This document shows, one piece after another, positions 1 to 50,932 of a DNA stretch of 50,932 bases; positions within the stretch are counted from its first letter, which is position 1; each line of letters begins with the position of its first letter. The position numbers and the translations under genes are program-made. Under the pieces are notes generated by a model. The model was not told where the DNA came from. It saw only the letters and a program-made list of their open reading frames with translations, and did not search any database. Origin of the DNA: Gammaproteobacteria bacterium. Lineage in GTDB: Bacteria > Pseudomonadota > Gammaproteobacteria > DSM-19610. The stretch lies in the NCBI GenBank assembly GCA_026197075.1, contig JAPHQV010000034.1, positions 1-50,932 on the forward strand. The letters are read 5' to 3'.

Positions 1-132
1 GCCAAGAAGAAGGCTGCCAAGAAAAAGGTAGCCAAGAAGAAGGTTGCCAAAAAGAAAGTCGCGAAGAAAAAGGCCGCCAAGAAGAAGGTAGCCAAGAAGA
101 AGACCGCCAAGAAGAAGACTGCCCGCCGGTAG
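1..132 (+). CDS. Histone H1-like Lys/Ala-rich protein, C-terminal end (partial)
   Basis: The frame is open from base 1 to a TAG at 130-132, giving 43 residues made almost only of [15 protein letters not shown] pentads and ending in TARR. Such lysine-alanine repeat tails occur in bacterial histone H1-like and AlgP-like DNA-binding proteins, where they bind DNA non-specifically. The start and any N-terminal domain lie upstream of the window, so the exact family cannot be named. The repeats are near-identical at DNA level, so pentad number may vary between strains. A strong terminator follows at 171-199. Confidence 0.75.
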
Positions 133-170
133 TCTTCGGACTGGTAAAATCACTGACTAATCAGTCAGTT

Positions 171-199
171 AAAAGGCCCGCCTCTGGCGGGCCTTTTTT
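171..199 (+). terminator. Rho-independent terminator of the H1-like gene
   Basis: Perfect 8-bp GC stem (175-182 with 186-193) with a 3-nt loop, extended by AAAA on the left pairing with the T-run on the right, then six T residues at 194-199. It sits about 40 nt after the stop codon of the partial gene. Confidence 0.9.
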
Positions 200-314
200 A
201 TGCCCGGCCTCCCGCGATGCCCCGGAAAACGTCTCTCTCCAGCGCCGGACTGCCGTGCGGACCGGCCTTGTTTTGCGCATAATGACCCCCTTCAGGAACT
301 GCCGGAGAACCCCC

Positions 315-797
315 ATGCCCTCATTCGATGTCGTCTGCGAGATCGACCTGCACGAAGTCAGCAATGCCGTCGACCAGGCCAACCGCGAGGTGAGCACCCG
401 TTTCGACTTCAAGGGCAGCAGCGCCCGGGTGGAGCAGAAGGAGGCGGAGCTGACCCTGCACGCGGACAACGAGTTTCAGCTCGGTCAGGTCAAGGACATC
501 CTGCATACCAAACTGGCCAAGCGCCAGGTGGACATCCAGGCCCTGGAGGAAGGCAAGCTGGAGCAGAATATCAGCGCCGCGCGCCAGGTGCTGACCGTAC
601 GCCAGGGGATCGACACGGACACCGCGCGCAAGGTGGTGAAGCAGGTCAAGGATGCCAAGATCAAGGTGCAGGCCGCCATCCAGGGCGACAAGGTGCGGAT
701 CACGGGCAAGAAGCGCGATGACCTGCAACAGGCCATCGCCCTGCTGCGCCAGGCCGATGTGGGCCTGCCGCTGCAGTACAACAATTTCCGGGACTAG
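315..797 (+). CDS. yajQ: YajQ family nucleotide-binding protein
   Basis: 160 aa, the usual YajQ length (about 163 in E. coli), starting [15 protein letters not shown], which matches the conserved N-terminus MPSFD. The frame is open from an upstream ATG at 255, but homology and a GGAG at 304-307, seven bases before the ATG at 315, fix this start. YajQ-family proteins have two RRM-like ferredoxin folds and bind nucleotides or tRNA; some members (XC_3703 of Xanthomonas) bind cyclic di-GMP. Nothing in the sequence shows which ligand applies here. It stands alone between the terminator at 171-199 and the convergent fabB. Confidence 0.93.
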
Positions 798-821
798 ACT
801 CCGGTCCCGCCTGGCGGGCCG

Positions 822-2033
822 CTACAAACGCCGGAACACCAGGCAGGCGTTGGTGCCGCCGAAGCCGAAGCTGTTGGACATCACCGTATTGATGGCGGCC
901 CCCTCCTGGCGACTGCGGAGGATGGGGAACCCCTCGGCGGCGGGATCCAGCTCGGTGATATTGGCCGACTCGGCCAGGAAGCCCTTGTGCATCATGAGCA
1001 GGGAATAGATGGCCTCGTGCACCCCGGCCGCGCCCAGGGCATGGCCGGTCAGGGACTTGGTGGAACCGATGAAGGGGGCCTGGTCGCCGAACACCTCGCG
1101 GATGGCGCCCAGTTCCTTGAGGTCGCCCACTGGCGTACTGGTGCCGTGGGCATTGATATAGTCGATGGGGGTGTCGACGGTGGCCATGGCCTGCTGCATG
1201 CAGCGCACCGCACCCTCGCCCGAGGGCGCCACCATGTCATAGCCGTCTGAGGTGGCCCCGTAGCCCACCAGTTCGGCATGGATGCGGGCCCCGCGTCGCC
1301 GGGCATGCTCCAGTTCCTCCAGCACCAGCACCCCGCCACCACCGGAGATGACGAAGCCATCGCGGGTCACGTCATAGGCGCGGGAGGCGGTGGTCGGGCT
1401 GTCGTTGTACTTGCTGGACAGGGCACCCATGGCATCGAACAGCAGGGTCATGCTCCAGTGCACCTCTTCCCCGCCACCGGCGAACACCATGTCCTGCTTG
1501 CCGAGCTGGATCTGCTCCATGGCGTTGCCGATGCAGTGGGCGCTGGTGGAACAGGCGGAGCTGATGGAGTAATTCACACCCTTGATCTTGAAGGGGGTGG
1601 CCAGGCAGGCGGAATTGGTGCTGGACATGGTGCGCGGCACCATGAAGGGCCCCACCTTGCGGGCTCCCTTCTCGCGCAACAGGTCCACCGCCAGGGTCAC
1701 GTTGGCGGTGGAAGCGCCGCCAGAGCCCATGATCAAGCCGATGCGCGGATCGGAGATCTCGGCCTCCGTGAGGCCCGCGTCGGCGATGGCCTCCTTCATG
1801 GCGATGTAGTTGAAGGCCGCGCTGTCGCCCATGAAGCGGCGCAGCTTGCGGTCGATGAATTCATCCGGGTTCAGCTTGATGGAGCCGTCCACATGGCTGC
1901 GGAAGCCCAGTTCCGCATAGGTATCATTGAAGGTGATGCCGGAACGGGCGTCCCACAGGGAACCGGCCACCTCCTGCTGATTGTTGCCGATGCTGGAGAC
2001 GATGCCCATACCGGTGACGACGACACGACGCAT
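822..2033 (-). CDS. fabB: 3-oxoacyl-ACP synthase I (FabB)
   Basis: 403 aa beta-ketoacyl-ACP synthase of fatty acid elongation, cytosolic. With FabA it forms the anaerobic route to unsaturated fatty acids. The catalytic triad is visible: Cys in SSACSTSAH, His in [12 protein letters not shown] and His in TGHALGAAG. The N-terminus [18 protein letters not shown] closely matches E. coli FabB. The frame extends two codons upstream to a TTG, but the ATG at 2033 is preferred. The start lies 9 bp behind the fabA stop, so the two genes are one operon in the usual order fabA-fabB. Confidence 0.97.
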
Positions 2034-2042
2034 AACCAAACC

Positions 2043-2558
2043 CTAGAAATCGTCCGTTGAGGTGAACAGACCCACGCGCAGGCCCTTGGCACTGTAGATC
2101 TCGCGACCGTCCACCTCCATGGTGGCGTCGGCGATGCCCATGTAGAGCTTGCGCTGGATCACGCGCTTGAGATCGATGCGGTAGGTGACCAGCTTGTTCT
2201 TCGGGGTCACCTGGCCGGTGAACTTCACTTCCCCGGAACCCAGGGCACGACCGCGACCGGGACCGCCGATCCAGCCCAGGAAGAAGCCGATCAGCTGCCA
2301 CATGGCATCCAGCCCCAGGCAACCCGGCATGACCGGATCGGACTCGAAATGACAGTCGAAGAACCAGAGCTCCGGGTTGATGTCCAGCTCGGCGATGATC
2401 TGCCCCTTGCCGGCGCTGCCGCCCGTGTCGCTGATATGGGTGATGCGATCGAACATGAGCATGGGTGGCAGCGGCAACCGGGCATTGCCGGGGCCGAACA
2501 GTTCACCATGGCCACATTGCAGAAGTTCATCGCGGGAAAACTGCTCTTGTCTGGACAT
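2043..2558 (-). CDS. fabA: 3-hydroxydecanoyl-ACP dehydratase/isomerase (FabA)
   Basis: 171 aa, same length class as E. coli FabA (172). It dehydrates 3-hydroxydecanoyl-ACP and isomerises trans-2 to cis-3-decenoyl-ACP, the branch point to unsaturated fatty acids. The active-site segment [20 protein letters not shown] carries the catalytic His, and the downstream [14 protein letters not shown] is nearly invariant in the family. ATG start at 2558. First gene of a fabA-fabB operon; the 290 nt upstream, shared with divergent cyaY, must hold its promoter. I saw no clear FabR-type operator. Confidence 0.97.
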
Positions 2559-2731
2559 GCGTTTGAAGATTGCCTGTGTGTGGGGCGCCGGTAACCGACA
2601 CTCTAGGCGGGTGGCCCGGTGAGCGCCTTGCGCTGGATCAAATCATAAGGGCCGTATTCTAGTCGAGTCCCTGCCGCGGAGAAAGGAAATCTGGCAAATG
2701 CCTATAGAAATCATCATGAAAACAGCCGAAA

Positions 2732-2754
2732 GCCGGGGCTTTCCCGGCCCCGGC
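2732..2754 (+). other. GC hairpin in the cyaY leader
   Basis: Perfect 8-bp inverted repeat GCCGGGGC / GCCCCGGC with a 7-nt loop, roughly 95 nt before the cyaY start. There is no T-run after it, so it is not a standard terminator. This is the only structure I see in the 2559-2847 intergenic stretch. Confidence 0.35.
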
Positions 2755-2847
2755 AGCCGGCTTGATTTGGCCGTGTGCCTGCTCCATCATCCCCATCTGC
2801 CGATTTTCCGGCGCCCTACCCCGGGAACCCATCAAGGAGTTATCAGA

Positions 2848-3183
2848 GTGACGGAACTCTCCTTTGGCGTGCGCGCCGCCCAGTTGCTGGACCAGATCCT
2901 CGAGCAGTTGGAGGCCATCGATGCCCTCGAAGACCTGGAAATGGACCTTGTCGACGGCGTGCTGACCGTGACCTTCGACGACGGTGGCAAGATCATCATC
3001 AACCGCCAGGAAGCGACGGAGCAGATCTGGGTCGCCTCGCCACTGGGTCCTGCCCACTTCAACTTTGATGCCACGGAGAACCAGTGGGTAAACGACCGTA
3101 GCGGCGAAAGCCTGGTCGGCACCCTGGAACGCGCCTTCAGCGAAAAGATGCGCGAGGAGATCGAACTGGAAGGCGGGTTCTAG
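2848..3183 (+). CDS. cyaY: Frataxin-like iron donor CyaY
   Basis: 111 aa bacterial frataxin (E. coli CyaY is 106 aa), which binds iron through acidic side chains and modulates IscS-dependent Fe-S cluster assembly in the cytosol. Visible signatures: acidic first helix (LEQLEAIDALEDLEMDL), the sheet VDGVLTVTFDDGGKIIINRQ, and QIWVASPLGPAHF. The frame is open from 2698, but the GTG at 2848 follows AAGGAGT (2834-2840) at ideal spacing and matches the family N-terminus, so the upstream 50 codons are rejected. Usual neighbours lppL-lysA are absent; it converges with hrpA. Confidence 0.93.
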   Translation: MTELSFGVRAAQLLDQILEQLEAIDALEDLEMDLVDGVLTVTFDDGGKIIINRQEATEQIWVASPLGPAHFNFDATENQWVNDRSGESLVGTLERAFSEKMREEIELEGGF

Positions 3184-3185
3184 CA

Positions 3186-3207
3186 TTGTCGGGCTTCAGC
3201 CCGACAA
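3186..3207. terminator. Bidirectional hairpin between cyaY and hrpA
   Basis: Perfect 9-bp stem TTGTCGGGC / GCCCGACAA with loop TTCA, right after the cyaY stop and overlapping the last codons and stop of convergent hrpA. It has no long T-run on either strand, so its efficiency is uncertain. Confidence 0.55.
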
Positions 3208-6200
3208 ACGGCTCGACGCCTGCACCGCCTCCCAGGCCTTGTCGATCCGCTCCGGCGACACCTTCATGGAGGTCTTCAGTTCCTGGGCGAACAGAGACAC
3301 CCGCAGCTCCTCCACCAGCCAACGGTATTCCACCAGCGCCGGTGAAGGACACTCGAATTTCACCAGGGCCGCGAAGGCACTCCGATAGCGTTCCACCCGC
3401 GGGGCGAGCAAGCGTGCCTGCTGGCGATCGCGATCCAGGTTGCGGGGCAGCTTCTCCCAGCGCAGTCGCATGGCCTTGAGGAAGCGCGCCAGCTGCGGCA
3501 GCCAGGCATAGGGCGTGGCGGCCACGAAACCGGGGTACACCAGTTCATCCAGTTGCGCACGCAGCTCCGCCGCCGTTTCCAGCCAGGCCGGCTGGAGAGT
3601 GCCCTTGAGCATCCGGCTCACCAGGTGATATTCCTCCAGCGCCGGGGCCAACCAGGCGCAGATTTCATTGGCAGTGGCCAGCAGGCGTCCTTCACCCTTC
3701 CGTGCGCTGGCCAGGAATGCCTCCTGCGTGCGTGGAGTTTCCTCCTCCGCCAGGAAGGCCTGCTGCAGCGCCGCCTGCAGGATGTCTTCCTTCAACTGGG
3801 CGCAACTGCCCAAGGGCGCGTAGCGCAGGCACAGGGCGTCGATACCCGGCAGGTGGCGCTGCACCTCCTTGACCGTGCGCGCGCAGTGGCGGCGCAACAG
3901 TGCCAGCACACCGGCACGATGGCGCCAGGCGGCTTCGCGGGGCGTATCGAACAGGCGCAGGTCGACAGCCTCCTTGCCCACTGCCAGCGCCGGGTAGCCG
4001 CACACCTGTACCCCGGCCTGGTCCAGACGCACGAACTCCGGCAGGTCACCGCAATCCCATTCGCTCAGACCGCGGCGTTCCCAGCGATTGTCCGGCAAGG
4101 ACCGGAAGCTCGCCCGTGCCTGGCTGGCGCATTGCTGCTGCAGGGCCGGCAGGTCCCGCCCCGCGGCCAGCGTCTTGCCTTGTGAGTCCACCACCTCGAA
4201 GCGGGTGAACAGGTGCGCCGGCAAGGATTCCGGTCGGAATGACGCGACCTCCAGGGAAACGCCGCTCATGGCCGCGAGCCGTTCCACCAGGGCCTCGAGC
4301 AGGGAATGCGAGCCCGGCCGTAATGCCTCCCGACAGGCACGGGCATACTCGGGCACCGGCACGAAATGGCGTCGCTGCTGCTTGGGCAGGCTCTTGATGA
4401 GCAGGGTGAGCTTTTCCTCCAGCAGGCCCGGCACCAGCCACTCGAAGAACTCGGGGCGCAGCTGGTTCAGGGCCGCCAGTGGCACCGTCACCGTCATGCC
4501 GTCGTCCTCCTCGCCCGGTTCGAAGCGATAGCGCACCGGCAGCCGCAGACCCTGCCATTCCAGCTCGGCGGGAAACTGGCGGACATCGACCGCCTCCTCC
4601 TGTGCCAGCAATTCCTCCCGCGCGAAGTAGAGGCAACGCGGGTCCGCGCGCTCCGCCTGCCTGCGCCAGCGTTCGAAGGCCACCTTGTCGTGGATATCGG
4701 CGGGCAGACGCGCGTCATAGAAGGCGTACAGCTCGTCCTCGCTCACCAGCAGGTCGCGGCGCCGCGCCCGTGCCTCCAGTTCCAGCACCTCGGCCACCAG
4801 GGCCCGGTTGTGGGCCATGAAGCGCCCCGGGGTCTCGAGCTGGCCCGCCACCAGGGCCTCGCGGATGAACAATTCGCGGGACAACACCGGGTCGATGGGG
4901 CCGTAGTTCACGCGCCGCTGGGTGACGATGGGCAGGCCATAGAGGGTCACCCGCTCGCGCGCCACCACCTGGCCGGCCTTTTTCTCCCAGTGCGGTTCTC
5001 CATGACTGCGTTTCACCAATCCCGGCGCCAGCGGCTCCACCCAGCGCGGCTCGATCGCCGCCAGGGTGCGCGCATAGCGCTTGCCGGTTTCCACCAGCTC
5101 GGCCGCCATGATCCACTGGGGGCGCTTTTTCACCAGCACCGAACCGGGAAACAGCTCCAGTTTGAGGTTGCGCGCGCCCGTGTATTCGCGTTCCGCCGTC
5201 TTCATGGCGATATTGCCCAGCAGGCCGCTCAGCAGGGCACGGTGGATGGCATCCGGCTCCGCCTCCTCCTGGTTGAGACGCAGGCCCATGTCCGTCACCA
5301 GGCGCTGCAACTGGCGCTCCACTTCGTGCCACTCGCGCATGCGCACGTAGGAAACGAAGTGCTGCTGGCACCACTTGCGCAGTTTGTTCTGGGACAGGTG
5401 GCGGGCCTGTTCGTGGTAGGCGTTCCACAGGTTCAGGTAGCCGAGGAAATCCGACTGCGGGGCCGCGAACAGGCGGTGCTTCTCGTCGGCCGCCTGGGCC
5501 TTGTCCAGGGGCCGCTCGCGCGGGTCCTGGGCCGCAAGGGCGGCGGCGATGACCAGCACTTCCCGCAGGCACAGCTCCTCGCGCGCCGCCAGGATCATAC
5601 GCCCGATGCGCGGGTCGACCGGCAGCCGCGCCAGCTGGCGGCCCCGCTCCGTGAGCCGCTGGCGTTCATCCACGGCACCCAGTTCCTGCAGCAGCTTGAA
5701 ACCGTCGCGCACGAAACGGGGATCGGGCGCTTCCACGAAGGGAAAGTCCTCCACGGCACCGAGCCCGAGGGCGCTCATCTGCAGGATCACCGCCGCCAGG
5801 TTGGTGCGCAGGATCTCGGGCTCGGTGAAGGCCGGGCGCGCAGCGAAATCCTCCTCGCTGTAGAGACGGATGCAGATGCCCGCCGCCACGCGACCGCAGC
5901 GGCCGGCGCGCTGATCGGCGGCGGCCCGGGAGATCTTCTCGATGGGCAGGCGCTGCACCTTGCTGCGGTAGCTGTAGCGACTGAGACGCGCCAGGCCCGT
6001 GTCCACCACGTAGCGGATGCCCGGTACCGTGAGCGAGGTCTCCGCCACGTTGGTGGCCAGCACGATGCGGCGCCCCCGGTGGGGCTTGAACACCGCCTGC
6101 TGTTGAGCGGCGGACAGGCGCGCGTACAGGGGCAGCACCTCGGTGTGGGGCGGGTGATGCTTGCGCAACAGCTCCGCCGCCTCGCGGATGTCGCGCTCGC

Positions 6201-7092
6201 CGGACAGGAACACCAGCACATCGCCATCGCCTTCCAGCGCCAGCTCGTCCACGGCATCGAGCAGTGCCTGGCCGCGGTCGCGGTCCTGATCATCCTCGTC
6301 ATCGCCCCGCAGAGGCCGGTAGCGGAGTTCTACCGGGTAGGTGCGACCGGACACCTCGATCACCGGCGCGTTGCTGAAATGGCGCGAGAAACGCTCTGGA
6401 TCGATGGTAGCGGAGGTGATGATGAGCTTCAGGTCGGGACGGCGCGGCAGCAGCTGCTTGAGATAGCCGAGCAGGAAATCGACATTGAGACTGCGCTCGT
6501 GGGCCTCGTCGATGATCAGGGTGTCGTACTGCAACAGGTCAGGATCGCCCTGGGTCTCCGCCAGCAGGATGCCGTCGGTCATGATCTTCAGGAAGGTCTG
6601 CTCGCCCACCTGGTCATGGAAGCGCATCTTGCAGCCCACCGCCTGGCCGACGCGGGCGTGCAGTTCCTCCGCCACCCTTGCCGCCAGGCTGCGCGCGGCG
6701 ATACGCCGTGGCTGGGTGTGGCCGATGAGGCCATCGACGCCACGACCCAGTTCCAGGCAGATCTTGGGCAGCTGGGTGGTCTTGCCGGAGCCGGTCTCGC
6801 CGCAGACGATGATCACCGGATGGGCGGCGATGGCGGCGCGCAGTTCCGCGCGACGCGCCACCACCGGAAGGTCGAGGACGTACTCCGGGGAGGGCAGCGC
6901 CGCCAGACGGGACGCGCGCCGGGCCGAGGCCGCCTCCAGGTCACGGGCGAGGTCGCGCAGGCCACGATCGACGGGCTTGGCGGCGCGGGCACGCCGCCGC
7001 AGGCCCTGCCAGCGCTTGCGCAGCCCCGGCCGCAACTGCAGCGGGCACAGGTCGATGAGCGGCTCGAGTCGGTCCAGTTCAGCGACGGGCAT
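3196..7092 (-). CDS. hrpA: ATP-dependent RNA helicase HrpA
   Basis: 1298 aa DEAH-box helicase, matching E. coli HrpA (1300 aa). Motifs in order: Walker A GETGSGKTTQLPKI, DEAH in IIDEAHERSLNVDFLLG, SATI, NVAETSLTVPGI and QRAGRCGR, followed by the long HrpA-specific C-terminal region (DUF3418-type). It acts on mRNA and rescues stalled ribosomes in E. coli. The frame is open to 7188, but the first 32 codons look non-coding and MPVAELDRLEPL at 7092 aligns with the family start; 7131 is an alternative ATG. The last codons overlap the hairpin shared with cyaY. Confidence 0.96.
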   Translation of the reverse strand: MPVAELDRLEPLIDLCPLQLRPGLRKRWQGLRRRARAAKPVDRGLRDLARDLEAASARRASRLAALPSPEYVLDLPVVARRAELRAAIAAHPVIIVCGETGSGKTTQLPKICLELGRGVDGLIGHTQPRRIAARSLAARVAEELHARVGQAVGCKMRFHDQVGEQTFLKIMTDGILLAETQGDPDLLQYDTLIIDEAHERSLNVDFLLGYLKQLLPRRPDLKLIITSATIDPERFSRHFSNAPVIEVSGRTYPVELRYRPLRGDDEDDQDRDRGQALLDAVDELALEGDGDVLVFLSGERDIREAAELLRKHHPPHTEVLPLYARLSAAQQQAVFKPHRGRRIVLATNVAETSLTVPGIRYVVDTGLARLSRYSYRSKVQRLPIEKISRAAADQRAGRCGRVAAGICIRLYSEEDFAARPAFTEPEILRTNLAAVILQMSALGLGAVEDFPFVEAPDPRFVRDGFKLLQELGAVDERQRLTERGRQLARLPVDPRIGRMILAAREELCLREVLVIAAALAAQDPRERPLDKAQAADEKHRLFAAPQSDFLGYLNLWNAYHEQARHLSQNKLRKWCQQHFVSYVRMREWHEVERQLQRLVTDMGLRLNQEEAEPDAIHRALLSGLLGNIAMKTAEREYTGARNLKLELFPGSVLVKKRPQWIMAAELVETGKRYARTLAAIEPRWVEPLAPGLVKRSHGEPHWEKKAGQVVARERVTLYGLPIVTQRRVNYGPIDPVLSRELFIREALVAGQLETPGRFMAHNRALVAEVLELEARARRRDLLVSEDELYAFYDARLPADIHDKVAFERWRRQAERADPRCLYFAREELLAQEEAVDVRQFPAELEWQGLRLPVRYRFEPGEEDDGMTVTVPLAALNQLRPEFFEWLVPGLLEEKLTLLIKSLPKQQRRHFVPVPEYARACREALRPGSHSLLEALVERLAAMSGVSLEVASFRPESLPAHLFTRFEVVDSQGKTLAAGRDLPALQQQCASQARASFRSLPDNRWERRGLSEWDCGDLPEFVRLDQAGVQVCGYPALAVGKEAVDLRLFDTPREAAWRHRAGVLALLRRHCARTVKEVQRHLPGIDALCLRYAPLGSCAQLKEDILQAALQQAFLAEEETPRTQEAFLASARKGEGRLLATANEICAWLAPALEEYHLVSRMLKGTLQPAWLETAAELRAQLDELVYPGFVAATPYAWLPQLARFLKAMRLRWEKLPRNLDRDRQQARLLAPRVERYRSAFAALVKFECPSPALVEYRWLVEELRVSLFAQELKTSMKVSPERIDKAWEAVQASSRLSG

Positions 7093-7221
7093 ACAGAGCG
7101 GAACCTTCGGAGGAAACGGCCATTCTAACATTGGCGACCCGCGGCGAGCCCGCTCCCGCTGGTGGCCGGTCACCGGGCTGCCGTACAATCATGCCCTCAT
7201 CACCTGAACGAGTTGCTCATC

Positions 7222-7692
7222 ATGACTGCCAACCTTTCCCGCGTCCCTCTCCTGTCCGCCCTGTTCTGGCTCGCCCTCCTGGGCCTGGCGCTGCCCCTCT
7301 CGGCGGGCGCGGCGGACGATCTGTTCGGCGAACCCAAGCACAAGGTGATCTATCAGCTCAACAAGGCCGACCCGGAGTACATGGAAAGCGTGCTGTTCTC
7401 CGTCGGGGAGATGCTGCGCAAGTACGGTGATGATATCCACATCGTGGTCACCGCCATCGGCCCCGGGTTGCACCTGCTGGGCAAGCTGCCGGAACGACCG
7501 GTGCCCGGGATTCTGCAGGAACGGGCCTCGAGCCTGGCCATGTACGGGGTGGAGTTCCATGCCTGTGGCAACACCATGACCACCTTGTCCTGGAGCGAGG
7601 ACGACCTGCTCGACTTCGCCACCGTGGTCCCCATCGGGGCCGATGACCTTATGCTGTACCAGGAAAAAGGTTATGCCTACATAAGCTGGTAG
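7222..7692 (+). CDS. Periplasmic DsrE/DsrF-like protein
   Basis: 156 aa with a clear Sec signal peptide (hydrophobic core LLSALFWLALLGLALPL, then SAGA-ADD). The mature part KVIYQLNKADPEYMESVLFSVGEMLRKYGDDIHIVVTAIGPGL resembles the DsrE-like fold (COG1416 type), and a single conserved-looking Cys lies in FHACGNTM. Cytosolic DsrE relatives carry sulfur on Cys; exported members are common in sulfur oxidisers, but their role is not established. The frame opens at 7162; the ATG at 7222 starts the signal peptide. It precedes two cytochrome c genes on the same strand, about 100 nt away. Confidence 0.75.
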   Translation: MTANLSRVPLLSALFWLALLGLALPLSAGAADDLFGEPKHKVIYQLNKADPEYMESVLFSVGEMLRKYGDDIHIVVTAIGPGLHLLGKLPERPVPGILQERASSLAMYGVEFHACGNTMTTLSWSEDDLLDFATVVPIGADDLMLYQEKGYAYISW

Positions 7693-7792
7693 GCTATTTC
7701 CCCGCTTTGGATTCCGGCGCTATACTCGGCCGGTCAGTAATCATAAAAAGAATTTATTGCTGTTACGCGCAACCACCACCAAAGTGAGGCTT

Positions 7793-8119
7793 ATGAAGAT
7801 TCACATTCTCCCCCGTATGGTCGTACTCGGTCTGAGCCTGTCCCTCGGAGGCACCGCCCTCGCGGCGGGTGATCCCGTGGCCGGACAGGCCAAGGCCACC
7901 ACCTGTCTCGGCTGCCATGGTGTGCCGGGCTATACCAATGCCTACCCCACCTACCGGGTACCCAAGCTGGGCGGCCAGCACGCCCAGTACCTGGTGGCCG
8001 CCATGCAGGCCTACAAGAGCGGGCAGCGCGGTCATGACACCATGCACGCCCAGATCAGCAGCCTGAGCGAGCAGGACATGGAAGACATCGCGGCCTGGTT
8101 CTCCGGCCCGCGCGACTAA
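7793..8119 (+). CDS. Small class I cytochrome c (c553/c4-like)
   Basis: 108 aa exported monoheme cytochrome c. Signal peptide with core VVLGLSLSLGG and cleavage near ALAAGD; heme site CLGCHG; a candidate Met ligand in DTMHAQISSLSEQDMEDIAAWF. ATG at 7793 follows GTGAGG (7784-7789); the open frame from 7757 is not used. A TATACT at 7721-7726 is a possible -10 but its -35 is poor. Presumably a soluble periplasmic electron carrier. Paired with a homologous cytochrome 29 nt downstream. Partner proteins cannot be told from sequence. Confidence 0.88.
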   Translation: MKIHILPRMVVLGLSLSLGGTALAAGDPVAGQAKATTCLGCHGVPGYTNAYPTYRVPKLGGQHAQYLVAAMQAYKSGQRGHDTMHAQISSLSEQDMEDIAAWFSGPRD

Positions 8120-8148
8120 CCCATCCATCGACCGCATTGGGGAACGAC

Positions 8149-8493
8149 ATGAAGCAACTGAACATCCTTATTCTCTCCCTCGGACTGGCCACCCTGTCGG
8201 GCCAATGCCTGGCCGCGGGTGATCCCGCCGCCGGCCAGACCAAGTCGGCCACCTGTGTCGCCTGCCATGGTGCCGACGGCAACAGCAGCGATCCACAATA
8301 TCCGCGCCTCGCCGGCCAGTATGCGGATTACCTGCAACAGGCACTGAAGTCCTACCAGGACGGCAGCCGTCAAAATGCCATCATGAGCGGTTTTGCCTCC
8401 GGGCTCAGCGCCCAGGACATCCAGGACCTGGCGGCCTATTACGCCGCGCAAGAAGGCCTGTACGTAACGGCGATCAGCCGCGCCCTCAAGTAA
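8149..8493 (+). CDS. Small class I cytochrome c (c553/c4-like), paralog
   Basis: 114 aa, exported, heme motif CVACHGADGN, conserved PRLAGQYADYLQQALKSYQDGSR and the C-terminal helix LSAQDIQDLAAYYAAQ typical of cytochrome c4/c553 domains; Met ligand probably in IMSGFASGL. Starts at ATG 8149 after TGGGGAA. It shares the AAGDPxAGQxKxxTC stretch with the preceding gene, so the two look like a tandem duplication of one c-type domain, as in the halves of diheme c4. The operon ends at a strong hairpin (8502-8530). Confidence 0.9.
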   Translation: MKQLNILILSLGLATLSGQCLAAGDPAAGQTKSATCVACHGADGNSSDPQYPRLAGQYADYLQQALKSYQDGSRQNAIMSGFASGLSAQDIQDLAAYYAAQEGLYVTAISRALK

Positions 8494-8501
8494 TGCCACA
8501 G

Positions 8502-8530
8502 GGCGGGACGACATCCGTCGTCCCGCCTTC
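8502..8530 (+). terminator. Hairpin terminator after the cytochrome pair
   Basis: Perfect 11-bp stem (8502-8512 with 8517-8527), loop ATCC, followed by only TT before C. The stem is strong but the U-tract is weak. It also lies just beyond the 3' end of the convergent frameshifted gene. Confidence 0.65.
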
Positions 8531-8542
8531 CCTGGTTGCTCG

Positions 8543-9330
8543 CTAGAGGGGATGCCGAGCGCCGGATCCCATCAGCCGGGCGGTGACCATGGCCACCGTC
8601 ATGCCTTCGGCATCCAGCAGCTCGGGGATCATCCGGTAGGTATCCAGCAATCGAGCCGGCACACGCTGGGCGGCGCTTTCCAGACGGGCACGCGTGGCTT
8701 CATGCAGTCGCTGGTGCACCAGTAACTGGGGTGCCAGGGAATCATGGAAGGCGCGCACCAGTTCAGATTGCCATTCCTCCGGCCAGGCCGCCTCGTCCAC
8801 CAGCAGTTCAGGGAAATGTTCCACCGCAAGACGACGTCCTTCCAGGACCGGATCCAGCCGCAGGCCATCGAGCCCCGTCCCCGTTCCATCCTCATGGCGC
8901 AGGAACCATTGCGTGCTCGGCTGCGGGAACGAGGCAGGAAGGTCACCTGGAAATGGGCACGACCCGGCATGAAGGGTCGCCAGGTGGGGTCGGTCACCGG
9001 TTCGCGCTCATGCTCCCAGAAGCAGGTTCTCAGCAAGGCCAACGGCATGGCGCTCTCCCGGTGCAGCAGCCAGAGTTCATAGCGATCCGCCTGTGGGAAC
9101 GGCAGCGTCGGTCGATTGTGAATGGCCTCCAGCAAGGCATCCTTGGGCAGGAGTTCGAAACCACAGTGATGGCTGGCTTCGGAAGCCGTCGCGAACTGCC
9201 CGGCATCGAACACGCGCCGCGGTTGCCAGCGCTCACCGGTGCTGGAATAGGCGCGCACGGCGCCGGCATCGATCACCTGGATCATCCCGAGGTAGGGATT
9301 CACCCGGCGCAAGGCGTAATAATGAATCAT
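8543..9330 (-). pseudogene. Conserved hypothetical gene split by a frameshift
   Basis: Two overlapping minus-strand frames together give one protein of about 262 aa. The first starts at ATG 9330 (MIHYYALRRVNPYLGMIQVI) and makes sense to about 8940; the second carries sensible sequence from about 8940 to the stop at 8543 (EHFPELLVDEAAWPEEWQ onward, ending SGARHPL). After the junction the first frame becomes Arg/Trp-rich nonsense. One base missing (or two extra) near 8930-8945, within rc TTCCTGCCTCGTTCC, joins them. No domain recognised; no TM or signal peptide seen. It may be a true pseudogene, a strain-specific mutation or a sequencing error. It diverges from the cNMP-binding gene with a 57-bp gap. 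Confidence 0.6.
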
Positions 9331-9387
9331 GAAACCTGCACGGAAACTGGGCTATAGTTGCTTTCCAGGACCACCACCCGAGCCGCG

Positions 9388-10101
9388 ATGCCTACCACCA
9401 GCAACCCCCTGCTTGACAGCCTGCTATCCGGCCTCGATGAGAAGGCCAGCCAGTTCCTGTCCGAGTATGGCCGCAAGCGGCGCTTCCAGCCGGGTGAATT
9501 CCTGGCGCGGGAAGGTGATCCCTGCGAACAGGTATATATCATCCTGGACGGCACCGCCAGCATCCTCAAGGAAGATGCACGCCACAATAACAATGTCATC
9601 GCCCAGGTGAGCAAGGGCGCCATCATCGGGGAGATGGGCGTGTTCATGGACCTGCGCCGCTCCGCCAGCATCCGTGTCAACGACCCGCTGCTGGCCCTGG
9701 AGTTCCGCAAGGAAGACTTCGTCAATGCCCTGCTCAATTTCCCGGCCCTCACCGTGCGTCTGATGCGCTCCCTGTCCACCAAGCTGCGCGCCCTCAACGC
9801 GCGCCTCGTCGATACCCTGCAGCTGAACCATGCTCTGTACATGGGCACACGCCTGCTGGAGATGCTGCATGCAAACCCCGGCGTGACGGACGACCAGCCC
9901 GGCAGACCCCTGACCCTGCAGCTGGAACCCATCAGCCAGGAAAGCGGTCTGTCGCGCCTTGACCTGACCAATGCCTTGATTGAATTCACCCGCAACGACC
10001 TGATCTGGCAACTGCAGTTCAAGGAGGCCGATCGCGTGGAATTGCGCTGTGACCCGGAGAAGCTGCGGGACTTCCTGCATCGCATCACCCGACACGCCTG
10101 A
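9388..10101 (+). CDS. Crp/Fnr-type cyclic nucleotide-binding domain protein
   Basis: 237 aa. Residues about 25-135 form a cNMP-binding beta-roll: FQPGEFLAREGDPCEQVYIILDG, then GEMGVFMDLRRSASIRV, which keeps the Gly-Glu and Arg-Ser-Ala of the phosphate-binding cassette, so nucleotide binding is plausible. A long helix follows (LTVRLMRSLSTKLRALNARLVDTLQ). The C-terminal 60 residues could be a degenerate winged helix (ISQESGLSRLDLTNALIEF) but no classic HTH is obvious. The frame begins at TTG 9358; ATG 9388 is more likely. It lies 89 bp upstream of the DUF1538 cassette on the same strand and could regulate it; this is inference. Confidence 0.75.
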   Translation: MPTTSNPLLDSLLSGLDEKASQFLSEYGRKRRFQPGEFLAREGDPCEQVYIILDGTASILKEDARHNNNVIAQVSKGAIIGEMGVFMDLRRSASIRVNDPLLALEFRKEDFVNALLNFPALTVRLMRSLSTKLRALNARLVDTLQLNHALYMGTRLLEMLHANPGVTDDQPGRPLTLQLEPISQESGLSRLDLTNALIEFTRNDLIWQLQFKEADRVELRCDPEKLRDFLHRITRHA

Positions 10102-10190
10102 TCCGGGTAAGTCAGCGTGGGAATGCCGCCACGCCTGTTGTACGATGGATGTAAAGGTGACACCGGCAGAAAAGCGATCACAACCGTCTC

Positions 10191-10934
10191 ATGAAACTGC
10201 TGACTTCCCTGCTGCGCGCCTCCCTCGACAGCCTGCGTGACCTCACACCCGTGGTGCTGGTGGTGGTGTTTTTCCAGTTCCTGGTCCTCCGCCAGCCACT
10301 ACCCGACCACATGGGACTGGTCGACCTGGGGGTCGGCCTGGTCTATGTGGTGCTGGGTCTCACGCTCTTCGTCAAGGGACTGCAGCTGGGCCTGTTCCCC
10401 ATCGGCGAGGACCTGGCCTATGCCTTCGCCCGCAAGGGCTCGCTCGCCTGGCTACTGTTGTTCTCCTTTGCCCTGGGCTTCGGCACCACGGTAGCGGAGC
10501 CGGCCCTGATTGCCGTGGCCAACAAGGCGGCCGAGGTGGTTGCGGCTGGAGGCATCATACCCAATGACATCGAGAATCAGTCCCGGTTCGCCTTCCAGTT
10601 GCGCATGGTGGTGGCAGTGTCAGTCGGCAGCGCCGTGGTGCTCGGCGTGTTGCGTATCTTCAAGGGCTGGCCCCTGCACTATCTCATCATCGCTGGATAT
10701 GTAATTGTCCTGCTGATCACGACCGTGGCGCCCGAGGAGATCATCGGCATCGCCTATGACTCCGGCGGCGTGACCACCTCGACCATCACGGTTCCCCTCG
10801 TCACCGCCCTTGGCGTTGGCCTGGCCAGCTCCATCAAGGGCAGGAATCCCATGCTGGACGGTTTTGGCCTGATCGCTTTTGCCTCGGTTATGCCCATCAT
10901 TTTCGTACTTGTATTTGGCCTGGTTCTGACCTGA
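10191..10934 (+). CDS. DUF1538 integral membrane protein, first copy
   Basis: 247 aa, about six to seven hydrophobic segments and few charges: a polytopic inner-membrane protein. DUF1538 signatures: [15 protein letters not shown] around residues 98-112 and [19 protein letters not shown] followed by [20 protein letters not shown] near the C-terminus. The family has no assigned function that I know; conserved polar motifs between membrane spans suggest a transporter. ATG at 10191 has no good ribosome site. It is followed after 9 bp by a paralog and then by PII-like and CBS genes, so the four form one operon. Confidence 0.85.
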
Positions 10935-10943
10935 AGGGTGCTC

Positions 10944-11708
10944 ATGCAACTTCTCCAAACACTTTATTCAACCCTACTGGACGTATTGCCCATCGCAGCC
11001 ATCATCTTCGGTTTCCAGTACCTTGTGATCCGCAGGAGAGTCACCCATCTGCCGCGCGTACTCAGTGGTTTCGGCATGGTCCTGCTGGGCCTGAGCCTGT
11101 TCCTGCTCGGACTGGAACAGGCCCTGTTTCCACTGGGGGAACTGATGGCGGTCCAGCTCGCCTCCCCTGCCTTCCTGCCGGAACTGGTGGATGGGGCGCA
11201 ACGCCATTGGAGCGACTATTACTGGGTGTATCTTTTCGCCTTTGCCATTGGTGCCAGCACCACCATTGCCGAGCCTTCGCTGATCGCGGTCTCCATCAAG
11301 GCGGGGGAGATATCCGGCGGCACTATCGACCCCTTCATGCTGCGCATCGCCGTGGCGCTGGGCATGGCCTTCGGCATCACCCTCGGTGCCTGGCGTATCG
11401 TGACCGGCACCCCCCTCCACTGGCTGGTGATGGGGGCCTATGTACTGGTGATCTTGCAGACTCTGCGTTCGCCGAGGATGATCATACCGCTGGCCTTCGA
11501 CTCCGGCGGCGTGACCACCTCCACCATCACCGTGCCCATCATCGCGGCGCTCGGGCTGGGACTGGCCTCCTCCATCGAGGGACGCAGCATCCTCCTGGAC
11601 GGTTTCGGCATGATCGCCCTGGCCTGCCTCTTCCCCATCATCACGGTGATGGGCTATGCCCAGCTGGCCAACTGGCTGGAAACCCGTAAAAAACGTACAA
11701 CGGAATAG
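10944..11708 (+). CDS. DUF1538 integral membrane protein, second copy
   Basis: 254 aa polytopic membrane protein, paralog of the preceding gene. Shared motifs include [35 protein letters not shown] and EGRSILLDGFGMIALACLFPI. The frame opens with GTG at 10938, but AAGGG (10934-10938) places the ATG at 10944 better. In some bacteria, as I recall, two such domains are fused in one chain; here they are separate genes, so a heterodimer with pseudo-two-fold symmetry is likely. It ends 15 bp before the PII-like gene. Confidence 0.85.
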   Translation: MQLLQTLYSTLLDVLPIAAIIFGFQYLVIRRRVTHLPRVLSGFGMVLLGLSLFLLGLEQALFPLGELMAVQLASPAFLPELVDGAQRHWSDYYWVYLFAFAIGASTTIAEPSLIAVSIKAGEISGGTIDPFMLRIAVALGMAFGITLGAWRIVTGTPLHWLVMGAYVLVILQTLRSPRMIIPLAFDSGGVTTSTITVPIIAALGLGLASSIEGRSILLDGFGMIALACLFPIITVMGYAQLANWLETRKKRTTE

Positions 11709-11723
11709 CCCAAGGAGAGCATT

Positions 11724-12074
11724 ATGCGTTTCAAACTGATTCTTGCCTTTGTCGAGGACAGCAAGACCGATGCCCTGCTGAATGCCGCCCGCGAGTCCGG
11801 CGCGACCGGCGCGACCGTGATCAACAATGCCCGTGGCGAGGGCCTGAAGAAGGCGCGCGGCATTTTCGGCATGGAGATCTACTCACAACGGGATGTCCTG
11901 CTGTTCCTGGTGGAAGAGCACCAGGCCCGCAAGATCCTGGAACGCATCGCCGAGGTCGGTGAATTCGACGATACGCCCGGCACCGGCATCGCCGTGCAAC
12001 TGGATGTGGAGGATGCCCTCGGCGTCCAGCATCAGATCAAGACACTGGTCCACCAGATGGCAGACGAACTGTAA
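11724..12074 (+). CDS. PII-like signalling protein linked to DUF1538
   Basis: 116 aa, fits the PII (GlnB/GlnK) ferredoxin-like fold: MRFKLILAFVEDSKTDALLNAARESGATGATVINNARG, then QRDVLLFLVEEHQARKILERIAEVGEF and a C-terminal GTGIAVQLDVEDALGV. The long T-loop with the modifiable Tyr of true GlnB is missing, so uridylylation as in GlnB is unlikely. PII proteins commonly bind and gate membrane transporters (GlnK-AmtB), so its place directly behind two membrane proteins suggests it senses a small molecule and controls them. Strong ribosome site AAGGAGAG at 11712-11719. Confidence 0.82.
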   Translation: MRFKLILAFVEDSKTDALLNAARESGATGATVINNARGEGLKKARGIFGMEIYSQRDVLLFLVEEHQARKILERIAEVGEFDDTPGTGIAVQLDVEDALGVQHQIKTLVHQMADEL

Positions 12075-12088
12075 AGGGAGGGAAAACC

Positions 12089-12493
12089 ATGAGCAGCAAA
12101 GAAGATATCCGGGTTCGCGATGTCATGCACCACGGCTACTGCCTGGTCGATGGGCTTACCACGGTAGCGGATGCCATCAAGCTGATGCACCAGGAAAACG
12201 CCCATGCCCTGATCATCAACAAACGCGACGAGCACGATGAATACGGCCTGGTTCTGGTGTCCGACATCGCCAAGAAGGTCATGGCGCCTAACCGCGCGCC
12301 GGATCGGGTCAATGTCTACGAGATCATGTCCAAGCCCGTGCTAGGCGTGAAGCCGGAGATGCAACTGCGTTTCTGTGCCCGCATGTTCCACCAGTTCGGT
12401 CTGACCATCGCACCGGTCATCGATGCCAGCGGGGAGATCCTGGGCCTGGTCAACTACGATGACCTGGTATTGCGCGGTCTGGCCGCCGACTGA
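12089..12493 (+). CDS. CBS-pair domain protein
   Basis: 134 aa holding two tandem CBS motifs: RVRDVMHHGYCLVDGLTTVADAIKLM (about 8-33) and VYEIMSKPVLGVKPEMQLRFCARMF (about 75-99), each followed by a beta strand ending in LVLVSD or LGLVNYDDL. Such stand-alone Bateman modules bind adenosyl nucleotides and often sense energy charge or ionic strength for a partner transporter. Start ATG 12089 after GGGAGG, 14 bp behind the PII-like gene. Last gene of the cassette; it converges with nnrS across 8 bp. Confidence 0.88.
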   Translation: MSSKEDIRVRDVMHHGYCLVDGLTTVADAIKLMHQENAHALIINKRDEHDEYGLVLVSDIAKKVMAPNRAPDRVNVYEIMSKPVLGVKPEMQLRFCARMFHQFGLTIAPVIDASGEILGLVNYDDLVLRGLAAD

Positions 12494-12501
12494 CAGGTTT
12501 C

Positions 12502-13737
12502 CTATCCCGCGCGCCCGTCCACCCGCGGCGTCCAGTAGATCACGCCATATCGAGCTGCCCAGGGGAGCAGGCATAACAGCCAGACGCCGGCCGCCAGCAG
12601 GTTGGTGGACAGGCCGGCTACCAGGCCCAGGCCGGGCAGCTCCGCCAGGATGCGCAACAGCGCCGCCAGGTTCACACCGGCAAACAGCCAGGCCGTGAAG
12701 ACGTCCAGCCGCAGTTCGCGGCCCGAGTGGCCCAGGGTCACCCGCGTGGCCATGGCGATGGTCATGCCGGTGACGAAGCCGATGCCCAGGGCATGCAGGG
12801 GCGCCTGCCCCAGCGGTATGGACAGTGACAGCAACCGGGCCAGGTCCTGCAGCACGAACAGGGCCATGCCGATGGGCAGCCACAGGAAGGCGATGTGCAG
12901 CACCGCCAGCAGCGGCACCGCGAAGCTGCGCACCAGCCCCCAGCGCAGGCTCAGCCAGGCGCTGCCCAGCAACAGCGGGAGGTCGGCGAGCAGCAGCCAG
13001 GCCTCGGCCCCCAGGGCCGAGAGCAGCAGACGCAGGAAGGCGGCCGCCACCAGCAACTGCAGCAGGGGAAATGGCTGCACCCGTCGATAGGATTCCAGCA
13101 CGCAGTCACTGAAGAAGGGCAGCATGCGGTGCGCCACCGTCAGCAGCAGCGGGACCAGGAAGCCCCACAGGCCGATCTGCATGGCCAGCGCATAAGCCAT
13201 TGCGTTGTGCAGAACCAGCCCCACTCCATAGACCAGCATGCCGAGAGCCGCCATTCCCAGGTACAGGTTGAGCAGGGTCTCGTAACGCTTGTCCGCCGCC
13301 GGCGCCTCACGGTACACCCTCCACAGGGCGCGCAGTCCCAGCAGCCAGCCGGTCAGCAGCATGGCCACTCCCACTGCCATGAGCAGTCGATCCAGGAACA
13401 AACCCAGGTATAACACGGGCAGCGCCGCCAGCATCCACAGGAAGCTGCGTACGTAATCGGGTCGCGGCACCTCCCCGCCTCCCATCCAGCGCGGATAGGT
13501 GGTCATCAGGAAGCCGAAGATGAAGAAGGTAAACAGGGCATAGAGCATGAAAAAGCCATGCCCCCAGAGGCCCGGTACCTGCCAGGCGGGCGCGTTGAAG
13601 GCCGTGTAGCGCCCCAGCAGCTCCACGCCCCACAGCAGCAGGGTGAGTACCAGCTGCAAGGCGCCACCGAACATCATCATGCGGTGGGGTGCCGCCACGA
13701 AGACCTCGCGGCGACGATACGGTTCAGCGGGGTTCAA
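12502..13737 (-). CDS. nnrS: NnrS family heme-copper membrane protein
   Basis: About 411 aa with some twelve TM segments; NnrS features include AAPHRMMMFGGALQLVLTLL at the N-terminus, ALFTFFIFGFLMTTYPRWMGG, and HALGIGFVTGMTIAMATRVTLGHSGREL. NnrS proteins accompany denitrification genes and protect against NO-related stress (for example by preventing dinitrosyl-iron complexes in Vibrio). The most likely start is TTG at 13737, which overlaps the nirN stop (TTGA) and follows an AAGGA, implying translational coupling; the open frame reaches 13869. Last gene of the nir operon. Confidence 0.88.
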   Translation of the reverse strand: MNPAEPYRRREVFVAAPHRMMMFGGALQLVLTLLLWGVELLGRYTAFNAPAWQVPGLWGHGFFMLYALFTFFIFGFLMTTYPRWMGGGEVPRPDYVRSFLWMLAALPVLYLGLFLDRLLMAVGVAMLLTGWLLGLRALWRVYREAPAADKRYETLLNLYLGMAALGMLVYGVGLVLHNAMAYALAMQIGLWGFLVPLLLTVAHRMLPFFSDCVLESYRRVQPFPLLQLLVAAAFLRLLLSALGAEAWLLLADLPLLLGSAWLSLRWGLVRSFAVPLLAVLHIAFLWLPIGMALFVLQDLARLLSLSIPLGQAPLHALGIGFVTGMTIAMATRVTLGHSGRELRLDVFTAWLFAGVNLAALLRILAELPGLGLVAGLSTNLLAAGVWLLCLLPWAARYGVIYWTPRVDGRAG

Positions 13738-15458
13738 TGGCTGGTTCCTTCCGAATAGCGGGTCTTGTTCCAGACGTTGTACTTGCCAGAGGGCTTGCGC
13801 ATGGGCAGGCGCTTGACCTCTTCCAGGGTCTTCGCGTCGAACACCATCAGCGCCCCGTCCATCTCCCACAGGCTGACCAGGGCATGGCTGCCATCGCGGG
13901 TGAATTCCACGTGGGCCGCGGTCCTGCCCGGCTCGGGACGCAGGGTCTTGATGATCTCCAGGCTGCGCTTGTCGATCACGTGCATGGCGTCCTTGTGGGG
14001 GCCGAAGAAGACATCCACCCAGGCATAGGGTGAGTTTTCGTGGCTGCGCATGAAAAAGCCCGGTCCCAGGGTCTCGATGCGCCTGATGGTCTTCCAGGTC
14101 GTGAGGTCGATGACACTCACCTCACTCTTCTTCAGGTGGGGCGTGGCCAGCACCCGTCGGCCCTCATACTCGAAGGTGATGCCGGATCCGAGATGCGGCA
14201 TACCATCCAGGTCCAGGTCATCCACCTTGCGCCCGGCATCCAGGTCCACCACCTGGCCGTTTTTGGCATTGCGCGCCGCGCCCATCAGGTGGCGGTATTC
14301 CGGATCGAAGAAAAAATCATCCAGGTAGTCGTCAAGGCGGATGCGCCGCAGGCTGAATTCGGGTGTACCGGAATCCGTGGCTTGCGGGTACTGGATCTCC
14401 CACACCTCGGTCAGATCCTTGAGGGCGGCAATGAAACTGTTGCGTGGCGGCGCGGTATAGACGGCGCTCACCCGTGAACTGTTACCCTCCTCGTCACGCA
14501 CCGGGATCACCTGCAGGGGATCGAGGTTACGCCCATCCAGAATCACCAGGCTGTGGGGCAGGTAGTTGCCCACCAGCACGTAGCGCCCGTCGGGTGAAAC
14601 CGCCAAGTTGCGGGTATTGATGCCGGCACGGATCTCCGCCACCGTCTTCAGGTTGTAGATGTCGAACTTGCTGATCCAGCCGTCACGCGAGGCGAAATAG
14701 ACGTAGCGTCCGTCGGCGGAATACTTGGGCCCGCCGTGCAGGGCAAAACGGGTGGCAAAGCGATGAATCGGCTCGAACCGATCACCGTCCAGCAGGGTGG
14801 CATGGTTGTCACCCAGCTCCACCACGATGAACAGGTTCATCATATCTGCTTCGAATGCAGGCTTGTCCGGCAGGGAACCCGCAGGGTGAGGGACCAGCTG
14901 GCTGGCGCGCATGTCCTCCAGGGTCCAGTCGGGCATCTCCTCCGGCGCCGTGAAGGCCAGATCTGCCAGCAGGGTGATCTCCTCTGCTGAGAGCTGCTGC
15001 GCGAAACCCGGCATCTGGGTGGCCGGCCGCCCCTCGGCGATCACCTGCCGGGCCTCCTCCATCTTCAGGCGCCCCAGGTTCCCCGGCAACAGCGCCGGCC
15101 CCATGCCCCCCAGCCGCTCGGCGCCATGGCATTCGGCACAGTGCTGTGTATAGAGCTGCTTCACATCAGGCGCGGCGCTGGTGGATTGAACCGCCAATAG
15201 ACCAAGAATGCCAAGAAAACCCTTGAACCGCCAAGGCACCAAAAAAAGCGTTGAACCGCCAAGGTGCCAAGGACGCCAAGAAAAGCATTGAACCGCCAAG
15301 GCGCCAAGGACGCCAAGAAAATCTCTTGAATTTAAAATATTGGCGTCCTTGGCGCCTTGGCGGTTGATCCTGGTCTTTCTTGGCGCTCTTGGCGCCTTGG
15401 CGGTTGATCCTGGTCTTTCTTGGCGCTCTTGGCGCCTTGGCGGTTCAAAAAAATCCAT
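13734..15458 (-). CDS. nirN: NirN-like cytochrome c/d1 protein with a repeat-derived N-terminus
   Basis: 574-codon frame. From about residue 95 it is a NirN: heme c site CAECH (107-111) with GMGPALLPGNLGRLK, then a d1-type eight-bladed propeller ending FDAKTLEEVKRLPMRKPSGKYNVWN. It keeps one histidine equivalent to the NirS catalytic pair (GMPHLG) but not the other, as expected of a d1-handling, non-reductase homolog; NirN acts in periplasmic d1 maturation or transfer. The first 90 codons run through the 15186-15445 repeat array. The ATG at 15458 lies right behind the nirJ stop; a GTG at 15239 would instead give a normal signal peptide (VPWRFKGFLGILGLLAVQ then STSA-APD). The true start is unresolved. 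Confidence 0.88.
   Translation of the reverse strand: MDFFEPPRRQERQERPGSTAKAPRAPRKTRINRQGAKDANILNSRDFLGVLGALAVQCFSWRPWHLGGSTLFLVPWRFKGFLGILGLLAVQSTSAAPDVKQLYTQHCAECHGAERLGGMGPALLPGNLGRLKMEEARQVIAEGRPATQMPGFAQQLSAEEITLLADLAFTAPEEMPDWTLEDMRASQLVPHPAGSLPDKPAFEADMMNLFIVVELGDNHATLLDGDRFEPIHRFATRFALHGGPKYSADGRYVYFASRDGWISKFDIYNLKTVAEIRAGINTRNLAVSPDGRYVLVGNYLPHSLVILDGRNLDPLQVIPVRDEEGNSSRVSAVYTAPPRNSFIAALKDLTEVWEIQYPQATDSGTPEFSLRRIRLDDYLDDFFFDPEYRHLMGAARNAKNGQVVDLDAGRKVDDLDLDGMPHLGSGITFEYEGRRVLATPHLKKSEVSVIDLTTWKTIRRIETLGPGFFMRSHENSPYAWVDVFFGPHKDAMHVIDKRSLEIIKTLRPEPGRTAAHVEFTRDGSHALVSLWEMDGALMVFDAKTLEEVKRLPMRKPSGKYNVWNKTRYSEGTSH
15186..15445. repeat. Direct and inverted repeat array (ACCGCCAAGGCGCCAAG family)
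   Basis: Four direct units start TTGAACCGCC at 15186, 15223, 15251 and 15288 and continue as AAGGCGCCAAGGACGCCAAG with variation. After a short AT-rich centre the same sequence occurs inverted at 15340-15365, followed by two perfect tandem 40-bp copies (15364-15403 and 15404-15443). Segment 15291-15316 is a perfect 26-bp inverted match to 15340-15365 with a 23-nt loop, so the transcript can form a very strong hairpin. The whole array stays open in the nirN frame. GCCAAG-type repeats of this kind are scattered in several proteobacterial genomes; that is from memory. Confidence 0.92.
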
Positions 15459-15459
15459 A

Positions 15460-16662
15460 TCAAGCCTGCCGGATGCGGATGGTGCGCTTGTAGGGGGTGA
15501 CCTGCAGGCGTTCGTGGTCGCCGCTGGCGCCGATCTCCGTGTCGTCCAGGTAGCAGGCGGGATCTTCCGCCCAGGGATCGCCGGTCAGCGACCAGGCGCG
15601 CACGCGGGTGTTGCCGCCGCAGATGTCCAGGTAGTCGCACTCCCCGCAACGGCCCGTCACCGGGCGCGGCTGCTGCTTGAAGCCGGCCATGAGCGGGTCG
15701 GAGGTGTCGGGCCAGATGTCCGAGAAGGGCCGCTCGCGCACATTGCCCAGGTGGTAGTCCCACCAGAAGGTGTCGGGATGCACATTGCCCAGGTTGTCGA
15801 TATTGGCGATCCACAGGCCGGAGGCATTGCCGCCCCACTGGGCCAGGCGCGCGCGCATGGCCTCGGCCTGGTCCGGGAAGTGCTTCTGCACCCAGAACAA
15901 CAGGTAGACGCCGTCGGCATCGTTGTTGCCGGTGACGAACTCCCGCGGCCGGCCCGCCTGGATGTCGGCCCAGCAGCGTTCGAACAGCAGGTCCATGGTC
16001 TGGCGGGTCAGTTGGTGGACCACGTCGTCCTTGCGGTTGCGGTTGCCGCGCCCGGCATAGTTGAGATGGGACAGGTAGAACTTGTCGATGTCCATCTCCT
16101 CCATGAGATCCAGGATAGCCGGCAGTTCCGTGGCATTGTCCTGGGTCAGGGTGAAGCGCAGCCCCACCTTGATGCCATGCTGCTGGCACAAGCGGATGCC
16201 GTGCATGGAGGCATCGAAGGCCCCCTGCAGGCGCCGGAACTTGTCATGGGTGTTGCGCAGACCGTCGATGCTGATGCCCACGTAGTCGTAGCCCACCTCG
16301 GCGATCTGCTCGATATTACCCTCGTCGATCAGGGTGCCGTTGGTGGACAGGCCCACGTAGAAACCCATGGCCTTGGCACGCTTCGAGATGTCGTAGATAT
16401 CCGGGCGCAGCAGCGGCTCGCCGCCGGACAGGATCAGCACCGGCACCCCGTAGGCCTTGAGGTCGTCCATGACGGCATAGACCTCTTCGGTGTTCAGCTC
16501 GCCGGGGAAATCGTGATCGGCGGAGATGGAATAGCAGTGCTTGCAAGTGAGATTACAGCGCCGGATCAGGTTCCAGATCACCACGGGGCCGGGCGGCGTA
16601 CGCTTGGGGCCGAGCGGTTTGTTCTCCGCCAGGGCCTGCAGGTATTGGGTGATGCGGAACAT
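15460..16662 (-). CDS. nirJ: Heme d1 biosynthesis radical SAM protein NirJ
   Basis: 400 aa. The radical-SAM cluster motif CNLTCKHC sits at about residues 36-43, followed by LILSGGEPLLRPD and LSTNGTLID. A C-terminal SPASM-like cysteine region CGECDYLDICGGN probably holds a second Fe-S cluster. NirJ removes the two propionate side chains of 12,18-didecarboxysiroheme to form the oxo groups of d1. ATG at 16662 has a strong ribosome site (AGGGAGG, rc). It lies 186 bp downstream of nirH, a gap that holds a repeat element and follows an FNR-type box inside nirH, so it may have its own promoter. Confidence 0.95.
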   Translation of the reverse strand: MFRITQYLQALAENKPLGPKRTPPGPVVIWNLIRRCNLTCKHCYSISADHDFPGELNTEEVYAVMDDLKAYGVPVLILSGGEPLLRPDIYDISKRAKAMGFYVGLSTNGTLIDEGNIEQIAEVGYDYVGISIDGLRNTHDKFRRLQGAFDASMHGIRLCQQHGIKVGLRFTLTQDNATELPAILDLMEEMDIDKFYLSHLNYAGRGNRNRKDDVVHQLTRQTMDLLFERCWADIQAGRPREFVTGNNDADGVYLLFWVQKHFPDQAEAMRARLAQWGGNASGLWIANIDNLGNVHPDTFWWDYHLGNVRERPFSDIWPDTSDPLMAGFKQQPRPVTGRCGECDYLDICGGNTRVRAWSLTGDPWAEDPACYLDDTEIGASGDHERLQVTPYKRTIRIRQA

Positions 16663-16718
16663 GCGAAAACCTCCCTGGGAGTGCCGGAAACCAGGCCTTT
16701 CGGTCGCTTCCCGGCGGA

Positions 16719-16834
16719 GGATTCCGCGGCATCCCAGCCCGGTTGGCGGGTGTCGGCCGCATGGACGCGGCCGTCAAGCCTACAGGGATGTATTCACGGC
16801 GTCCCGTCAAACGGGCTGGGATGCCGCGGAATCC
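16719..16834. repeat. Dispersed element with 23-bp inverted arms, copy 1
   Basis: Perfect 23-bp inverted repeats at 16719-16741 and 16812-16834 (GGATTCCGCGGCATCCCAGC... and its complement). Between them is a core with its own 7-bp hairpin CGGCCGC / GCGGCCG (16754-16773) followed by TACAGGGATGTATTCAC (16781-16797). The core recurs in inverted orientation at the window end (50881-50932). It fills the nirH-nirJ gap and would lie in the nirJ leader. Confidence 0.85.
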
Positions 16835-16847
16835 GTTTCATGGCACT

Positions 16848-16889
16848 GTTATACGGACCTCTCTACAGCGCCACCTTGACCTTTATCAA
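16848..16889 (-). promoter_or_regulatory. Candidate internal FNR/DNR-dependent promoter for nirJ-nirN-nnrS
   Basis: A perfect FNR-family box TTGACCTTTATCAA occupies 16876-16889, inside the 3' coding end of nirH. On the minus strand a TATAAC (5/6 match to the -10 consensus) lies at 16848-16853, its centre 32 bp from the box centre, exactly as in a class II activated promoter; it overlaps the nirH stop codon. Transcription would begin near 16841, leaving a leader of about 180 nt with the inverted-repeat element before nirJ. Confidence 0.6.
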
Positions 16890-17391
16890 ACCGCAACCCG
16901 GTCTTCTTCAGGATGCGGGTGCTGAACAGCACGTCATGGGCGCGGCAGTCGGGACCGAGACAAGCACGGATGGCCTCGATCTGGCCGGCCACCTCGTCAC
17001 GGTCGTGGCCATGCACCATGGCGAACAGGTTATAGGGCCACAAGGGGAGATGGCGTGGCCGCCGGTAACAATGGCTGACGAAATCCAGTGCGCCCACCCG
17101 GGCACCCAGCTCCGATACCTTCTCATCGGGCACATCCCACACCGTCATGCCATTGGCGCGATACCCCAGCTTGTAGTGGTTCGGTACCACACCGATGCGC
17201 CGTATCACGCCCCGCGCCAACAGCAGCTGCAGACGCTGCATCAGGTCATCGGGATCGATACGCACGGTTTCCGCCATGGCGTGGTAGGGCCGTTCCACCA
17301 GTGGCAGGCCCGCCTGACAGGCGATCAGGATGCGCCGGTCCACGGCATCGAGGGTCGGCGTCTCGCGCCCGCTGTCCAGCACGGCGTTCAT
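16849..17391 (-). CDS. nirH: Siroheme decarboxylase subunit NirH
   Basis: 180 aa AsnC/Lrp-like protein: N-terminal winged helix (LDAVDRRILIACQAGLPLVERPYHAMAE) and a C-terminal RAM-like domain with VIRRIGVVPNHYKLGYRANGMTVWDVPD and CYRRPRHLPLWPYNLFAMVHG. With NirD, NirL and NirG it forms the siroheme decarboxylase of heme d1 synthesis, giving 12,18-didecarboxysiroheme; despite the Lrp fold it is an enzyme, not a regulator. ATG 17391 overlaps the nirG stop (ATGA); the longer open frame to 17523 is antisense-like. H and L are similar; the ending LFSTRILKKTGLRF and position favour H. Confidence 0.9.
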   Translation of the reverse strand: MNAVLDSGRETPTLDAVDRRILIACQAGLPLVERPYHAMAETVRIDPDDLMQRLQLLLARGVIRRIGVVPNHYKLGYRANGMTVWDVPDEKVSELGARVGALDFVSHCYRRPRHLPLWPYNLFAMVHGHDRDEVAGQIEAIRACLGPDCRAHDVLFSTRILKKTGLRFDKGQGGAVERSV

Positions 17392-17831
17392 ACCGCCAGT
17401 CTCAGGTTGAGGAAATATTCCTCTTCCTTGGGAAAATTGTAGACCGGGTAGCCGGTGCGCGACTCGATGGCGGCGATCACGGTGCCGACCTGCTCCGGCC
17501 GTTCGGTGGCCAGCACGAACCACATGTTCAGCACATGGTCGCGCTCGTAGTTGTGGGCCACCTCGGGAAAGGCGTTCACCTGTTCGATCACCCGCTCCAG
17601 ATCCTCGGCCGGTACCTGCATGGCCGCCAGGGTCAGGCCGCCGCCCACTTGCTCGGCATGGATCAGCGGTCCGAAGCGCGACAGCACCCCGTCCTCCAGC
17701 AGGTGACCGAGGCGATCAATGAGCTCCGCCTCGGTGAGACCGAGTTGCTGCGCCGTGGCGGCATAGGGACGCTCACAGATGGGAAAGCCCTCCTGCAGTC
17801 CGTTGATGATGACGCGATCAACCTCATCCAT
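17388..17831 (-). CDS. nirG: Siroheme decarboxylase subunit NirG
   Basis: 147 aa Lrp-like subunit of the siroheme decarboxylase. Features: DRVIINGLQEGFPICERPYA winged-helix start, LSRFGPLIHAEQVGG, and NYERDHVLNMWFVLATERPEQV, the NYER..N.WFV signature shared by NirG and NirD. C-terminus YNFPKEEEYFLNLRL. The ATG at 17831 overlaps the nirL stop by one base (TGATG); a GTG one codon earlier is possible. Tight overlaps on both sides imply co-translation with nirL and nirH. Confidence 0.9.
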   Translation of the reverse strand: MDEVDRVIINGLQEGFPICERPYAATAQQLGLTEAELIDRLGHLLEDGVLSRFGPLIHAEQVGGGLTLAAMQVPAEDLERVIEQVNAFPEVAHNYERDHVLNMWFVLATERPEQVGTVIAAIESRTGYPVYNFPKEEEYFLNLRLAV

Positions 17832-18355
17832 CACGGTGACCCCCGGCGGTAATTGGCGCCACGCTGTTTGAAGCAGCGGCGGCTGAACAGGATCTGGTGG
17901 CGCACCTCCCCCACTCCGCAGGCCTCGCGTAATTCGGCGATCTTGTCCAGCACAGCATCACGGTCCTTGCCATGGATCATGCAGAACAGGTTATAGGGCC
18001 AGGGCGCACCACGCCGCGGCCGCTGGTAACATAGGGTAACGAACGGGAAGCGCGCGAAGCACTGCCCCAGGGCATCCACCCGCGCATCGGGGACGTCCCA
18101 CACCACCATGGCATTGGCGTCGTAGCCCAGGGGGCGATGGCGCACCACCACGCCCATGCGCTTGATGACACCTTCCCCGCGCAGGCGCTCGATGCGTGCG
18201 ATCACCTCGGCCTCCGCCATGCCCAGGCGCGCGGCGATCTCCGCGAAGGGCCGCGACACCAGCGGCAGTCCCTCCTGGATCTGCTCCAGCAGGCGACGAT
18301 CATCGGCATCGATGCCCGTGGTATCCACCCGGCGCTGGCGCACATTCAGTTCCAT
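17831..18355 (-). CDS. nirL: Siroheme decarboxylase subunit NirL
   Basis: 174 aa. Lrp-type fold with DADDRRLLEQIQEGLPLVSRPFAEIA, VIKRMGVVVRHRPLGYDANAMVVWDVPD and CYQRPRRGAPWPYNLFCMIHG. The C-terminal LFSRRCFKQRGANY matches NirL. It pairs with NirD in the family. ATG at 18355 overlaps the end of nirD by 10 nt. Its close resemblance to nirH, including the WPYNLF.M.HG block, shows they arose by duplication. Confidence 0.9.
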   Translation of the reverse strand: MELNVRQRRVDTTGIDADDRRLLEQIQEGLPLVSRPFAEIAARLGMAEAEVIARIERLRGEGVIKRMGVVVRHRPLGYDANAMVVWDVPDARVDALGQCFARFPFVTLCYQRPRRGAPWPYNLFCMIHGKDRDAVLDKIAELREACGVGEVRHQILFSRRCFKQRGANYRRGSP

Positions 18356-18810
18356 TGCAGCTCGAACCCCAGGTCGATGTGATAGTCCTGGATCATGGGC
18401 AGCACCAGGGCGTCCAGTCCGGTGGCCTGCTCCAGCTCGGTGATGACCCGGGCCAGCTCCGCCTCGCCCGGCGCGGTGGCCACGAACCAGAGGTTGAAGC
18501 GGTGTTCGCGCTCGTAGTTGTGGTTCACAGCGGGGTGCTCGCTCACCAGGCGCGCCACAGCCTCCAGACGCGGCTCCGGCACCGCCATGGCGGCCAGGGT
18601 GCTGGCGCCGACGCGGTTGGTGGCCAGCACCGGGCCGACACGGCTGACCACACCTTGCTCACGCAGGCTCGTCAGCGCCTCCAGCACCTCCGCCTCGCTC
18701 ACGCCCAGTCGCGCCGCCATGTCCGCATAGGGCGTGGGAGACAGGGGCATGTCCTGCTGGAAATCGTTGAGCAGACGGCGTTCAAAGGCATTCAGGTTCG
18801 TGGTCGGCAT
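18346..18810 (-). CDS. nirD: Siroheme decarboxylase subunit NirD
   Basis: 154 aa Lrp-like subunit. Motifs: FERRLLNDFQQDMPLSPTPYADMA, VSRVGPVLATNRVGASTLAAM, NHNYEREHRFNLWFVATAP and the C-terminal YHIDLGFELQW typical of NirD (in some species D and L are fused as NirDL). ATG 18810 is 7 bp behind the nirF stop. Not to be confused with the small subunit of assimilatory nitrite reductase of the same symbol. Confidence 0.9.
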   Translation of the reverse strand: MPTTNLNAFERRLLNDFQQDMPLSPTPYADMAARLGVSEAEVLEALTSLREQGVVSRVGPVLATNRVGASTLAAMAVPEPRLEAVARLVSEHPAVNHNYEREHRFNLWFVATAPGEAELARVITELEQATGLDALVLPMIQDYHIDLGFELQWN

Positions 18811-18817
18811 GGGAATC

Positions 18818-19984
18818 CTATAAACCGATGCGATGGGCCCGGTCGGTGAAGAAGATCCCGCTGGGGCTCTCCGCCGGCAGGGTCTTCAGCAGCTGGAAGC
18901 TGTCCGTGTCATAGAGGTTCAGGCGATTGTCGTCACGCACCGAGATCCAGATATGCTCGCCGCGCGGCGTGAACTCCATGTGCAGCACGGCCTTGCCGGG
19001 CGTGAGACTGGTTACGAGTTCCAGGTCTTCCACGTCGATCACCTGAACCTGGTCATTACGTGGGTGCGCGAAACTCACCCATACCTGGCGGCCGTCGGGC
19101 CGCGCCATGACGAATACCGGCTGGCCATGGACCGGGATGCGCTTGACCAGTTCCCAGCTGCCTCGATCGATCACCAGCACCTCGTGCTGGCCTACTCCGG
19201 GCACGAAGGCGTAATCCTGCGCCATGGCCCAGCCCTCCAGGTGCGGCATCTTGTAGACCGGCAGGCGCTGCTCGCCCTTGCCGTATTCGGGCAGTACGCG
19301 GCGCACACCACGATCCAGATGCCAGAGGTCCAGCAAGGCGAGACCATCCTCGCCGAACAGGCCGGCCATGTAGTGCCGGCCATCGGGCGAGATCAGGGCA
19401 TCGTAGGGTTGGCGACCGATACCGGTGTGCTTGTGGACGACGGGATTGCGCGGATCCGACATGTCGGCAACCCAGATCTCGCCGGCGTCGAACAGGCTGA
19501 AGACGAAGCGTTGTCCCGGGGCATCGGTGAGGCCGACCACCTTGGAATACTGTCCGTTAGGACCGTATTCCGCGGGAATGTCCGCCACCAGCTCGAGGGT
19601 GGCGGCGTCGAAGATGCGCACCCCGCCGGGCTCGTAATTGGAAACCGCCACCAGGCGCCCATCCTGGGAAATCGCACCGCCGATGCTGTTGCCGCCCTGG
19701 ATGATGCGCCGGTCGATGCGCTGGCGCAGCAGGTCCACCTTGGTCAGTCCGCCGTCACGGCCGAATACATAGCCATAACGGGCGTCGCGCGAGTACACGA
19801 TGCTGGCATGGGACAGGTCACCGAGGCCGGGGATGCGGGCCAACCGGCGCTGTTCCGTGGTGTCCACCACCAGTACAGAGCCCGTGGCGCGTTCCACCAC
19901 CAGGCCGAGGTCCCCGGTACCACGCAGCGTGGTGCAGCCGGACAGCAGCAGCGCCAACAACAGGACCCCCACGCGACTACTCAT
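18818..19984 (-). CDS. nirF: Heme d1 biosynthesis lipoprotein NirF
   Basis: 388 aa. Lipobox LLLSGC at residues about 12-17 predicts a periplasmic lipoprotein, as known for Pseudomonas NirF. The rest is a d1-type beta propeller like that of NirS/NirN but without a c-heme domain; the His in KMPHLEGW matches the conserved propeller His that binds d1 or its precursor. NirF acts in the last periplasmic step (dihydro-d1 handling) together with NirN. ATG 19984 overlaps the nirC stop by 8 nt. Confidence 0.93.
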   Translation of the reverse strand: MSSRVGVLLLALLLSGCTTLRGTGDLGLVVERATGSVLVVDTTEQRRLARIPGLGDLSHASIVYSRDARYGYVFGRDGGLTKVDLLRQRIDRRIIQGGNSIGGAISQDGRLVAVSNYEPGGVRIFDAATLELVADIPAEYGPNGQYSKVVGLTDAPGQRFVFSLFDAGEIWVADMSDPRNPVVHKHTGIGRQPYDALISPDGRHYMAGLFGEDGLALLDLWHLDRGVRRVLPEYGKGEQRLPVYKMPHLEGWAMAQDYAFVPGVGQHEVLVIDRGSWELVKRIPVHGQPVFVMARPDGRQVWVSFAHPRNDQVQVIDVEDLELVTSLTPGKAVLHMEFTPRGEHIWISVRDDNRLNLYDTDSFQLLKTLPAESPSGIFFTDRAHRIGL

Positions 19985-20306
19985 GCTTCACCCCCGCACG
20001 CAATGTCTCCACCAGCCACACCGCATCCTCTTCGCTGAGCAGGGCCTGCCAGGGCGGCATGGCCGTGCCCGGGCGGCCGAGCAGGATGGTGTTCACCAGC
20101 AGGGCATCGGGCTTGTCCGACAGGTTGCCCGGCAGCAGTGCGGGTCCCAGGCCGCCCTTGAGGGTCATGCCATGGCAGGAGCCACAATCCTGAACGAGCA
20201 GGTGGCGCAGCTCCAGCTGGCGCGCCCCGCTCGGGCCGGCCAGGCTGGCCTGTCCCATGGTCAGCAACAGGATCATGGCCAGGCTAGCCCACTTGCTGCG
20301 CGTCAT
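19977..20306 (-). CDS. nirC: Cytochrome c55x NirC
   Basis: 109 aa, signal peptide (KWASLAMILLLTMGQASLA-GPS) and one heme motif CGSCHG followed by GGLGPALLPGNL, a stretch also present in the NirN c-domain here. Size and position between nirE and nirF fit NirC, an electron carrier proposed to serve d1 maturation or NirS. Met ligand likely in GTAMPPW. ATG 20306 lies inside the 3' end of nirE (23-nt overlap). Confidence 0.88.
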   Translation of the reverse strand: MTRSKWASLAMILLLTMGQASLAGPSGARQLELRHLLVQDCGSCHGMTLKGGLGPALLPGNLSDKPDALLVNTILLGRPGTAMPPWQALLSEEDAVWLVETLRAGVKHE

Positions 20307-21081
20307 GGTCCCTTTCCTCCGTGGACTCCGCCGGCATGAACCAGTTCAGCTCATGCGCAAAATCCACTACCTTGCCGATGATGATCAGGGCCGGCGCCTG
20401 CACGCCGTGGCCTTCCTGGTCCCGCTCCAGATCACCCAGGGTCGTGAGGATGCGGCGCTGCCGCGGCGTGGTCCCGTTCTCCACGAAGGCGGCCGGGGTA
20501 TCCGGCGCCATGCCGGCATCGAGCAGGCCCTGACGAATCTGCGCCAGGTTGGCGAGCCCCATGTAGATCACCAGGGTAGTCTGGGGGTCCGCCATCCCCT
20601 GCCAGTCCAGCTCCAGGGGTTGGTCGGCACGACAATGGCCGGTGACGAAGCGCACACTGCGTGCCAGACCCCGGTGGCTCAAGGGGATACCCGCGTAGGC
20701 GCTGCAGGCCGCGGCGGAGGTGATACCGGGCACCACTTCGAAGTGAATACCGTGGCGTGCCAGGTGGCGCGCTTCCTCGCTGCCCCGCCCGAAAACGAAG
20801 GGATCCCCACCCTTGAGCCGTACCACCTGGTGGCCCTTGCGGGCCAGGTTCAGCAGCAACTCGTTGATGTCTTCCTGGGGCATGGAATGACGGCCCGTTT
20901 CCTTGCCCACGTAGATGCGGCTGGTGCCGGGTGGGATGAGATCGAGGATGGCCGGGGAAATCAGACGGTCATAGACGACTACATCTGCCTGTCGCAGCAG
21001 GCGTTGCGCCTTCACAGTCAGCAGGTCCGGGTCACCGGGACCCGCCCCTACCAGATACACATATGCCTGCTTGTGATTCAC
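20284..21081 (-). CDS. nirE: Uroporphyrinogen-III C-methyltransferase NirE
   Basis: 265 aa SAM-dependent methyltransferase (SUMT) that makes precorrin-2, the first step from uroporphyrinogen III toward siroheme and d1. Motifs: YLVGAGPGDPDLLTVKA near the start, VVYDRLIS, VRLKGGDPFVFGRG, VVPGITSAAACSAYAGIPLSHRG and AAFVENGTTPRQR. The GTG at 21081, preceded by AGGGGG (rc), gives the normal SUMT N-terminus; the open frame to 21180 begins with TTG inside the promoter. In this context it is NirE rather than CobA. First gene of the long nir operon. Confidence 0.92.
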   Translation of the reverse strand: MNHKQAYVYLVGAGPGDPDLLTVKAQRLLRQADVVVYDRLISPAILDLIPPGTSRIYVGKETGRHSMPQEDINELLLNLARKGHQVVRLKGGDPFVFGRGSEEARHLARHGIHFEVVPGITSAAACSAYAGIPLSHRGLARSVRFVTGHCRADQPLELDWQGMADPQTTLVIYMGLANLAQIRQGLLDAGMAPDTPAAFVENGTTPRQRRILTTLGDLERDQEGHGVQAPALIIIGKVVDFAHELNWFMPAESTEERDHDAQQVG

Positions 21082-21138
21082 GCAACCCCCTGCCGGTTCG
21101 GTGTGGACCCGGAGCGATCCATTCCGGATTCGGCTCCA

Positions 21139-21180
21139 GTTGTAGACTTCGGGTACCCCACCTGCCTTGATATAGGTCAA
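21139..21180 (-). promoter_or_regulatory. FNR/DNR-dependent promoter of the nirE operon
   Basis: Perfect box TTGATATAGGTCAA at 21167-21180 (minus strand TTGAC-CTAT-ATCAA). TACAAC (minus strand, 21139-21144) is centred 32 bp away, the class II spacing. Predicted transcription start near 21132, about 50 nt before the GTG start. Confidence 0.8.
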
Positions 21181-21194
21181 AAATTACCCGGGCG

Positions 21195-21767
21195 CTAGCG
21201 CACCCCCCTGGCGCGCAGGAACTCGCTGTAGGCCTGGTCCGTGCCATTGATATGACCGATCAGCCATTTCTTCAGGAATTGCACGGTCTCCTCGAGTCCT
21301 TCCTGTGGGTTTTGCCGGTAATCCTCGAGCATCTCGTTGACCCGCGCGATCATCTCCCGATGCTGCGCCTTGTGTGGCTCGAAGTCCGGGTAGCCGTGGG
21401 TTTCCATGAGATCTTCCTCGCGCTTGAAATGATACTTGGTGTAGTCCACCACGGCATCCAGGGCCTCCTGCTCGAATTGCTGCCCGGTCTGGTAATGGGT
21501 CGCGGTCTGGAGCTGATTGATCAGGCTCAGCAGACGCTTGTGGTCATTGTCGATGGACTCGATTCCCACACTGTATTCATCCCGCCATTCCACGAAGCGA
21601 CGGGCCACCATGCGCCGATGGATGTAGGGGATCAGGGCCAGCAGTACGATCAGGCCCCAGGAGACCGGGTTGAATATATCCACCATGAAGCCAAGCAGAA
21701 TGGCTGTGATAATGACCAGCAACAGCAGTGCCAGCCCGAACATACTCCATTGCTTGTTCATGCCCAT
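21195..21767 (-). CDS. Membrane-anchored bacteriohemerythrin
   Basis: 190 aa. Two N-terminal TM helices (FGLALLLLVIITAILLGF and WGLIVLLALIPYI), then a complete hemerythrin domain with the iron-ligand motifs IDNDHKRL, YHFKREEDLM, HKAQHREMI and IGHINGTD. It would bind O2 or NO at a di-iron site on the cytoplasmic side of the inner membrane. The ATG at 21767 follows GGAG seven bases upstream; the frame is open to 21875. It is divergent from nirS and has a perfect FNR-type promoter, so it is probably induced with denitrification and may buffer NO or deliver O2; that role is inference. Confidence 0.9.
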   Translation of the reverse strand: MGMNKQWSMFGLALLLLVIITAILLGFMVDIFNPVSWGLIVLLALIPYIHRRMVARRFVEWRDEYSVGIESIDNDHKRLLSLINQLQTATHYQTGQQFEQEALDAVVDYTKYHFKREEDLMETHGYPDFEPHKAQHREMIARVNEMLEDYRQNPQEGLEETVQFLKKWLIGHINGTDQAYSEFLRARGVR

Positions 21768-21899
21768 GTCTTCTCTCCAGGTTGAACGGCCAGAAAATGA
21801 GGAAGCGGATGATGCCCCGCAGGACGGGATCCGGGCATCGGGACAGTCGCTGACATGCCCCGCTGACCTGCCCATTCCAATTCCTTATGACAGGTTTGG

Positions 21900-21941
21900 A
21901 TTATCAACAAGGAAACCCTGCGGTGACTTGATCCTGATCAA
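21900..21941 (-). promoter_or_regulatory. FNR-dependent promoter of the hemerythrin gene
   Basis: Symmetric consensus FNR box TTGATCCTGATCAA at 21928-21941. On the minus strand GATAAT (21900-21905) is centred 32 bp from it, as in class II FNR promoters. Predicted start near 21893, giving a leader of about 126 nt. Confidence 0.8.
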
Positions 21942-22089
21942 TTATGTCGCAGCCAATCATCCCTATCCTGTGCGCGGTTGAGGAAACATTCATAAATAAT
22001 ATTTCATTAATATTCGAAATTAACCGTAAACCAACGATTCTTGCTCAATATAGTGATTTTTCATACATGTTTCACAAATACTCTATCAA

Positions 22090-22131
22090 TTGACTAACAT
22101 CAAGGATAGCCAGCAACCCGCTTAGTACAAA
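22090..22131 (+). promoter_or_regulatory. FNR/DNR-dependent promoter of nirS
   Basis: Perfect box TTGACTAACATCAA at 22090-22103, with TACAAA at 22126-22131 centred 32 bp downstream (4/6 match to TATAAT). Predicted start near 22138, leader about 41 nt, then GAGGAC before the ATG. Confidence 0.8.
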
Positions 22132-22178
22132 GCCACAGAAGCAAGAAGCAATTTCACCTGTCACATGAGGACAAGGCT

Positions 22179-23828
22179 ATGTCAGCAACCCCCAGACTCA
22201 GTACCGTTCACGCCTCCGTACTTTCCGCCCTGCTGCTGGGCGGAGCGGCGGCCTTCTCGGGCCAGGCCTTAGGCGCCGAACCCACCCTGACACCGGAACA
22301 ATTCGAAAAGACCAAGCTACTCTATTTCCAGCAGTGCGCCGGCTGCCACGGGGTGCTGCGCAAGGGCGCCACCGGCAAGAGCCTGATGCCGGAAGAGACC
22401 CGCAAGCTGGGTCAGCAACGCCTCGAACGTATCATCGCCTACGGCACCGAGGGCGGCATGAACAACTTCGACATGATGTATTCGCCCGAGCAGATTGCCA
22501 TGCTGGCGACCTACATCCAGATGGAGCCCCCCATTCCGCCGGAGCTGTCCCTGCAGCAGATGAAGGACAGCACCAAGCGTCACGTGGAGCTGAAGGATTA
22601 TCCCACCAAGCCCCTGCACGGGCGCAACTGGAAGAACTTCTTCCTGTCCATCGAGCGTGATAATGGTTCCGTGGCGGTCATCGACGGTGACAAGAAGGAA
22701 CTGGTCGCCCGCATCCCCACCGGATATGCGGTACACGTCATGAAGGCCGTGGAAAACAACAAGGCGGTCAAGCATCCCAAGCCCGAGGAAATCGGTCGTT
22801 TCTGGTACACCATGGGCCGTGACGGCAAGATGACCAAGATCGACCTCTGGCAGACGCCGGACAAGATGCTGGTGGCCGAGACCCAGGTTGCCTACGATGC
22901 CCGCGACGTGGCCGTGTCCGGTGATGGCAAGTACGTCATCGGTGGTGGCTACTGGCCGCCTCATTTCGTCATCCTTGACGCCTCCACCATGGAACCCCTG
23001 AAGGTGGTGTCCGCGCGTGGCGTGAACGTGGACGGCGAGTACGTCAACGAGGCCCGTGTCGCGGCCATCTACGACACTCCCCACGCCAGTACCTGGTTGG
23101 TCAACATCAAGGAACTGGGCCAGACCTGGCAGGTGGACTATTCCGACCTGGAGAACCTGCGCATCGACATGATCGACAACTCCAAGTACCTGCATGACGG
23201 CTTCTTCGATCCGACCGGCCGGTACTTCCAGATCGCGGCCAATGCCTCCGACCAGATGGTGGTGATCGACTCCCAGACCCGCAAACTGGAGGCCATCATC
23301 GACACCGACGTGCGGCCGCATCCCGGCCCGGGCGCCAACTGGAACGACCCCACCTGCGGGCCGGTGGGTGGCACCCCGCACCTTGGCATCGGCAAGATGA
23401 CCGTCTGGGGCAATGATCCGGTCGGCCACAAGGACAAGGCCTGGAAGATCTGCTACGAGGTGGAGACCGACGGTCCCGGCCTGTTCATTCGCACCCATCC
23501 GAAGAGCGATTACGTGTGGGTGGACCAGACCCTGCATCCCGAGCCCGATGTCCAGCAGTCCGTCAAGGTCATCGACAAGAAGACCCGGGAAGTGGTCAAG
23601 ACCATACAGCTGACCACGACGGAAGGCTACGTGGCGACCCACTTCGAGTTCAACCGCGACGGCACCGAAGTCTGGGCCTCGGTCTGGAACCGCAGCGACA
23701 GCCTCAAGCCCAATGGCGAGATCATCATCTTCGACGCCAAGACGCTGGAGGAAAAGGGTCGAATCAAGGGCCTGTATGCCCCGACCGGCAAGTTCAACGT
23801 GTATAACCGCTCACACCACGTAACCTGA
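22179..23828 (+). CDS. nirS: Cytochrome cd1 nitrite reductase NirS
   Basis: 549 aa periplasmic enzyme reducing nitrite to NO. Signal peptide residues 1 to about 33 (LGAE); c-heme site CAGCHG at 53-58; d1 propeller from about 125. The d1 axial His is in TGYAVHVMK, and the two active-site histidines that protonate nitrite are in VRPHPG and GTPHLG. C-terminus GKFNVYNRSHHVT. GAGGAC precedes the ATG at 22179. Electrons probably come from the small cytochromes or cupredoxin nearby. Followed by a strong terminator, so most transcripts are likely monocistronic. Confidence 0.97.
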   Translation: MSATPRLSTVHASVLSALLLGGAAAFSGQALGAEPTLTPEQFEKTKLLYFQQCAGCHGVLRKGATGKSLMPEETRKLGQQRLERIIAYGTEGGMNNFDMMYSPEQIAMLATYIQMEPPIPPELSLQQMKDSTKRHVELKDYPTKPLHGRNWKNFFLSIERDNGSVAVIDGDKKELVARIPTGYAVHVMKAVENNKAVKHPKPEEIGRFWYTMGRDGKMTKIDLWQTPDKMLVAETQVAYDARDVAVSGDGKYVIGGGYWPPHFVILDASTMEPLKVVSARGVNVDGEYVNEARVAAIYDTPHASTWLVNIKELGQTWQVDYSDLENLRIDMIDNSKYLHDGFFDPTGRYFQIAANASDQMVVIDSQTRKLEAIIDTDVRPHPGPGANWNDPTCGPVGGTPHLGIGKMTVWGNDPVGHKDKAWKICYEVETDGPGLFIRTHPKSDYVWVDQTLHPEPDVQQSVKVIDKKTREVVKTIQLTTTEGYVATHFEFNRDGTEVWASVWNRSDSLKPNGEIIIFDAKTLEEKGRIKGLYAPTGKFNVYNRSHHVT

Positions 23829-23846
23829 TCGGGTAAGACCGATGAC

Positions 23847-23878
23847 AAGGCGGGATGGAATCCCATCCCGCCTTTTTT
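23847..23878 (+). terminator. Rho-independent terminator after nirS
   Basis: Perfect 10-bp stem GGCGGGATGG / CCATCCCGCC (23849-23858 with 23863-23872), loop AATC, flanked by AA and followed by six T (23873-23878). Starts 19 bp after the nirS stop. Confidence 0.92.
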
Positions 23879-23917
23879 CTAGCGTAATGGCGGTATCCGG
23901 TAGCCGTGGAGCAGGTC

Positions 23918-25591
23918 ATGGATAATTTCAAACGAAAAATCCCTTTTTATTCCCGCAAGGTGCTGTTTGGTGCCACCGTAGGCACGGCGCTCTTGTTCAT
24001 GGTCATCGGTGTGATTTTCTGGGGCGGTTTCAATACCGCCATGGAGGCCACCAACACCCTTACGTTCTGTATTTCCTGTCATGAGATGGAAGAAAACGTC
24101 TACCAGGAATACACCCATACCGTACATTTCGCCAATCGCAGCGGCGTGCGCGCCACCTGCTCCGATTGCCATGTGCCCGACCCCTGGGTACATAAGGTGG
24201 TGCGCAAGATCAAGGCCAGCAACGAACTGCTGCACAAGGCCCTGGGCACCATCGACACCCCGGAGAAATTCGAGGATCACCGCCTGCGCATGGCCACCAA
24301 TGTCTGGAATGCCATGAAGGATACGGATTCGCGCGAATGCCGTAACTGCCATGACTGGGATTCCATGGACCCCGCCACGCAGCAACAACGATCCATCAAG
24401 CAGCATGTCTTCGCCATGAACGAGGGCCAGACCTGCATCGACTGTCATAAGGGCATCGCCCACAAGAAACCCGACGCGCTGCTGGACGAGGCCGAACTCG
24501 ATCGACTGGAGGCACCCAACCCGGCCCACCGGCGTGATCTGCCACCCCAGTGGGTAGCCTTCCTGAACAAGGCCGAGGCCAGCGAGGCCCCCGCCCTTGC
24601 CACCAAGCCCGCCATGCCCGCGGCGCCGGAGCGCACGACACCTCCCGCACCGCAACCCGCACCGGCTGCCACAGGCGACGGAGAACCCTCCACCATCGAC
24701 TGGAACCAGGTCGCCGCCCGCGAGATCGTGCTGTTCTACCCCGGCCAGACCTCCATGGAGTGGACCCTCAACGGCCGCATGCACGGCGGCGCCCGCGTCT
24801 ACACCAAGGTGGGTGACCGCTGCCTGGATTGTCACGAGGGCGAGGAAGCCGACATGGGCAAGAAGATGGTCACCGGCGAGAAGGCCGAGACCAGTCCCAT
24901 CCCCGGCAAGCGACCCGCCATCCCGGTCCAGGTGCAGGCCGCCCATGATGGCGAACACCTGTACATGCGCTTCGGCTGGCCGGATACGGCCCATGTCGCG
25001 ATACCCTTCGCCGACGGTGGCAAGATGGACCCGGAAAACGCCGTCAAGCTGGCCCTCATGATCGGCACCGACGAGGTGGAACAGGCCGGGCAGTCCGGCT
25101 GCTGGGGCAGCTGCCACCATGACGCCGAGGGTATGCCCGATGCGCCCGCCGACCAGAAGGTGACCAAGTACCTGGCCGAAAGCCGCACCGACATGGAAAT
25201 GCGCAAGTCACCGCTGGGCGGCTGGGACAAGCGCAAGCCGGACGCCGAGATCGAGGGGCTGCTACAGGCCGGTCATTACCTCGACCTGATGCGCTACAAG
25301 GCGGGCAGCGGACTGTCGCAGGGCGGCCACGTCCTGGCCGATCGCGTCATGGAGGAAACCCCCGACGTGCAGTTCCAGGGTGAACGACAGGGCGACCGCT
25401 GGGTTGTGACCCTGAAGCGCCCACTGGCACCGGGGCGTAGTGGCGACCTGGATCTGCAGGCCGGCCAGCTCTACAACATCGGCTTCGCCATCCATGACGA
25501 CTACACCGCCGGCCGCTTCCACCATGTATCCCTGGGCTACAAGTTCGGCCTCGATCATCCGGAAGCCGAGATCAATGCCGTCGGGCAATAA
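23918..25591 (+). CDS. NirT/NapC tetraheme cytochrome fused to an ethylbenzene-dehydrogenase-type heme domain
   Basis: 557 aa. N-terminal membrane anchor (about 15-37), then four CXXCH sites: CISCH 51-55, CSDCH 81-85, CRNCH 141-145, CIDCH 173-177, as in NapC/NirT quinol dehydrogenases. A Pro/Ala-rich linker (about 220-255) leads to a second region, with CLDCH at 302-306 and an unusual CWGSCHH (CX3CH) at 395-401, resembling the EB_dh heme-binding family (C-terminus HHVSLGYKFGLD). The frame starts at GTG 23906; the ATG at 23918 has GGAG at good distance. It likely oxidises quinol and passes electrons to periplasmic acceptors such as NirS; the extra domain's job is unknown. It lies beyond the nirS terminator with no promoter seen, so may depend on readthrough. 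Confidence 0.88.
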   Translation: MDNFKRKIPFYSRKVLFGATVGTALLFMVIGVIFWGGFNTAMEATNTLTFCISCHEMEENVYQEYTHTVHFANRSGVRATCSDCHVPDPWVHKVVRKIKASNELLHKALGTIDTPEKFEDHRLRMATNVWNAMKDTDSRECRNCHDWDSMDPATQQQRSIKQHVFAMNEGQTCIDCHKGIAHKKPDALLDEAELDRLEAPNPAHRRDLPPQWVAFLNKAEASEAPALATKPAMPAAPERTTPPAPQPAPAATGDGEPSTIDWNQVAAREIVLFYPGQTSMEWTLNGRMHGGARVYTKVGDRCLDCHEGEEADMGKKMVTGEKAETSPIPGKRPAIPVQVQAAHDGEHLYMRFGWPDTAHVAIPFADGGKMDPENAVKLALMIGTDEVEQAGQSGCWGSCHHDAEGMPDAPADQKVTKYLAESRTDMEMRKSPLGGWDKRKPDAEIEGLLQAGHYLDLMRYKAGSGLSQGGHVLADRVMEETPDVQFQGERQGDRWVVTLKRPLAPGRSGDLDLQAGQLYNIGFAIHDDYTAGRFHHVSLGYKFGLDHPEAEINAVGQ

Positions 25592-25597
25592 GCCGCG

Positions 25598-25630
25598 AGG
25601 CGCCCCAGGCATGGCATGCATGGGGCGCCT
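25598..25630 (+). terminator. Hairpin after the NirT fusion gene
   Basis: Perfect 10-bp stem AGGCGCCCCA / TGGGGCGCCT (25598-25607 with 25621-25630), 13-nt loop. No real T-run, so a weak or factor-dependent terminator. Confidence 0.5.
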
Positions 25631-25702
25631 TACTGGACAGATCCAGGACAGGGTCTATCCTGAGCGGCAAGACCATCCCATTCAATCACGGAGGCGTTCG
25701 CC

Positions 25703-26038
25703 ATGAATCCACTGCGCACCCTCGCCTTGCTCCTGGTGCTCGGTTTCACCTCCGTGGCAATGGCCGGTGCCGGGGAGGAGGTGGTCATCGAGATGATCGA
25801 GTACCAGTTCAGGCCACAGGAAGTCACCATCAAGCCCGGCACCACCGTGCGCTGGGTCAACCGCGAAAAGCGCCAGTTCCACAACATCTGGTTCAAGGAG
25901 GCAGGCGAGGAGCCGGGTGACTACCTGTTCCCGGAGGAGGAGTATGAACGGGTGTTCGAGGAATCCGGGGATTATCCCTATGTCTGCCAGCCCCACGAGG
26001 ACCGCGGCATGACCGGCAGGATCATCGTTGCGGAGTAG
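25703..26038 (+). CDS. Small periplasmic cupredoxin
   Basis: 111 aa; signal peptide TLALLLVLGFTSVAMA-GAG, then a plastocyanin-like fold (IEYQFRPQEVTIKPGTTVRWVN). Type 1 copper ligands are visible: His in FHNIWF and the Cys-His-Met set in YPYVCQPHEDRGMTG. Ribosome site CGGAGG before ATG 25703. As a soluble one-electron carrier it could donate to NirS or NorCB; pseudoazurin and azurin do so elsewhere, but this protein is smaller and of its own type. Same strand as the NirT fusion, 111 bp downstream. Confidence 0.83.
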   Translation: MNPLRTLALLLVLGFTSVAMAGAGEEVVIEMIEYQFRPQEVTIKPGTTVRWVNREKRQFHNIWFKEAGEEPGDYLFPEEEYERVFEESGDYPYVCQPHEDRGMTGRIIVAE

Positions 26039-26080
26039 AACACCGCCACCATGATCACGAGCCCGGCGAAGCCATGATGG

Positions 26081-26464
26081 TCAGCCAATCCCCGGCAGGG
26101 GATTGCGGCTCACCGCCACGGCGACAATGTAGACAAACACCCCCAGCGCGGCCAACCAGGCCAGGGTCCGTACCGTCCGGGTGCGGCCACGCTTGAGCGC
26201 CACCATCCCCAGGACGATATACAGCATCAGGGCCACCAGCTTGGCCGTCAGCCAGTGCTGCTCGATCGGGTACTGGCGGCTGATCACCACCATGGCGATG
26301 GCGCTGGCCAGCAACAGGGTATCGTTGAGATGGGGCAGGATGCGTACCCAGAGGGCACGCAGACGCGGGGAGTTCCGCAGCATCCACAGGCCCCGCAACA
26401 GGAACAGGCTGAAACTGATCGCGGCGCTGGCCATGTGGACCTGCTTCAGCAGCAGGTAATCCAT
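26081..26464 (-). CDS. SirB2 family membrane protein
   Basis: 127 aa with four TM helices: YLLLKQVHMASAAISFSLFLLRGLWML, LPHLNDTLLLASAIAMVVI, LTAKLVALMLYIVLGMVAL and TLAWLAALGVFVYIVAVAVS. The KxxHxxxAxxSxxLFxxRGLWM start and PHLNDTxLL are SirB2 hallmarks. The family name comes from Salmonella; biochemical function unknown. ATG 26464 follows the FNR-family gene stop by 22 bp, so it is the probable last gene of the norD-regulator group. Relatives are sometimes found near respiratory genes. Confidence 0.85.
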   Translation of the reverse strand: MDYLLLKQVHMASAAISFSLFLLRGLWMLRNSPRLRALWVRILPHLNDTLLLASAIAMVVISRQYPIEQHWLTAKLVALMLYIVLGMVALKRGRTRTVRTLAWLAALGVFVYIVAVAVSRNPLPGIG

Positions 26465-26486
26465 GGTCGGGATTATCCTAGAAACC

Positions 26487-27221
26487 TCAGGAATAGACCA
26501 CGGGCTCAGTACCCGCCAGTCGCTGCGCCAGGCCGCGCCGGTCATGGAACTTGAGCTTGCGCCCGCTGGTGGTGAGCAGTCCCTCGTCCTGCAGGCGATG
26601 CAGGGCTCGCGAAACCGTCTCCACCGCCACGCCGAGGTAATTGGCGATATCCTTGCGCGACATGGGCAGACGCATTTCTCCCGGCTGGCGGCTGTCCGCA
26701 TGCATGCTGCGCGCCACGTCCAGCAGGAAATGGATCACCCGCTGCTCGGCGTTCTGGGCACGCAGCATGACCGAGGCCCACTGGATGCGCTGCAGTTGCC
26801 GGCTCATGGTCACGATCAGGTCCGGATGCAGGCATTGCTGGCCAGCCACGGGAACATTCACCCGGCACAGGGTGCTGGCTTCCAGGGCCTGAGCGGTGAA
26901 GGGGTAGCGGCCGCTACCCATGGCCGCCATGCCCAGCACATCCCCGGGCAAACGGAAGTCCACGACCTGTTCTTCCTGTCCCTTCAACACGGCCAGGTTC
27001 TTGAAGGCGCCGCTATGCAGCAGGTACACACCGTGAAACTCGTCACCGGCCTCGAACAGTGGCTGGCCACGCTGCACCTGGCACAGGTCCACCGAGACAC
27101 CGCCCGCCTCGCGGGTGCCATGCTCACACACGGCCAGGAATGGACAGGGAGGCGCTTTGCCACCGTTCCCGCCGCTGGGCCTGAGTCCTGCCGGGCAGGC
27201 CTGTTCGCTGTTGTTTTTCAT
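26487..27221 (-). CDS. FNR-family transcription activator, likely controlling nir and nor
   Basis: 244 aa. Cysteines at 9, 26, 32, 47 and 119: C26-X5-C32 and C119 match E. coli FNR C23-X5-C29 and C122, but the remaining ligand is displaced (C9 or C47). The effector domain has FEAGDEFHGVYLLHSGAFKNLAV and FRLPGDVLGMAAMGSG. The DNA-recognition helix GVAVETVSRAL carries the E..SR triad that reads TTGAT half-sites. So it is FNR-like and may hold an Fe-S cluster, unlike heme-type DNR; O2 or NO sensing is inferred. Strong AGGAGGAG ribosome site fixes ATG 27221; the frame is open to 27260. Sits 16 bp behind norD. Confidence 0.9.
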   Translation of the reverse strand: MKNNSEQACPAGLRPSGGNGGKAPPCPFLAVCEHGTREAGGVSVDLCQVQRGQPLFEAGDEFHGVYLLHSGAFKNLAVLKGQEEQVVDFRLPGDVLGMAAMGSGRYPFTAQALEASTLCRVNVPVAGQQCLHPDLIVTMSRQLQRIQWASVMLRAQNAEQRVIHFLLDVARSMHADSRQPGEMRLPMSRKDIANYLGVAVETVSRALHRLQDEGLLTTSGRKLKFHDRRGLAQRLAGTEPVVYS

Positions 27222-27237
27222 CGTCTCTCCTCCTGGT

Positions 27238-29073
27238 TCACGAACGGGACAGCTGTGCATAGAGCATGGGTAATCGGTGTGGCAATTCCGCGGGCCGGCG
27301 GATCACCACGTAACCATCGCTGCCAAACAGCCAGGGCAGGTAATCCCCGGCACGGTCGTCGATGGTCACACAGAAGGGATGCAGGCCGGCGCGGCGCGCC
27401 TCGCGCAGGGCCATGCGGGTATCCTCGATCCCGTAACGCCCTTCGTACTGGTCCAGGTCGTTGGGCTTGCCGTCGGTCAGGAGCAACAGCAGACGCCGGT
27501 TGGCGGTCTCTCGCTCCAGCTGCCGGGTGGCGTGGCGGATGGCGGCGCCCATGCGGGTATAGAAACCGGGCTTGATGACCGCGATGCGACCGCGGATGGC
27601 ATCGGTATAGCGTTCCTCGAAGCCCTTGATGCAGTGCATGCGCACATCGGCGCGCTTGCGCGAGGAAAAGCCCCACAGGGCAAAACGGTCGCCGGTGGCG
27701 GACATGGCCTCGCTGAACAGGAACAGGCTGTCGCGAATGACGTCGATGACCCGCGCCTGGTTGTTGACCCAGGAATCAGTGGACAGGGAGAGGTCGGCCA
27801 GCAGCAGGCAGGCCAGGTCGCGCTCACGGGACTGGAAGCTGCGGTACCAGTCCTGGCGCACGGGGGTATGGCCCGCGGCGCGGTCGGTGACGTAGCGCAG
27901 GTAGGCATCCAGGTCCAACTCGTCGCCCTGGGGCTGGCCGCGCTCCCAGGTGCGCGCCGAGATGAGGGCCTGGAACTGGCCGCGCAGGCGCCGCGCCATG
28001 CGGCGCAGTGTCTCGGGCAAGGGCACCGCTGGCGCATCGGCGGCCACCAGTTCCTGGGCCAGGCAGGCGTCCTGGATGAGCTCCTGGCGCCGGTGGTCCC
28101 ATTCCGGCAGCGGGATACCCTCACCCAGGGGCAGGTCGTCGCAACTGGCGGCGGGCAGGTCCAGGTCGAAGCGCACGCGGCTGGCCAGGGAACGGGAATC
28201 ACGCGACACACTCATGAGCTCCATGTCGTCGGCCTCGCGCTGGGCTTCCTCCAGGTCCTCGTTGTCCTCGGTACCGCGGTCGACCTTGGCGTACTCGGCC
28301 CAGCCGAAGATGGCATCGAAGCGCAAGCCCAGCAGGCCACGGTCGCGTTCCGGACTGTCCACGCGCGCGGCACGGCGGCGGCGTTCCTCGCCGTTATCGC
28401 GCACGTCGCCGTCCCCCTCGCCTTCCCGCTCCTGTACCTCGACCGCCGCGGTATCGGCCGGTACCGGCGGGGCGGGCTGCAGCCACAGCTGCACCGGCTG
28501 CAGGCGACCCCGTGCCGGCGGCAGGGCCTCCACCGTGCCTGGAGCTCGCAAGGCGGCGCGCAGGACCTGCTCCCGGGCCGCTTCGTCGGGCGGCAGCTGT
28601 TTGGATGGGGTGCGGATGGCCAGGTAGGCCTCCAGCAGACGCGCATAACGCGCCGCCATGCCGGGATAACGCTCCAGCACCGCGCGACTCATGCGCTGGT
28701 TGGTCTGGAACCAGTCGTAATGGTCGGGACTGCCCTGCGCCGCCAGCGCCGCCAGCCACAGGTAGAGGTCGCGGTTCAGCACCGGGTCGGTAAACAGCTG
28801 GATGCGGGACGGCAGGCGCAGGGCCTGCGCATCGCGGCTGGCGAGTTCCACCTCGGCATCGCTGCCCGCCAGGCGTTTCAGCCAACCGCGCCGGCCACTC
28901 TGGCTGATGGGGTTGGCGGCCTCGACGCGCAGCCCGCCATCGCCACCGCAGGCACGGAACAACACCCCGGTCGTGCGCTGCACGGCCGGCAGCATCACCG
29001 CCACCTCCGGGTGCCCGGTGCGGGCCATGCGGGTCACCATGCGGTGCCAGAGTTCGCCGACCTTTTCTTCCAT
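27238..29073 (-). CDS. norD: Nitric oxide reductase activation protein NorD
   Basis: 611 aa. The C-terminal 200 residues form a von Willebrand A domain with a MIDAS motif DLSLSTDS, a threonine/serine loop (ATGDRFALWGFSSRK) and LLLTDGKPND. The long N-terminal part includes a charged, low-complexity stretch around residues 225-300 (EREGEGDGDVRDN, EERRRRAAR). With the AAA ATPase NorQ it inserts the FeB non-heme iron into NorB. Starts 3 bp after the stop of the polyferredoxin-like gene, separated from norQ by two genes, an arrangement unlike norCBQD of Paracoccus. Confidence 0.93.
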   Translation of the reverse strand: MEEKVGELWHRMVTRMARTGHPEVAVMLPAVQRTTGVLFRACGGDGGLRVEAANPISQSGRRGWLKRLAGSDAEVELASRDAQALRLPSRIQLFTDPVLNRDLYLWLAALAAQGSPDHYDWFQTNQRMSRAVLERYPGMAARYARLLEAYLAIRTPSKQLPPDEAAREQVLRAALRAPGTVEALPPARGRLQPVQLWLQPAPPVPADTAAVEVQEREGEGDGDVRDNGEERRRRAARVDSPERDRGLLGLRFDAIFGWAEYAKVDRGTEDNEDLEEAQREADDMELMSVSRDSRSLASRVRFDLDLPAASCDDLPLGEGIPLPEWDHRRQELIQDACLAQELVAADAPAVPLPETLRRMARRLRGQFQALISARTWERGQPQGDELDLDAYLRYVTDRAAGHTPVRQDWYRSFQSRERDLACLLLADLSLSTDSWVNNQARVIDVIRDSLFLFSEAMSATGDRFALWGFSSRKRADVRMHCIKGFEERYTDAIRGRIAVIKPGFYTRMGAAIRHATRQLERETANRRLLLLLTDGKPNDLDQYEGRYGIEDTRMALREARRAGLHPFCVTIDDRAGDYLPWLFGSDGYVVIRRPAELPHRLPMLYAQLSRS

Positions 29074-29076
29074 GGG

Positions 29077-30066
29077 CTACTGTTGCTCCGCCACCAGTTC
29101 GATGGTCTTCAGGATGGTATCGCTTCTGGCGGGCCGGCAGCCACGCTCATGCCGGGATTCGCGGTCTGACACCGCCAGCGCCTCTTCACCCTGCACCCAG
29201 CGCAACAGGGAACCCTCGGGGTTGTCGCGCTGTACCTCGTTGCAGGCGCTGGCACACTGGGCGCACTGGGTGCAGGTGAACATCTTGCGCTTTATGGAAC
29301 GCGGCTTGAGGCGCATGGGACAGGCATTGTCGCAGGCGGCATCGCAGCTGGCACAGGCGCGGGCGCGCTCGGCATCGAAGCCCACCACCATGGCGCGCCG
29401 GTTCACCATCCACACCAGGCTCTGGAACAGACCCACGGCGCAACCGAAGCGGCAGAACAGGTGGCGTGCCAGGGTGAATTCCAGGGTGAAGACGATGGTG
29501 GCCGCGGTGATGAACAGGAACTGGTTGCGGGTCAGCTCACCGTGCCACAGGTTGGCGTAGATCTCCACCGGCGGCAGCAGGTAGGTGAGCAGGACCACGG
29601 CCCACAAAAACGAGAAGGCCAGGATGGCCGGCACCGTAAGCAGCCAGTAGCGCGGATCGGGTGTGCGTCGGCTGCCGTCGGGCTGGCGTTCCGGCAGGGG
29701 GTTGCGCTCCCACAGGGTGGGCTTGCCACTGGCGCGCCACATCAGATCGTTGATGAATTCCACCACGGAGAAATGCGGACACAGCCAGCCGCAATACAGG
29801 CGCCCGTACTTCCAGGCCAGCCACAGCAGTCCACCACCTACCAGTAGGATGGGCAACAGGCCGCGCAGGAACAGGTTCAGCGCGGCATGGCCGACGCCGG
29901 TCTCGCCGCGCAGGAAGGGATCCAGGCCCAGGGTCCAGTCCAGGCCGAAGAAGACCAGGTGACCCAGGGTCAGATCGATGCGGAAGATATCCAGGATCGG
30001 CGCCAGCACGAACAGGACGAAGAACATCAGCCGGAACAGCAGGCGCTTGTCTTGTAGCTGCAGCAT
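29077..30066 (-). CDS. Polytopic 4Fe-4S membrane protein (NapH/CcoG-like) in the nor cluster
   Basis: 329 aa with about five TM helices. Two membrane-interface cysteine pairs (YCGWLCPH and FCRFGCAVG), the NosR/NapH/CcoG signature, are followed by a soluble ferredoxin-like domain CASCDAACDNACP and CTQCAQCASACN for two 4Fe-4S clusters. Such proteins move electrons from quinol or flavoproteins through the membrane; here it may supply electrons for NorCB assembly or reduction. The frame starts at GTG 30075; the ATG at 30066 is about equally good. A degenerate FNR-type promoter precedes it (30103-30144). Confidence 0.85.
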   Translation of the reverse strand: MLQLQDKRLLFRLMFFVLFVLAPILDIFRIDLTLGHLVFFGLDWTLGLDPFLRGETGVGHAALNLFLRGLLPILLVGGGLLWLAWKYGRLYCGWLCPHFSVVEFINDLMWRASGKPTLWERNPLPERQPDGSRRTPDPRYWLLTVPAILAFSFLWAVVLLTYLLPPVEIYANLWHGELTRNQFLFITAATIVFTLEFTLARHLFCRFGCAVGLFQSLVWMVNRRAMVVGFDAERARACASCDAACDNACPMRLKPRSIKRKMFTCTQCAQCASACNEVQRDNPEGSLLRWVQGEEALAVSDRESRHERGCRPARSDTILKTIELVAEQQ

Positions 30067-30102
30067 GGTTTTCACTCGTGAATCAACCCGTCGATAGCCG
30101 CC

Positions 30103-30144
30103 ATCCTACCCCCCGGCAGGACGACCATCCTTGTCTTAGGTCAA
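30103..30144 (-). promoter_or_regulatory. Degenerate FNR-type promoter before the polyferredoxin-norD-regulator group
   Basis: Minus strand TTGACCTAAGACAA (30131-30144): one good half-site TTGAC and a weak one (GACAA). TAGGAT at 30103-30108 is centred 32 bp away, the same spacing as the other sites. The box overlaps the end of the upstream gene by 4 bp. Confidence 0.45.
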
Positions 30145-30548
30145 TTTCCAGTCGGCAGGCGCGGACCGATAAGCGGATATCGGTAGGGTTTTCCCGCCAT
30201 GGCGCGGGCCAGGCCCACCACTCCCAGCAACACCAGGGCCGCATGGCAGCTCACGAAATAGAGCAGCAGCACCATCCAGGTGGAGGCCCGGTCATAGCCC
30301 CCCAGCCACAGGATCAGGCCGTTGACCAGTATCAGCAGCAGGCCGGCCCAGAGGCTGGCGGCGACGGTCTGCTGAAGATGGCCAAGCGCCAGCGCCGGCG
30401 CGCTGGCCCGGTGGCGGAAATACAGGACCAGCAGGATGACGAAGGCCACACCCGGCACCAGCAGCAGGTTCACCAGGTAGAGGGTCTCCGCCGCGACCGC
30501 CAGCCCCTGCCCCTCCGGCGGGCCCGGATCAGCGTCCGAAGGTGGCAT
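30141..30548 (-). CDS. Small membrane protein of the nor cluster (DUF4870/Tic20-like)
   Basis: 135 aa with three to four TM helices (ETLYLVNLLLVPGVAFVILLVLYF, TVAASLWAGLLLILVNGLILWLGG, MVLLLYFVSCHAALVLLGVVGLARAM). The ending GKPYRYPLIGPRL resembles DUF4870/Tic20-like proteins. Function not known. Its start overlaps the norQ 3' end by 20 nt, implying co-translation with norQ, so it probably serves NorCB assembly or membrane insertion (inference). Confidence 0.75.
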   Translation of the reverse strand: MPPSDADPGPPEGQGLAVAAETLYLVNLLLVPGVAFVILLVLYFRHRASAPALALGHLQQTVAASLWAGLLLILVNGLILWLGGYDRASTWMVLLLYFVSCHAALVLLGVVGLARAMAGKPYRYPLIGPRLPTGN

Positions 30549-31362
30549 CCACCACTTCCATCAGGGACTCCACCGTCTCCAGGTCGTCCGTGAGTGGTTC
30601 CACCAGCGCCGCGCGGCAGGCCTCCAGGGGGTCGAAACCGTCCTGGATCAGGTTGGCGGTATAGACCAGCAGACGCGTGGAAGCCGCCTCCTCCACATCA
30701 TGATCCTTGAGGGCACGCAACCCCCCCACCAGCCCCACCAGCCGCTGCGCCAGACGCTCGTCACAGCCGGTTTCGCGCATCAGTACGGCAATCTCCACCT
30801 CCGGAGCGGGGAAATCGAACTGGAGCGCCGTGAAGCGCTGGCGGGTACTGGGCTTCATGCCCTTGAGCAGGTTCTGGTAGCCGGGGTTGTAGGACACCAC
30901 CAGCATGAACTCGGGCGGTGCCTGCAGGGTCTCTCCAGTGCGCTCCAGGGGCAGCATACGCCGGTCATCCGTGAGCGGGTGCAGGATCACGGTGGTGTCC
31001 TTGCGCGCCTCCACGATCTCGTCGAGATAGCAGATGGCGCCTTCGCGAACCGCCCGTGTCAGGGGGCCGTCATTCCAGGTCGTGCCCTTTTCACTGATCA
31101 GGTGGCGGCCGATCAGGTCCGCGGCCGTCAGATCGTCATGGCAGGATACCGTGATGAGCGGCCGGCCGAGCTTCGCCGCCATGTGCGCCACGAAGCGGGT
31201 CTTGCCGCAACCGGTCGGACCCTTGATCAGCACCGGCAGCTGGCGCCGGTAGGCGTGCTCGAACAGTTCGCATTCACGGCCCTGGGGCTGGTAGAAGGGT
31301 GGTTCCTGTTGCGTATCCTTTGCCCGGGCCGGATGATCGAACTGGGTGATATGTGCATCCAT
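30529..31362 (-). CDS. norQ: NorQ/CbbQ-type AAA+ ATPase
   Basis: 277 aa MoxR-class AAA+ protein. Walker A GPTGCGKTRF, Walker B ICYLDEIVEARKD, sensor region VVSYNPGYQNLLKGMKPSTRQRF, and a C-terminal CbbQ lid domain. It couples ATP hydrolysis with NorD to activate nitric oxide reductase. ATG 31362 follows AAGGGGAG at moderate distance. 67 bp separate it from norB, with a hairpin in the gap. Confidence 0.94.
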   Translation of the reverse strand: MDAHITQFDHPARAKDTQQEPPFYQPQGRECELFEHAYRRQLPVLIKGPTGCGKTRFVAHMAAKLGRPLITVSCHDDLTAADLIGRHLISEKGTTWNDGPLTRAVREGAICYLDEIVEARKDTTVILHPLTDDRRMLPLERTGETLQAPPEFMLVVSYNPGYQNLLKGMKPSTRQRFTALQFDFPAPEVEIAVLMRETGCDERLAQRLVGLVGGLRALKDHDVEEAASTRLLVYTANLIQDGFDPLEACRAALVEPLTDDLETVESLMEVVDATFGR

Positions 31363-31395
31363 CTCTCGTTCTCCCCTTCAATAACCAGAGTGGAA

Positions 31396-31421
31396 TCACG
31401 GAGAGGGGATCCTCCCCGTGA
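31396..31421 (-). other. Intercistronic hairpin between norB and norQ
   Basis: TCACGG / CCGTGA (31396-31401 with 31416-31421) enclosing GAGG / CCTC with a GGAT loop. No T-run. It may stabilise norCB mRNA or reduce norQ expression relative to the enzyme subunits; inference. Confidence 0.4.
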
Positions 31422-31429
31422 CCCGGGCC

Positions 31430-33263
<1,834 letters not shown>

Positions 33264-33328
33264 TGCTTTTCTCCCCTTTGCCATCGCTGGTCCGGATGGA
33301 CGGACTGGTTTCGATCCATTGCGCGGCC

Positions 33329-33370
33329 ATATTCGCGCCGGCAAGGCCCGATCTCCTTGATGTAAGTCAA
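33329..33370 (-). promoter_or_regulatory. FNR/DNR-dependent promoter of norCB
   Basis: Perfect box TTGATGTAAGTCAA at 33357-33370 (minus strand TTGAC-TTAC-ATCAA). GAATAT (33329-33334, minus) is at the class II position but only a 3/6 -10 match. Predicted start near 33322. Confidence 0.75.
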
Positions 33371-33502
33371 ACCCTTACGGTCGCCAGGCCTAAAGGTAGC
33401 AGTTTGTAGGAAATTAACCAGTATAATTTCTACATCATATTGAATTTCAACTAGATACCCAGAAAAACACTGGCGGGACCGGTCCCCCAACGCGGTCCAA
33501 CC

Positions 33503-35653
33503 TTATAACAGTACCGCCACGGCCTCGCGCAAGGCCGCCTGTGTCGCTGCCCGGCCGGGCAGCGACAGGGCATGGGCGATTTCCGCCCATGTCTGGTGTT
33601 GCAGTACGCGACGTACGAGCACCTCCAGTCGCGACTCTTCCATGGAGGACGACCATCCGGCCTCGCCCAGCCGCATCCGCAGCAGCCGGCCGATCGCCAG
33701 GGCACTGTCCTCGTAGCCGCGGTGGCCATGCGCGAATGCCTGCGCTTCCCGCCATTCCGCCGCCGACAGTCGGAGTGAACTGTCGGCCTGGCACCACAGG
33801 CGTCGCACCAGGGCGCTATCCAGATGCCGGTGACTGTCGGCCAGCTGCCAGGCGAGTTGCTCCTGGAAACGCTGGCGGGCCAGCGCCATGGACGCCGCCG
33901 CCGCTTCACTCAGGGGCCGCAGCAGCAGGGCGGAATGGGCACCACTGCTGGCCTCGCGGCGCATGCCGATGCGCACCGGTTGGTAACCATTGCCCTGCCA
34001 GAAATCCAGCAACTCCGGCGCCAGGCCAAAACTGCTGCCCAGCCAGTCGAGGCCCGCCTGCCGCGCCCGCGCTTCCAGGTGCACGAGCAGCCGTGATCCC
34101 AGTCCCTGGCCCTGCCGGAGCGGATGCACGGCGATGCGCATGACCCGGCCGAAACGCTGGGACAGCGCCTCTTCCAGTCCCAGGTTGGCCACCAGTGACT
34201 GGGGCAGCAGGTGGCCCTGCAGACGTCGTTCACCTTTGAAGATGGCCGGTGCCGGTGCCGGGTCGATTCCACCCTCGCGGGCCAGCAGGGCCGTGGCCAG
34301 GATCACGCTTCCCTGGCGCAGCACATGGACCTCCAGATTGGGGCCATCGAGCAGGTGACGCAGATCGAAGGGACGGGTGCGGTAATGGGAGAACACCAAC
34401 AGGCCGAACAGCTGGCGCAGGGTCGACTCGTCCGCGGCCAGGGTATCCCGGTCCAGGCGCTCGCAGCGGCATTGCCCCACATCGATGGCCGCCACGGCAG
34501 CGGCGGAGGCAATTTCCGCATCGAGCAGCAGGAGCCGGTTCACCGTGGCCTCCAGGGGATCCCCCATGGCCCAGCGGATCGGCGTCTTCAGTTCCTGCAA
34601 CTGCCAGCCCGGGGTCTCCCGGTCCAGCAGGGCATGGAACTTGAGGACAAAACCGCGACCAGTACCTTCGTAGCCATGCACCGTGCTGGCGAAGGCGATG
34701 CGTGCATAGCGTTGCAGCATGCGTTCCAGCAGGGCCAGGGGGATTCCGGCCGCCTCGTCCACCAGCAACAGGTCCGCCGGCGGGCCGGCACACAACAAGG
34801 CATCGGGAGGCAGGAATTCCAGTACACCACCCTCCCATTCCAGCCGGCCGGCGCTCTGCGTCGCACCGGGGAGGTGGGCACGCGCCTGGGCGAACAGGGT
34901 GGCCACTGCGGCGCGACGCGGCGCCGTCACCAGGATGCGCGACTTGCCGGCCAGTAACAGCTCCGCCGCCGCCAGGCCAAAGGCCGCCGACTTGCCGCGG
35001 CCGCGATCCGCGGTCAGTACCAGGGGACGGCGGCGATGTCCGCTCAGGGTCTTGAGGATCGCGGCCACCGCCAGGCGCTGGTCCTCGCTGCGGAAACGGC
35101 CATCCTCGGAAACCGGTTCCCGTGGCCGCTCCATGACCCGTGGCGGAGTCGCGGGAATGGCCTCTCCCTGCCGCACCACCGTCACGCCTGCCGCCGCGGG
35201 CAACAGGCATGCCAGGCGCGCGAGGAAGCGACCGCTCAGGCTCGCCGGGGCATGGGGCGCCACCGTGATACGGGCATTCTGGGGATCGGGAAAGTCGGAC
35301 CACCGCTCCAGTGGCGGGCTGAGCAACAACAGCAGACCACCGCCCACCAGCGCCCCGGACGCGGCACCGAACAGGTCAGGGTCGAAGCCCTCATGGGCAT
35401 CCAGCACCAGGAGTTCCAACTCCCGTCCCAGCACCTGTTGGCCCTCGGCCAGGGACAGCTGTGGCACACCGTGCGGAGACGCGCTCCCGACCCACAGGAC
35501 CTGCCGCGCCGGCAAGGTCTCGAGGCAACTGCCTGCCATGGCGTGACACCAGTCCGTGTCACCTGACAACAGCAACAAGCGGCGGTGTCGTGCAACCCGT
35601 GCCTGGTGCCGAAGGTCCAGGATCAGGGCGGTCAACGCCTCAGGGTTGTTCAC
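33503..35653 (-). CDS. tmcA: tRNA(Met) cytidine acetyltransferase TmcA
   Basis: 716 aa, close to the family length (E. coli 671). N-terminal DUF1726-like domain (LLLLSGDTDWCHAMAGSC), RecA-like helicase module with P-loop TADRGRGKSAAFG, LLVDEAAGIPLALLERML and VHGYEGTGRGFVLKF, then a GNAT domain (RIAVHPLRQGQGLGSRLL). It makes N4-acetylcytidine at the wobble base C34 of elongator tRNA-Met; the substrate tRNA gene is at 49.5 kb. Start GTG 35653, within the last codons of the upstream channel gene (14-nt overlap). Confidence 0.95.
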   Translation of the reverse strand: MNNPEALTALILDLRHQARVARHRRLLLLSGDTDWCHAMAGSCLETLPARQVLWVGSASPHGVPQLSLAEGQQVLGRELELLVLDAHEGFDPDLFGAASGALVGGGLLLLLSPPLERWSDFPDPQNARITVAPHAPASLSGRFLARLACLLPAAAGVTVVRQGEAIPATPPRVMERPREPVSEDGRFRSEDQRLAVAAILKTLSGHRRRPLVLTADRGRGKSAAFGLAAAELLLAGKSRILVTAPRRAAVATLFAQARAHLPGATQSAGRLEWEGGVLEFLPPDALLCAGPPADLLLVDEAAGIPLALLERMLQRYARIAFASTVHGYEGTGRGFVLKFHALLDRETPGWQLQELKTPIRWAMGDPLEATVNRLLLLDAEIASAAAVAAIDVGQCRCERLDRDTLAADESTLRQLFGLLVFSHYRTRPFDLRHLLDGPNLEVHVLRQGSVILATALLAREGGIDPAPAPAIFKGERRLQGHLLPQSLVANLGLEEALSQRFGRVMRIAVHPLRQGQGLGSRLLVHLEARARQAGLDWLGSSFGLAPELLDFWQGNGYQPVRIGMRREASSGAHSALLLRPLSEAAAASMALARQRFQEQLAWQLADSHRHLDSALVRRLWCQADSSLRLSAAEWREAQAFAHGHRGYEDSALAIGRLLRMRLGEAGWSSSMEESRLEVLVRRVLQHQTWAEIAHALSLPGRAATQAALREAVAVLL

Positions 35654-36131
35654 GCCGGTCGGCCTGGGCCGCCTTGATCTGTTCCATGTGTTCGATCAGG
35701 CCGTCGGTGGTTTCCTTCAGCAGATCCAGCTCGCCGATGCTCAGGTCATCCAGGTGTTCGAGATTGTCTTCGATGGTGTCGATGATCCGTCGGACGGGCC
35801 GGTTGAGCGCACGCATGAAATAGGCCGTCACCGTGGCCACGATGGTGCCGAAAAACAGTACCGAGCCCAATACGATCCACACTCCGCCGATGAGCTTGCC
35901 GGCACCGCTGAGCGGCATGGCCGCGATACCGGCCGTGGAGAAGGCCGCCACCCCCCAGTACAGGGCATCACCATAGGAATCGATCAGGGACCCGGCTTGC
36001 CGCCCTTCCACCTGGTACAGAGCGGCCGCGAACAGCAACCACAGCACCACCAGCAACAGGAGCAGGACCAGGAAAGGCGTATGCTCCAGGACATCACGAA
36101 AGAAACGCTGCAGACGAGCGCGGCGCGGCAT
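35640..36131 (-). CDS. Two-TM ion-channel-like protein with degenerate pore
   Basis: 163 aa: TM1 (FLVLLLLLVVLWLLFAAALYQV), pore-helix-like segment DALYWGVAAFSTAGIAAM, TM2 (LIGGVWIVLGSVLFFGTIVATVTAYF), then a C-terminal acidic coiled-coil-like helix. The layout is that of the ion-channel family 2, but the filter reads TAGIA instead of TVGYG, so K+ selectivity is doubtful. It overlaps tmcA by 14 nt and follows DUF3185 by 6 bp. Could be a channel of different selectivity or a structural relic. Confidence 0.72.
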   Translation of the reverse strand: MPRRARLQRFFRDVLEHTPFLVLLLLLVVLWLLFAAALYQVEGRQAGSLIDSYGDALYWGVAAFSTAGIAAMPLSGAGKLIGGVWIVLGSVLFFGTIVATVTAYFMRALNRPVRRIIDTIEDNLEHLDDLSIGELDLLKETTDGLIEHMEQIKAAQADRREQP

Positions 36132-36137
36132 GGTGGA

Positions 36138-36341
36138 TCAGCGCCTGGAACCCAGCAATACCAGACCGCCCAGCGCGGCGGCCGCGCCAAAAACAAAATA
36201 CCAGATCGTGGAATCCGTAAAGCGGCCGGTGAAGGTTTCATGGACCTGGTCCGCCAGGCCCTGGGATGACTGATAACCGAAGTAGAGCAGGATGAGCCCC
36301 GCGACGAAAAGTACGATACCGAGTATCTGATTGCTGGACAT
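36138..36341 (-). CDS. DUF3185 family small membrane protein
   Basis: 67 aa, two TM helices (ILGIVLFVAGLILLYFGYQSSQ and STIWYFVFGAAAALGGLVLL) around a polar loop. GYQSSQGLADQV and TGRFTDSTIWYF fit DUF3185. AAGGAG ribosome site fixes ATG 36341; the frame is open to 36392. Function unknown. First of a compact run DUF3185-channel-tmcA. Confidence 0.82.
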   Translation of the reverse strand: MSSNQILGIVLFVAGLILLYFGYQSSQGLADQVHETFTGRFTDSTIWYFVFGAAAALGGLVLLGSRR

Positions 36342-36411
36342 TTTTCTTCTCCTTTCGGTCACTGCATATACTCGTCCCTGACCGGGACCCAACCAGGGCG
36401 CTCAAAAAAGG

Positions 36412-36747
36412 TCACGGCGAAATCCCGTCATCCCTTTCCTGGCCCGGGACCTTCAGTTCCGCCAAGTCCTTGTGCAAGGCCGCGCGCGAAATGGCCGCAT
36501 CGCGTTGCTGACTGCCCAGGTAACCGAGCACATCGATGACTTCGCGCAGCATGAACAGCAGCGCGATCAAGACACCGAGGATAGCGAGCAGAATGCCGTG
36601 CATCGGGAACCCGAGCAGAACGCTAGCGACCAGAACGACCAGTACCGGCAACAGGGTCCGCCAGTACAGCTGACGATGCCGATGCAGGCGTTTTTCGTAA
36701 TTGCGCACGCTCTGGGGTGTGGCAGCGCTGTCGTCCTGCATACTCAT
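36412..36747 (-). CDS. Small two-TM membrane protein, unknown function
   Basis: 111 aa. Basic N-terminus (NYEKRLHRHRQLYWR), two adjacent hydrophobic helices (TLLPVLVVLVASVLLGF and GILLAILGVLIALLFML) and a soluble C-terminal tail. No family recognised with certainty. ATG at 36747 or 36741 after GAGGGGG. It lies 70 bp upstream of DUF3185 on the same strand, likely one transcript. Confidence 0.65.
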   Translation of the reverse strand: MSMQDDSAATPQSVRNYEKRLHRHRQLYWRTLLPVLVVLVASVLLGFPMHGILLAILGVLIALLFMLREVIDVLGYLGSQQRDAAISRAALHKDLAELKVPGQERDDGISP

Positions 36748-36977
36748 GGCCCCCTCGGCCGCGGTGGATCAGGCAATTATGCGCGATTCCACCGCGATAT
36801 CCAGTGTCCGTCGGAACAGCCGCCCTCCGGGCTTCCTGTCCTCGGCTATGAATTCACGGCAATGGAAGTCCCGGGATGCAGAATAGCCCGCTCAGGCACA
36901 AACGGACTGGCGGGCCTGCGCAAGCGCATCCTTGGGAAGAGAAAGGGGTTCTAATCGAGCAAGCGCTGTGAACCCGG

Positions 36978-37002
36978 GTGGCCCGCCCGGAGGACGGGCC
37001 AC
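36978..37002 (-). terminator. Hairpin downstream of the pilus operon
   Basis: 8-bp stem GTGGCCCG / CGGGCCAC with a 9-nt loop, 28 bp past the stop of the last pilin-like gene. No T-run on the minus strand. The rest of 36748-37030 shows nothing clear. Confidence 0.4.
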
Positions 37003-37030
37003 TTTACCTGAGGCTGGAGAGGTTTTCGAA

Positions 37031-37639
37031 TCAGATCATGACCCGCAAGGTCACCAGGCTGCCGTCAGTCGGATAGTTGCCCCCGGTGCAGCCGATTTGG
37101 CAGAACACGGTACCGGTATTGGCGGTGCTGTCATCCAGTTCGCGGTCGAGGCGTTCGGCCACATCAGCCGAGATCGCTTGCAGCTGGAGCCAGATGCCGG
37201 TGCGGTTGCCGTTCGTCGCCGAGAAGATCCCCTGGACCTGGCCACCATAGGCATGGTTAGGATTGGCATTGGCGCCGGTCAGCGCAGGATCGCCGGGGAT
37301 CAGATTAGCGTAGCGCAGGTGCTGCCAGGCCCGGCAGGATTCGTTCGTGGCGCCGCTGCAGTTATTGCCCTGTATCTGGCCGTTGTTGTTGCCGCCCGTT
37401 GCCGCGGGATCCAGCTGGGCCTGGGCCGCCGCCGCCGACATGTCGCCGGGCAGCGCAGCGTAGCGATCCTGGAAGCTATAGATGGCCGCAGCGTAGGACT
37501 GGATCTCGCTTTGCAGATTCCTGAATTTGGCATTGGCGATCATTTCCTGTCCCTTCAGCACGCCGCCGAGCAACAGGCCGATAATGACCAGGACGATGGC
37601 GATCTCCACCAGGGTAAAACCGGATTGATGCTTGTTCAT
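37031..37639 (-). CDS. Type IV pilin-like protein
   Basis: 202 aa with a class III prepilin signal MNKHQSG-FTLVEIAIVLVIIGLLLGGVL: short basic leader, Gly-Phe cleavage site, Glu at +5. The C-terminal part is Asn/Gly-rich with two cysteine pairs (NNCSGATNESC and FCQIGC), giving likely disulfide loops. GGAG before ATG 37639; the frame begins at 37672. Last gene of the MSHA-like operon; could be a major or minor subunit. The leader peptidase is not in this window. Confidence 0.83.
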   Translation of the reverse strand: MNKHQSGFTLVEIAIVLVIIGLLLGGVLKGQEMIANAKFRNLQSEIQSYAAAIYSFQDRYAALPGDMSAAAAQAQLDPAATGGNNNGQIQGNNCSGATNESCRAWQHLRYANLIPGDPALTGANANPNHAYGGQVQGIFSATNGNRTGIWLQLQAISADVAERLDRELDDSTANTGTVFCQIGCTGGNYPTDGSLVTLRVMI

Positions 37640-37757
37640 GTGCTTGGCTCCATTTGACTGTCTGTTAACCACGACCGGCCCACGGCGGGCTCCTGCCGCT
37701 TCCCTGTCGCCGGCTTAGCGGCAACCTGATAGGAAAACTTGAGGGAAATCCATGCGC

Positions 37758-38480
37758 TCAGGGCAACTTACCCGCCGCCACCATGCGGTTGAACAACACC
37801 CCCGGCGCGAGCCAGACCAGCAAGTCGTCGAAGCCGGTGGCGCCCTGGATATAGCCGGCAACCACGAAACAGCGACTGTTACTGCGATTCTCCGCCTCCA
37901 GCGCACCGGGAAAGCGGGTCTTGCCCTCTGAAACCACAATGGCCGGCAGCTTCTCCCCCAGCGGGCGGGTCCCGCCACAACCGGCCCCGTCCCATACCTG
38001 CAGATCACCGTTGCCGCCGATGTTGCCCGGCGTACTCAGGTCGAACCCCGAGGCGTATTCCCCGTTGACGGCATAGATCCAGGGCCGGCCCCAGGCATCC
38101 ACCGGAGAGACCCCGAGCAGGCCGTAGGGGAGACCGCCGACATTGCGTTGATTCGGGCTCGAATTGCAGCCGCCGGGACCGGGCTGGCCGTCGCCGTTGG
38201 TATCGTGGCAGGGCAATTGTCCATTGATCACCGCGTAGCCGATGAGGGCCTCGCGGATGGCCTCCAGGGTCGCCTGGGTCTCCTCGCGCTTGTCATTTTC
38301 CATCTGGGTACTGAGCGGCATCAGCAGACCACCGAGCATCAGGCCGATGATCAACAGCACCACCGCCAATTCGACCAGTGAGAAGCCCCGCTCACGGCCA
38401 TGTTCATGGCATGCGGAAGGATGCCAGACAAAGGCACGGCTGGCCCACCGCAGTCCTGTGCATCGATTTTCAGTATTCAT
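37758..38480 (-). CDS. Minor pilin with long leader
   Basis: 240 aa. The cleavage motif RERG-FSLVELAVVLLIIGLMLGGLL comes after about 32 residues, a longer leader than usual. The head domain contains LIGYAVINGQLPCHDTNGDG and GLPYGLLGVSPVDAWGRPW, a block also found in the next upstream gene. TAGGAGGTG fixes ATG 38480; the frame reaches 38561. Cys pairs suggest disulfides. Likely a minor pilin or adhesin-type subunit of the pilus. Confidence 0.8.
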   Translation of the reverse strand: MNTENRCTGLRWASRAFVWHPSACHEHGRERGFSLVELAVVLLIIGLMLGGLLMPLSTQMENDKREETQATLEAIREALIGYAVINGQLPCHDTNGDGQPGPGGCNSSPNQRNVGGLPYGLLGVSPVDAWGRPWIYAVNGEYASGFDLSTPGNIGGNGDLQVWDGAGCGGTRPLGEKLPAIVVSEGKTRFPGALEAENRSNSRCFVVAGYIQGATGFDDLLVWLAPGVLFNRMVAAGKLP

Positions 38481-38505
38481 GTTCCGACACCTCCTACCGG
38501 GCTGC

Positions 38506-39234
38506 CTAGGGCGGCAGGGAACCGCCGTTGACTCTCGCCAGCTGATTCTTGAGCCCGCCAAGCGGCACCCAGGTGATCAAGTCATCGTAAGGTCCGCCCA
38601 CGATGGTCGGGTCATCACTGGCGGCACGCTGAACCAGGTCATTGGTGCCGCTGCGGTTGGTCTCCTCATCCACATGGCCGGCCGGCGGGTTCGCAAGCAG
38701 GGAACCATCGGCACTGGTGGCACCAAAGCCATTGGGGCCGTGTGAAATCACGACAGCCGGTGTCTCGGGAATATGGACGACAAGGTTACCGCCCGCGTCC
38801 CGCATGCGAACACGGATCGCGGCCGGCTTCGACTGGGTCATGCTGCAACCGCTACCGCTATCGGTAAAGTCCGGATCAACCAGGTAGCGCAGCCGCCGTC
38901 CCCAGGCATCCTCTCCACCCAGGCCGAGCGTAGTCCAGGGCAACCAGCCGGCCACGGGCGCGGCACTCGCGCATGTGGCCTCGGCCAGGCCATCCCCGGT
39001 GGAATCGGGGCAAGGCAGGCATTCGCCATGGGTGATGCTGTAGCCGATCAGCGCATCACGCACCGCATTGATGTCCTGCACCGTCGTCAGGAACCGCGGC
39101 TGACGTGGATCGCCCTTGTTGAGCGTGGTAAGCAGGACATAGGCCGAACCCATGATGAGGATCAGCAGCATGATAAGGGCGACAGCCCCACCCTGGCGCC
39201 GTTGCGAAGAGCTGTCGACATTGGCCTGCATCAT
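38506..39234 (-). CDS. PilX/MshP-like minor pilin-type protein
   Basis: 242 aa. The N-terminus RRQGGAVALIMLLILIMGSAYVLL resembles PilX-type proteins rather than a GFTLVE prepilin. The soluble domain has LIGYSITHGECLPCPDSTGDG and GWLPWTTLGLGGEDAWGRRLRY, homologous to the next gene. ATG 39234 overlaps the upstream stop (ATGA), so it is translationally coupled. Confidence 0.75.
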   Translation of the reverse strand: MMQANVDSSSQRRQGGAVALIMLLILIMGSAYVLLTTLNKGDPRQPRFLTTVQDINAVRDALIGYSITHGECLPCPDSTGDGLAEATCASAAPVAGWLPWTTLGLGGEDAWGRRLRYLVDPDFTDSGSGCSMTQSKPAAIRVRMRDAGGNLVVHIPETPAVVISHGPNGFGATSADGSLLANPPAGHVDEETNRSGTNDLVQRAASDDPTIVGGPYDDLITWVPLGGLKNQLARVNGGSLPP

Positions 39235-39707
39235 GGGGACGGCCCCGGATCCGGATCAGGGGGCGTGGACAGGTCTCCGATGGCGGGCACAGGCGCGGTG
39301 TTTTCTGAGCGCGTGTAGCGTTCGATGACCTCGCCGGTGGACCAATCCAGCATCTGACCCGGCTTGAGCGTGCGCGTGCCGTCACGCCAATCCATACGCA
39401 CCTGCCCGTCTTTCATCAGGCGCATCGGGTGGTCCGACCCATCGGGTTCGACACGCGTCCCGTTCAACCACACCAGGCGCTTTCCATCGCTACCGATGAG
39501 TGTTCCGTCCAGGGTCATGTAATCGCCATTGACCGCAGTCACGGGTTCCCCGGCCTCGATGACAGCGGCCCCACCCGCTCGTACCACGTCGATGCGGGCA
39601 CGATCGGCGGGGGTGGTGAACAAGCGCCCAAGGTCGTCGGCCTGAACACCATTCCACCCACACAGGCTCACCGCAAGCAGGACTCTGATATGTCTCGCAA
39701 GGTTCAT
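39231..39707 (-). CDS. MshK-like periplasmic pilus protein
   Basis: 158 aa, N-terminal signal sequence (HIRVLLAVSLCGWNGVQA-DDL) and a small beta-rich domain (SDGKRLVWLNGTRVEPDG). The C-terminus is Pro/Asp-rich (TPPDPDPGPSP). Position after the PilO-like gene and general form fit MshK/PilP-type factors that link inner-membrane complex and secretin; similarity is weak. ATG 39707 overlaps the upstream stop. Confidence 0.6.
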   Translation of the reverse strand: MNLARHIRVLLAVSLCGWNGVQADDLGRLFTTPADRARIDVVRAGGAAVIEAGEPVTAVNGDYMTLDGTLIGSDGKRLVWLNGTRVEPDGSDHPMRLMKDGQVRMDWRDGTRTLKPGQMLDWSTGEVIERYTRSENTAPVPAIGDLSTPPDPDPGPSP

Positions 39708-40324
39708 TGCCAACCCTCGTCCGGGTTTACACTCGGGGCATCGAGGCTATACCAGCGCAAGGCACAGTCCGCGGTTACATTGGCCTCGTCGAGGCTGACC
39801 TCACCGCCGTCACGCGTGGGGCGCAATCCGCAGGCAACCACTTCGAACAAACCGTCGCCACGCTGCTCGAGCAAGCGCAGAAAACGCGACAGGTCGCCTT
39901 CGTGGCGAAGCTCAAGCACGAGTTTCATCGAACTTTCAAACAATTGATATATCCCGTCGCCCTGCGTATCCGGACGGCCATGGCGAGGTTCAAGTTCATA
40001 ACGGAAGGCCACCAGGCCGGCATCACGGGCGGCCATGCGCAGATTCTCGATCCATTTCAACCTGGGCTCAGGACCCACGAAATGCCGCGCCTGCAGGGCA
40101 GCGAACCGTCCGGCATCCGTGCGCAATATCCGCTCGGACTCCAGGGCTGCACGATATTCGTACAAACTGGATTGCAGTTGTTGCTGTGCCGCTTTGTGCG
40201 CATGCTCCATCCGCGAGCTGAACACACTGGCGGACAGAACCAAGATCAGTATTACCAACAGGAGCGCACCAGTGCGCAGCAATGGCTGGCGCAGCTCGGC
40301 ATAGATGGCCTTGGGATCAGGCAT
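39704..40324 (-). CDS. PilO/MshJ-like inner-membrane pilus protein
   Basis: 206 aa: short cytoplasmic start, one TM helix (TGALLLVILILVLSASVF), a coiled-coil-prone stretch (EHAHKAAQQQLQSSLYEYRAALESERIL) and a ferredoxin-like periplasmic domain. This is the PilO/GspM architecture; it forms the alignment complex with the PilN-like part of the upstream protein, whose gene overlaps it by 8 nt. Confidence 0.7.
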   Translation of the reverse strand: MPDPKAIYAELRQPLLRTGALLLVILILVLSASVFSSRMEHAHKAAQQQLQSSLYEYRAALESERILRTDAGRFAALQARHFVGPEPRLKWIENLRMAARDAGLVAFRYELEPRHGRPDTQGDGIYQLFESSMKLVLELRHEGDLSRFLRLLEQRGDGLFEVVACGLRPTRDGGEVSLDEANVTADCALRWYSLDAPSVNPDEGWQ

Positions 40325-41915
40325 CGGGGCCTCCCATGACCAACTTCAGGGTAAACAGAGCATCCAGCTTGCGCTCCGTGCCACCGAGACCACCCAGGAC
40401 ACGACCACTGGAGGCCGTATTGAGCGGAAGGGCAAGGGCCTCGACGGAAATCACGTCGTCATGCTTGCGTAGAGAATCCAGGATCGATTCGATGCGGGCA
40501 TGCACGCGTCCGTAATCACCTTCGAAAGGCACTACCCTGCCGTGCAATATGCCAATCTGATATGTCGTTTGCATATCGACACCCGTCAGCGCTTCATCGG
40601 GGGCTTCCTCGTCGCCATACTCTGACGTGAACGCATCTTCATCACCCGACTCATGGGCGGCGGCCACGGCACTGCGATCATCGCTTACGAACCAGTCAAT
40701 GCGATCCACCTCGAAACCGGGCTGATTCAGCATGGCCTGCCCAAAACGGGAAAGCAGCCGATACGGCGTTCGTCGCGCCTGCTGCAACTGTGTGGCTGTG
40801 GCTACGGCCATGCGCATATCCTCCGGCTCGACCTCGGTCTGTGGCATGCGCTCCTGTAATTCAGCATGACGACGATCCGCATCCTCGATCAACCTTGTGG
40901 TAGCCACGATCTCCTGCTTGTATAGCAGGCCATCGACTACCTGGGTGCCGGACCAGAGCATGCCGGCTATAACCGAGACCACGCCGAGAGCTGCAAGCGC
41001 CTGGCGCGCCCGGAACATCTGGTAATGAAAACGCTGTCCGGCCTTGGCATAGTGGTTGCACAGATGCGACTTGGCGAGCAGGAAGGCGAACAGGCCATCG
41101 CAATGGTATTCCTCCTGCGGGCCACGGTAGCCGATCTTCCGGGCCACATCGCTGACCGGGATGAATTCATAATGGGTCAGGGTCTCGGATTCACGCAGTC
41201 GCTCAAGCCCATCGAGATGCGAGCCACCGCTCAACATACAAACGTCGAGCACCACGTCGCGGCCGAGCAGATGCAGGTTCGCCAGGTAGCGCTTGGTTTT
41301 CCCGATTTCTGCGCGTACGAATCCGGCGTAATCATCCTCGACATGTCCGGAGACCGGCGTGAGTCGGCTGAAGCGCAGCTTGCCACGGACAAAGAACGAC
41401 TGGCGCAGACCACTCGTGGAGTTATGGGTTACAAACAGGACATCCTTGCCCTTGTCACAGACGCGCCTCACAAGATCCCCGGTCAAAAGCGGTAGTGAGT
41501 AGATACCCGCAACCGGCAGCTTGTGGTGACGCATGGCGTCCAGCCACATGTCAGCGAATTCCGGGTTGAGCAGGCCACTGAACAGCACTTCATCCTTGCG
41601 ACGGCTGTGTGGATCGCGTCCCAGCACCTGTGCATAACGGTATTGGGTACCGCGATACACCTTGGACACATGGCGCTCCAGCAATGCGGCACGGTCTCCA
41701 CCATGGGCATGCGCGATACTGTCCACCCGAAAATCCTCCTCAACCATATCGGTCAGTACCAGCACGGGTATCTGACCCAGCTGTTGGAGGTAGATTTCAA
41801 ACTCGGCCAGGCCTGCCTCGGCGGCGACGAAACACCCCATATTCGTTAGGGCACGTCCATCGTATTGCCAGGCCGTCAGGCAGTTGCTGGTGAGGAAGAA
41901 TATCTGGGACGGCAT
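40317..41915 (-). CDS. PilM/PilN-like fusion (MshI-type) pilus protein
   Basis: 532 aa. The first about 320 residues look like an actin-fold, PilM-like cytoplasmic domain (LVLTDMVEEDFRVDSI, FSGLLNPEFADMWLDAM); then a TM helix (ALAALGVVSVIAGMLWSGT) and a coiled-coil plus PilN-like periplasmic domain. So it likely combines the roles of separate PilM and PilN. ATG 41915 follows the mshG stop by 2 bp; the frame is open to 41975. Confidence 0.72.
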   Translation of the reverse strand: MPSQIFFLTSNCLTAWQYDGRALTNMGCFVAAEAGLAEFEIYLQQLGQIPVLVLTDMVEEDFRVDSIAHAHGGDRAALLERHVSKVYRGTQYRYAQVLGRDPHSRRKDEVLFSGLLNPEFADMWLDAMRHHKLPVAGIYSLPLLTGDLVRRVCDKGKDVLFVTHNSTSGLRQSFFVRGKLRFSRLTPVSGHVEDDYAGFVRAEIGKTKRYLANLHLLGRDVVLDVCMLSGGSHLDGLERLRESETLTHYEFIPVSDVARKIGYRGPQEEYHCDGLFAFLLAKSHLCNHYAKAGQRFHYQMFRARQALAALGVVSVIAGMLWSGTQVVDGLLYKQEIVATTRLIEDADRRHAELQERMPQTEVEPEDMRMAVATATQLQQARRTPYRLLSRFGQAMLNQPGFEVDRIDWFVSDDRSAVAAAHESGDEDAFTSEYGDEEAPDEALTGVDMQTTYQIGILHGRVVPFEGDYGRVHARIESILDSLRKHDDVISVEALALPLNTASSGRVLGGLGGTERKLDALFTLKLVMGGPDA

Positions 41916-41917
41916 GA

Positions 41918-43120
41918 TCAGGTAATCTTCCCGAGAATATCGTAGATCGGACCGAGCACGGAGAGCATGACCCATCCCAGCAGCAGGCCCAGCACCACGG
42001 TGAGCGCGGGCTCGATGAGCGCCTGTACGCGCTCGATGGACTCCCGCACGTCACGATTGTAGAAATAACTGACATTGGCGAGCGCCTCGTCCAGTGCCCC
42101 GGTATTTTCACCTACACGTAGCATGCGGATTACCAACGGCGGGAACAGGCCGGTGTTCTCGAATGAACTGGTGAGCCCTACCCCCTCGCTGATCTGTCTA
42201 TAGACGCGTTGCAGCGCCTCCTCGATGACCTTGTTGTCCACCAGCTGCTCGGAGATGCGCAGGGAATCGAGTACCGTGATTCCAGAACCAAACATGAGGG
42301 CGAAATTGCTGGCGAAGCGCGAAAGCAGGATCTTGGCGTAGATGGGGCCGATCGGCCAGATGCGTAACTTGATGCCGTCCAGGCGATAGCGTGCCTGGGC
42401 ATTCACACGAGCCAGATGCCGTATACCGAAGAACAGCGCCGGAGGCGTCAGGAGAATCATGAACCAGTAATTGATGACAAAATCCGAAACCACGATGAGG
42501 GCCCGGGTATGAATCGGCAACTCCTGGCCCACGGACGTGATGAAGCTGGTCAATTGCGGCACCAGGTAGATCATCATGAAAAACAGCACGCCGAGCACCA
42601 CGGTTGCCACGAAGGCGGGGTACATGACGATCTTCCTGGTGTGCGCGGCCAGCTCATCCTGCCACTTCAGAGATTCCGTGATATTACGCAGCACATCCGG
42701 CAGCATGCCGCTTTGCTCGCCAGCACGAATCAGGCTGTAGAAAACCTTGCTGAAGATGGCCGGAAAACGTTCCAGCGCCTCGGACAAGGTCTTCCCTCCC
42801 TCGATATCCTCGATCAGTCCGGCTACCACCTCGCGAAAGCGCGGATTATCGATGCTATCGCGCAGGTCGGCCAGGCCCTCCATGATCGGTACACCGGCCC
42901 GCGTCAGTTGCTCCAGGTGAAAACAGAAGGCGATGAGCTCCCGCCGCCCGACCTTGCTCCGACCCAGTTGCCAGTCACGCCGGCTCGCCGGTTTGCAGCG
43001 GATCATCTCCAGGCCCATGCGCGACAGGCGGGTCTCCAGATCCGAATCATTGGCGGCATCGATGCGACCGAATACGATCTTGCCGTCGTCATTGATTGCC
43101 TTGTATTCAAATGCGGACAT
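41918..43120 (-). CDS. mshG: Pilus assembly platform protein MshG/PilC/GspF family
   Basis: 400 aa with two T2SSF domains (about 65-190 and 270-395), each ending in TM helices. Family signatures: LEQLTRAGVPIMEGLADL, LIRAGEQSGMLPDVL, LMFGSGITVLDSLRISEQLV and MLRVGENTGALDEALANVSYFY. It is the inner-membrane platform that the assembly ATPase turns or pushes. ATG 43120 is 4 bp behind mshE. Confidence 0.93.
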   Translation of the reverse strand: MSAFEYKAINDDGKIVFGRIDAANDSDLETRLSRMGLEMIRCKPASRRDWQLGRSKVGRRELIAFCFHLEQLTRAGVPIMEGLADLRDSIDNPRFREVVAGLIEDIEGGKTLSEALERFPAIFSKVFYSLIRAGEQSGMLPDVLRNITESLKWQDELAAHTRKIVMYPAFVATVVLGVLFFMMIYLVPQLTSFITSVGQELPIHTRALIVVSDFVINYWFMILLTPPALFFGIRHLARVNAQARYRLDGIKLRIWPIGPIYAKILLSRFASNFALMFGSGITVLDSLRISEQLVDNKVIEEALQRVYRQISEGVGLTSSFENTGLFPPLVIRMLRVGENTGALDEALANVSYFYNRDVRESIERVQALIEPALTVVLGLLLGWVMLSVLGPIYDILGKIT

Positions 43121-43124
43121 CAGA

Positions 43125-44834
43125 TCAACCCAATCGGTCCGTAAGATCGATCACACGCGAGATCTCGTCAAGCGTGGTGATTCCCTCGAGCACACGGCGT
43201 ATCCCGTCCTCGCTCAATGGCTGGAAGCCCTTGGAAAGAGCCATGTTGTACAATTCGCTCCAGGTAGCCCGCCGGGCCACCAGTTCATCGAGATCAGCAT
43301 CCATTTTCAGGATTTCCATCACCGAGATTCGCCCTCGATAGCCGGTATGACCGCAGTGATCGCAGCCACGCGCCTGATACAGTGTGATTTCGGATTCCGC
43401 CGTTGAGCGCAGCAGCTTGTGTTCAAAATCCGTGGCGGGAGCGGCCTCCCGGCAGTGCAGGCAGAGCTTGCGGATCAAGCGCTGCGCAACGATGCCAATG
43501 ATATTGCCAGCCAGGACATCCGGGACGATGCCGAGATCCAGCAGGCGCGGGATAGCGCCGATGGCCGAATTGGTGTGCAAGGTGGAATACACCTGGTGAC
43601 CGGTCATGGCGGCGCGCAGCGCCATGTCGGCGGTATCCTCGTCACGCACCTCACCAACCAGAATGATGTCGGGATCCTGGCGCAGCATGGACCGGATTCC
43701 GCTCGCGAAATCCATCTTGGCCGCCTCGTTGACTGAGCTTTGCCGAATCAAGGGCATCGGGTACTCGACCGGATCCTCCAGTGTCATGATATTCACCGAC
43801 TCGCTGCTGACATGACTCAGCATGGAATACAGCGTGGTGGTCTTGCCGCTTCCGGTCGGGCCGGTAACCAGGATAATCCCCTCCGGGCGTGCCATCATGA
43901 GCTTCAGCAGGGAGAGGGAATCCGCCGGCAGGCCAAGATTGTCGAGCGCAACAATCCCCTTGTTGCGGTCGAGTATGCGCAGGACGATGTTCTCGCCCCA
44001 GGTCGTCGGCTGCACCGATACACGGAAGTCGATGGGACGGCCATACAGGGTCAATGAGATGCGTCCGTCCTGCGGCGTGCGCGTTTCCGCGATATTCATA
44101 CCCGACATCACCTTCAGTCGCACGGCGATGGCGGACCAGTAGTTTTTATGCAGGCTGCGCACCTGGCGCAGAACGCCGTCGATACGGTAACGTACGCGCA
44201 GAAAGCCTTGCTCGGGTTCAAAATGTATGTCCGAAGCACCCGCCTTCACCGCATCGGAGAGCATGGCATCGACCAGCCTCACCAGCGGCTGACTGTATTC
44301 CTCACTTTCACCCTTCAGGCTGTTGTAATCGACCTGGCCGGTCTCGATTTCATGCAGGATCCCATCCACGGTCAATATATAGCCGTAGAACTGGTCGATT
44401 GCGGATTCGATCTCGGATTCGCCCGCCAGTAAAGGGTGTATCTCGACACGTCCGCCCAGGATGGCGCGCAGCTGATCCAGTGCAACTACGTTGCTGGTAT
44501 CGGCCATGGCGACGGTAAGCAGGTGACGAGCGTTGTCGATCGCGATCGGCAGCACCCGGTAGCGCCGTGCGACCTCCTTGGGCACGAGTTTGAGCGCGTC
44601 CTGGTCCACGACGACCTTGTGCAGATCCACACTCTCCTGGCCCAATGCCTCGGACAGCGCATCGCGAACGATCGCTTCGGTCGTAAACCCCAGCGAAACA
44701 ATGATGCGACCCAGTTGCTCACTGGTCTTCTTCTGCTCTGTGAGCGCAATACGCAACTGGTCCTGACTCAGGATCCCCTGCTCGATCAGGATATCGCCTA
44801 TGCGGCGCGGAGGCTTGGCAGCAGGCGCATTCAT
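43125..44834 (-). CDS. mshE: Pilus assembly ATPase MshE (GspE/PilB family)
   Basis: 569 aa. The N-terminal MshEN-type domain carries RIGDILIEQGILSQDQ...LRIALTEQ and a second, weaker motif (LGRIIVSLGF), the pattern that binds cyclic di-GMP in Vibrio MshE. The core has Walker A GPTGSGKTTT, Asp-box DPDIILVGEVRDEDTAD, His-box STLHTNSA and a zinc tetracysteine CLHC...CDHCGHTGYRGR. It powers pilus extension. No retraction ATPase (PilT) is in the window. ATG 44834 overlaps the upstream stop. Confidence 0.94.
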   Translation of the reverse strand: MNAPAAKPPRRIGDILIEQGILSQDQLRIALTEQKKTSEQLGRIIVSLGFTTEAIVRDALSEALGQESVDLHKVVVDQDALKLVPKEVARRYRVLPIAIDNARHLLTVAMADTSNVVALDQLRAILGGRVEIHPLLAGESEIESAIDQFYGYILTVDGILHEIETGQVDYNSLKGESEEYSQPLVRLVDAMLSDAVKAGASDIHFEPEQGFLRVRYRIDGVLRQVRSLHKNYWSAIAVRLKVMSGMNIAETRTPQDGRISLTLYGRPIDFRVSVQPTTWGENIVLRILDRNKGIVALDNLGLPADSLSLLKLMMARPEGIILVTGPTGSGKTTTLYSMLSHVSSESVNIMTLEDPVEYPMPLIRQSSVNEAAKMDFASGIRSMLRQDPDIILVGEVRDEDTADMALRAAMTGHQVYSTLHTNSAIGAIPRLLDLGIVPDVLAGNIIGIVAQRLIRKLCLHCREAAPATDFEHKLLRSTAESEITLYQARGCDHCGHTGYRGRISVMEILKMDADLDELVARRATWSELYNMALSKGFQPLSEDGIRRVLEGITTLDEISRVIDLTDRLG

Positions 44835-46192
44835 GGCTGCGGCATGACGGATAGCGACGCAACCCGTCCCTGGGCGGTCGCGTGATCGAATTGGACGGTC
44901 TGGCTTCGCGCCAACTGCAGGGCACGTCGGTAGTATTCCACCGCCAGACCCGGCCGACCCAGGTGCTCAAGGCTTACGGCCAGGTTGAAGGCATAATCGG
45001 CATTGTCCGGCGCGAGGCGCTGCGCCTCGAAATACGCCTGTTGCGCCTGCGGCCAGCGCCTCTGTGTGGCATACAGATTGGCGAGGGCAAAGTGCAGATG
45101 GGCCGAGTTCGGCTGCTCCGCGAGCCTGAGCTTCAGTTCGCTCTCGCTGTTGCCACCCTGCACCTGCTCGAGCGCCGCAAGGACCGCGAAGGCGGTGGCG
45201 TCCCTGGGGTTGATGCGGAGTAACTCCCGATATTGATCAATCGCCGTATTCCGGTCACCGGTACGCTCGGCCAGTGCGGCCAGTCCCAGCCGCGCATCGC
45301 GATTACCGGGATCGCCAGCAAGGACTGCGCCATAAGCCTGCTCCGCCTGGGTCCAGCGCTCGGCCTGGAAATGCTCATAGGCGCTCAGCAGCAAGGTGTT
45401 GACGCGATCCGGACGACGGCCACGTTCGATCCGGATCACCGCTTCCTGTCTAGGCATCGGGGTGGCGGCGGTCTGTCCTGTCGCGTGATCGAGTCGCTCT
45501 CCAAATGGCTCACTCACATCCTCAGGCAGGCGCTGATCCACCTGCCCGATATCCTCAGGTACCGCGGCCGGCAAGCCGGAACTTTCCTGCACAGGCGCGG
45601 CAGGGGCGAGGTGTGACGCGGACGATGACTCATCGGCCAGTTGCGGCGTGGTGTTCGCATCCGTCTGGCCATCGAGCACGCCGGCGACCGAGATCGATTG
45701 CGGGAGACGTATATAGCCCTGCGGTTGCGCAAGTGCCGCGTAGTAATAATAACTTCCAATGGCAAGCGTCAAGGCGACGGTCAACCCCGTGATTCCCATC
45801 CATGTGCGACGTCTTTGTGCAGCCTGCTGCGAGATTCTCGTTCCCAGCAAACGTGCCGCCGCCTGGGCGCCTGACGTTGCCGTGATTACCGGTGGTGACT
45901 GCGTCGTGCTTGGCTCTTCCGGCACCGACTCCGTCGCAACCGGCCGTGTTTCGGCCTCCGCGAATGGTATTTCGGGCGCCTCTTCCTCGCGCGCAGTTTC
46001 CGGCGTCGATGGCGGCACCGTCTCGGCGACAAGCGGCGAATCCTCGAGCGCCAGCGTCAGCCCTTGCGCATGCCCGTTATCCACCGCATCCTCGCTTGCA
46101 GGAATCCGTTCCGGCGCCTCAGCCACAGGCTCCGCCGGCTTGTCCTCCTTGACACGCTCCGCCTGTTTCAGCGCGTCCATCAATAGACTCAT
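44831..46192 (-). CDS. MshN-like TPR protein
   Basis: 453 aa. Short N-terminal motif MSLLMDALKQAERVKED, as in MSHA/ExeB-type partners, a Glu/Pro-rich spacer, one TM helix near 175-195 (MGITGLTVALTLAIGSYYYYA), another low-complexity spacer, then tetratricopeptide repeats from about 280 to 440 (AYEHFQAERWTQAEQAYGAVL, LGLAALAERTGDRNTAIDQYRELL). A bitopic protein with its TPRs in the periplasm, likely aiding secretin or pilus assembly. ATG 46192 overlaps the mshL stop. Confidence 0.78.
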   Translation of the reverse strand: MSLLMDALKQAERVKEDKPAEPVAEAPERIPASEDAVDNGHAQGLTLALEDSPLVAETVPPSTPETAREEEAPEIPFAEAETRPVATESVPEEPSTTQSPPVITATSGAQAAARLLGTRISQQAAQRRRTWMGITGLTVALTLAIGSYYYYAALAQPQGYIRLPQSISVAGVLDGQTDANTTPQLADESSSASHLAPAAPVQESSGLPAAVPEDIGQVDQRLPEDVSEPFGERLDHATGQTAATPMPRQEAVIRIERGRRPDRVNTLLLSAYEHFQAERWTQAEQAYGAVLAGDPGNRDARLGLAALAERTGDRNTAIDQYRELLRINPRDATAFAVLAALEQVQGGNSESELKLRLAEQPNSAHLHFALANLYATQRRWPQAQQAYFEAQRLAPDNADYAFNLAVSLEHLGRPGLAVEYYRRALQLARSQTVQFDHATAQGRVASLSVMPQP

Positions 46193-47808
46193 GGACGATC
46201 TCCGCGCAACTGTTCCGTCAATCGCTGGGGTTCCGAGGTGATATCCCACCGTCCCGGCAGGTAACGCTGGTAATCCGCCAACTCTCCACCCAGGCTGGCA
46301 TCGCGGATCACGCGCGGACGCAAAAAAATCACCAGTTCGGTGCGGTTTACCCGGTTATCTCGATAGCTGAACACGTCCCCTATCCCCGGAATCTCCGACA
46401 GGACAGGCGTTCCGCTTCGACCGAGATCCACGCTGTCCTGGATCAGGCCGCCAAGCACCGCCGTCTGGCCGGAATTGATTCGCAACAGGGAGTCCATTTC
46501 ACGCACCTGGATCTGTGGAACACTGCTCTCGATGTTGAACGGCGCCAATGCAGGGTTCGGATCACGCACGAAACTGGTCACCCGGGAGATGGTCGGGCGA
46601 ATATTCAGGATCACCGTATCGGTATCGTTGATCTGCGGCGTAACACTCATTACAAAGCCGACTGGAACCGTGTGCACGGTGCTGGTGAAGGTCGTGTTGG
46701 CCACGCCATCGGTCGCTGTCGTGTCTGCCTCGATAGTGAAATACACCAGGTTGTCGACCACCTTCAGCAGTGCGGTCTGGTTGTTGATCGCCATGATTCG
46801 CGGGCTGGAGAGGACTTTCACATCGCCAAACTGACGCAGCATGCCGACATTGGCGGTGACATCGCCGCGCCGCGTATCCGGGTCGGAATAGGTAAGCAGC
46901 GAGAAGGGTGTCTCGCTGAGGTTGGTCCCGAGCAACGACTGGTTCACGCTGAGACCGGCGCCATTGGCGAGCAGATTCCAGTCCACGCCGAACTGGTACT
47001 GGTCATTGAGCTTCACTTCGACCACGGTGGCCTCGATCATGACCTGGCGCTGCGCGCTCACCAGTATCTGATCCAGGAAGCCCATGATCTGCCGATGCTC
47101 GCGTGTGGTGGCCCGTACGGTAAGGATGCCCGATTCGGCGTTCACGATGACCGCGGCCGACCCCTCGGTATCACTGACATCACCAAGAATCGCACGCACG
47201 TTGCGTTCCAGTGTTCTCCAGAACTGGTGATTGGACGTGCTGGTCACATCCGTTGTCGAATTGTTCCCACCCGCGCCTCCGCCTGCCGCGCCGCCCGCGG
47301 CCTGGCCCGTGGTGGCGATCTGGGTCGCAACACTCACATTACTGGTGTTGTCGCGACCCATGTTCACATAGTCGATCTTGTAGCTGCGCAGGAATGGATG
47401 ATCCGGTTCGACCTGGAGCGTATCGCCTTCCAGCGTGAACCGGACATTCGCCTGGCGCGCGATGCGATCCAGGATCTGCGGCAGGGTCTGGTCGATGGCA
47501 TTCAGGGTAACGGTACCACTGACGCCCGGATGTATATCCACATTTATGTCAGCATCACGCGCCAGCGCAAACAGCATGTCTTTCACCGACACCTCGGTGA
47601 CGACCACGCTGTAGGTTTCCAGTGGTGGACTCGGTTTTGGCACTTCCAGCCGCGGCGCGCTCTGCACCGGTGAGGGGATGTCCTGCATGGCTGTCCGCGG
47701 CGAGGCCACATGTCCCTGATCGGGGCGTTGCGGGGTCGGCGCACAGGCAACCAGCAGCACGCCTGCCAGCAGCGTCGCTAAACGTGACGAATATCGTGTA
47801 TGCATCAT
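46189..47808 (-). CDS. mshL: Pilus secretin MshL (PilQ/GspD family)
   Basis: 539 aa outer-membrane lipoprotein: lipobox LLVACAP near residue 20. STN/secretin N-domain (VSVKDMLFALARDADINVDIHPGVSG), a Gly-rich loop (about 185-200) and the secretin core with VKVLSSPRIMAINNQTALLKV, GFVMSVTPQINDTDTVILNIRP and SGQTAVLGGLIQDS. It forms the gated pore for the pilus. ATG 47808 overlaps the mshM stop; the next ATG (47805) is equally likely. Confidence 0.92.
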   Translation of the reverse strand: MMHTRYSSRLATLLAGVLLVACAPTPQRPDQGHVASPRTAMQDIPSPVQSAPRLEVPKPSPPLETYSVVVTEVSVKDMLFALARDADINVDIHPGVSGTVTLNAIDQTLPQILDRIARQANVRFTLEGDTLQVEPDHPFLRSYKIDYVNMGRDNTSNVSVATQIATTGQAAGGAAGGGAGGNNSTTDVTSTSNHQFWRTLERNVRAILGDVSDTEGSAAVIVNAESGILTVRATTREHRQIMGFLDQILVSAQRQVMIEATVVEVKLNDQYQFGVDWNLLANGAGLSVNQSLLGTNLSETPFSLLTYSDPDTRRGDVTANVGMLRQFGDVKVLSSPRIMAINNQTALLKVVDNLVYFTIEADTTATDGVANTTFTSTVHTVPVGFVMSVTPQINDTDTVILNIRPTISRVTSFVRDPNPALAPFNIESSVPQIQVREMDSLLRINSGQTAVLGGLIQDSVDLGRSGTPVLSEIPGIGDVFSYRDNRVNRTELVIFLRPRVIRDASLGGELADYQRYLPGRWDITSEPQRLTEQLRGDRP

Positions 47809-49196
47809 GTATCCTGTCGCGCCGGCAACCAGTAGCCGGACGCCTCCTTTTTCACGGCCGTCAGGGAACGCAGATAGGGACCATTCCCTTTCAGCGCCGC
47901 GGGTATCTCTTGCAATGCCAGTTGTGCGGCGGCATAGCTGTCATAAATTCCGTACAACACCGACCAGCGCTGTGTGCCATCGATATCCACGGGCACGATG
48001 TACAGGTGGTCGTGATGTGCCTGCCTGGCGGGTTCCATGAGGTAACGTTCCAGCGGTGCGGGTGCCGCGCTGTCACTGGTCATGATCTGAATGGTATAGC
48101 GGCCGACGAAATCCGAGCTCAACCAGGACCGGGTGGCGGCCACACGGGCGGAGAATGTGGAGGGGTAAGCGGTTTTGGTGATTTCCGCTGCCCCGCTACT
48201 CGCCTGTCCGGGATCCATAAGCGCCAGACTGGCCGGTGGCTCGGGGCGGTCCGCATGACGGGATATCGAGGGCGCGTTCATGGCGGAGACGCCCGCCTGT
48301 GGCAACATCGCCAGGCCCGTCGTGCCGATCGCCGCCAGGATCAGGATGCCGGTGGTGAAACCCCAACCCGGGCGTGGCAGCGCCGACCATTTGGCTGCGA
48401 ACTCACTGTCGGCCACGGCCCTGCGCATATGCCGGAACCGTACTTGCCGGCTGCCATCGGCATAGGCGGCCAGCAGGGCCTTGTCGGCAAGGATATGGAT
48501 GCGGCGGATGAGCCCGCTGGAGGCGCGTGCCAGGGACCAGTACGCGGGCCATGTGAATGGATCTCCGCCCAGATACCCCGCCGCCCGGAGCCGGAAGGGA
48601 ATGTAATCGCGGACCTCCGCCAGGCTCAGCGGGGACAGGCTAAAGCTGTGGGTGATCCGGTCGCGCAGCTGGCGTACCTCATGGACGGCCAGATGCGTAT
48701 CCAGTTCCGGCTGTCCGAACAGCACAATCTGCAGCAATTTGTCCTCGCGCGTCTCCAGGTTGGACAACAGGCGGATTTCCTCCAGCGCCTCCAGGTCCAT
48801 GCCTTGCGCCTCCTCGACGAACACCGCCACGCGGCGTCCCTCCGTATGGCGCTGGAGCAGGTAGTCGTGCAGCACCTGGAGCACCTGGAGTCGGCCACCC
48901 TCTGTAGGCAGTTTCAGGTCCAGGGCAATGGCTTGCAGGACGTCTTCACGCCGCAGGCTGGGATTGGCCAGGTAGACGATATCGACATCCGGGGCCAGAC
49001 GGTCGGCGAGCATGCGGCACAGCATGGTCTTGCCGCTGCCGACCTCGCCGGTCAGCTTGACGATGCCCTCGCCCCGCAGGATGGCGTAGGCGAGCGCGTC
49101 CAGCACCGCCCCGCGCTGTGCACCCGGGTAGAAGCGACGCGTATCGGGGGTGATGCGAAAGGGCGAGGATTCCAGCCCGAAATGTTGTCCATACAT
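47805..49196 (-). CDS. mshM: MshM/ExeA-like AAA ATPase with SPOR-like C-terminus
   Basis: 463 aa. N-terminal MYGQHFGLESSPFRITPD is the ExeA/MshM hallmark; Walker A TGEVGSGKTMLC, Walker B RVAVFVEEAQGMD, sensor LQIVLFGQPEL. One TM helix (GFTTGILILAAIGTTGLAML) near 280 puts a C-terminal SPOR-like domain (GRYTIQIMTSDS, WSVLYGIYDSYAAAQLAL) in the periplasm, probably binding denuded peptidoglycan glycan strands. Thus one chain joins ATPase and cell-wall binding to open a path for the secretin. First gene of the pilus operon; ATG 49196, TTG 49202 less likely. Confidence 0.88.
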   Translation of the reverse strand: MYGQHFGLESSPFRITPDTRRFYPGAQRGAVLDALAYAILRGEGIVKLTGEVGSGKTMLCRMLADRLAPDVDIVYLANPSLRREDVLQAIALDLKLPTEGGRLQVLQVLHDYLLQRHTEGRRVAVFVEEAQGMDLEALEEIRLLSNLETREDKLLQIVLFGQPELDTHLAVHEVRQLRDRITHSFSLSPLSLAEVRDYIPFRLRAAGYLGGDPFTWPAYWSLARASSGLIRRIHILADKALLAAYADGSRQVRFRHMRRAVADSEFAAKWSALPRPGWGFTTGILILAAIGTTGLAMLPQAGVSAMNAPSISRHADRPEPPASLALMDPGQASSGAAEITKTAYPSTFSARVAATRSWLSSDFVGRYTIQIMTSDSAAPAPLERYLMEPARQAHHDHLYIVPVDIDGTQRWSVLYGIYDSYAAAQLALQEIPAALKGNGPYLRSLTAVKKEASGYWLPARQDT

Positions 49197-49510
49197 AGCC
49201 AATGCTCCCGGCCTTGGGATATGACCACATTAGATAGCAATATCCGGACCAAGGACCGCGGGAGCCGGATGGCCCGCTCATGCGGATTACATTGAAATCC
49301 GTATCTATTTGATAATTAATCGTTTACAGACCAGGAATCCGGAGGGAGGCATGGTTTTTCACCTGGCAGGGATGCCGAAGCGATTCTGTCAACGAGTTGA
49401 CGCTCACCCTGTGATGCCTTTCCGGGGAGCCGGCCGGGAACACGGGCGGGATCTCCCGCAGCTGCAGGAGGCCTGTCGCTCAAGCCAATCGGGTAGTAAT
49501 AAAGGGGAAA
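49197..49510. other. Intergenic region upstream of the pilus operon
   Basis: 314 bp between mshM and the tRNA-Met gene. It contains the candidate sigma-54 promoter described separately; the part nearest the tRNA 3' end (49310-49510) shows no convincing gene or terminator. A 72-codon open frame here runs into the tRNA and is dismissed. Confidence 0.6.
49235..49252 (-). promoter_or_regulatory. Candidate sigma-54 promoter of the msh operon
   Basis: Minus strand TTGGTCCGGATATTGCTA: GG and GC dinucleotides spaced by exactly 10 bp, as in -24/-12 elements (consensus TTGGCACG-N4-TTGC), with TTGC intact and mismatches in the -24 block. About 40 bp upstream of the mshM ATG. Sigma-54 control is common for pilins. 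Confidence 0.35.
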
Positions 49511-49587
49511 TGGTGGCTACGCCCTGATTCGAACAGGGGACCCCATCATTATGAGTGATGTGCTCTAACCAGCTGAGCTACGTAGCC
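49511..49587 (-). tRNA. tRNA-Met (CAT), elongator
   Basis: 77 nt with 3' CCA encoded. 7-bp acceptor stem GGCTACG / CGTAGCC, D-loop GCTCAGCTGGTTAGAGC, anticodon arm ATCACTCATAATGAT with anticodon CAT, and T-arm around GTTCGAATC. Nearly identical to E. coli elongator tRNA-Met. Its C34 is the known substrate of TmcA, encoded in this window. Confidence 0.97.
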
Positions 49588-49639
49588 AGGGATCATCCAA
49601 GCCGATGGCCGGCTGAAAGCGGCCACGGAAAGAGGCGAG

Positions 49640-49668
49640 ATTGTAGGGGCTCGGGAGGGTCTTGTCCA
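49640..49668 (-). promoter_or_regulatory. Sigma-70 promoter of tRNA-Met
   Basis: Minus strand TGGACA (49663-49668), 17-bp spacer, TACAAT (49640-49645): each hexamer 5/6 to consensus with ideal spacing. Transcription would start near 49633, about 46 nt before the mature tRNA. Confidence 0.75.
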
Positions 49669-49695
49669 GTCGGACCGCTGGACCAGGGGATGTGG

Positions 49696-49715
49696 ATTCC
49701 GGCGTACGCCGGAAT
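49696..49715. repeat. 20-bp palindrome downstream of ychF
   Basis: ATTCCGGCGTACGCCGGAAT is a perfect palindrome 17 bp beyond the ychF stop. Palindromes of this ATTCCGGC type are common dispersed repeats in proteobacteria; here it may end or stabilise the ychF mRNA. No T-run follows. Confidence 0.65.
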
Positions 49716-49731
49716 GACAAGGATAGGATTT

Positions 49732-50823
49732 TCAGACGTTGAAACGGAAGTGCATCACATCACCATCCTTGACGATGTACTCCTTGCCTTCCAGGCGCAG
49801 CTTGCCAGCCTCCTTGGCGCCCTGTTCGCCCTTGCAGGCGACAAAATCCTCGTAGGCGATGACCTCGGCGCGGATGAAGCCCTTTTCGAAGTCGGTGTGG
49901 ATGACCGCCGCGGCCTGGGGCGCGGTGGCACCGATCTTCACGGTCCAGGCACGCACTTCCTTCACCCCGGCGGTGAAATAGGTTTGCAGCCCCAGCAACT
50001 CGTAACCGGCACGGATCACCCGGTTCAGGCCCGGTTCATCGAAGCCCATCTCGGCCAGGAAGGCACCCTGCTCTTCCGCGTCCAGTTCCGCCAGCTCCGC
50101 CTCGATAGCGGCGCACACCGGCACCACGATCGCGCCTTCCTCCAGGGCACGCCCACGCACCAGGTCCAGGCGAGGATTGTTCTCGAAACCATCCTCGGCC
50201 ACGTTGGCGATATACATGGTGGGTTTGATGGTGAGCAGGTGCAGGTCATGCAGCAACTTGCGTTCTTCCCCGCCCAGTCCCAGGGTGCGCACCATCCCGC
50301 CGCCATCGAGGTGATCGCGCACCCGTTCGAACAGTGCCAGCTGGTGCTTGGCATCCTTGTCGCCGCTCTTGGCCACTTTCGCGAGCCGGTAGATGCCCTT
50401 CTCCACCGTCTCCAGGTCCGCCAGCGCCAGCTCGGTGTTGATTACCTCGATGTCGGACAGGGGATCGACACGACCGGCTACGTGGATGACGTTGTCATCC
50501 TCGAAGCAGCGCACCACCTGGGCGATGGCATCGGTCTCGCGGATATTGGCCAGGAACTTGTTGCCCAGGCCCTCGCCCTTGGAGGCACCCGCCACCAGGC
50601 CGGCGATATCGACAAACTCCATGGTGGTGGGGATGACCTTCTGCGGCTTGACGATCTCCGCCAGTTTGTCGAGGCGCGGGTCGGGTACCGCCACCACACC
50701 CACATTGGGATCGATGGTGCAAAAGGGATAGTTCTCGGCCTGGATACCCGCCTTGGTGAGGGCGTTGAACAGGGTGGACTTGCCCACATTGGGCAGACCG
50801 ACGATACCGCATTGAATACCCAT
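49732..50823 (-). CDS. ychF: Redox-regulated ATPase YchF
   Basis: 363 aa, matching E. coli YchF (363). Obg-family P-loop [14 protein letters not shown] with the YchF hallmark NxxE replaced by NTEL-type specificity, so ATP is preferred over [20 protein letters not shown] as the switch II region with Leu/Val instead of the usual catalytic residue; C-terminal TGS domain ([30 protein letters not shown] written across 295-325). It associates with ribosomes and affects oxidative stress responses. ATG 50823 after AGGA. Its usual partner pth would lie upstream, beyond the dispersed repeat. Confidence 0.96.
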
Positions 50824-50880
50824 GGTGTTGTTCCTGTCAGGGCCTGGCTATCGGTGGCAGGCAGTCCGGCATCCTGTGCC

Positions 50881-50932
50881 GGGACTCGCTGTGAATACAT
50901 CCCTGTACGCTCGACGGCCGCGTCCATGCGGC
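50881..50932 (-). repeat. Dispersed element, copy 2 (truncated by window end)
   Basis: Read on the minus strand it gives GCCGCATGGACGCGGCC, then GTCGAGCG and TACAGGGATGTATTCAC, then AGCGAGTCCC, matching the core of the element at 16755-16806 with few changes. Adjacent bases 50855-50880 (minus GCACAGGATGCCGGACTGCC) take the place of the right arm. The left arm would lie beyond base 50932. Confidence 0.85.

Follow-up and report, generated by a model that had tools for sequence, protein, structure and literature searches.

The window analysed here, 50,932 nucleotides long, is one whole contig (C54; JAPHQV010000034.1) of the gammaproteobacterial assembly GCA_026197075.1; in what follows, G000 denotes this genome, G001 a genome of the same genus, C a contig and L a locus. 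It holds two copies of a palindromic element sharing an exact 16-nt motif, ACAGGGATGTATTCAC, found at 16,782–16,797 on the forward strand and at 50,891–50,906 on the reverse strand; within three mismatches, the motif occurs three times in the window, against 0.19 times in window shuffles. Copy 1, on the forward strand, comprises a left arm (16,719–16,750), a first inner hairpin (16,754–16,773) in which the stem CGGCCGC/GCGGCCG closes an ATGGAC loop of the ANGGAN type, a second inner hairpin (16,781–16,792) with a TAC/GTA stem and an AGGGAT loop, and a right arm (16,803–16,834). The arms pair perfectly over 23 bp (16,719–16,741 with 16,812–16,834) or, alternatively, over 32 nt at 94% complementarity, and the copy folds far better than 200 shuffles of it (z −10.4 as DNA, −9.2 as RNA). 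Copy 2, on the reverse strand, consists of one 30-bp arm (50,856–50,885) and a core (50,886–50,932) that breaks off within hairpin 1, where the contig ends. The original prediction had described the 23-bp perfect arms and the shared motif, both of which were recovered, and had anticipated a complementary arm just past base 50,932. This arm lies on contig C1 (L001), whose start repeats the last 52 bases of C54 and then runs into the complementary sequence, so that the joined arms of copy 2 read GGCAGGCAGTCCGGCATCCTGTGCCGGGAC and its reverse complement over 30 bp. The adjacency of the two contigs is backed by synteny, both flanks lying close together on one contig of G001.

Throughout the whole of G000, 50 places lie within one mismatch of the motif, against none for the reversed control, and at least four further diverged copies (on C39, C46, C19 and C22) were read individually. 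Fourteen of the 50 stand no more than 60 bases from the end of a contig, as expected since repeats break assembly. The motif was present in 10 of the 56 genomes searched (the window's own and its relatives), and 191 distinct copies were collected, comprising 50 from G000, 15 from G001, 7 from other genomes and 119 from the stretches matched in named genomes. The scan of named genomes matched at least 114 stretches, with hosts named from 80 titles among the matches listed; these include Marinobacter, Microbulbifer, Pectobacterium, Saccharospirillum, Rheinheimera, Sedimenticola and Candidatus Tenderia. Where the listed titles give a class or a lower rank, the groups are to the best of present knowledge all gammaproteobacterial; a few titles give only Proteobacteria. 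One shared site is filled in three genomes of two genera (L026 in G000, L065 in G009 and L068 in G004) by copies with different arms, and such sites are therefore either old or reused.

Long complementary arms are the rule for the element. Of the 162 copies with enough flank on both sides, which come from the genus, its family and named Gammaproteobacteria, 140 form 15 or more arm pairs and 117 form 20 or more, whereas matching the left arm of one copy with the right arm of another gave 15 or more pairs in 1.4% of 483 control trials; copies with unpaired arms are thus the exception. The 22 weak-arm copies include seven long variants of G000 and G001 with an insertion in hairpin 1 (L001, L031, L037, L039, L044, L053 and L063), five of which carry perfect arms of 17–30 bp further out. 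In 29 copies sharing one register, each of the 26 arm pairs changes on both sides in some copy, and the covariation score is 0.889, against 0.207 when shuffled and at most 0.185 with slid partners. The proportion of paired cells in this set, 96.8%, is inflated because the copies were preselected from those with at least 18 arm pairs, and the fair number is 140 of 162. Within the core, six of the seven stem pairs of hairpin 1 show both-sided changes around a fixed loop. A conserved core with arms that vary together, as first proposed, is thus well borne out. The companion claim, that arms are unrelated between copies, stands in so far as they do vary, but conservation fades outward from the core (the commonest pair is held by 27 of the 29 copies near the core and by 9–10 at many outer positions), and some genomes have subfamilies that share arms.

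The RU-2 repeat of Yersinia corresponds to the YPAL element of De Gregorio (2006). Aligned locally with the window core, the Yersinia pestis RU-2 given in PMC2759123 scores 53, against at most 28 in 1,000 shuffles, and it folds on the same plan, with two inner hairpins, of loops AAGGAT and ATGGAT, on a long stem. From this core match and common fold, we conclude that the element very probably belongs, or is closely related, to the YPAL kind of miniature mobile elements. As given in the cited portions of the literature, YPAL/RU-2, a Yersinia palindromic sequence of 167–168 bp, shares with it the core, hairpin 1 (with its AAGGAT loop in RU-2), TACATGGATGTATTTACGGCGTC and the inner arms, and resembles it further in intergenic position and high copy number and, for some copies only, in outer TGACAAA/TTTGTCA arms. 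The long stem with two inner hairpins is found here, hairpin 2 being closed in about half of the predicted ensemble, as is the mobile, intergenic and many-copy character (50 places and two filled/empty pairs). The outer TGACAAA...TTTGTCA arms are present in G001 at L055, L061 and L091–L093, in part in G000 at L019 and L045, and absent from the window copies, so that the element can extend past the ends originally drawn for it in some copies. It differs from YPAL/RU-2 in arms that vary between copies, in the stem of hairpin 1 and in hosts well beyond Yersinia and Erwinia. REP/BIME and ERIC sequences are likewise intergenic palindromes but differ in sequence, and covarying arms around a fixed core are not described for them in the portions of the literature cited. 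Further background is given in parts of PMC2267715, PMC2847712, PMC9029176 and PMC10969869.

Scanned against Rfam with gathering cut-offs, the window gave only a tRNA; at E-values up to 10, the window copy gave 13 weak matches, among them Ysr224 and RsmW. Ysr224 (RF02770), a Yersinia family, matches a Pectobacterium copy (L115:638–745) at 73.3 bits, above its cut-off, and L115 is the only one to match that family among the 16 stretches scanned from the at least 114 named ones; the window copy reaches 21.8 bits against a cut-off of 70. The family thus covers a copy of the element, but it models the opposite strand.

Which strand folds can be read from the mispairs in the arms, since a transition in either arm would produce G·U or A·C with equal likelihood if only double-stranded DNA mattered. 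Read on the strand that carries the GGA loops, the 131 copies whose arms form 15 or more pairs without a gap contain 90 G·U and 27 A·C mispairs (p = 4e-9), an excess seen in most arm zones and in three gene contexts (17:4 in sense copies, 26:12 in antisense copies and 19:4 between convergent genes). By gene calls made with a simple longest-ORF rule, the GGA strand is sense to its neighbours in 30 cases and antisense in 32, and lies between convergent genes in 37 and divergent genes in 19. The lack of a preferred direction relative to tandem genes indicates that the element does not act simply as a leader or tail signal of mRNA, and the persistence of the G·U bias whatever the gene direction that the folding belongs to the element and not to the host mRNA. 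We therefore consider it probable that the GGA strand folds as a single strand, either RNA or single-stranded DNA, bearing in mind that the G·U excess could come from single-stranded DNA or be mimicked by cytosine deamination confined to one strand during a single-stranded DNA stage. The same counts bear on a role in cis, in which the hairpin would protect upstream transcripts from RNases or expose them, as proposed for YPAL and ERIC. The suggestion in PMC2229807 that YPAL might affect how long upstream transcripts persist favours such a role, as does the surplus of convergent over divergent sites; the near-equal sense and antisense counts, and a G·U bias that persists where the GGA strand is antisense, render it very improbable. 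Counting G·U against A·C gave a clear answer here and provides a simple test of the strand on which the folding of a repeat is constrained. The strand modelled by Ysr224 is opposite to the one marked by the G·U bias, and its annotation may deserve a check.

The origin of the arms was approached through filled and empty sites. Between mutL and miaA, G001 carries the element and G000 a clean empty site without a palindrome; the inner arms of the G001 copy arrived with the element, and the outer part of its left arm repeats in inverted form the right flank, which G000 has a single time. At the same site, G008 has the element with 33-bp arms, and 14 other readable family genomes (L233 being unreadable) are short and without it. 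The copy-2 site is empty in G001 and lacks any palindrome like the arms. As neither empty site had the palindrome, the bulk of the arm sequence is brought by the element; no clear direct duplication was seen at the two sites, where one inverted flank copy was read, duplications of 3–26 bp being reported for YPAL in the cited part of PMC2229807. These sites bear on the proposal that the core inserts into the loops of pre-existing palindromes, such as terminators, whose halves then become its arms. Some arms are indeed terminator-like (L004), and the target sites of YPAL are reported to include or border on dyad symmetry (PMC2229807). The proposal is nevertheless extremely improbable and is disfavoured by the two empty sites: at mutL-miaA, G000 holds one half of the outer arm only, among the 14 short sites just one (L220) has a palindrome of its own, of 8 bp, and arms in general have a consensus near the core.

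A second proposal dispenses with selection altogether and has the arms paired by mutation, through fold-back template switching (quasi-palindrome correction). The inverted flank in the mutL-miaA copy speaks for it, and at L052 in G001 the arms reach a length of about 100 bp and enter neighbouring coding sequence, an extent that could be an assembly fault because G001 is a draft of 290 contigs. Of 149 positions in five orthologous pairs, moreover, 27 have changed on both arms and 14 on one, a surplus that also fits the original view of arms varying together. Mutation alone, however, predicts similar numbers of G·U and A·C mispairs, against the 90 and 27 found, and leaves aside the retention of the hairpin-1 loop while its stem changes, and as a complete explanation it is improbable. 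The claim of selection for arm pairing accordingly holds in part: the core is kept and the arms covary, but template switching appears also to contribute, as indicated by the outer arm copied from the flank and the arms extending into a gene, and selection is not the sole cause.

Other comparisons between G000 and G001 concern the state of individual sites. The core lies in opposite orientation in the two genomes at L015/L059, L034/L054, L003/L063 and L088/L056, and also at L016/L062, where a run of N adjoins the BLAST coordinates on which the call is based. At C20 (L071), C54 (L073), C1 (L072) and L091, the sites are too divergent or carry other palindromes, and an empty state is unreadable. 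At two G001 loci, L086 (G001:C282, about 1681–1944) and L087 (G001:C194, about 12480–12560), a different palindrome, GTAGGAGCGGCCTCTGGCCGCGAAC with its complement, stands where G000 has the element, and at one of them it is nested inside arms of the CGCAAAGGCGCAAAG type. We take these palindromes to be REP-like, and intergenic sites seem to trade palindromes.

Both inner hairpins present ANGGAN-type loops, and so display the ANGGA in paired hairpin loops expected of CsrA/RsmA-binding RNA. PMC7652899 reports RUACARGGAUGU as the CsrA SELEX consensus and the ANGGAN hexaloop as the site contacted by RsmE, a homologue of CsrA. Hairpin 2 (TAC-AGGGAT-GTA) matches this consensus in full in copy 2 and in all but the first letter, which is C, in copy 1; in the predicted RNA ensemble its closure averages only 0.48 when the arms are included and 0.36 when they are left out. 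In the hairpin-1 zone, CA(N)GGANG occurs in 151 of 172 copies, against 2.3% when shuffled, a statistic independent of the search because the search was anchored on hairpin 2; seven long variants of G000 and G001 lack this loop motif. G000 has one csrA gene. Two Rfam families, TwoAYGGAY (RF01731) and Bacillaceae-1 (RF01690), likewise have two CsrA-binding hairpin motif matches each and are predicted CsrA binders (PMC4333381, part cited); they fall outside the 13 matches of the window copy and are not described as mobile repeats in the cited part of that paper. RNAs of the CsrB/RsmY/RsmZ class also bear GGA-in-loop hairpins in pairs or more, as here, according to the same part of PMC4333381, but they are sRNAs with numerous CsrA sites, in contrast to a dispersed mobile repeat with two sites in its usual copy. 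A literature search returned no paper joining YPAL with CsrA and no match to the exact motif string. The kind of element is known, but its folding on one particular strand and its loops resembling CsrA sites seem not to have been described before.

Judged from these loops, binding of CsrA by the element is plausible, if somewhat short of an even chance, and it is the likeness of the loops to CsrA sites that favours RNA over single-stranded DNA as the folded form. The best overall explanation, which we favour by a modest degree, is a mobile element of the YPAL/RU-2 kind whose GGA strand folds as RNA or single-stranded DNA with putative CsrA binding, this grading being a compromise over the chain formed by identity, GGA-strand folding and CsrA binding. 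In such a model, the GGA strand would act as a single strand, most likely RNA, folding into a three-way junction in which the long arms would bring the two ANGGAN loops close, offering a possible docking site for a CsrA/RsmA dimer. Arm pairing would be kept by selection on the fold, helped by template switching from an arm or flank; the scattered intergenic copies could serve as dispersed candidate CsrA-binding sites, and RNA made from the element might in turn be shielded by CsrA.

The main competing account is that of a single-stranded DNA element, in which the folded GGA strand is cut and moved by a hairpin-reading transposase and the likeness to CsrA sites arises by chance. Strand asymmetry independent of gene direction fits the processing of one DNA strand, the element also folds strongly as DNA, and Y1 (HUH) transposases are encoded in 15 of the 20 family genomes. 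The original prediction had called for a search for a linked transposase, and the Y1 search in the family genomes found none for the element: Y1_Tnp/RAYT presence showed no correlation with element presence across the 20 genomes, some of them incomplete, as the motif occurs without a Y1 match in G017 (7 motif places) and G019 (2), and Y1 matches occur without the motif in G002, G005, G006, G007, G010, G012, G015 and G018. The account also leaves the match to the CsrA consensus without explanation, and on balance we consider it unlikely.

Returning to the RNA reading, a more far-reaching form of it can be put forward tentatively, namely that YPAL-kind elements are selfish, mobile CsrA-binding RNAs across Gammaproteobacteria, each giving a folded transcript with a two-site CsrA dock. 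If so, every round of transposition would alter the amount of free CsrA or subject neighbouring genes to control by CsrA, and the folded RNA may itself be an intermediate of movement. Should the loops bind CsrA, a class of bacterial repeats hitherto regarded as passive would turn out to be mobile components of a global regulatory network, and the occurrence of fixed loops beside freely changing stems would be explained.

Several variants and neighbouring repeats were also observed. Larger versions of the element (L165, L203, L162 and L156) have extra GGA-loop hairpins inserted beside hairpin 1, as if further loop sites could be gained. At L088, L090, L094, L095 and L096, a longer hairpin (ACAGGGACAAGGTGAGACCGC...GCGGTCGAGAAGGTGCCCTG) takes the place of hairpin 2, with an insert that is similar across several copies of both G000 and G001. 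A separate dispersed repeat of about 170 bp, with ends AGGAGCCTGTCGGACTTGAG and CTCAAGTCCGACAGGCTCCT, lies at L071:5078–5251 (G000:C20:18077–18250) and has dozens of matches in G001. Finally, positions 15,216–15,455 of the window (L073:216–455) contain short dispersed repeats, QGAKDAK/RRQERQER-like in ORFs, with many matches in G001.
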